The position numbers and the translations under genes are program-made. 34,656 bases of DNA from Spirochaetota bacterium. Its GTDB lineage: Bacteria; Spirochaetota; UBA4802; JAFGJZ01. How positions within the stretch are numbered: the stretch's first letter is position 1; each line of letters begins with the position of its first letter. Below the pieces are notes generated by a model. The model had not been told where the DNA came from. It made no database searches and saw nothing but the letters and a program-made list of their open reading frames with translations. Shown here in pieces: positions 1 to 34,656 of this stretch. The DNA lies in NCBI GenBank assembly GCA_027858855.1, contig JAQIBV010000024.1, positions 1 to 34,656 on the forward strand, in the 5' to 3' direction.

Positions 1-67
1 CTCTATGTATTTTTACTATTTACTACATAGTAATGTGTCCCTGTTTCTATTTCACATTTTTTTGTAA

Positions 68-208
68 ATAGAATTAGCACACGAACTTTTGAGAGTCACA
101 CCCATACTATCTAAAAAGACAAAGGTGGCAGACTATTATCCAAAGATTGGCTTTAAGCAGCATAATAATGGCAGAATTCTGGCTGGTGAAAACAATAGAA
201 CAGTTTAA
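68..208 (+). pseudogene. GNAT acetyltransferase C-terminal remnant
   Basis: The frame ending at the stop 206-208 reads KVADYYPKIGFKQH followed by NNGRILAGEN, which matches the usual C-terminal end of GNAT N-acetyltransferases (the YYPKxGF segment at the last strand and helix). The frame is closed upstream by a stop at 65-67 and there is no start codon, so only about 46 residues survive. It may be a gene fragment or the end of a gene disrupted close to the window edge. The recognition rests on the short motif alone. Confidence 0.45.
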
Positions 209-222
209 ATGGGGAGAGAAGA

Positions 223-960
223 ATGAAACTCAAAATATTAGGCAATGGAGGAGCAATAAATGATGGTCTTAATTACAATTCATTTATAATTGGCGATGCT
301 TTTTTGGTTGAAGCTCCGCCTGACATTATCAATAGCCTTTTTCAGTTTAATATTGACTATAAAAAAATAAAGTATATCTATATTTCTCATGTACATGGTG
401 ATCACTGTTTCGGATTTCCCTTTTTAATGCTCAGATTCTTTTTTGATAGAGTTGAAGGCGAAATACAAGTATTGGGACCCTCAGGTATGGCTGTACATTT
501 GAAAGAAATAACCAGGCTTTCGTTTGGTGATGATCACCCTGTAAATAGCTGGATAAAAGAAAATATTGTGTTCACAGAAATATCTCATTCAGAATCAGTC
601 TGGATAGGACATGAATTTGAGATTACCCCTTTTCCGGTTTTTCATTTGGTAGAAACTCTGGCATTTAAAATCAGCAGGAATTCAATTATCAATAATGATT
701 TTATATATCTGGCAGATTCAAAATGGGATGATGCATTACTGAATTATATTTCAGACCGAAAGTATATAATTCTCTGTGATATGAATGGCGAACCAACCGA
801 CCCGGTTCAGATACATATTTCGGAACAGGATATTCTTGATAAAGCACTCCCAGCGATAGACATAGATACAAAAGTTATAGGAACCCATTTAAAGAAAAAT
901 AAAACCAGCCAACACCGCAGAATAGTATATGCTGAATCCGGAGACGAGATAGATATTTAA
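223..960 (+). CDS. Metallo-beta-lactamase-fold hydrolase (RNase Z-like)
   Basis: This 245-residue protein has the metal-binding HVHGDH motif at residues 56-61, preceded by a hydrophobic strand (YIYIS). A further His at 141, Asp at 165 or 186 and His at 222 (GTHLKK) fit the remaining ligands of the two-metal site. The N-terminus MKLKILGNGG is typical of the small MBL proteins related to RNase Z and phosphodiesterases. No signal peptide is visible, so it is probably cytoplasmic. The ATG is preceded by GGGGAGAG at good spacing. Substrate is unknown; the family includes nucleases, phosphodiesterases and lactonases. It sits among degraded fragments (GNAT, Nudix) and a GrpB gene, which looks like a set of acquired cassettes rather than an operon. 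Confidence 0.8.
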   Translation: MKLKILGNGGAINDGLNYNSFIIGDAFLVEAPPDIINSLFQFNIDYKKIKYIYISHVHGDHCFGFPFLMLRFFFDRVEGEIQVLGPSGMAVHLKEITRLSFGDDHPVNSWIKENIVFTEISHSESVWIGHEFEITPFPVFHLVETLAFKISRNSIINNDFIYLADSKWDDALLNYISDRKYIILCDMNGEPTDPVQIHISEQDILDKALPAIDIDTKVIGTHLKKNKTSQHRRIVYAESGDEIDI

Positions 961-994
961 TTTCAGGGAAATAAATGGTATGGAGAATAGGAGA

Positions 995-1195
995 ATGAAT
1001 AAAGACTTCTTCATCGTAAATGTGGAAGCTGCAATCTAAAAGAAGAATAAATGACTGCTTGCAGAACGCAGTTTTGATGAAGAACATGCTCCTGGTGCAC
1101 TGTCTTTGATTGACAGAAAGGTCGAGAGCATCGAAACAGTGGATAATGTTCTGGAAGAATCTCTTAAGCATGGAATTATGGGAAAAGTCGGGGTA
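995..1195 (+). pseudogene. Nudix hydrolase pseudogene with two nonsense codons
   Basis: A single frame starting at the ATG 995 (preceded by AGGAG) reads MNKDFFIVNVEAAI, stop (TAA 1037), five codons, stop (TGA 1052), then LLAERSFDEEHAPGAL and on to VLEESLKHGIMGKVGV. This follows a Nudix hydrolase from its first strand through the Nudix box, with the TGA where a Trp would be expected (KWLL). In the box the REXXEEXG core has become HGIMGKVG, so the catalytic glutamates are gone too. After about 1195 similarity ends and the frame runs on without recognisable sequence to a stop at 1283. No frameshift is needed, so decay was by point mutation plus loss of the 3' half. Confidence 0.6.
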
Positions 1196-1532
1196 TGCAA
1201 ATTTATCTATAAATTTTGTGTTTTGCATTTTCAAATCGCTACAAAATATTTTAATATTGACGAGCAGTTTGCCCTTAAGCTATAAAAGATTCAAGGCTAT
1301 TTATTCTAAAATTAACCCACTTGAAAAAGAGAAGAGCCTTAATTTAAGGAAATATTTCATTCGGGATTACAGTTTACATACCAGCACTTTCAACAATTCA
1401 GTTAATTTGTACAATATTAGCATTTATCAAAACTTGATAGTAAATTTGGCAGACATTCATACAACACGATACTATACATAGATTCTCTAAGAAAAAATAA
1501 TTTAATTTTAAATTGGATAAAAAGGGGAAACA
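1196..1532. other. Gene-free stretch between Nudix remnant and GrpB gene
   Basis: AT-rich sequence with only short frames of low quality. I see no recognisable gene, strong hairpin or convincing promoter. A GGGG-containing ribosome site for the next gene lies at its right end (around 1523-1528). Confidence 0.4.
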
Positions 1533-2132
1533 TTGGAAATAAAAGACAACATAAATTCATCGAATGATTCTGATTCGAATAAATCTCTCAACAACATGAC
1601 TATTGGAGAATTAGGGCGACTGTTTCCAATTATCATAACTGATTATTCGGATAAGTGGCATGATTTGTACATAGCAGAGGCAAAATTACTTACGGACTCA
1701 TTATTACAATCAGATTTAGTAGAAATTGACCATATTGGTAGTACAGCAGTTCCCGGATTAAAAGCTAAGCCAACGATTGATATATTGATGCAGATTACAA
1801 AACAGATTGATTTTCAAAAATTAATGGACACTTTTAAATCACTTGGATATCTAATCAATAAACACCCAGAAAACCCTGCACCACATTTGACTTTTGTGAA
1901 AGGATATACCAGAGAAGGATTCAAAGGGCAAACATATCATGTTCATGTCAGGTATCATGGGGACTGGGATGAAATACGATTCAGGGATTATCTGATTAAA
2001 AATAAAGAAATTGCCAAAGAATACGAATCTTTGAAATTAGAACTTGCTGAGAAATATCCAAACGATAGAGAAGCATATACGGATTCAAAAACTAAATGGA
2101 TTGAAAAAATTAATAACTTAACACGAAAATAA
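1533..2132 (+). CDS. GrpB family protein (UPF0157, nucleotidyltransferase fold)
   Basis: The 199-residue product contains the family hallmarks DHIGSTAVPGLKAKPTIDI (about 67-85), the central PHLTFVKG, and the HVHVR strand around residue 135. GrpB proteins adopt a nucleotidyltransferase fold; the GSTAVPG and PTIDI segments correspond to the GS and DxD-like positions. Biochemical function is unsettled in the family. The frame begins with TTG at 1533 behind AAAAGGGGAA, giving a 30-residue polar extension rich in Ser, Asp and Asn before the domain; an internal ATG at about 1597 (MTIGELG) would give a shorter form. Both the isolated position and the attC-like site just after the stop suggest a gene cassette. 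Confidence 0.85.
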   Translation: MEIKDNINSSNDSDSNKSLNNMTIGELGRLFPIIITDYSDKWHDLYIAEAKLLTDSLLQSDLVEIDHIGSTAVPGLKAKPTIDILMQITKQIDFQKLMDTFKSLGYLINKHPENPAPHLTFVKGYTREGFKGQTYHVHVRYHGDWDEIRFRDYLIKNKEIAKEYESLKLELAEKYPNDREAYTDSKTKWIEKINNLTRK

Positions 2133-2277
2133 TGCACGACAGCACAACACACAATATAAAACAGTTTGAGTTCAGCAGTTTGCGGGCGTTTTGTTCTCGC
2201 ATCAGCTTTCGTGATGGTGGATTGTAATGCAGTCCGAGCACCCAACCGGTTCATATTGTAAAACGTTGTGGGTAATG
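2132..2277 (+). other. attC-like recombination site (integron cassette end)
   Basis: Immediately after the GrpB stop the sequence folds back over about 130 bases. CACAAC (2143-2148) pairs with GTTGTG (2265-2270), and after a spacer of a few bases the inner boxes ACAATATAAAAC (from 2149) and GTTCATATTGT (about 2249-2259) pair imperfectly. Two pairs of boxes separated by unpaired spacers with a long central loop is the architecture of a long attC site. The core GTTGTGG deviates from the GTTRRRY consensus. Location directly 3' of a gene and upstream of a truncated foreign gene fits a cassette junction. No integrase gene is in the window, so this is a candidate only. Confidence 0.45.
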
Positions 2278-2317
2278 CTAGAGGAACAAAGAATTATATA
2301 AACAATAAGGGAAAATA

Positions 2318-2413
2318 ATGGGAGAAAAGAAGAAATTAAGCTTAATAGAAGTGTCATCAATGGCAATCGGCACAATGATAGGTGCCAGTATTTTTTACAC
2401 TCTCGAAAAATAA
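2318..2413 (+). pseudogene. Amino acid permease (APC family) N-terminal fragment
   Basis: A 31-residue frame with a good ribosome site (AAGGGAAA) encodes MGEKKKLSLIEVSSMAIGTM followed by IGASIF and then TLEK and a stop. KLSLIEV plus GTMIGASIF is the start of the first membrane helix of APC-family amino acid transporters, where the GxGIxGxGIF-type motif binds substrate. The rest of a roughly 450-residue transporter is absent, so this is a truncated 5' end rather than a functional gene. Confidence 0.55.
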
Positions 2414-2478
2414 TACGAAACAGGCAACTCTTCCCATTTCTATTGAGCAGGAGGGAGCCAGGGGCTTGAAATCGGGCC

Positions 2479-2835
2479 TTACTTATACGTCATATAAACA
2501 TGTTTAATATAGGCACCTACAAGATTATTCCGCTCTTTGTCTTCATTTGTAAAAACACAACCGCACCGAAGATTATTTATGACATTAAATGTGTGGTTTA
2601 TCTGCACTCTGTCACTTCTTTCATTATCTCCTAATGTATATGATATAGTAATGATATCATTAATTTCAAGTTTCGACTTCATATTAACATCAATCGAAAT
2701 GCCACCCATTGATATATTATTTATCCAGCATGGTATCGGGTCTGATTTTATAAAATCACCCATCGGCACGCAATATGAGGCCTGAATCATATTAAAACGT
2801 TCAAAATTTCTTTTATTTTTATCTTTTTTAAACAT
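2479..2835 (-). CDS. PilZ domain protein (c-di-GMP receptor)
   Basis: The 118-residue product is a stand-alone PilZ domain. The two c-di-GMP contact motifs are present: RxxxR at residues 9-13 (RNFER) and NxSxxG at 40-45 (NISMGG), followed by beta strands and a GCVF strand as in family members. It has no signal peptide or membrane segment, so it should act in the cytosol as a c-di-GMP-responsive adaptor. The GAF-GGDEF cyclase further along the window could supply the ligand. A promoter-like pair is visible upstream; the ribosome site is weak. The gene stands alone between a permease fragment and a repeat-rich region. Confidence 0.8.
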   Translation of the reverse strand: MFKKDKNKRNFERFNMIQASYCVPMGDFIKSDPIPCWINNISMGGISIDVNMKSKLEINDIITISYTLGDNERSDRVQINHTFNVINNLRCGCVFTNEDKERNNLVGAYIKHVYMTYK

Positions 2836-2856
2836 ATAACACCATCTTTGACTTTT

Positions 2857-2885
2857 ATAGTATTTGTTATTTCGTTATATTACAA
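2857..2885 (-). promoter_or_regulatory. Sigma70-type promoter for the PilZ gene
   Basis: On the minus strand TTGTAA (2885-2880) is followed after exactly 17 bases by TACTAT (2862-2857), about 20 bases upstream of the PilZ start. Spacing is ideal and both boxes are near consensus. Confidence 0.5.
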
Positions 2886-3443
2886 AAGAATACTACAACG
2901 CTCTTCCTTGAGAACTGTTCCAGAAGATGAAATAGAACCCGTTATAGAATAACGCACACGATGTGCGCCCAAGAATTCATAGGCCAAAACTGTCGCACAC
3001 CGTTCAGTGCAACTGACGTTTTTGCGCCCGGCAAAGCCGGTGGCGTGCTTTGTGCAAAAAGCCACCGTAGCACTGAAAGTATTTGTATAAAATTTAAGCC
3101 AAAATTGCAAGAAAAATACTGCACAAAGCATGACAAGCAAAAATGTGCCGTTTATGATTGCTTCATCGCACTTGTCTGGTCGCTCGTTTCACTCGCTGCC
3201 AGCACATGCAGCCTGCCTGTGCTGGCAATCATTCGATGACCTCCTGTCATCTCGACCAAGCACCGCAGACCAGCTTGCTGGTCGAGGAGCACAGCTGTTG
3301 CACTTTGTTGTACGAAGGTTTCGGGCCGAACAGAGAAGATTACCGTTAGCAAATTGACACGGACGTCAATTTGCGCAGAAAAAAACACCTGATTTTTATC
3401 AATTTCTTTTTAAATTTTCAGACAATCAGGGGTTATAATATAT
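2886..3443. repeat. Gene-free, palindrome-rich stretch
   Basis: No convincing gene lies here; the many short frames on both strands are by-products of GC-richer palindromes. A 75-base near-palindrome spans 3003-3077: TTCAGTGC pairs with GCACTGAA, TTTTTGCGC with GTGCAAAAA, and CCGGC with GCCGG around an AAA loop. A perfect 10-bp stem TGCCAGCACA/TGTGCTGGCA is at 3197-3227, and a long hairpin at 3251-3286 pairs CTCGACCA with TGGTCGAG. The GC content and hairpin density differ sharply from the AT-rich flanks. Stacked mobile palindromes or another attC-like site are possible readings. Confidence 0.55.
3177..3200 (-). repeat. Structured palindromic element, degenerate copy
   Basis: Read on the minus strand: GGCA, inner stem GC-GA-GT, loop GAA, AC-GA-GC, then GACCA. 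The inner stem has the same tandem G-A mismatch design as the copies at 4857-4892 and 6194-6228. The 5' internal-loop strand is GGCA rather than GAGCA and no outer stem is evident, so I regard it as a decayed copy. Confidence 0.4.
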
Positions 3444-3677
3444 GTGTATATCTGTGATAAAACAAAAACAAAACCGGCATATAAACCGGGACTTGAACGC
3501 TGGAGCCTGTACAAAGGGTTATGGATCAAGTACTGGAAAGAGTTTCAAAATAGTTACGATGAAACCTTTAAAGAAAAGTATGGAGAATTAACCCAAAGAC
3601 ACAAACTGGAAGTAAGAAAACTTATTTCATGTGGTAAGTTTCAAAACGGATTTAATAGATACTACTGTCAGGGTTGC

Positions 3678-3804
3678 ATGCCCGAGCAAGTGCGAAGCAC
3701 TGACCAGGGAGGATTGCGGGACAATGTTGGTTGTACCATTGGTCGATGCGTGTTTTGACATCCTGTCCGCATCGACTTTGCGGTCTTCCTGACCGCCCTC
3801 CTGT
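3678..3804 (+). repeat. Palindromic element plus further hairpins inside the transposase
   Basis: The core copy is 3681-3709: outer stem CCC/GGG, 5' strand GAGCA, inner stem AGTGC with loop GAA and GCACT, 3' strand GACCA. Downstream in the same insertion are two more perfect hairpins: GTCGATGCG/CGCATCGAC (3742-3750 and 3768-3776) and GCGGTC/GACCGC (3780-3785 and 3791-3796). The whole block separates the two halves of the transposase zinc finger, so it arrived after the IS. It may be several elements nested or joined. Confidence 0.55.
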
Positions 3805-3980
3805 AAATCACGATTATGTTTATCATGTGCCAGAAAAAGGCTCTTTGCCCTTGTAGGTTTTTGTTTCACAAAAATCCTGCGGGTGCTAGCTGGTCTTTGA
3901 ATCTTTCTCACATAATGAACACAGAGCTTGAACATACTCATGTAACCTTCACCATACCCGGAACAATAGCAAAGCTGCTT

Positions 3981-3997
3981 TTTGAGCGAAGCTCAAA
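3981..3997 (+). repeat. Hairpin at an internal deletion in the IS91 transposase
   Basis: A perfect 7-bp stem TTTGAGC/GCTCAAA encloses a GAA loop. It lies exactly where the transposase sequence skips its His-x-His segment while remaining in frame. The GAA triloop is shared with the elements at 3681-3709 and 32644-32676, but the conserved internal-loop strands are absent, so kinship is uncertain. Confidence 0.35.
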
Positions 3998-4349
3998 TTG
4001 CATCATCGCGATACCGTATAGAAAAATACGTTTTATTTGGAAAAACACATTTTTAAAGCATCTACACAAACAGAACATAATAAATGACGAAGAAAAGGTT
4101 CGCTTTACAGATATTTACAAGAATGGGTTTCACGTATATTTTCAGCCAATAACAGGTGACTGTAACGATAAACTGTATCGAACAGCCGAATATATCGCAA
4201 CTGGTTATTTTCACAACAGCCAGATTCAGGAAATTAATCATGAAAAACGGACAATAACATTCAAATATAAGAAAATGGTAGATCGTGGTAGCAGAAAAAA
4301 GCACTTTTCATATAAGACCATGAGTATTTTTGAGTTTATGGTTGGGTTG

Positions 4350-4389
4350 CATGGGCGAGCAGCAAAATTTATTTTGCGACCAGCCCGTG
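4350..4389 (+). repeat. Structured palindromic element, intact copy
   Basis: Outer stem CATGGGC/GCCCGTG (7 pairs, one G-T), 5' internal-loop strand GAGCA (4357-4361), inner stem GCAAAAT/ATTTTGC with a TT loop, 3' strand GACCA (4378-4382). It breaks the transposase frame between FEFM and YYLPEKH; the frame resumes right after it. Confidence 0.6.
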
Positions 4390-4765
4390 ATGCTCTATTA
4401 CCTTCCTGAAAAGCATCGTAAAATGCTTAGATATTACGGTATATACGCACATAATGTTCATAAAAAACTAGATCAGATAGAAAAAAACAGTTGGGCTAAA
4501 GCCATTGAGCACTCATTTAACAAACAACCGGAAAAATGTCCGGAGTGTAACGGACAGATGCAGCTCGATACCGTATTTTCGTCATTTGCTGACAAAGAAA
4601 TACACCGTATAATGAAGACGCATGCTCTTGTTAATGGTTATTTCATACCGAAAAAGAAGAAAATACGTGCACCATAGGGTACTGCTTTATTCTTCTTGAC
4701 CATCAGTACAGACTTTTATACTTTAATTACAGCAGGCGATGGGCGTCTGAGAGGGGTTTTGCGCG

Positions 4766-4905
4766 AAATTTTAATTAATCACTGTACCACGGGGGATTTC
4801 ACTGGTATATAATCCTCTTTAGTACTGTGTATAAAATGCAGTATGTCTTAGGCCGCATATGCGAGCAGTGAGCTTGCGAACGACCAGCATATTACGGAGG
4901 ATGGA
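4766..4905 (+). promoter_or_regulatory. Leader region 1 with promoter-like boxes and structured element
   Basis: The sequence from AAATTTTAATTAATCAC to the start at 4906 is repeated, with differences, at 6086-6266. TATAAT-like boxes occur near 4807 and 4831, but no clear -35 box pairs with them. Shared blocks include ATCCTCTTTAGTACTGT and AAAATGCAGTATGTCT. The leader ends with the structured element (4857-4892) followed at once by the Shine-Dalgarno sequence ACGGAGG. Conservation in two paralogous leaders suggests that the hairpin influences translation or RNA stability of the exported protein; this is inference. Confidence 0.5.
4857..4892 (+). repeat. Structured palindromic element in leader 1
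   Basis: Outer stem ATATGC/GCATAT, 5' strand GAGCA (4863-4867), inner stem GT-GA-GC with loop TT and GC-GA-AC (tandem G-A mismatches), 3' strand GACCA (4882-4886). The outer stem ends three bases before CGGAGG. The homologous stem in leader 2 is ATGTGC/GCACAT, a compensatory A-T to G-C change. Confidence 0.6.
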
Positions 4906-5967
4906 ATGAAATACTTGCTCGTACTTATAACAATTTTGCTCTCTTCTACATTACTCTTCAGTCAGCAAGTTCCTAAAAAGATAAAAGAAATAACAATAAA
5001 ACCACAATATTATGCGGTTGCTCTTCCTAAGGATACAAGCAAAACAACTGCCGTCAATTTTGATATTTTAATTAAACAAAACGTTTCTGAAAAAAAATTT
5101 TTGGCAGAGATAAATAAATTACAATTATTAATCTCAACTGAAACAGACCTTTGGATAATTAATCAAAATAGAAATTCAAAATCATTGGCAATCATAAATA
5201 AAACAAATGCCTGTTTATCAATCCCTCAGTTTATATTGAATTTTGAAAGAGTACTAAACAATCGCAGCAACAGCGAAAAAAATATTATTGCTAACAATGA
5301 CTTATTACAAAAATTTTCTAAACTATTTCATGAAACCGCCAATTTGATTTACTACTATCACGATCAAAACACCGAAAAGCAACACACGCCAAAAGAAATA
5401 CAATTCAGAGAAAATGTAGAAAATAAATTTAAATCTATGCTGAGAAAAAATTTCTGGCTTAAATCATTACAAAAAACAAAAGCTAACTTCCACAAAACAT
5501 CTAAAGAAGAGGTTGTCCATTTTTTTAAAAAAAATATAAAAAAAGAAAATCAAGAGGCAATGGCTTTTTGGTTCAGCTACAGCAAACTAAATTGGAGAGA
5601 GACAAACTATGGCCACACAAATGCACCAAACATTGATGACACTATGAAACTAGAAAAAGGAGACTGTCAAGATTTTGCTATGATAAACTCATACTTACTA
5701 ACGAAACTTGGGCATAACATTAAATTACTTGGTGTTCTAACAAAAAATGATAAAGAAATTACAGGCAAACACTTAATGGTATTAAGCGACAACTATTTAA
5801 TTGACATGCACTATACAACAAAACTGAGATCAAATAGCATATACAATAAACTAAAACAGCATTTAAAGCATATGAATAAAATTACCTCGCCCGTCTTTGT
5901 AGACATTGAATCATTTCACAACAAAGGTAACTTTATTGAAGAATATTTATATTTTGAAGAAGAATAG
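4906..5967 (+). CDS. Exported transglutaminase-like cysteine protease-fold protein
   Basis: The 353-residue product starts with a signal peptide (MKYLLVLITILLSSTLLFSQ, cleavage near residue 20). The middle is poorly conserved, helical and rich in Lys and Asn. The C-terminal third carries GDCQDFA (Cys254), GKHLMV (His289) and NYLID (Asp300), the order of the Cys-His-Asp triad in bacterial transglutaminase-like domains; the preceding NWRETNYGHTNAPNIDDTM fits the segment before the Cys in that group. It probably acts in the periplasm on proteins or peptidoglycan, by family analogy. The ATG is preceded by ACGGAGG. Coding sequence is notably AT-rich compared with the core genes, suggesting transfer. 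A damaged second copy of its 5' end is at 6086-6475. Confidence 0.65.
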   Translation: MKYLLVLITILLSSTLLFSQQVPKKIKEITIKPQYYAVALPKDTSKTTAVNFDILIKQNVSEKKFLAEINKLQLLISTETDLWIINQNRNSKSLAIINKTNACLSIPQFILNFERVLNNRSNSEKNIIANNDLLQKFSKLFHETANLIYYYHDQNTEKQHTPKEIQFRENVENKFKSMLRKNFWLKSLQKTKANFHKTSKEEVVHFFKKNIKKENQEAMAFWFSYSKLNWRETNYGHTNAPNIDDTMKLEKGDCQDFAMINSYLLTKLGHNIKLLGVLTKNDKEITGKHLMVLSDNYLIDMHYTTKLRSNSIYNKLKQHLKHMNKITSPVFVDIESFHNKGNFIEEYLYFEEE

Positions 5968-5972
5968 TAGTA

Positions 5973-6098
5973 CTAGCCACCCAAACCTCTTTTGGCATAC
6001 TCAGAATTCATACTATCGACTACCTTACTAGCGCGGCCATGTGTAATTTTAGGTGTAAGCTTAATTTCTTCTTTTTTTGAATTAAAAATTTTAATTAA
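5973..6098 (-). pseudogene. C-terminal remnant of an unknown protein
   Basis: On the minus strand a 41-codon open frame reads NSKKEEIKLTPKITHGRASK and continues VVDSMNSEYAKRGLGG to a TAG. Composition resembles a real protein tail more than noise, but there is no start codon, and its upstream end coincides with the border of leader repeat 2. I do not recognise the family. Confidence 0.25.
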
Positions 6099-6266
6099 TC
6101 ACAGTACTACGGGTTTTTTACTGATAAATAATCCTCTTTAGTACTGTATATAAAATGCAGTATGTCTAAGGTCGCATGTGCGAGAAGGACGCATGCACAA
6201 GCAGCGAATGTAGTGAGCGACCAGTGCAGAGAGCTTGCGAACGACCAGCACATTACGGAGGATAGA
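6086..6266 (+). promoter_or_regulatory. Leader region 2, duplicate of leader 1 with nested insertion
   Basis: This repeats 4766-4905: AAATTTTAATTAATCAC, AATCCTCTTTAGTACTGT, AAAATGCAGTATGTCT, the structured element and ACGGAGG are all retained. The element here (6176-6253) is longer because a second copy lies inside its loop. Leader 2 now drives only a 24-codon remnant. Confidence 0.5.
6176..6253 (+). repeat. Structured palindromic element with a second copy nested inside
   Basis: Outer copy: ATGTGC, then GAG, interruption, AGCTTGCGAAC, GACCA (6243-6247), GCACAT. Inner copy (6194-6228): outer stem TGCAC/GTGCA, 5' strand AAGCA (6199-6203), inner stem GC-GA-AT with loop GTA and GT-GA-GC, 3' strand GACCA (6219-6223). 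Comparison with leader 1 places the inserted block between GCGAG and GAGCTTGCGAAC, that is, within the loop side of the older copy. This is direct evidence that the element moves or is copied. Confidence 0.6.
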
Positions 6267-6341
6267 ATGAAATACATGGTCGTACTACTCGCAGTTTTGC
6301 TCTCTACTTATGAGTTTTCAAAATCGTCATTATTTGTCTAG
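6267..6341 (+). pseudogene. Truncated paralogue: signal peptide only
   Basis: The start behind ACGGAGG encodes MKYMVVLLAVLLST, matching the signal peptide of the gene at 4906, but then runs into a 90-base inverted-repeat element and stops after 24 codons. Beyond the element, 6428-6475 again resembles the first copy (CTACATTACTCTTCA, CTAAAAAGATAA), after which similarity ends. Confidence 0.55.
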
Positions 6342-6400
6342 CGACAATTATTAAAATTTAGTCAGTATAGTGAAGATTTAACAATAATTTTGAAAACTCA
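6311..6400. mobile_element. Small inverted-repeat element (MITE-like), 90 bp
   Basis: Perfect 14-bp terminal inverted repeats TGAGTTTTCAAAAT (6311-6324) and ATTTTGAAAACTCA (6387-6400) bound a 62-base AT-rich interior with no coding capacity. Comparison with 4906 onward shows the insertion interrupts the paralogous signal peptide. A TACT on both sides of the larger inserted block (about 6306-6309 and 6425-6428) could be a target duplication. Confidence 0.5.
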
Positions 6401-6491
6401 CGGGCAATACCTTTTTATAGAATAGTACTACATTACTCTTCACAGAGGACTTTGCTAAAAAGATAATGTTAAAACACAAATATGCCAGCTA

Positions 6492-6500
6492 TGGTATAAT
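6492..6500 (+). promoter_or_regulatory. Extended -10 promoter for the hydrolase gene
   Basis: TGGTATAAT is an extended -10 box (TGnTATAAT) 19 bases before the ATG at 6519. No good -35 is seen, which is acceptable for an extended -10 promoter. Confidence 0.4.
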
Positions 6501-6518
6501 TTATTTTATGAGGAAAAA

Positions 6519-7520
6519 ATGAAGAAAATTTTTTTTATTATATTACAAATTACATTTATAATATTAAGTTTTGCAGGATGTGCCACAATGCAATTTACAG
6601 ATGAGCCCTTTTCTTTTGCTAAAATACTGGCACAGCCTCAGATCAAAATCATTGATAATGCGCTTTTTAAAACATCAGATAATATTAATTTGGCCTATTA
6701 TGAATATCAAACAGCGACTAAACCGACAATGGTGCTTGTTTTCCTGCATGGCGGAGGCGCCTGCAGCAGTGCGGGCTATCAGTATTTGGCTGAAACTTTA
6801 TCCAGAAATTATAATATCAAAGTCTACCTGCTAGACATGAGAGGCCATGGACTGTCTGATGGGAAGAGAGGAGATGCCCCTTCAAAAGAAAGACTCTGGA
6901 TGGATATGTCAGAATTCATTGCTTTTATTAAATCGGAGGCAGGAACAGCATCTGTCATTCTTGGCGGGCATTCTTCGGGTGGAGGACTTGTGCTTAATTA
7001 CGCATCATGGAAAAAAAGAGAAGAAGTTGACGGATATGTGTTTGTATCGCCAAAATTCGGTTATAAATCGGGTACAGATCGTTATTCTGTTACAGAGGAT
7101 CCTTTCGCAAAAGTTGATATGGGCGCTATGTTTTTTAATCAAATATCCGGCGGATTGCTGAACGCGCATGCCATTGCTGTCAAAATGAATTACAGTCAGC
7201 AGGCCAGAAAAGCAGAACCTCTTCTTGTCGATACATATACCTGTGCTGTTGTAAACGCGATTACCCCGTCAAATCCAGGGAAGCAGTTCGCGCAAATCGA
7301 TAAACCGGTATGTTTATTCATTGGCCAAAATGATGAACTGATGCTGCCTGAAAATACAATCAGGTACCTGGACTATACTGATAAATCAGTACAGGAAAAA
7401 TCATTTGCAGCAATTATCCCGGGGCAAAACCATTTGGGGATTCTGCGTACAGCAGGTGAAATTATCGGCGAGTATTTCAAACAAAAAGCCCTTTTCCTTT
7501 CAGCCGTCTTGATCTTCTGA
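6519..7520 (+). CDS. Lipoprotein alpha/beta hydrolase (S33 / monoacylglycerol lipase-like)
   Basis: The 333-residue product has a lipoprotein signal peptide ending in LSFAGC (Cys21; Phe at -3 as in relaxed spirochaete lipoboxes). The hydrolase core follows: FLHGGG (76-81, oxyanion loop), LLDMRGHGLSDG (104-115), the nucleophile elbow GGHSSGGG with Ser152, a lid region about 175-250, Asp272 (GQNDELM) and His305 (GQNHLGI). The triad is complete, so it should be an active esterase or lipase anchored to a membrane. The RGHGxS motif is typical of serine aminopeptidase S33 and monoglyceride lipase families. The last residues (KALFLSAVLIF) look atypical, so the 3' end may be altered. It converges on the GGDEF gene. 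Confidence 0.8.
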   Translation: MKKIFFIILQITFIILSFAGCATMQFTDEPFSFAKILAQPQIKIIDNALFKTSDNINLAYYEYQTATKPTMVLVFLHGGGACSSAGYQYLAETLSRNYNIKVYLLDMRGHGLSDGKRGDAPSKERLWMDMSEFIAFIKSEAGTASVILGGHSSGGGLVLNYASWKKREEVDGYVFVSPKFGYKSGTDRYSVTEDPFAKVDMGAMFFNQISGGLLNAHAIAVKMNYSQQARKAEPLLVDTYTCAVVNAITPSNPGKQFAQIDKPVCLFIGQNDELMLPENTIRYLDYTDKSVQEKSFAAIIPGQNHLGILRTAGEIIGEYFKQKALFLSAVLIF

Positions 7521-7550
7521 TTTCTTACAAAATGATAAAAAGATGTTCAA

Positions 7551-8588
7551 CTACAGAATATACGAAATTCGGTTGCGGCCGTTCTCTTTGGACATGTAGA
7601 GAGCGCGGTCGGCACGTTCAATCAAGTCATTATTTGTCAGGTCTTCATCACGCAACTGAGTCAGTCCAATCGAAACCTGTACCGAGAGTTTGTTTCCATT
7701 GTGCTCGACAATCGCGCCTTCAATGCCACGTCGCAATCGCTCGGCAGCAATAATTCCAGAGTCGATCTCTGTTTTGGGCAAAATAATTGCCATCTCTTCG
7801 CCACCATAGCGGGCAGCAATATCTATCTGACGGCAATTATGCTTAATGACATTTGCAACATTTTTTAAGACCAGGTCTCCACAGAGGTGCCCGTGAACAT
7901 CATTAAACTCTTTAAAGTGGTCAATGTCAATCATCATCAAAACGAGAGGCTTCTTTCTTTTTTTTGCCTTTTCACGTTCTTCTATCAATAACCTCTGAAA
8001 GAAATGGTGAATCTTTAACTTCGTCATCATATCGGTCGTGGCCAGTTCATAAAGATAGGCATTTTCAATTGCAATTCCAGCCAGAGATGCGATATCAAGA
8101 AGATAGAGCTTCTCTTCTTCAGAAAAATCGAGTTTGTTGATACGATCACCCAGAATGATTATACCATTCATCTTGCCACGACTTTTAAGAGGTACAATCA
8201 GGTTGGGATCTATCTTTTCAAGGCAGTCAAGGCATGCCGACTTGTCAGTGATCTCACTGTTTATCTCTTCAACAGACCAGCATCGATCGTGCTTCTCAAA
8301 AAGATCGACAATTACCGAAGCGCCAAGTATCTCATACTCGGTATCATGCTCAATATCAAAGCCCTTATAGTTCCGGTGAAGAACATAGGCATCCTCATCG
8401 ATGCCCTTTTTTAAAAAAATACCAGCCTTAATAAGCTGCATCTGTCCCATACATGTGAGCAGAATCGACTCGATAAGCATGTTGTATTCAAGCGTCGAGT
8501 TTAACCCCTTGCTTATCTCTATAAGCTGTCGCAGATCGAAAATCTGTCGCTCATATTTTTCAACTATTTCATGGTTCAGTTCTGGCAT
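7551..8588 (-). CDS. GAF-GGDEF diguanylate cyclase
   Basis: The 345-residue protein has a short N-terminal helix, a GAF domain (about 20-178) and a GGDEF domain (about 183-345). The active-site loop is GGEEM (262-266), an acceptable GGEEF variant with both acidic residues present. MIDIDHFKEFND (219-230) supplies the Mg2+-binding Asp. RQID (253-256) sits five residues upstream as the inhibitory I-site, so product feedback is likely. It should make c-di-GMP in the cytosol in response to a GAF ligand or signal. The PilZ protein at 2479 is a possible effector. There is no membrane segment. The gene is monocistronic and faces the lipoprotein hydrolase tail to tail. Confidence 0.9.
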   Translation of the reverse strand: MPELNHEIVEKYERQIFDLRQLIEISKGLNSTLEYNMLIESILLTCMGQMQLIKAGIFLKKGIDEDAYVLHRNYKGFDIEHDTEYEILGASVIVDLFEKHDRCWSVEEINSEITDKSACLDCLEKIDPNLIVPLKSRGKMNGIIILGDRINKLDFSEEEKLYLLDIASLAGIAIENAYLYELATTDMMTKLKIHHFFQRLLIEEREKAKKRKKPLVLMMIDIDHFKEFNDVHGHLCGDLVLKNVANVIKHNCRQIDIAARYGGEEMAIILPKTEIDSGIIAAERLRRGIEGAIVEHNGNKLSVQVSIGLTQLRDEDLTNNDLIERADRALYMSKENGRNRISYIL

Positions 8589-8759
8589 AATTTTTATCTT
8601 TTAAACTAATAATAGCCTATATCTGTTAATTTTTCAACAAGGACTTAACTATCTTTATTGTTCAGTACGGGATAATCATATAAGTAGCACAAAAATATTA
8701 TAAATTAACCTTTTTTTTAATGATATGTAATTAAAGGGTATTAGTTTCGTTACATGATA

Positions 8760-9371
8760 CTAATTACAGGTCTGATTTACAATATTTTCTATAATTTTTA
8801 GACCGCAGGAGTGACTTTTTTCCGGATGAAACTGTGTTCCGAAGACATTATCTTTACAAATTACACTCGTAAAGCTGTTTCCATATTCAGTTTCACCACA
8901 AACCCAGCTGATATCCTTTATTTCAGGGTAATAGGTATGAATAAAGTAGAAATAACTCTCATCCTCAATTCCCTTAGTAAAGGGATTCTCTTTTGTGAAA
9001 GAAACCGTATTCCAGCCCATATGCGGTACCTTAAGATCTGGATACTCAAACTTTTTGACAGTACCTGGTATTAGCCCTAGTCCTTTGTAAAAACCGAACT
9101 CTTCACTCGATTCAAAAAGCAGCTGGAAACCGACACAGATACCTACGAATATCTTCCCATCATTAATGTGTGAGTAAATCGGGTCGATCCAACCTCCCTC
9201 CTTAAGATGCTCCATCGCCATGCCGAAGGCACCATCGCCCGGCAAAACAACCACACTACTCTCTTTCAGCTGATCTGGAGTTGTAGCTATCTGAACATCC
9301 TCAGTGTAAAGCTCGAATGCCTTCACGACTGAGCGAAGATTTCCCATTCCATAGTCAATTATCGATATCAC
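8760..9371 (-). CDS. hisH: Imidazole glycerol phosphate synthase, glutaminase subunit
   Basis: The 203-residue product is a class I glutamine amidotransferase with the HisH features: IIDYGMGNLRSV at the start, the oxyanion LPGDGAFG, nucleophile Cys79 in GICVGFQLLF, and the His182/Glu184 pair in FHPEKS. It supplies ammonia to HisF for making imidazole glycerol phosphate and AICAR in histidine synthesis. The start is GTG, overlapping the TAG of hisB by one base, so translation is coupled. hisF and the other his genes are not in the window. The elbow has Val and Phe where GxCLGMQ is most common, a mild variation. Confidence 0.93.
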   Translation of the reverse strand: MISIIDYGMGNLRSVVKAFELYTEDVQIATTPDQLKESSVVVLPGDGAFGMAMEHLKEGGWIDPIYSHINDGKIFVGICVGFQLLFESSEEFGFYKGLGLIPGTVKKFEYPDLKVPHMGWNTVSFTKENPFTKGIEDESYFYFIHTYYPEIKDISWVCGETEYGNSFTSVICKDNVFGTQFHPEKSHSCGLKIIENIVNQTCN

Positions 9372-9961
9372 TATATAACACCCTTTGTCGAAGGGATGAC
9401 TCCCGACATAACATCATCAAACTGAACAGCGGTATAGAGTGCTGTCGCAAAAGATTTAAAAAAGGATTCATGAATATGGTGACGATTACGTCCATATAAG
9501 AGATTCAGGTGCAGATTCATCCCAGCATGATGCGCCAAGGCAGAAAAGAACTCGTGAGTAAGCTCTTCATCATAGTCCTTAATTGTACCATTGAGTACTT
9601 CACCGTTATAGTGAAAATATCCACGCCCTGAAAGATCAATCGACACTTGGGTTAAAGAATCATCCATCGGAACTGAACCAAAACCGAATCTGCGTATTCC
9701 CTTTTTATCACCAAGAGCCTCTTTTAAGGCACCACCCAGAACAATACCGATGTCTTCGACAGAATGGTGATCATCAATATGTGTATCTCCGGAACAGTAG
9801 ACCTCAAGCCTCATCCGTCCATGACGCGCAAGAGCTTCCAGCATATGATCAAAGAAGGGTACACCTGTTTGAATTATTGAATTTTCAGTTGAGAGCAACT
9901 CAACTGAAACAGTAATGTCGGTCTCTGCTGTTTTTCTGTTACCTGACGCTGATCTTTTCAT
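9371..9961 (-). CDS. hisB: Imidazoleglycerol-phosphate dehydratase (monofunctional)
   Basis: At 196 residues this is the stand-alone dehydratase, without the histidinol-phosphatase domain of enterobacterial HisB. The two metal-binding HHxxE motifs are intact: HHSVE (65-69) and HHIHE (161-165). FFDHMLEALARHG (36-48) and GGALKEALGDKKGI are family signatures. It converts IGP to imidazole acetol phosphate with Mn2+. Its ATG overlaps the TAA of the upstream surface-protein gene (TAATG) and its stop overlaps hisH, so the three genes form one transcript. Confidence 0.95.
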   Translation of the reverse strand: MKRSASGNRKTAETDITVSVELLSTENSIIQTGVPFFDHMLEALARHGRMRLEVYCSGDTHIDDHHSVEDIGIVLGGALKEALGDKKGIRRFGFGSVPMDDSLTQVSIDLSGRGYFHYNGEVLNGTIKDYDEELTHEFFSALAHHAGMNLHLNLLYGRNRHHIHESFFKSFATALYTAVQFDDVMSGVIPSTKGVI

Positions 9962-12606
9962 TAGAACCTGACCCCTGATGTAAAAACTAACCTTAATTTC
10001 ACATCCTCTTCATAAATAGCGGGTCGAAAAGCGTCAAGCGTTAAAAAGGCACGCTCATGCGATCCTGCCTTAAACGAAACCCCCGAGTACAGATTCTTCA
10101 TATACCCATCATTATTTTTGTACAAACCGCCCGATATAAAAGGCCCTATGCCCAAAGCCCCCCTGAAAAAAAGTGAGTGATAGCGGCGCACAGGAAGAGC
10201 ATAGAGCGCCAGCCGACCGGAAATTGTATACTGTGCTGATGACGGCTTTTCAATATAATCAGAAAAACTGAAATAGTCCACAAGCAGACTCTGCCCATTT
10301 CTAGCAACAAGGTATTCGGCATTGAAGGTTCCCTCAGCATAAAACAGCCGCAACAGCGGAAAGCCTTTTTCTGCATCTAAAAATGCTGTTAACTGAGGCT
10401 CCTGCTCCTCTATACCAACAATTCGGGCATCACCCGAAAGCGCAAATTTTCCAACAGCAAAAAGTGTCGATGTATCACCTCCGACCAGCAGAGAAAACAC
10501 TGCTCCCAAAGCTTCATCGCTTTCACCCCTATTAGAGCCTGTACTGTTCTGAACCTGACCATACACAGAAGAGCTGAAACCAGCAAAAGAGCCAAGATTA
10601 CCAGCCGCACTGACACGGACTCCGGTTGCGAATGAACGCCGGGCATCCACATCCTCAAACGAAAGAACAGATGGCGTGCTGTTAAGTAAAGAGAGCAACG
10701 ACAGATGGTAAACCTCCGCGGAGGTCTCTATCGGCAAGCCACGATACAAAACTCCAACTGTCCCGCCAGCACCCGTGATATCCCGTCCATAGGCATGATC
10801 TGCCGCACCGTACAGCCCCCATATATTATCAGACACAAGGAAGCGACTTGCTGCTCCACCATGCCGGGAGCCTCTGAAAAACATTGTCGTATCAAAATAT
10901 TCCAGCCTTATTCTTGAACGCAAGGGGGTCAATTCACGATCCTCAAGCAATTCCGAGGCCCTATGACGCACATCGTTTTCCGGCTTATACCCATCGGTCA
11001 GAACCCTGCCCCGGTCTGCATTAAGCGATAAACTGAAGTCACGAGATCCGTTACTGTAAAGCAGCTCTACCTTTGTTGCGTCTACCGAAAGAATATTCTT
11101 TGTTCCCGGTGGAAGGTCCCTGTTTTCAAATACCGATCCATCAGGCGCAATCCTGATAAGAACCGAGCCTGTATCACGCTTTTCCAGCAAAAAGATGGTA
11201 TCATCGGATGTCACCTTTGACGAGCTTAGCGAATAGTTACTCTGAAAAAGGGATCGTCTGCCCTGAGTGTTGAAGTCAAATTCAAAAAGTGAATCTGAAA
11301 AACGATCATAGTTGCTGAGTACATCATAATTGGATAAGTAGATGACCCTGTCACCGTCAGTAGTAAAAACAGGTGACCGTTCGGTATAAAGATCTGAAAC
11401 TATTTTTACTATTTCACGACTGCTCGTATCAATGCTATACAGATCGGTTGAACGGCCACTTGTTGCCACAAAAACGATCCGGCTTAACTCATTATTCACA
11501 GCTACAGAAGAAACCAGACGATAGTGCAGAGGGAAACTGAAAACTTCCCGGTTTTGTTCCAGGGAAAACACTTTAAGTGTACTCCCCCCCCCCACACAAC
11601 CAACTACCACGCTGTGGCGGGAATCCATGCTGAAGGATACAGGAGGAACATCTTCGTATTGCACGTCACAAATTTCATATGAAGTTATCTTCTTTTTGGG
11701 CAGACCAGAAGTTGTCAATGATACCAGAGTAACACTATTACCATTCAGACGTGCAGCGAAACGGCCATTAGGGCTATAGGCTATGATTCCACGATCAGTT
11801 TTCTGACCCTTTTTGGATAGCAGGTGACCGTCAGCTGATGAATAAAAGCCATGAAAACCTTTAATGAATTCTTCTTCAGTCAATCCGGTTTGAGAAATCA
11901 CGGCTTCAGTTACTGATGAGCCGAATACGACCTGAGTGGTTATGCGCCCCAACACAGGCGCTCCCCACTCTTTTACCAAATAATTAAACAGAAGTTGCAG
12001 CCGCAGATGACTATCCGCTTTACTAATTAAGGAAGAAAGAGAAATTAAACGCTTATCCATACCTATTAGATAAGCATTGTCCGATAAAACCGGATCATTT
12101 TCTCCAGACTGAAGGTCAATTAGCGCCGAACGGTATGACGAAGGCAAACCTGCCCATTCAGCGCAACGCCCCTGTGCTGGATACCGGCGGATAGATAAAA
12201 AATCATGCAGCAGAATGTCAGTCAACTGCGACTGGATGGTTCTTCTGATTGTTCTATAGTCAGGATAACTGTTCAATAATATCAAACGACCTGTTTTTTT
12301 ACGTAACGGATAAGGACGTACAGCATCAGTAAGCTCGCGACCTAAACCGGGTCTGTTGGGGTCTGCAAGGAATATTGTAACCGGTGCGCTCAGTGAAGAG
12401 CCGGTTATATCAATCGAAAAGAGCAGCTCTTCCATTGCAATCTGGGCGATATTATGAGCAGCCTCTTCCATACCGGCAGCATGTAGTACCGAAAACTGTT
12501 TAGTCTTAAGCTCATAAATTACTGTATCTACCGGGGCCGCGCTGTGATTACTGAAAGTGATCATAACCAGCACAATTGAGGATAAAACCACCGAAAATTG
12601 TTTCAT
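9961..12606 (-). CDS. Exported protein: degenerate peptidase-like, beta-propeller and beta-barrel regions
   Basis: From the ATG at 12606 the product is 881 residues with a signal peptide (MKQFSVVLSSIVLVMITFSN, ending SAA). A TTG at 12657 would add 17 residues in front and seems less likely, since it would bury the signal. Residues about 30-270 resemble gluzincin-type peptidase domains found before TolB-like propellers, but the HExxH site is not present (LLHDFLS stands at the expected place). About 280-550 carries repeated blade-like strands (AYSPNGRFAARL, SFSMDSRHSVVV, VFTTDGDRVIYLS). The last 300 residues alternate aromatic and glycine-rich strands and end in RLVFTSGVRF, with a terminal Phe as in outer-membrane barrels. 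A run of ten G lies in the coding strand. Co-transcription with hisB is unexpected. Function unknown. Confidence 0.6.
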   Translation of the reverse strand: MKQFSVVLSSIVLVMITFSNHSAAPVDTVIYELKTKQFSVLHAAGMEEAAHNIAQIAMEELLFSIDITGSSLSAPVTIFLADPNRPGLGRELTDAVRPYPLRKKTGRLILLNSYPDYRTIRRTIQSQLTDILLHDFLSIRRYPAQGRCAEWAGLPSSYRSALIDLQSGENDPVLSDNAYLIGMDKRLISLSSLISKADSHLRLQLLFNYLVKEWGAPVLGRITTQVVFGSSVTEAVISQTGLTEEEFIKGFHGFYSSADGHLLSKKGQKTDRGIIAYSPNGRFAARLNGNSVTLVSLTTSGLPKKKITSYEICDVQYEDVPPVSFSMDSRHSVVVGCVGGGSTLKVFSLEQNREVFSFPLHYRLVSSVAVNNELSRIVFVATSGRSTDLYSIDTSSREIVKIVSDLYTERSPVFTTDGDRVIYLSNYDVLSNYDRFSDSLFEFDFNTQGRRSLFQSNYSLSSSKVTSDDTIFLLEKRDTGSVLIRIAPDGSVFENRDLPPGTKNILSVDATKVELLYSNGSRDFSLSLNADRGRVLTDGYKPENDVRHRASELLEDRELTPLRSRIRLEYFDTTMFFRGSRHGGAASRFLVSDNIWGLYGAADHAYGRDITGAGGTVGVLYRGLPIETSAEVYHLSLLSLLNSTPSVLSFEDVDARRSFATGVRVSAAGNLGSFAGFSSSVYGQVQNSTGSNRGESDEALGAVFSLLVGGDTSTLFAVGKFALSGDARIVGIEEQEPQLTAFLDAEKGFPLLRLFYAEGTFNAEYLVARNGQSLLVDYFSFSDYIEKPSSAQYTISGRLALYALPVRRYHSLFFRGALGIGPFISGGLYKNNDGYMKNLYSGVSFKAGSHERAFLTLDAFRPAIYEEDVKLRLVFTSGVRF
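11584..11593 (-). repeat. Poly-G tract (10 G) inside a coding region
   Basis: Ten C on the plus strand encode the Gly-Gly-Gly after CV in the beta-propeller region of the surface-protein gene. At length 10 the frame is open. Slippage by one or two bases would truncate the protein before its barrel domain. Confidence 0.8.
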
Positions 12607-12708
12607 GCTAAATTCAGATCCTTTTGCAAAAAGACCGTACCGTAACTTTCGTATCAAGAGAACCTCATTTTATTCACAAAGCTTATTTAAAATCTTACTC
12701 CATTAACG

Positions 12709-12777
12709 AACAGGGGTTTCTGATCGACCCGAACTGAAATCCTGGTTTTAAAATTTGCCTTGCAAATTTCCCCTGTT
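12709..12777. repeat. Inverted repeats between divergent genes
   Basis: AACAGGGG (12709-12716) and CCCCTGTT (12770-12777) are a perfect 8-bp outer pair. Just inside the right arm is a perfect hairpin AAATTTGC/GCAAATTT (12751-12758 and 12762-12769) with a CTT loop. The region separates the minus-strand surface-protein gene from the plus-strand ABC-F gene and must hold both promoters, so it could be an operator or a fold affecting the leaders. I see no consensus promoter with confidence. Confidence 0.4.
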
Positions 12778-12849
12778 TTAGAAAACACATATACTTATAC
12801 TCTTTTACCCTCGATTTATGAAGGGAATCCATTTAAGTGACGGAAAAGC

Positions 12850-14697
12850 ATGATAATTGTCAAGAACCTATCAAAATCATACGGATTGACCCCTCTCTTC
12901 ATCGATGCCTCGTTTACTCTGACCCGTGGAGAAAAAGCCGGTCTTGTTGGAAGAAACGGACACGGAAAATCAACACTATTTAAAATAATAACAGGCCACG
13001 AAGAGGCCGACAGCGGAACAATTGAGACTCCTGCGGGATACCGTATTGGAACAGTAGAGCAGCATCTCTCGTTTTCAGAAGACACAGTTGTTGCAGAAGC
13101 CGCGACCGGTCTTGCCGAGCCGGATGAACGCTGGAAGGCCGAGAAAATTCTTTCTGGTCTTGGCTTTTCTGAAAGCGATATGCTTCAAAAACCATCCACC
13201 TTTTCAGGCGGATTCCAGGTGCGCATTAATCTGGCCAAGTCTCTGCTGGGTGAACCGGATCTGCTGCTTCTTGATGAGCCTACTAACTACCTGGATATTA
13301 CTTCAATCCGGTGGTTAATACAGTTTTTACGCACATGGCAAAATGAACTGATGCTGATTACTCACGACCGCTCTTTCATGGACAGCGTCATAACTCATAC
13401 CATTTCGATACACCGCACTGAAATAAAAAAAATCGCCGGTAACACCGAAAAGATGTATCAGCAGATAATTAAAGAAGAAGAGATAGTTGAAAAAACACGA
13501 ATGAATGACGAGAAGCGCCGCAAGGAAGTTCAACAGTTTATTGACCAGTACCGGTCAAAGGCTCGTATTGCAAGCCGTGTACAATCACGCATCAAAATGC
13601 TCGACAAGATGGGTAAAAGCGAAAAACTGGCCGCTATCGAAGAGCTGGATTTCAGTTTCAACGAGGCTCCGTTTCAAGCCAAAACTCTGCTTTCGACTGA
13701 TGCTATCACCTTCGGCTATACTGAGCCACTCTTTAAAGATCTGAGCTTATCCATCGAAAAGGGAGATCGCATTTGTATAATTGGTAAAAACGGAAAAGGT
13801 AAAACTACTCTGTTAAAGGCTTTAGCTGGAGGCCTGCCACTTCAGTCAGGAGAGATACACTCTCATCAGCATACACGAATAGGATACTTCGAACAGACCA
13901 ATATTTCATCGCTCGATCCAAATAGAACGGTAGAACAGGAGATAGCATCCTCCGGAACTGGTGATAACGCACAGCTGGCCCGTAACATTGCGGGGTCTAT
14001 GATGTTCAAGGGGGATGATGCTCTTAAAAAGATATCGGTACTGTCAGGTGGAGAAAAGGCGCGGGTTATGCTGGGTAAAATAATTATTAAACCAGCCAAT
14101 CTTCTGCTTCTGGATGAGCCTACCAATCACTTCGATATTCAAAGCTGTGATTCACTTATCGAAGCATTGGACAGCTATGAAGGTGCTGTTGTGATGGTAA
14201 CGCACAACGAGATGTTCCTACGGGCTATTGCACAAAAGCTGATTGTTTTCCACCGCAACGGAGTTCAAATCTTTAACGGTTCTTACGACGACTTTCTGGA
14301 AAAAATAGGCTGGGAAGAGGAAGAGCAAAAAAACAGCCAGACGAGTCAAAACAGCACCACCGACAGCGAATCGTCGACACCTATGTTAAACCCTAAAGAG
14401 GCTCGCAAGTTGCGTAGTGAAATTATCCGCGAACGCTCCGACACATTGAAGCCTCTTGAAAAAACAATCAAGCAGTGTGAGACGGTTATTGTGGAGACTG
14501 AACAGAAACAGGAGTCGGTACAGAAAAGGCTTATTGAAGCGTCACAGAATGAAAACGGTGATACCATACGCGCACTTTCCATAGAAGCGCATGAATTGTC
14601 TGAACTGCTTGAGACTACCTTCAATAAACTTGAAGAGACCACACTAGAATATGAGGCAAAAAAAACAGACTTTGAAGAGAAACTTTCACAGATCTGA
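12850..14697 (+). CDS. ABC-F family ATPase (ribosome-associated)
   Basis: The 615-residue protein has two ABC domains in one chain and no membrane segment. Domain 1: Walker A GRNGHGKST (34-42), signature FSGGFQVRI, Walker B LLLLDEPTNYLD. Domain 2: Walker A GKNGKGKTT, signature LSGGEKARV, Walker B LLLLDEPTNHFD. The linker between them is charged and helical (about 195-255), as in the P-site tRNA interaction motif of ABC-F proteins. The last 100 residues form a Glu/Lys-rich coiled coil as in Uup and YdiF-like members. Such proteins act on ribosomes in translation, some in antibiotic resistance; the exact subtype cannot be fixed here. The ATG has only a modest ribosome site (ACGGAAAA). Confidence 0.9.
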   Translation: MIIVKNLSKSYGLTPLFIDASFTLTRGEKAGLVGRNGHGKSTLFKIITGHEEADSGTIETPAGYRIGTVEQHLSFSEDTVVAEAATGLAEPDERWKAEKILSGLGFSESDMLQKPSTFSGGFQVRINLAKSLLGEPDLLLLDEPTNYLDITSIRWLIQFLRTWQNELMLITHDRSFMDSVITHTISIHRTEIKKIAGNTEKMYQQIIKEEEIVEKTRMNDEKRRKEVQQFIDQYRSKARIASRVQSRIKMLDKMGKSEKLAAIEELDFSFNEAPFQAKTLLSTDAITFGYTEPLFKDLSLSIEKGDRICIIGKNGKGKTTLLKALAGGLPLQSGEIHSHQHTRIGYFEQTNISSLDPNRTVEQEIASSGTGDNAQLARNIAGSMMFKGDDALKKISVLSGGEKARVMLGKIIIKPANLLLLDEPTNHFDIQSCDSLIEALDSYEGAVVMVTHNEMFLRAIAQKLIVFHRNGVQIFNGSYDDFLEKIGWEEEEQKNSQTSQNSTTDSESSTPMLNPKEARKLRSEIIRERSDTLKPLEKTIKQCETVIVETEQKQESVQKRLIEASQNENGDTIRALSIEAHELSELLETTFNKLEETTLEYEAKKTDFEEKLSQI

Positions 14698-14804
14698 TCA
14701 ATTCGAATTACTTCAAGCATGATCAATATGGCTGGTTAATGACATGTAGCTGATAAAGATTGTTTATCCTCATCAACTACTCATATAATCAATTAAGCGT
14801 TTTA

Positions 14805-15788
14805 TTAATCAGAAGACCCGTCAACCTCAGGTGCCGCTACCGAAAGATCAAGAGATTCTGCTGCATCCTGATCTGCAGGAAGATCCTCAGAAGTAAAAGC
14901 TTCCAGCAAATTATTAACATATTCTTCAGTATCACCGGCGGCCTCTGCCGTGTCAGATCCGGTATCTTCAAGCACTTTTAACTCTTCAACAGTTGCATCT
15001 GCATTAACTGTATAAAACTTGTGATCTGTGATTTCTACAGCATTGTTCGCAAGTTTCAGCAAAAAGTACCCATCCCCCTGCGAGACACCCTCACCAAGCA
15101 CATTATGATCATATCCTGTACCATCACGGATGACCTTGAGTGAAAAAGTATGATTCGTTGTGTTACCCTCAAAATATGCTCTCACAAGCTCCCAACCGGT
15201 ATTGCTACCTTCCTCTACATAATTGGCCATAAATATTTCAACTTCAACATCTCCTGACTCTTCGTCATAGTGACCCTCGACAAAAGACTTACTCTTCTCC
15301 CCATCATTATCAATAATGACTATGTTCAGCATATTCATTTTAGTTCCGGATTGTTTAACGAAGGTATCTGATCTGTAACCGTCATCACTGTATTCCATAT
15401 ATGTATCATATGAAGCAGAGCCGAGAACACTAGATTTACTATAATCAAGAGAATAGTCTCCGGAACTGATTGTATTTCCACTATTTATGGTTTCGCTAAA
15501 CCGTTCATCTGCATTGTTAAGAGTATCATAAATATTGAAATAGCCGACCTGAACGTCATCGTCGTCTTCCAGGATTCCATACAGTTCGTAGATAGGGCTT
15601 CCTAGTTCCCAAACGGCACGACTACCAGCGCTGTAATCGGGAAGAATATCCTTTGCTGCATCATAGAAAACCATATAAACATTAACATCATCCTTTTTTG
15701 TTTCATCTGAAGCATCATCGCAAGAAGCGAAAACGATTAACACCAGGGAAACAAGTGCTACAAAAAAAACTTTCCAGAATTTACTCAT
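14805..15788 (-). CDS. Acidic lipoprotein of unknown function
   Basis: Starting at the ATG 15788, which has GGAGG six bases upstream, the product is 327 residues. An ATG 33 bases further upstream lacks a ribosome site and would spoil the signal peptide. The signal MSKFWKVFFVALVSLVLIVF ends in ASC, a relaxed lipobox of the spirochaete kind. The mature part begins CDDASDETKKDD and is strongly acidic, with predicted beta strands, and ends in a low-complexity Ala/Glu/Asp tail (last 50 residues). I recognise no domain. It is transcribed alone from a good promoter and has a short hairpin in its leader. Confidence 0.75.
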   Translation of the reverse strand: MSKFWKVFFVALVSLVLIVFASCDDASDETKKDDVNVYMVFYDAAKDILPDYSAGSRAVWELGSPIYELYGILEDDDDVQVGYFNIYDTLNNADERFSETINSGNTISSGDYSLDYSKSSVLGSASYDTYMEYSDDGYRSDTFVKQSGTKMNMLNIVIIDNDGEKSKSFVEGHYDEESGDVEVEIFMANYVEEGSNTGWELVRAYFEGNTTNHTFSLKVIRDGTGYDHNVLGEGVSQGDGYFLLKLANNAVEITDHKFYTVNADATVEELKVLEDTGSDTAEAAGDTEEYVNNLLEAFTSEDLPADQDAAESLDLSVAAPEVDGSSD

Positions 15789-15843
15789 AACATCCTCCAC
15801 TTTTATCACATGATTCTTCATTTAGAATTTGAGTTAACAACTA

Positions 15844-15856
15844 CCGGCATAGCCGG
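15844..15856 (-). repeat. Small hairpin in the lipoprotein leader
   Basis: CCGGC/GCCGG around a three-base loop, lying between the promoter and the start codon of the lipoprotein gene. It may stabilise the messenger; the stem is only 5 bp. Confidence 0.35.
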
Positions 15857-15871
15857 AGGTTTACTCTATTA

Positions 15872-15900
15872 ATTATAAGGACTATCTAATGGTTATTCAA
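15872..15900 (-). promoter_or_regulatory. Sigma70-type promoter for the acidic lipoprotein
   Basis: On the minus strand TTGAAT (15900-15895), exactly 17 bases, then TATAAT (15877-15872). The -10 is perfect and the spacing ideal. The leader to the start at 15788 is about 75-80 bases. Confidence 0.65.
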
Positions 15901-16425
15901 GCATACATTTAACAAAAAGCTTGCCTTTAAAAAATCCAAAGATTATATAGTTAATCTACTGAGATAAATGAAATTTTCAAACAATTTAACAGATTTTTTT
16001 ATAGACAGGTTTATTTTATTAATTGTATTCAGATTAGATTTTAATCAGATGCTGTCAAAAAACACTATTAAAGGGAAATAGGGGCAACAAATTTTAATCG
16101 AAAACTTCTGGAAGACGGAATTTTTAATGACCACCGGTAGACGCATCAATATTTAATTGTGGCTACTATCAGTTATTTATTATCATACAGGGTTTTTACA
16201 CAAAATTTCTGTAACATTTGTTACTATAACAGTTTCTGTATACAATACTTTACATTTGCCTGAAAAACAGGCTACCATGATTAATCAGTATAGGGGAATC
16301 AATAAAGCTGCCGACTCACCCTTTTCCATATTCTATATACAATAGTAATATAGAAATTATTAAATGCTAAAAAGAAGTTTTCTTAAGCACATATACGTAA
16401 TTACCTGTTCAATTGGATTATTAAG
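15901..16425. other. Gene-free AT-rich stretch
   Basis: About 520 bases between divergent genes. A 62-codon frame at 16157 has no ribosome site or recognisable sequence and I do not consider it a gene. GCCTG/CAGGC forms a weak hairpin near 16258-16272. The promoter of the methyltransferase operon should be here but no clear pair of boxes stands out. Confidence 0.4.
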
Positions 16426-17001
16426 ATGAAAGCTGCATTTGATAAAGTCGCAAAAAAATATGATCGATTTATGATCACGAACCGCTTATACAGGGAAAAA
16501 GAGGTCACAAAACTTCTTAATCCTTCAAACCAGCAGACAATACTTGATATCGGTGGCGGAACAGGCCGCTATGCGACACATTTATCCCAATATGCAGGCC
16601 ACATAACTCTTGTTGATATCAGTACAAAAATGACCGAAAAAATCGCTCAAAACAGTAAAATAACGATAATTAATGAAAATTTTCTGAACACCGACCTGAC
16701 CAGCATGCATTACGACTTTGTCATCATGTGCGATGTGTACCATCATCTCAGAGATAAGAATGCGCTTCTTGAAAAAATCACACTACATCTAAAAAAAGGC
16801 GGGAAACTGCTGATCTATGACTTCGATAAATCATTCATAAAAACAGGTCTGTTTAAACTTTTCGAAGAGATTCTTTTTTTTGAAAGACTCTTCTTTGAAA
16901 AATTATCACACACCCGTCTTTTCATAAAACAGTATGGATTCAGGGAAATCTCTATTTTTCGGGATAAAAACATGTATATCGCTCTTTGGGAAAAGGAATA
17001 A
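16426..17001 (+). CDS. Class I SAM-dependent methyltransferase (short)
   Basis: The 191-residue product has the Rossmann SAM-binding motif I, ILDIGGGTGRYATHL (39-53), an acidic residue at the end of strand 2 (LVDIS, Asp64), and the motif IV strand IMCDVYHHL. The arrangement resembles UbiE/BioC-like enzymes, but at 191 residues little is left for substrate recognition. No signal or membrane segment. It is the first gene of a three-gene operon; the next methyltransferase follows after three bases. Substrate unknown. Confidence 0.85.
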   Translation: MKAAFDKVAKKYDRFMITNRLYREKEVTKLLNPSNQQTILDIGGGTGRYATHLSQYAGHITLVDISTKMTEKIAQNSKITIINENFLNTDLTSMHYDFVIMCDVYHHLRDKNALLEKITLHLKKGGKLLIYDFDKSFIKTGLFKLFEEILFFERLFFEKLSHTRLFIKQYGFREISIFRDKNMYIALWEKE

Positions 17002-17004
17002 CAG

Positions 17005-17886
17005 ATGATCGCAAAGTTGCCAGCATACCTACACCTCTGCAAACGATACATCCAGGGATACCGCATACGCAAAAATGAATACTTGCGCGGTTACGACTTC
17101 GCAGCCAGTACCTACCAACGATGGCTCGACCTGATGTCAAAACATACCGATAATATAATCGGCCCTGAATCTGTTCCATTTGTAGATAGTGCTCATATTC
17201 TCGATTTTTGTTGTGGAACCGGCTACATCAGTTCCCGAATATCAAAAATGCTAACTGAAAAAGCGATTATCGACTATCATGTAACCGCATGCGATATTTC
17301 ACCTGGAATGATTCAAAAAGCAGTAGAAAAAAATTTACCCGGTGTTCACTATCTTTGCTCAGACGGCATGGAACTTTTACTTAAAACTGCCACCGATAGC
17401 ATAGATGCCCTGTTTTGCGGATGGGCTGTCTACTACTTTAACCATAACCGGCTATTTAAAGAGTGGAGTCGTGTACTGAAACCGCACTCCTCCATTGCAA
17501 TAATTGCTAACTGCAAAGGGACACTACGTGACATTGAAAAAATATTCGTTACCGTCATGACCGAAGACCCTGACAACGTAGAAAAAATTATGGATGTGCG
17601 ATTCAGCATCCCAACAGGATTAAAATACCTTAGTAAGTCCTTAAAAAAGTTCGGATTTTCCCCTGTTTATGAAAGTACAAACGAAGAGAAAGTTATATTT
17701 AAAACAGCAGAAGACCTCTTAAACTGGCTTTATGAGACAGGCGCTATCGCAGGTACGCGTCAGATATTCAAAGATTACAGCCGAGCAGAGCAGAAACTGA
17801 TTAACTATATAAAAAAATACAGACGTGACTCAAACGGTTTCTATTCTGTTAACCATAAGTTTATAAGTGGAATCTACAAAAGATAA
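17005..17886 (+). CDS. Class I SAM-dependent methyltransferase (second)
   Basis: This 293-residue protein has motif I ILDFCCGTGYISSR (65-78), Asp97 in ACDIS, and the motif IV segment DALFCGWAVYYF. The N-terminal 60 residues are basic and Tyr-rich and may help bind substrate. It is not a close duplicate of the preceding methyltransferase, so the pair probably modifies different positions or forms a heteromer. The C-terminal third is helical and Lys-rich. It is followed after 39 bases by a radical SAM gene with a strong ribosome site. Confidence 0.85.
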   Translation: MIAKLPAYLHLCKRYIQGYRIRKNEYLRGYDFAASTYQRWLDLMSKHTDNIIGPESVPFVDSAHILDFCCGTGYISSRISKMLTEKAIIDYHVTACDISPGMIQKAVEKNLPGVHYLCSDGMELLLKTATDSIDALFCGWAVYYFNHNRLFKEWSRVLKPHSSIAIIANCKGTLRDIEKIFVTVMTEDPDNVEKIMDVRFSIPTGLKYLSKSLKKFGFSPVYESTNEEKVIFKTAEDLLNWLYETGAIAGTRQIFKDYSRAEQKLINYIKKYRRDSNGFYSVNHKFISGIYKR

Positions 17887-17925
17887 AATTTCATTCTCAT
17901 ATCAAACCCCTACGAGGAGGCCACA

Positions 17926-19197
17926 GTGTTCTTATCCAATTTTTTTACCTTTTTTGTAATGATCTTTGATATGCGTGTTCACAGGTTTTTTAAACATGTA
18001 AACGCTCTATACAAAGCTGACCCTTCTTACTCGCGCAAAAAAATAGTCCGCTATTTTTTGAACTACATTAAGAATGAAAAGATCACCCGCCATGACCGCG
18101 ACTACATCTTTACCTCATTTGCTCCTCCCATGCTATCCAGGGCTTTTATGTCAAATTTATTGGCCGTTCGAGACAAGGAACAGCATATTTTCACGCAACA
18201 GGCTCAGGCTCGAAGAAGCGCCCCTATCTCATTCTTTCTTTCAATAACAGATAAGTGTAACTTTAACTGTACCCACTGCAGTGCAAAAAACAGACAAAAC
18301 GGAAATGAACTTACCACAGAAGAGTGGAAACAGGTTATTTACGACATTCAGAATATGGGCACATCTATAATCGGGCTTACCGGTGGAGAACCACTAATGC
18401 ATAAGAATATTGTTGAAATTGTCCAATCAATCTCTGACAAATCCACATCAATACTCTATACAAATGGAAGCCTCCTAACACCGAAGATGGCAGCAGACCT
18501 CAAAAATTCTGGTCTCTGGGCGGTTGGGATAAGCCTCGATTCATTTGATGAAGCGGAACACAATGCAGTTCGCAATAATGATTCATCATTTAAACATGCA
18601 ATCCAGGCCGTTAAAAACGCCGCTAGCGCCAATTTATACCCGATGTGTCAACTGGTAGGTTATAGAGATCGAATCAATAAAAAGTTTTTTCTGAACTATA
18701 TGAAATTTGCAAAAAAGATTGGGGCAAAAGAGGTACGTGTACTGGAACCTATCAAATCCGGTGCACTTAGTAAAAAGGATGCTAGCTTTTTCTTAACCAC
18801 AAACGAAAGAATAGACCTGATTGCAATTCAAAGATGGATCAATAGCAAATTCGGATTACCCAAAATGACTACCTTTGCCAATACCGAAAGTTTTGATCAG
18901 TTCGGATGTGGTGCAGGAACACAGCACTCATATATAATGTCACATGGCGAACTGCTACCATGTGACTTTGTTCCATTATCATTCGGCAACGTTCGTAAAA
19001 AACCTGTCAAAGAGTTATGGACGGCGATGACAGATTGTATAGGTAATCCTAAAAACGGTTGTTTTGCCTTCACTATTCAGAACGATATGATAAAACACGG
19101 TTCCAGGTCGCTTCCTTTACCAGAAAAGATATCGAGGCAGATATGCACGGATCATCGTTCGGAAAAATTACCAAAGATGTACACCGTACTCGTATAA
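17926..19197 (+). CDS. Radical SAM protein with SPASM/twitch-like C-terminus
   Basis: The 423-residue protein starts at GTG behind CGAGGAGG. The radical SAM cluster motif is CNFNCTHC (Cys111, 115, 118) and the SAM-binding LTGGEP is at 151-156. After the barrel come Cys328 and Cys346 in the pattern Cys-x12-Gly-x4-Cys, with further Cys at 371, 379 and 407, as in auxiliary-cluster twitch or SPASM domains. The first 100 residues are an unusual basic, helical extension. Such enzymes mature peptides or modify small molecules. No candidate precursor peptide was found nearby (19198-19412 has only frames under 15 codons), so a RiPP role is not supported. Operon mates are two methyltransferases. Confidence 0.85.
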   Translation: MFLSNFFTFFVMIFDMRVHRFFKHVNALYKADPSYSRKKIVRYFLNYIKNEKITRHDRDYIFTSFAPPMLSRAFMSNLLAVRDKEQHIFTQQAQARRSAPISFFLSITDKCNFNCTHCSAKNRQNGNELTTEEWKQVIYDIQNMGTSIIGLTGGEPLMHKNIVEIVQSISDKSTSILYTNGSLLTPKMAADLKNSGLWAVGISLDSFDEAEHNAVRNNDSSFKHAIQAVKNAASANLYPMCQLVGYRDRINKKFFLNYMKFAKKIGAKEVRVLEPIKSGALSKKDASFFLTTNERIDLIAIQRWINSKFGLPKMTTFANTESFDQFGCGAGTQHSYIMSHGELLPCDFVPLSFGNVRKKPVKELWTAMTDCIGNPKNGCFAFTIQNDMIKHGSRSLPLPEKISRQICTDHRSEKLPKMYTVLV

Positions 19198-19412
19198 ACC
19201 AGGAGTAAATTCACAACAAATTTTAACACCAGAAACTTCAGGAATACTTAAGGCTAATGTGGAGTTTTTTGCAAATATGAGAGATCACAAAGATAAGGGT
19301 TGCTCAAGATAAGGTTTTCCGACGCAACCTTAGGTAAAATTATCTTTACAAATGTTGATTGGCCAATTGATATGTTCCTTAGTATTATTTTGCGCCATAA
19401 TTCGGAGGAAAC

Positions 19413-21065
19413 ATGACAAAATTAAATAAACTGAGTAAATTCAACGGACGAAAAGGCCCCGTTGTTCTGATTATTATGGACGGTGTTGGCAACGCACCCG
19501 ATTATCCCGGTAACGCATTTATTAACGCGCGTACGCCAACCCTCGATTCACTTAAATCAAAATATCTGAACACCGAAATCAAGGCGCATGGAACAGCTGT
19601 TGGGCTGCCATCTGATGAAGACATGGGTAACTCGGAGGTCGGACACAATGCTTTAGGCGCCGGTCGTATCTTTGATCAGGGAGCAAAACTTGTAGAAAAG
19701 GCTCTTCTTTCTGGCGATATATTCACCACTGACGCATGGAAAGAGGTAGTACAAAAGCCCATAACAGATAATACTACACTCCATTTTCTGGGTCTTTTGT
19801 CAGACGGAAACGTACACTCTAACATTGCCCACCTCTTTAAAATGCTTGAACGAGCAGCCAACGAAGGTATAAAAAACGTACGTGTTCACATTCTTCTTGA
19901 TGGACGCGATGTTCCGGAAACATCAGGCCTTGAATATGTTAACGCGCTTGAAGATGAGCTGAAAAAACTTAATAGCCGTGGGCTCGACTATAGAATTGCT
20001 TCCGGTGGCGGCCGCATGATCACCACAATGGATCGTTACGGAGCCGACTGGCGCATTGTTGAAAGGGGCTGGCAGGCTCACGTCCTGGGAGAAGCTGCTC
20101 CTTTTAAATCCGCAACAGAGGCTATTGAATTTTTCCGTGCAGAGAAGCCGGGTCTGGCCGATCAATTTCTTCCATCTTTTACAATCATTGATGAAAATGG
20201 TCCAGTCGGAACTATTGAAGACGGTGATTCCGTAATATTTTTTAACTATCGAGGTGATCGTTCAATTGAAATCACTCAAACTTTTGAAAAAAAAGAATTT
20301 GATAAATTTGACCGCAAACGATTTCCCAATATTGTATATGCCGGAATGATGGAATATGATGGAGACCTACATCTTCCAAAAAACTATCTTGTACAACCGC
20401 CTGAAATTGACCGTTCTATCTCGGAGTACCTTGCAAATGCTAATGTAAAACAGTTTGCAATATCAGAGACTCAGAAGTTCGGACATGTTACCTACTTCTG
20501 GAACGGAAATAAAACTGGTAAATTTAACGAAGAAACAGAAACCTATAAAGAGATAACTTCTGATCGGGTTCCCTTTGAAGAACGGCCGTGGATGAAAGCC
20601 GCAGATATTACCGACGCCGTAATTGAAGCAATTGAAAGTGGAGAATATCCATTCATTCGTCTGAACTTTGCCAACGGTGACATGGTTGGCCATACAGGTC
20701 ATCTTGAGGCAGCGATTACTGCGATGCAAACTGTTGATCTTTCTATCGAGAGATTACTTCCGGTAATCGAAAAAGCCGGTGGTATCGCGGTTATTACCGC
20801 AGACCATGGAAACCTTGACGAGATGTGGGAGCTGGATAAAAACGGAGAAATTCTGTATAACAAAGACAACAAACCAAAGAAGCGAACAGCACATACCCTG
20901 AACAAGGTACCGTTTATTATTTTTGATCCTCAATATAACAACGAATACAGGCTTGCAAAACTTGAGAATGAACCGGGTCTTGGAAATGTGGCATCTACTC
21001 TGCTTAACCTTCTTGGTTATGATAAACCCGAAGAATACTACCCATCGATCATTTCATTCGACTAA
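19413..21065 (+). CDS. gpmI: 2,3-bisphosphoglycerate-independent phosphoglycerate mutase
   Basis: The 550-residue enzyme has the alkaline-phosphatase-superfamily metal site: LIIMDGVG (Asp23), catalytic Ser74 in MGNSEVGHN, and the C-terminal GDMVGHTGH and ITADHGNLDEM metal ligands. It interconverts 3- and 2-phosphoglycerate with Mn2+ in glycolysis and gluconeogenesis. Length is a little above the usual 510, mostly from a longer N-terminus and a Lys-rich insertion near KNGEILYNKDNKPKK. The ATG follows TCGGAGGAAAC. glgA starts six bases after the stop, so the two are coupled. Confidence 0.95.
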   Translation: MTKLNKLSKFNGRKGPVVLIIMDGVGNAPDYPGNAFINARTPTLDSLKSKYLNTEIKAHGTAVGLPSDEDMGNSEVGHNALGAGRIFDQGAKLVEKALLSGDIFTTDAWKEVVQKPITDNTTLHFLGLLSDGNVHSNIAHLFKMLERAANEGIKNVRVHILLDGRDVPETSGLEYVNALEDELKKLNSRGLDYRIASGGGRMITTMDRYGADWRIVERGWQAHVLGEAAPFKSATEAIEFFRAEKPGLADQFLPSFTIIDENGPVGTIEDGDSVIFFNYRGDRSIEITQTFEKKEFDKFDRKRFPNIVYAGMMEYDGDLHLPKNYLVQPPEIDRSISEYLANANVKQFAISETQKFGHVTYFWNGNKTGKFNEETETYKEITSDRVPFEERPWMKAADITDAVIEAIESGEYPFIRLNFANGDMVGHTGHLEAAITAMQTVDLSIERLLPVIEKAGGIAVITADHGNLDEMWELDKNGEILYNKDNKPKKRTAHTLNKVPFIIFDPQYNNEYRLAKLENEPGLGNVASTLLNLLGYDKPEEYYPSIISFD

Positions 21066-21071
21066 GATCAA

Positions 21072-22529
21072 ATGATCAGGAAAGACCAACAAAAAATAGT
21101 TGTAATTGCCGCTGCTGAAGCCGCCCCCTTTGTATGGACAGGGGGGCTTGGTAAAACTGCCGGCGCATTGGCTGAAGGATGCGCTAAGGCAGGCTTTTCT
21201 GTTTTTCTATTTTTACCACGTTATAAATCCGTCTCTATAACAGAATGCGAAAAGATTACAGAACCGCTCACAGTCGACATGGGCATAACTAAACGTACAG
21301 CCGCTCTCTACAAATCGAAACAGATGAAGGGAGTTACTACCATATTTGTTGAGCACAACGAACTATTTGACCGCCGGGGGCTTTACGCTTCCAGCGAAGG
21401 AGCCTATCCCGACAACTGTGCACGCTTCTCGTTTTTCTCGCATGCAGTACTGGCAGCTCTTCCCATTTTGGGTATTTCACCCGACCTGATACATGCACAC
21501 GACTGGCATTGTGCGCTCATCCCCCTGCTGATAAAAACTATCTATGGGTCGCTTAAAGAGCTGAAAAGATGCAAATCACTTTTTACAATTCATTCAATGG
21601 ATTTCCAGGGAGTATTTCCACCAACCGATATTGTATGGACGGGCATTGGTTGGGAAGGCTACACAGATGACAATCTTAAACTGGGTGAATCGATTAATCT
21701 TCTGAAGAGTGCTATTATCTGGGCCGACGCTGTTAACACTCAGAGTGACCGCTATGCCCAAGAGATCGCAACCGATGGGAATAACCCTCTATCTCCTCTG
21801 CTGGCTGAGCGGGAACGTCACTCTGTTGTTAATGGTATTGACTATCAGAGATACAACCCGGCAAGTGACAAACTTATAGCAACACGCTTCAGCGCTACCG
21901 ACATGGCCGGTAAAACAGCCTGCAAATCGGCTCTTCAACGCCGGGCCGGGTTGCCGCTTGAAAGTAACACAGCACTAATTTCACTCTATACGCCTCTTGA
22001 ATACCAGAAAGGTGTAAAACTTTTTGCCGACACCATCGGCCCCTATCTTGCAAATCATGAACTACAATGTATCATATGCGGAACCGGCAATTTCGCCATA
22101 ACACAACAGCTTGAATATCTGCAGAAAATCTTCCCTCAAAAGGTATCATTCATTCCTGATGACAACGAAGATTTATACCATGCTGTTTTAGCTGGTTCGG
22201 ACTTTCTTATGCTACCCTCGTACAATGAGCCATATCAGACTCACACATTTAAAGCATGTTGTTACGGAACGATTCCTCTTGTGACTGAACGCGGCTCTCT
22301 GGTTGACCGAATGAAACCATGGAATTCAGACCAGAAAGAGGGTTTCTGTTTTATCGCCTCTGATGTTACTTCAGAATCGATTACCAATCTTACCGATTCA
22401 GCGCTTAATATTTATTCATCTTCTGATCTGCCAATCATTCAAAGAAACGCAATGCACCTCTCTTTTCCGTTTACCGAGACTATCCAGGAATATTCCACAC
22501 TTTATAACCTGCTTATTAAACAGAGCTAA
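21072..22529 (+). CDS. glgA: Glycogen synthase-like glycosyltransferase (GT5)
   Basis: The 485-residue protein follows GlgA throughout: APFVWTGGLGKTAGAL (18-33), HAHDWHCALIPLL (141-153), TIHSMDFQG (172-180), VVNGIDYQRYNP, EYQKGVKLF, and PSYNEP (382-387) with the catalytic Glu386. It would extend alpha-1,4-glucan from ADP-glucose. Two usual ligands differ: the Lys of KxGGL is Trp22, and the Arg of the SRL-xxQKG block appears replaced (Tyr/Thr around 306-307). Activity or donor may therefore be altered. It lies six bases after gpmI without its own ribosome site. Confidence 0.8.
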   Translation: MIRKDQQKIVVIAAAEAAPFVWTGGLGKTAGALAEGCAKAGFSVFLFLPRYKSVSITECEKITEPLTVDMGITKRTAALYKSKQMKGVTTIFVEHNELFDRRGLYASSEGAYPDNCARFSFFSHAVLAALPILGISPDLIHAHDWHCALIPLLIKTIYGSLKELKRCKSLFTIHSMDFQGVFPPTDIVWTGIGWEGYTDDNLKLGESINLLKSAIIWADAVNTQSDRYAQEIATDGNNPLSPLLAERERHSVVNGIDYQRYNPASDKLIATRFSATDMAGKTACKSALQRRAGLPLESNTALISLYTPLEYQKGVKLFADTIGPYLANHELQCIICGTGNFAITQQLEYLQKIFPQKVSFIPDDNEDLYHAVLAGSDFLMLPSYNEPYQTHTFKACCYGTIPLVTERGSLVDRMKPWNSDQKEGFCFIASDVTSESITNLTDSALNIYSSSDLPIIQRNAMHLSFPFTETIQEYSTLYNLLIKQS

Positions 22530-22626
22530 GCAAGTATCATTTCCTTAAGTATTATGTCATATATGCCGATATTCGAGTAAGTACTAATTCGATGTAACAT
22601 GTACAACAATTTCTTATGGGGACGAT

Positions 22627-23844
22627 ATGAAAATCTGTAAACAGGCAATATCTTTGCTTTTACTCCTGAACGCATCCTTTATGTTTGCACAGGAGAAGGA
22701 TACAAAGGAAACTGCCGAAAAAACAGAAACACCATCCGCCGTAGAGGAGACAACCGCTACAAAAACTGATAAACCGGCAAAAAAAGAAGCGGACCCTGTA
22801 ATTTCTGATAAACAGCGTGAAAACGATATAAAGGGCGCAGCATATATACGGAAAACTCTCAAATTTGGAACTCAAAAAGATCGGTCCATTGCAATCCGAA
22901 ATATTAACCGTATACGTACACCTGAATTAAAAAACGAGCTGATTGATGAGGTTCTAAAAAGTCTGACAGATGAGAACAACACATCTGTCATCATCCATAC
23001 TATCAACATTGCCTCAAAAATGAAACGTAAAGAGGCCGCTAAGGTAATTGCATCACACCTGTCAAACCCAGAAAATGATGTTAAGGTAGCTGCGGTCTAT
23101 GCGCTTAAAGAGCTGGAGGCAAAAGACACCACGCCGACACTGATCAAAGAGCTTAAAGACCAAGATTTTTCAGAGAATTCTAACTATGTTGAGGGACTTC
23201 TGGTTACACTTGGATCTTTCGAAGAGAAATCCCTCTTGGATTTCGCCAAAAAAAAGATTGAGGAGCCGGAAACGACAGCCTTTCACCGTCTCAGACTGAT
23301 ACTTTTTCTTGGTGATAGCAAAACAACTGCGGCAGCCCCCTTTCTAAAAGAAATTTTTACAAATGAAGATGAGGATCTTTCATCACGCTCCTACGCAGTC
23401 AGCGCCCTTGCCCGCATGGATGAAAAGAGTGCAATTGCCGATATCAACAAAGAAATTGAAAAAATTGATGGTTTTCCATTCAAAAAGAAACAGAAATTCT
23501 ATAATTTTTACATCTATTGTATCACATCACTTGTCCGTCTGGGAGACGCTAAAGCTTACCCTCGTCTTGAAGAATCGCTTAAAAGCGATAATGCCGGTGT
23601 TCGTCTGCAGGCCATTCAACTGATGAAAGACTTAAAAGATAAAAGATCAATTGACATTTTAACCTATAAGGCAGAATATGATCCGAATCCAAGAGTTCGT
23701 AACGAAGCTAAAAAAGTACTTAAAGAGCAATTTGATGTCGACCCTGATAAAGATTCCGAAGAAGATGAAAAAGAAGATTCAATCACTGATGATCCCGGTA
23801 TTGAGGATGATGAAGCGACCGATGATGTGTCTGTTGAAGAATGA
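22627..23844 (+). CDS. Exported HEAT-repeat protein
   Basis: The 405-residue product has a signal peptide (MKICKQAISLLLLLNASFMF, cleavage after AQ) and then a 40-residue Thr/Glu/Lys linker. Residues about 75-370 are alpha-alpha repeats of HEAT/PBS type, for example DVKVAAVYALKELEAK and AGVRLQAIQLMKDLKDK with DPNPRVRNEAKKVLKE. The last 40 residues are very acidic (Asp/Glu). It is probably a periplasmic scaffold binding another protein. It overlaps the start of the following membrane protein gene, so the two are likely produced together. Confidence 0.8.
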   Translation: MKICKQAISLLLLLNASFMFAQEKDTKETAEKTETPSAVEETTATKTDKPAKKEADPVISDKQRENDIKGAAYIRKTLKFGTQKDRSIAIRNINRIRTPELKNELIDEVLKSLTDENNTSVIIHTINIASKMKRKEAAKVIASHLSNPENDVKVAAVYALKELEAKDTTPTLIKELKDQDFSENSNYVEGLLVTLGSFEEKSLLDFAKKKIEEPETTAFHRLRLILFLGDSKTTAAAPFLKEIFTNEDEDLSSRSYAVSALARMDEKSAIADINKEIEKIDGFPFKKKQKFYNFYIYCITSLVRLGDAKAYPRLEESLKSDNAGVRLQAIQLMKDLKDKRSIDILTYKAEYDPNPRVRNEAKKVLKEQFDVDPDKDSEEDEKEDSITDDPGIEDDEATDDVSVEE

Positions 23845-24283
23845 GCACTCTAACAAGAAAGAGGCCATTCTCTACCCACAGGCAGTATACGAGCAGCGCT
23901 CTTTCATTCAGCATTTTAAGGATATTGTCTATCTTACAGTATTTGTTATTTTGGCTGCAATAATTTCGATCATCGTAATGAATCTGCTGACCTACCCTGT
24001 TCTTCTTCTGGTTAACGAGGGGACTGAACTGTTTACACGCGTTTTTATATATACTCTGCTCTTTATCATAGCCCTGTTTATTCTATCCAAGTTGATTTCA
24101 ACAATTAAATACTATATTGCAAGCGATCTTCCACTACTAAAAATCATTCCCCAAATTTTAATAGGGAGAATTAAAGCATTTTTTATTCTTATAACATCAA
24201 CCGTTTTTGTGGTTCTTTTACTATTGGCGCTCTATTCGCTTTTTACTTACAATAATAAATTCATTATTAATCTTTTTTCTTAG
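23825..24283 (+). CDS. Small membrane protein with three transmembrane helices
   Basis: A frame running past the HEAT gene encodes ILYPQAVYEQRSFIQHFKD and then three hydrophobic helices: around YLTVFVILAAIISIIVM, FIYTLLFIIALFILSKLI and FFILITSTVFVVLLLLALY. The start is uncertain. ATG at 23825 (MCLLKNEHSN) gives 152 residues and overlaps the HEAT gene by 20 bases; the frame extends further upstream but that part is only the HEAT gene in another frame. It resembles Yip1-like integral membrane proteins in layout. The next gene follows after 14 bases with CAGGACGAGC before its ATG. Confidence 0.6.
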   Translation: MCLLKNEHSNKKEAILYPQAVYEQRSFIQHFKDIVYLTVFVILAAIISIIVMNLLTYPVLLLVNEGTELFTRVFIYTLLFIIALFILSKLISTIKYYIASDLPLLKIIPQILIGRIKAFFILITSTVFVVLLLLALYSLFTYNNKFIINLFS

Positions 24284-24297
24284 CAGGACGAGCAACC

Positions 24298-25260
24298 ATG
24301 GCCTCCCTTATTAACTTTGATAAATATTTTAATAACTTCCCACAAATGGAAAGGGAAACTGATTTTGATTTTTTCTGGAAAAATTCCATTATAGATCTCA
24401 AACGCATTGCAATTGAACCTGTAAACCATGAGAACAGCCGGCTCTCTTCACCCCGTTTCACTGTTACCGACATAACCTACAAGAGTTTTGCCCGTACCTC
24501 GATACAGGCACGCCTCTATATGCCAAAGAAAAGGAAACATCCACGGCCGGTTATTATTATACACGACTATCTTGAAGGCACAGCATTCAAAGGGTACAAA
24601 CTGGAAACTGACTTTGCCTACCTGTTCATAACGCTCAGAGGACATCAAATTCTTAAAGGCATAGATTTTTCAAACCAGAAGAAGGGTTTTGAAGTGGAAT
24701 CCCCCGGTTATATGATAGAGAACATTCTGGATCCCGACAACTACTACCTCAAGGGAGTTTATCTTGACTGCTATCGGGCTATCGACCTACTTCGTCTCTA
24801 CAAAGACATCGACTGTTCGTCTATAGGAATTATAGGCAAGGGAATAGGTGGAGCTGCTGCAGCTTTCTGTGCAACATCTTCGAAACGGATAAGTGCTGTA
24901 GTTCTAGATTCACTCTCTTTCTCTGATCTTCCGAAAAGTCAGAACCTTGCCGATGGACCTGCTAGTGGAGAGATAAATACATTCGTTAGCAATGCTCGTG
25001 GAAGACGCAAGGTTCTTCGACGTAACCTTTCATACTTCGACGCGGTACATTTTTCAGACAAGTTCGAGACCCCATTGCTTATGACAACGGGCATAAGGGC
25101 TCAATCGGCACCGGCTGAATGTATATTTTCATTTTTTAATGCTTCGGCAAGTAGTGACAAAACCATGGAGATCTACCCTTCAGATACTGAAACTGCCGGT
25201 GGAGCACAGCAATTCAAAAAGAGCCTTACATGGCTTAAAAAAAGAGTCTACATCAAATAG
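24298..25260 (+). CDS. Acetyl xylan esterase-fold protein lacking the catalytic triad
   Basis: The 320-residue protein follows the AXE1/cephalosporin deacetylase family: an N-terminal FFW segment, ARLYMPKK, PVIIIHDYLEG, LFITLRGHQ, YLKGVYLDCYRAIDLL and IGIIGKGIGGAAAAF. At the nucleophile elbow GxSxGG the Ser is Gly182. The Asp position (usually GxxD before the next helix) is Ala268 in GIRAQSAP, and the His position (YPxxxHEGG-like) is occupied by Asp-Thr-Glu-Thr (296-299). All three triad residues are gone while the fold markers remain, so it is probably a pseudoenzyme with a binding role. It has no signal peptide. It is the last gene of the HEAT operon. Confidence 0.75.
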   Translation: MASLINFDKYFNNFPQMERETDFDFFWKNSIIDLKRIAIEPVNHENSRLSSPRFTVTDITYKSFARTSIQARLYMPKKRKHPRPVIIIHDYLEGTAFKGYKLETDFAYLFITLRGHQILKGIDFSNQKKGFEVESPGYMIENILDPDNYYLKGVYLDCYRAIDLLRLYKDIDCSSIGIIGKGIGGAAAAFCATSSKRISAVVLDSLSFSDLPKSQNLADGPASGEINTFVSNARGRRKVLRRNLSYFDAVHFSDKFETPLLMTTGIRAQSAPAECIFSFFNASASSDKTMEIYPSDTETAGGAQQFKKSLTWLKKRVYIK

Positions 25261-25274
25261 GCATCAGCACCAGG

Positions 25275-27296
25275 CTAGGGTATATAATAACCGCCCCACT
25301 CGATTCCACTTTCACCCTTAGACTCAACTTCAATAGACACATTAGACCACCAGCCACTATAAAACGACTCCTTGAAGCTGTTATAAACGACTACGTAACG
25401 ATACTCCTCTTGGTTGCGAATATCGGAGTAGATCCTTTGCAGATCCGATACTTTACGAGCCTCTATAAACATACCGCCTGTTTTATCACAAATATCTTTT
25501 AGAACTTCACTGTTCTGAGACAGGGATACAATATAAACAGGAATGTAATGACATCTTGCATAATCAATAATAACATTTTCGCTGTATTGTTCGAAAGAGG
25601 TTTCATTAACAATCCCATCGGTAAAAAGAACTACAGCCCGTTTCGAATCGGTTTTTAACAGATCTGTAATAGCATTATATAGTACCCGGCCGATCTGCTT
25701 TCCTTCGCCAAAGGTTCCGTCTCTTAGTGATTTCAGAAGTCGTCGTCGAGACCAGTCGTAATCAGAAGCTACACTGTAATCATCGGTAAAGTCGAGTACC
25801 TTAACAGAGTCACTTCGCTTCATCTCTTTCAGAATAAAATCTGCACTCCAGATCAATTCATCACTCCAATTCTGCATCGGCTCAGACCTGTCAACACAGA
25901 AGACCATCGTTGATTTCAGCTTTCTTTCATGTAGATAATCGATAGAGACCTTCTGTATTCGAGCGCTGTCTTCTGTAACAAAGAACTCTTCCGGCCTTAA
26001 AGCATAAACCGGCTTGCCTGAACGATCTCTTACAGAGACATAAAAGGCAACCGTTGGAAACTTGCTGACATCAACAGACTTAATTTCTATATCAAGGTTA
26101 GTATAGCGCTTCTCAACCGGAGAAAAAATGGCTACACTCTCCTTATCATGGTCAAGAGAATAGAGAAAACCATCCCGGTCATAAACCGAAGAGTAGAGTC
26201 TGGAAAACTTGCTACTGTCTTCATTCCATGAAGAGAAATAAACGCGGGACTCTGTTTTAATATTATAAACAATTAATCCGGATGAAGAGTCGCTTATCAG
26301 AAGCTCTCCATTTTGACTCACAAGACCACGTGGTGACTGCAAATTATCATCAGTTATATGAGTAATGAAATTACCAGATGTATCAAATACCGAGATCCTT
26401 CTGTTTCCGGTGTCAGTTATATAGACAAACTCTCCATCAACTGCAACATCCGTCGGATTAAGCAGCTCACCCTCATAATTACCTTTAGTTCCGAACTGAA
26501 GAATATACGATCCATCTTTAGAAAACTTCTGAATACGGTGATTTCCGCTGTCAACCACATAGATTCCCATCTGCTCATCAAAACAGACGCCCTGTGGACC
26601 GTGAAACTGACCATTTCCAGAACCTGATTCTCCAAAGATAAAGTTAGCATTAAAATTACTATCAGTACAATAAATACGATCATTTGCAAAATCAGAGAAC
26701 AACAGTGTATCATTTTCCATATCAATTGAAAAAATTCGTGAATCAGCTGCAGGCTTGAATGTACGCAGACCTTTCCCTTTATCATCAATCTTTACAATAC
26801 GACCTGAATTATACGAAACAACGTAAATCATCTTATTCCGGTCGACTACAATATCAGTTGGATATCTAAAATGATAACTCTTTAAATCACGGGATTCTAG
26901 CGTGCGCACATGGGTATATTCAGGAGGAAGTGGTTGTTGCATCGATTGAACCCGGTGATACCGAAGCATATCTATTTTGTTCTGAACCGCAGCATCACGG
27001 GATATATCAAAAAGATACTGCCACTCGGTCAAGGCCTCGTCGGTATAACCAGCAAGCCTGTAGGCACGGGCAAGATATTCCCTTGCCTGGTGATATTCGG
27101 GATAAACAGACAAGGCATTTCGGAAAAATTCAATCGCACCAAGATAGCTGTAGTTGTTAAAAAGAGTAATACCCTGTTTAAAGCGTGTACGAGCCATTTC
27201 AAAAGTAGCTTCACTTTGACCGAAAGAGATAATCGGTAAAAACAGAAGAATTAATAGAGCCGGAAGAATAATATTTTTCAGGGTACGATATCGCAT
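25275..27296 (-). CDS. Exported TPR-NHL-VWA protein
   Basis: The 673-residue product has a signal peptide (about 1-26, ending FGQ), TPR-like helices (about 30-105, with FRNALSVYPEYHQAREYLAR), NHL beta-propeller blades (about 125-370; for example GQFHGPQGVCFDEQMGIYVV and DSGNHRIQKF), and a C-terminal von Willebrand A domain (about 455-640). The MIDAS start is DRSEP in place of DxSxS, while VLFTDG supplies the later Asp, so metal binding may be weakened. It probably scaffolds protein contacts in the periplasm or at the cell surface. It converges on the esterase-fold gene with 14 bases between stops and lies just downstream of uvrA. Confidence 0.8.
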   Translation of the reverse strand: MRYRTLKNIILPALLILLFLPIISFGQSEATFEMARTRFKQGITLFNNYSYLGAIEFFRNALSVYPEYHQAREYLARAYRLAGYTDEALTEWQYLFDISRDAAVQNKIDMLRYHRVQSMQQPLPPEYTHVRTLESRDLKSYHFRYPTDIVVDRNKMIYVVSYNSGRIVKIDDKGKGLRTFKPAADSRIFSIDMENDTLLFSDFANDRIYCTDSNFNANFIFGESGSGNGQFHGPQGVCFDEQMGIYVVDSGNHRIQKFSKDGSYILQFGTKGNYEGELLNPTDVAVDGEFVYITDTGNRRISVFDTSGNFITHITDDNLQSPRGLVSQNGELLISDSSSGLIVYNIKTESRVYFSSWNEDSSKFSRLYSSVYDRDGFLYSLDHDKESVAIFSPVEKRYTNLDIEIKSVDVSKFPTVAFYVSVRDRSGKPVYALRPEEFFVTEDSARIQKVSIDYLHERKLKSTMVFCVDRSEPMQNWSDELIWSADFILKEMKRSDSVKVLDFTDDYSVASDYDWSRRRLLKSLRDGTFGEGKQIGRVLYNAITDLLKTDSKRAVVLFTDGIVNETSFEQYSENVIIDYARCHYIPVYIVSLSQNSEVLKDICDKTGGMFIEARKVSDLQRIYSDIRNQEEYRYVVVYNSFKESFYSGWWSNVSIEVESKGESGIEWGGYYIP

Positions 27297-27341
27297 TATT
27301 GCACATCTCTCTGGCGAACGGAAACCTCTGATAATAACCGT

Positions 27342-30128
27342 TTAACCTACAATTTTTTTCAGAAACTGTCCGGTAAATGACTCCGCGACCCCGGCTACCT
27401 GTTCCGGAGAGCCGCTTGCGACAAGAAAACCGCCCTTGTCCCCCCCTTCGGGTCCGAGATCGATTATGTAGTCGGCAGTCTTGATCACATCAAGATTATG
27501 CTCAATTACCAGCACACTGTTACCTTTATCTACCAGAGAGCGTAAAACTTTCAACAATTTTTCAATATCAGCAAAATGAAGTCCGGTTGTAGGCTCATCA
27601 AGGATGTAGAAGGTTCTGCCGGTAGATCTTTTTGATAGTTCCGTAGCAAGCTTTATACGCTGAGCCTCTCCCCCGGAAAGAGTGGTTGCAGGCTGCCCCA
27701 TTTTAATATAACCAAGACCAACTTCAACCAGAGTATCAAGACGTCGTTTTATTGAAGGTATATTGTTAAAAAACTCCTGAGCCTCATTTACAGTCATCTC
27801 GAGTATTTCAAAGATGTTTTTACCTTTATAGCGAACCCCAAGCGTCTCATGGTTATAGCGTTTACCCTTACACACCTCACATGTTATGTAGACATCTGAA
27901 AGGAAGTGCATCTCAATTTTTTTAATACCGTCGCCTTCGCAGCTTTCACAGCGCCCACCGGGAACATTAAACGAAAAACGCCCCGGCTTATACCCCTTTA
28001 TCTTTGACTCTGAAAGGGATGAAAAAAGGTCACGAATAGGTGTAAACATACCGGTATAAGTTGCCGGGTTCGAACGCGGTGTTCTGCCGATAGGAGACTG
28101 GTCAATATCAATTACCTTGTCGATATTTTCATAACCGCTGATCTTTTTGAACTGTCCCGGTGTCTGCTTCGAGCGCATGATGAGGTTAGAGAGCGCCTTG
28201 AAGAAGATCTGCATTATCAGTGTAGATTTACCCGACCCAGAAACTCCCGTGACACAGCTGAATACAGCTAACGGAATTTTGACATCAAGATTCTTAAGAT
28301 TATTCTCAGATGCACCACTTATTTCTATAAAATTTTCCGGTGTAAGACGCTTCTCCGGAAGAGGAATGGACAATTTCCCGGAAAGATAGAGACCGGTAAT
28401 TGACTCTTTATTAGCCAGAATCTCTTTGGAAGTACCCTGAGCAATAATATACCCACCTTCTACTCCGGCTCCAGGACCAAGATCCACAATATAATCAGAC
28501 TCCAACATGGTATCTTCATCATGCTCAACGACAATCACTGTATTACCTAAGTCACGCAACTGTTTCAAAGTAGCCAGCAACTTCTGATTATCACGCTGAT
28601 GCAGCCCAATAGACGGTTCATCAAGTACATAAAGAACTCCGGTAAGGCTTGACCCAATCTGAGTTGCAAGACGAATTCGTTGAGCCTCGCCCCCCGACAA
28701 GGTGCCTGCTGAACGCTCAAGAGTTAAATAATCAAGCCCCACATCAGAAAGAAATTTAAGCCGTGAACCGATCTCTTGCAGCACCTGAAATGCAATTTTC
28801 TTTTCGGTATCATTTAAAACAACAGTATCAAAAAATATACGCGCATCTTTTATTGATTTTTTAGTAATATCTGAAATGTGAGTTTTTGCAACACGTACCG
28901 ATAACGAGGCCGGTTTCAGACGATGTCCACTACATGAAGGACAGGTCTGATTAACCATATATGCCTCCATCCAGTGACGCATATCTTCAGATGCCGTCTC
29001 TTTATATCGTCGCTCAAGATTAGTAATTGCACCCTCAAAATGGCGGTTAAATGGATAACGCCGTGATTCACGCGTTCCGGTACCATACAGGATTAACGTC
29101 TGCTCTTTTTTTGTCAGTTTTTTCCATGATTTAGAGGTATCAATATCAAAATTTCGCTGAAGAAACTTAACCTGTTCGGATGTCCACTGTTTCCCCCAAA
29201 CCTGAACAGCGCCATCGTTAACAGTAACATCATGGTCCGGCACAATACGCTCTTCACTGAAACGCATCAGAAACCCCAGACCACTACACTCTTCACATGC
29301 GCCGAAGGGGCTGTTAAAAGAGAACATACGCGGAGAAAGCTCTGGAATAGAGTAGCCACACTCCGGACAGGAGTGTTTTGACGAAAAAAAGACTTCGGTT
29401 CCATCAATTTCAGCGATAAGCAGTCCATCAGACAGATCCAGACAAGTCTCGACCGAGTCAGCAAGTCGTGGACGTATTCCATCTTTAATTACAATACGAT
29501 CAATTATTACTTCTATTGAATGCTTTTTGGTTTTTTCCAGCTTAATTTCATCATCAAGAGTACAGACGTCACCGTCGACACGGATCCTTACAAACCCCTT
29601 TTTACGAAGCGATTCAAAGACATCGGCATGCGTTCCCTTTTCCCCCTGAACAATGGGTGACAGTAGCTGTAGTTTAGTCTTTTCAGGTTTAGTCATCAAC
29701 TGTTCAACAATTTGATCAACAGAACGTGATGTTATTCGAATATTGCAGGATGGGCAGTAGGGAATTCCTATGCGCGCATACAGCAGACGAAGATAGTCAT
29801 ATATCTCGGTGACGGTTCCGACAGTTGATCTCGGATTTCGATGGGTGCTTTTCTGTTCGATTGAAATTGCAGGAGAGAGACCATCAATAAAATCGACATC
29901 GGGCTTTTCCATAAGCCCAAGAAATTGACGTGCATATGCCGAGAGAGACTCTACATAGCGACGCTGCCCCTCTGCATAAATGGTATCAAAAGCCAGTGAA
30001 GATTTACCAGATCCGGATAAGCCGGTTATTACAACAAGACTGTCACGGGGTATATCTATGGAAATATTTTTAAGATTATGTTCACGAGCCCCGCGAATGT
30101 GAATGAAACTGTTAAATTTGCGCGACAT
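27342..30128 (-). CDS. uvrA: Excinuclease ABC subunit A
   Basis: The 928-residue protein is a full UvrA. Walker A motifs are [14 protein letters not shown] (near residue 35) and [10 protein letters not shown] (about 630). Two LSGGEAQRI signatures and LDEPxxGLH Walker B segments are present. Zinc modules: [10 protein letters not shown] with CEECSGLG, and [11 protein letters not shown] with CEVCKGKRY. It recognises DNA lesions with UvrB in nucleotide excision repair. Its start overlaps by 17 bases the end of a small acidic zinc-ribbon gene, implying coupled translation. Length and motif order are standard. Confidence 0.97.
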
Positions 30129-30411
30129 TCATCGAACCGCACATAGGACAGACGCAATCGGTTATGTCTTCCGCCTCATTATAATCATTGCTCTTCTGTG
30201 CAATATTATCATCCCAGCGATAATCACAGTCATCACATACAAAAGAGACATCCAGACGAACTACAGCTGCGGCTTGTTCATCATCCTCTTCTTCAGCGAG
30301 TTCATCCTTTACAAGCTCATCCTCATCTTCTTCAAGCTCCTCTTCTTCTTCGCTGTAAAAGCTGTCTTCGTATACTTCATCATCAAAATCTTTTTCAAAA
30401 TCTAAACTCAT
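30112..30411 (-). CDS. Small acidic zinc-ribbon protein coupled to uvrA
   Basis: From the ATG 30411 the product is 99 residues; an ATG 33 bases earlier lies above the likely ribosome site CAGG. The first half is extremely acidic (a run of Glu and Asp, such as [14 protein letters not shown]). The second half is a zinc ribbon with CDDC (59-62) and CPMC (88-91) and an aromatic strand YRWDD between. The architecture resembles RNA polymerase or CXXC-type ribbon proteins with an acidic tail that could mimic DNA. It overlaps the uvrA start by 17 bases, so a role connected to UvrA is plausible but unproven. Family not recognised. Confidence 0.7.
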
Positions 30412-30430
30412 ACATTTACCTGATCTATTT

Positions 30431-30436
30431 ATTATA
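30431..30436 (-). promoter_or_regulatory. -10 box for the zinc-ribbon/uvrA operon
   Basis: TATAAT on the minus strand lies 20 bases before the start at 30411. The sequence 17 bases further upstream (CAGTTT) is a poor -35. I saw no LexA-type palindrome with confidence. Confidence 0.4.
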
Positions 30437-30444
30437 CGGAGCAA

Positions 30445-30770
30445 TTATATATTAAACTGGGAATTCAGCTTAATTAAAAAAGCCGAACCCTCTTATTCAG
30501 AACCGTCCCTTCTACAGAAAAAAAACAGACGATATTTGTCAAACAGATTTACATGCTTTTTTGAAGTGTTCTTAAAAAACCAAATTTTGAAATAGTTTTA
30601 GTCGCTGTTTCTCCTTTATAATCGATTTAGAAACAAACTACAAGTGTAAGTTACCTATTTAAAGGTATAATACCGGTGGTTTACTAAATTTTAAAACAGG
30701 CGTCTTGATAATAAGGTGATTCGCAGAGTCACAGAGTATAGATGTCATGAAAAACCACTCTATGCGGGTT
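30445..30770. terminator. Intergenic stretch with a possible terminator
   Basis: About 320 bases without a gene. The only clear structure is at 30751-30772, where AAAACC and GGTTTT enclose a CACTCTATGC-type loop; on the minus strand this follows the Pro/Lys-rich gene and could end its transcript, though the stem is short and the following T run poor. Confidence 0.3.
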
Positions 30771-31679
30771 TTATCGTGTTTTCGGTTGTTCCGGAATTTT
30801 AGGCTTATCAACAAGTGGTTCATCAACATACGGCATCATTGGACCAACAGGTGATGAGACGGTTGGAGATTTATCAACAGGACTCTTAGGAGCTACTGGA
30901 GCCTTTTTTACCGGAGTTGATCGTTTGGTGGGACGCTTCGGTTTGGGAGCAACTTTTTTACCAGAGCGGGGCTTTTTTTCTAATATTGTACGCCCTGATG
31001 AGCCGTCACCAGCTTTAATGTCAGACTTGGCCTCTGCACTCTTGGCACCACTAACCGATGATTTCGTTGAATCTTTTGTCAGGTCACTTTTTTCTGCGGC
31101 CGAAGGTACTACACCTCTGAAATATGAGCCATCAGGAAGATCGCCGGTCGCAATAATAATATCCCAGACACCCCAGTAGCCGTAGTTCATTGCATATTCT
31201 TTAAAGGTTATAACTACATCGCCGTCATAGGTAAGATCAAGCGGTAAATCGATCTGATACAGCGTATCGGGAGACAACTTCCCCCAGACAAGCTCATCTA
31301 TCTGCCGGCCATCTGCATAGATATGAAGTTTGGAATAGACCCCAGAATTTTTCTTAAAACGGAATTTTACGAAATCTACCCACAAGGTATAGGTGGCATG
31401 AGGTTTTAAGTCGGTGATATGTAATGAGGCCGAAGATGCTGCAATAAAAGACGCCTTCTGATTGGTAACGGGTGCTGCATCCTCAACAAGATTAAGTTCT
31501 CTTGACTGCCCCCAGTGTAAAAGCTGAGTACTGTCGGCGTGATTTATCCAACCAGGCCCAGGAAGAGCACTCTTATCACCCAACTGAAAAAGAAGATAAC
31601 CTTTTTCAGCTACAGAAAACCCCGCAAAAATAACCAGCGGCGCCAGGAAGAAGACAGCAAAAATTATTTTTTTAATCAT
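30771..31679 (-). CDS. Exported protein with jelly-roll-like domain and Pro/Lys-rich tail
   Basis: The 302-residue product has a signal peptide (MIKKIIFAVFFLAPLVIFAG). Residues about 25-180 are beta-rich with ASLHITDLKPHATYTLWVDF and KLHIYADGRQIDELVWG, resembling carbohydrate-binding or galactose-binding-like domains. From about 195 the sequence becomes Ser/Lys/Ala and then Pro/Lys-rich with repeated KKxPxxPK-type stretches, as in cell-wall- or membrane-spanning linkers. I recognise no family. It follows the flagellin-like gene after 47 bases and is probably co-transcribed from the strong promoter upstream of that gene. Confidence 0.65.
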   Translation of the reverse strand: MIKKIIFAVFFLAPLVIFAGFSVAEKGYLLFQLGDKSALPGPGWINHADSTQLLHWGQSRELNLVEDAAPVTNQKASFIAASSASLHITDLKPHATYTLWVDFVKFRFKKNSGVYSKLHIYADGRQIDELVWGKLSPDTLYQIDLPLDLTYDGDVVITFKEYAMNYGYWGVWDIIIATGDLPDGSYFRGVVPSAAEKSDLTKDSTKSSVSGAKSAEAKSDIKAGDGSSGRTILEKKPRSGKKVAPKPKRPTKRSTPVKKAPVAPKSPVDKSPTVSSPVGPMMPYVDEPLVDKPKIPEQPKTR

Positions 31680-31726
31680 AGACCCTCAAAATATCCGGCA
31701 CACATTCTGGAAAAATAATCAGACAA

Positions 31727-32278
31727 TCAGCGGGTTAATCTCATCACAACATCAGCATTCAGGCGTGAAACATTCTCACCCGAACCACTATTTTGAACCA
31801 TTTCCGCCATCTTTGACGAAGGATCAGAAACAAGGTTAGAAGCAAATATATTTTCAGACTCTACCTGCATACGTGAGAGATCGGCAATATCCTTGTTTAT
31901 ACGCACAAGCGTACCCTTCATCAGCTCGTTAAGGAAATTTTCTGTAAGCGGATCAGCTCCGATAAGATCAGCAAGAGGCTTTTCACTATTATAGGTAGCA
32001 TCGGAAATTATCTGCTGTGAACGACCTCCCCCTTGACGCAAATCAGTCACAAGGTCTTTAAGACCTTCATGAACTATCTGGTTTCGGGTCAACGATGTCT
32101 GGGTAGTTTTTAAATCGGCCTGGATAGTATCCAAACGGCCATTAAGACGGGTCTCAATACGTACCGAATCTGACGGTTTACCCGTAAATGCGGTCTGTGT
32201 ACCCTTCTCTGAGACTGAGGTTCTTTTCTGATTGATTTTTCTGGCTGAACCTAAAATGCCATCTGCAGTAATATTCAT
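31727..32278 (-). CDS. Helical protein of unknown function, flagellin/hook-protein-like ends
   Basis: The start is the ATG at 32278, with AAAGGAGTG just upstream; an ATG 30 bases earlier has no ribosome site. The 183-residue product has no signal peptide and is almost entirely helical, Thr/Ser/Asn/Gln-rich, with coiled-coil periodicity (LNGRLDTIQADLKTTQTSLT). The N-terminus MNITADGILGSARKI and the C-terminus SRLNADVVMRLTR recall the ends of flagellar axial or hook-associated proteins, which also lack signal peptides and Cys. That is only a resemblance; no flagellar gene is beside it. It has the best promoter in the window. Confidence 0.6.
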   Translation of the reverse strand: MNITADGILGSARKINQKRTSVSEKGTQTAFTGKPSDSVRIETRLNGRLDTIQADLKTTQTSLTRNQIVHEGLKDLVTDLRQGGGRSQQIISDATYNSEKPLADLIGADPLTENFLNELMKGTLVRINKDIADLSRMQVESENIFASNLVSDPSSKMAEMVQNSGSGENVSRLNADVVMRLTR

Positions 32279-32327
32279 AGTCACACTCCTTTGTGAACGA
32301 ATCAACATCCTGTTTGCCTAACAGTAT

Positions 32328-32356
32328 AATATACATGGCAACTTAATTATTGTCAA
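32328..32356 (-). promoter_or_regulatory. Strong sigma70-type promoter
   Basis: On the minus strand TTGACA (32356-32351), exactly 17 bases, then TATATT (32333-32328). Consensus -35 and near-consensus -10, 50 bases before the flagellin-like start at 32278. Confidence 0.75.
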
Positions 32357-32643
32357 GACATTAATCACTTTATTCATCGTCAATTTAAAAAAAAGAAGCC
32401 TCAAATAATCGCATGAGACATAGTATACATATCGGCAGACTGCTATAAGAGTAAAGACTTTTTTATGCGACATAACGGGATTGATTCTGGAAGCCATATT
32501 GCCTCAAATAAAAAAGTACTCCAAATATCTGCGATCGAATGTAATGAGATCGTCAGAGATAAATGGAAAATGCTTTTTGAATATTTTAGCCTTTTAAAAT
32601 GTTCAAAATAGCTTTCAAAATCCTTAGATTCTTTAAGGGTTAT

Positions 32644-32676
32644 GGCTGGTCACAATCTTTCAGATTGTTGCTCGCC
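32644..32676 (-). repeat. Structured palindromic element within the IS left end
   Basis: Read on the minus strand: outer GGC, 5' strand GAGCA, inner stem ACAATCT with loop GAA and AGATTGT, 3' strand GACCA, outer GCC. It has the same layout as the copies near 4 kb although nearly 30 kb away and with an unrelated inner stem. It lies just before the transposase start. Confidence 0.6.
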
Positions 32677-32710
32677 CAAGCAGCCTGGGAGACAAATTAT
32701 GAGGTTAACC

Positions 32711-33829
32711 ATGTCCGAAAAAAAGTCATTAACCAAGGTCTTTGCTGAAAAATACAAATATGCATCGAAATTGGAAAATGTGCTCATTCTTAACGAGTTC
32801 ATCTACTATACTCAATACAATCGAAGCTATGCGGCTCGGGTTCTTCGTGCGAATAACAGCAATTCAGAAAAAACACAACTCGTAAAAAACCTGCAACATA
32901 CTATAATGACGAAGTATAATGTACCCTGGAAAAGTTTTGAAAAATTAACGATTACATTTGTGGAAAGCGACTCGTAGCGATCATTCCCGAGTTGATAAAG
33001 AAATGCGCCCAATTAGGAGGCTGGAAATTCCTGAGGCAATAAAACAAAAACTAGAAAAAATAAGCCCCGCAACTATAGATCGACTGTTAAAACCATACAA
33101 GAAATCACTAAACCCCAAAGGCACTTCAATGACTAAGGGCACCCGTTATCTGATCGACCGTATCCCTATTAAAACATTTACCGAGTGGAAAGATTCTCCT
33201 GCGGGATTTACACAGATGGATTTGGTAGCTCACAATGGCGGCAATGTGGATGGCGGATTCCGGTATACATTCGATACTAATGATATAAGTACCTCATGGA
33301 CAGTTTGGACCCTGTTGAAAGATAAATCTATGCCGATAATGACAAAGGCGCTGCAGACGGTTCAGGAGACCTTCCCTTTCCCACTCAGAGGTATTCACTC
33401 AGATAATGGATCAGAATTTATTAATGATTCAGTGCTTACCTTTGCTGAAGTCCATAATCTAGCTTTTACCCGTGGACGTCCCTATAAGGAAAATGATAAT
33501 CCACAAGTTGAACAGAAAACAATAGTATAATAAGACGCAATACTGGATACCTGCGTTATGACCAAGTGGAGCATGCTGAGACTCTGCAAGAGCTCTATAA
33601 ACACCTTAATTTATATGTGAACTACTTTCAACCGGTTATGATTCTTCGTGAAAAACACCTGATCGGCGCAAAAGCTATCCGAAAATATGATACTGCTCAA
33701 ACACCTTATCAGCGAATTTTAAAAAGTGATTCAGTCTCTGACGAGGTAAAGGATTCAATACGCGCGATTTACAAAATGCTCAATCCTGCAGAGTTAAAAC
33801 GCAAGATAAATGAGTGTCAAGCAAGCTAA
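32711..33829 (+). pseudogene. DDE (rve integrase-type) transposase with frameshifts
   Basis: Starting at the ATG 32711 (MSEKKSLTKVFAEKYK) the sequence follows an integrase-core transposase through several frames: up to about 32953, then CGKRLVAIIPELIKKCAQLG in a second frame, then LEIPEAIKQKLEKISPATID in a third. The DDE residues are in FTQMDLVAHN, GIHSDNGSEF and NPQVEQK. After about 33526 a further frameshift and stop codons occur, and the C-terminal part resumes with RRNTGYLRYDQVEHAETL to 33829. At least three frame breaks make it inactive. Relatives carry this core in IS481/ISNCY-like elements. Confidence 0.75.
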
Positions 33830-34205
33830 TTCGCATCGTTGCCCCGATACGTGTCCCTGTTAAGCCGGTTAGAATTCGAAGAAAAAATAAATGCAGCATA
33901 CGGTACCTGTAGGACGACGAGAGCAATCTGCGACTAACGCGAATCCATTTTTACAACGACAACGAATTGAGGAATTACAAAGAGCTACAGACACTGTTTT
34001 GAGTAAAAGAGTTTAAAGGGATAAAGAAATACCTGGATTTTATCCTCACGTTGAGTACATTCCTGGATGAGGCAACAAACCCTCTTTCGTGTACTTTTTT
34101 TTTGAGGCAAGTCGGGCAATTGAGACGGCCTCTACCACTGAACAAGCAACACAACAAAAATGTAGTGTATAAACTAACCATGTATAATTTATAAAAAAGA
34201 AAAAT

Positions 34206-34577
34206 CTAGATGACTTTAAATTTATTTATTTTATCATCAAGTTCTTTAATTATAACTGCAATCTCAGTTGAATTGCCTGATAAAAGTTCAGCTGAATCAG
34301 CATTTTTCATTGAAAATTCATTTAATAAATCAATGATAACAGAGATATCTTCAAAAGAAATTTTTTGCTTTTCTAAAAGCTTTTTATTCTCTTCTGTGAT
34401 TTTCAGAACGGCATCTCCATTTTCTGTTAGAACACCTTTTATCTCGTTCTCTTTTTCTGACAAACAATTAATCTCTTTAATCAATACCGATATAGAGTTG
34501 ATACCGGCCAGAATTCCATTAAAGATCTCCATAGTTTCAGTAGTAGTATCCACTCCTGTCACGGTATATGTCAACAT
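34206..34577 (-). CDS. Short protein resembling the C-terminal end of a chemotaxis receptor
   Basis: The 123-residue product is one long helical stretch with heptad periodicity (EIKGVLTENGDAVLKITEEN, KNADSAELLSGNSTEIAVII) ending in ELDDKINKFKVI, very like the C-terminal arm of methyl-accepting chemotaxis proteins, which end in a similar xLxxxVxxFKV. The highly conserved signalling tip (EIAAAINEIA-like) is absent, as are sensor and membrane parts. An ATG at 34577 has AAAGGCG upstream, so a separate small protein is possible; alternatively it is a receptor fragment. An upstream gene appears to end 23 bases before it. Confidence 0.5.
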   Translation of the reverse strand: MLTYTVTGVDTTTETMEIFNGILAGINSISVLIKEINCLSEKENEIKGVLTENGDAVLKITEENKKLLEKQKISFEDISVIIDLLNEFSMKNADSAELLSGNSTEIAVIIKELDDKINKFKVI

Positions 34578-34600
34578 AGTTGCGCCTTTTTTTGAAAAAA

Positions 34601-34656
34601 TTAAGCAGCGTTTTCATCTGCTTTTTTGCGCGTTTTTACCGTTGTCAGGCTGCCAG
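34601..34656 (-). CDS. 3' end of a gene cut by the window edge
   Basis: The minus strand entering from the right edge reads GSLTTVKTRKKADENAA and TAA at 34603-34601. The Lys-rich then Ala-ending tail and the short gap to the receptor-like gene suggest a real upstream neighbour in the same operon. Too short to name. Confidence 0.35.
   Translation of the reverse strand, partial: GSLTTVKTRKKADENAA

Follow-up and report, generated by a model that had tools for sequence, protein, structure and literature searches.

A 42-nt REP-like hairpin element nested in another copy of itself in a Spirochaetota genome

Relation to described palindromic elements

Few mobile DNAs are smaller than REP-like hairpins, whose mode of movement is mostly unproven. 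The element described here, found in a window of 34,656 nt (the whole stretch of Spirochaetota DNA analysed), was compared with GTAG REPs and their RAYT/TnpA_REP enzymes (PMC3733652, PMC8266576). It resembles GTAG-superfamily REPs in that both are hairpins of 20-45 nt with tens of dispersed copies, an unpaired 5' tag, plausible single-strand recognition and no target duplication. However, it has no GTAG next to the hairpin, its fixed motifs lie in a symmetrical 5/5 internal loop, both of its stems are freely variable, it forms head-to-tail arrays without a spacer, and most carriers yielded no Y1 gene. One GTAG-type REP serves the element as an insertion target (see below). CGTC-tagged REPs are likewise small palindromes with no dedicated transposase known and with Spirochaetes among their hosts, but they carry the CGTC tag on a single 8-9 bp stem with a 4-5 nt loop (PMC3733652), whereas the element has no CGTC and combines two stems with an internal loop. 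It behaves like a REP, yet it bears neither the GTAG nor the CGTC signature and has no associated RAYT in most carriers.

With IS200/IS605 ends (IS608, ISDra2) the element shares a hairpin with a 5' guide (putative in the element), a target on the left of the insert and the lack of duplication, but it has no transposase gene, and a single hairpin takes the place of their left and right ends. It does not group with the IS91 type, as Y2_Tnp was not detected in 10 of 16 carriers and the loci around the intact Y2 genes found bear no element. The integron attC core boxes RYYYAAC and GTTRRRY are absent from the element consensus. Yeast mitochondrial mobile GC clusters are also mobile hairpins of about 42 nt with no enzyme of their own, with unit merging and with single and tandem forms, although they belong to a eukaryotic organelle, have a putative target duplication and are unrelated in sequence (PMC4478555). 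Insertion sequences are known that target REPs (PMC1525189); in the present case the inserting DNA is a hairpin element too. No Rfam family matched the element at gathering or relaxed thresholds (window copies and six other loci), and a full-text literature search for the element core sequence returned no paper. This tiny mobile hairpin family of spirochaetes, clostridia and Paenibacillus is apparently undescribed. Since several phyla share its covarying architecture and single unit length, and empty and filled sites can be paired exactly, the movement of a 42-nt hairpin becomes directly testable.

The 42-nt insert in leader 2

Leader 1 (4766-4905, plus strand) lies upstream of the gene for a predicted secreted transglutaminase-like protein of 353 aa, and leader 2 (6086-6268, plus strand), the host repeat, reaches the start codon of a truncated signal-peptide ORF. 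The two are paralogous, and further paralogues occur on C1, C21, C38, C43 and C50 of the window's genome, a search of which gave seven usable copies for the leader alignment. Leader 2 differs from leader 1 by one extra block of exactly 42 nt on the plus strand, at 6185-6226 or, owing to a 1-nt ambiguity, 6184-6225; its position was supported by the C43 and C38 copies and by covariance model R1, which places the inner copy at 6186-6228 (E 1.5e-8). The block 6185-6226 reads AAGGACGCATGCACAAGCAGCGAATGTAGTGAGCGACCAGTG and contains AGGACGCA, the arm TGCAC, AAGCA, the hairpin GCGAATGTAGTGAGC, GACCA and the arm GTG(CA). Between leader 1 and C43, the insert is AAGGACGCATGCACGAGCAGCGAATGCAGTGAGCGACCAGTG, lying between GAG and CA with the same ambiguity of 1 nt; the exact ends were computed on the C43 copy, to which the window junctions are identical. 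A slight decay is seen in the window's insert, which has AAGCA where the C43 copy has GAGCA.

The interrupted outer element, delimited by alignment with leader 1, consists of a 5' part (AGGTCGCATGTGCGAG) at 6169..6184 and a 3' part at 6227..6253 (CA, hairpin GAGAGCTTGCGAAC, GACCA and arm GCACAT), both on the plus strand. The uninterrupted element of leader 1 (4850..4891, plus strand; model R1 E 2.2e-9 and alignment) represents the empty site, with its junction between 4865 (..GCGAG) and 4866 (CAGTGAGC..). No target-site duplication was found at the 42-nt insert when leader 1 was aligned with the filled leaders. A 3-nt target duplication had been considered because the left and right triplets are alike (GAG/GTG, AGG/GGG, GCC/GCC); the right triplet covaries with the 5' arm, however, and is thus part of the element. 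The predicted hairpin of leader 1 at the window junction is weak (z 0.26). An earlier note on this DNA, which proposed the alignment of the two leaders, had claimed that one complete element was inserted in another and that the element is mobile, and both claims are borne out by this clean empty/filled pair and by the independent nestings in other genomes described below. Its edges for the inner element, 6194-6228, left out the conserved 5' box. As that note stated, GACCA and the two halves of the outer stem survive in the outer copy, but the GAGCA motif of that copy has been cut by the insert into GAG^CA.

The insert is common to three leaders (leader 2 of the window, C43:3055-3311 and C38:528-770) and absent from four (leader 1, two C1 copies and C50). 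A second hairpin of about 41 nt is missing from both leaders 1 and 2 and present in the other five, indicating that the leader copies are mosaic-recombined, so the leader tree alone is unable to order the events. The direction claimed in the earlier note, insertion rather than deletion, is nevertheless supported, because the insert breaks GAGCA, which is invariant in all 14 and all 24 aligned copies (see below); the leader copies by themselves do not prove that leader 1 was always empty. Insertion into an intact copy thus appears by far the simplest reading. If the longer leader were ancestral, leader 1 would have arisen by an exact deletion of 42 nt, and the shared lack of the second hairpin would allow leader 1 to descend from a filled copy. 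Such a deletion would have had to rebuild the invariant GAGCA exactly from ends that share one nucleotide, four leaders have no insert, and empty forms are in large excess at independent nestings elsewhere, all of which makes this history highly improbable. An unfilled relative of leader 2 was sought, but one congener gave only fragments of 38 nt and 25 nt and two other members of the family gave nothing.

The second hairpin belongs to a GTAG-tagged family, CCCTTGTAGG-(variable inner hairpin)-TCCTGCGGG, which was seen in five leaders (L002, L003, L006, L008 and L009), in the transposase pseudogene of the window (3848-3883) and in larger repeats. Inside the signal-peptide ORF of leader 2, positions 6311-6400 are occupied by an element of 90 bp whose 14-bp inverted ends match perfectly (TGAGTTTTCAAAAT); the ORF reaches a stop soon after it, and the same element stands behind several C1 leaders. 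An IS200-type tnpA gene in a genome of the same genus (G001, L276, about 1640) has been disrupted by sequence from the leader repeat's 5' end (AAATTTTAATTAATCAC..), and the leader repeat itself therefore looks mobile. The nested copy probably has no cellular function and marks activity of the element family.

Architecture, copies and carriers of the element

The element has the order AGG-nn-GCA, outer stem, GAGCA, variable hairpin, GACCA, outer stem. Alignment of 14 copies of the window's genome gave invariant AGG, GCA, CGAGCA and GACCA together with a variable outer stem and inner hairpin, and the motifs GGnnGCA, GAGCA and GACCA were invariant both there and in a second alignment of 24 copies, most of which came from other genomes. 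Both stems covary strongly around these fixed short motifs. In the first set 89% of the cells were paired, with 30 double-changed cells versus 10 in shuffles; the values for the second were 92% and 59 versus 13, and its signal was lost when the partner columns were slid by one. The inner loops favoured C-GNA-G (30 of 52 triloops), a loop type very stable in DNA. Tandem head-to-tail arrays had a period of 42-44 nt, mostly with five nt from GACCA to the next GG, and look like the same insertion event aimed at the element's own end. A single complete copy at Thermoclostridium locus L194 (about 7074, minus strand) is preceded by a head-to-tail series of the element's 5' half (GCCAGGATGCATGGGCGAGCA) with a period of 21 nt.

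The window contains six matches to model R1. Two of those outside the leaders lie on the plus strand in one IS91-type (Y2) transposase pseudogene: the copy at 4344..4387 (E 3.7e-10) falls where the frame of the Y2_Tnp match changes, and the copy at 3671..3711 (E 5.2e-8) interrupts the zinc-binding part. A related transposase copy on C40 (L075) has no element at the position matching 3671..3711. Diverged copies were found on the minus strand at 3171..3214 and 32642..32686 (E 4.9e-5 each). About 70 copies, many in head-to-tail arrays, were counted by the model in the window's genome, and a simple pattern of the element occurred 137 times versus 59 in a reversed control, a recurrence far beyond chance. 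Plasmid searches with leader 1 and with the Y2 fragment gave no matches.

When bacterial genomes were scanned with a degenerate pattern, Spirochaetota, Clostridia, Paenibacillus and Cohnella predominated among the matches listed, and the few in other phyla look like chance. The richest genome had 125 copies and another carrier 48; most sampled genomes of the phylum lacked the element, with eight of 296 positive under strict filters. Ten viral contigs contained one copy each. Many copies ride in larger repeats (a group II intron, a Paenibacillus repeat, the leader and others), and copy number therefore overstates independent transposition. In the complete genome G210 (L222, L228 and L233), at least three and probably twelve near-identical copies lie in the 5' part of a group II intron, the orientation of which flips between the chromosome halves; the strand pattern of that genome was accordingly dropped as evidence for the element, having been traced to the copies carried in the intron. 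Matches to Flavo-1 RNA (RF01705) adjoin element copies in a termite-gut spirochaete (L125 and L107), one of them overlapping the element edge.

The covarying stems, together with the position of some copies in 5' leaders just ahead of the ribosome-binding site (4850-4891 and 6169-6253 in the window), would also be expected of a functional RNA or regulatory structure that was duplicated with its genes, the nesting being incidental. This explanation appears quite unlikely, since copies also occur within transposase genes, an intron and viral contigs, Rfam matched neither the window copies nor the six further loci, and the loops favour DNA-type triloops.

Independent nestings and mode of movement

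Further nestings were found in unrelated hosts. In Paenibacillus cymbidii (L247/L260), a 42-nt unit lies inside the inner hairpin of another copy, and the uninterrupted form is present in the same genome. Two rabbit-gut Clostridia (G309/G310) carry the element at the apex of TGTAGGGGCGTGC-ATT-GCACGCCC, a GTAG-type REP of which these genomes also contain the empty form dozens of times; another element copy occupies the same position of a different REP subtype. In termite-gut Spirochaetales (Gx481) the element lies in the hairpin GGATTTGCC^AATGCAAATCC (split GGATTTGCC^AAT), with empty copies at other loci, and a further termite-gut spirochaete repeat (TTTCCGCT..AT-CCCTT-GCGC) contained the element in 12 of the copies sampled and lacked it in about 39. 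The added length equalled the GG..GACCA core plus five nt in the window, P. cymbidii, the Gx481 hairpin and the repeat filled 12 times, while the insert in the GTAG-type REP was the core plus six nt, that is, one extra nucleotide. The added unit is nearly always the core plus five nt, equal to the tandem period; one unit recurs at unrelated sites, often hairpin apices, and in arrays of the same unit length. An automated empty-site search with strict criteria yielded none among the loci examined, whereas targeted comparisons did give empty/filled pairs. Flanking stems of at least 8 bp were present in five of 108 single copies versus 0.19 expected (permutation test); the five fall into about three host-hairpin families, and a preference for hairpin targets is suggestive. 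In G001 (L081, L083 and L086), a longer unrelated palindrome (CCAGCACCACTTT..AAAGTGGTGCTGG) replaces the inner hairpin, a further type of nesting.

The absence of duplication, the one unit, the hairpin targets and the C-GNA-G loops point to a folded single strand of DNA. We favour, at a probability of about 0.6, a non-coding REP-like mobile DNA hairpin, which would move as a folded single strand, perhaps with the 5' arm as guide. On this reading the mobile unit is NN-GG-NN-GCA-(5' arm)-GAGCA-(inner hairpin)-GACCA-NNN, equal to the core plus five nt, and in the common ancestor of leader 2 and its sister leaders one such unit entered an older copy, separating GAG from CA. A trans-acting enzyme would cut and join the strand, with the fixed motifs as probable recognition sites, by a logic like that of REP and IS200/IS605 elements, though the evidence so far speaks against their Y1 enzyme.

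The main rival is repair-based capture, in which no dedicated transposition takes place: hairpins would break or stall replication, repair would capture short single-stranded pieces of hairpin at other hairpins, for example after SbcCD-type opening 5' of the loop, and larger carriers with gene conversion would do most of the spreading. Cleavage of hairpins on the 5' side of the loop has been reported for SbcCD (PMC6265447), and hairpin apices are where the insertions cluster, several of them at the 5' loop edge. The riding of copies in introns, IS91 pseudogenes and larger repeats and the failure to find a Y1 enzyme in the richest carriers also agree with it. However, random capture should leave variable ends, whereas the ends of the captured piece are nearly always identical (core plus five nt) in unrelated hosts and in tandem arrays, and the fixed GGnnGCA, GAGCA and GACCA across phyla imply sequence recognition. 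Repair capture is consequently regarded as rather improbable.

A Y1 transposase (TnpA_REP/RAYT-like) moving the element as a new kind of REP would fit the 5' box before the hairpin, the single-strand-friendly loops, the lack of target duplication and the possible guide pairing, which match IS200/IS605 and REP biology (PMC8266576), and Y1 genes were present in five of 14 carriers and in the window's genome. The enzyme would have to have disappeared, escaped notice in incomplete genomes or diverged beyond the reach of Pfam, as Pfam Y1_Tnp was not detected in the other nine carriers, among them the 125-copy and 48-copy genomes and a complete one. Moreover, the element has no GTAG tag, and where flanks were read, those of the two Y1 genes of the window's genome, the element was not found, so a Y1 mobiliser is considered unlikely. 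These two genes (L046 and L047) have palindromic repeats of their own nearby (GGGACGGTGG and GTAGGGAACGGTTTCAAACCGTTCCCTAC). Y1 and Y2 were both rejected as resident mobilisers, having gone undetected in most carriers searched. No mobilising enzyme was identified, and the evidence points to one not yet named.

For the REP-like hairpin moved in trans, the 5' arm of the outer stem may act as a guide by pairing with the last three bases of the element and with a comparable triplet immediately to the left of the target. Such a role, proposed from few empty/filled pairs, would explain both the pairing of the arm with the element's last bases and the CC left of GGC-arm copies. More speculatively, and doubtful as a whole, hairpins of about 42 nt may have been spread across phyla by a non-Y1 single-strand recombinase, with the outer-stem arm as a rewritable guide that chooses the target, so that hairpins nest preferentially in hairpins. 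Of the 103 copies with a GGC arm, 82 had CC on their left, versus five of the 22 with other arms, lineage being confounded with arm type.
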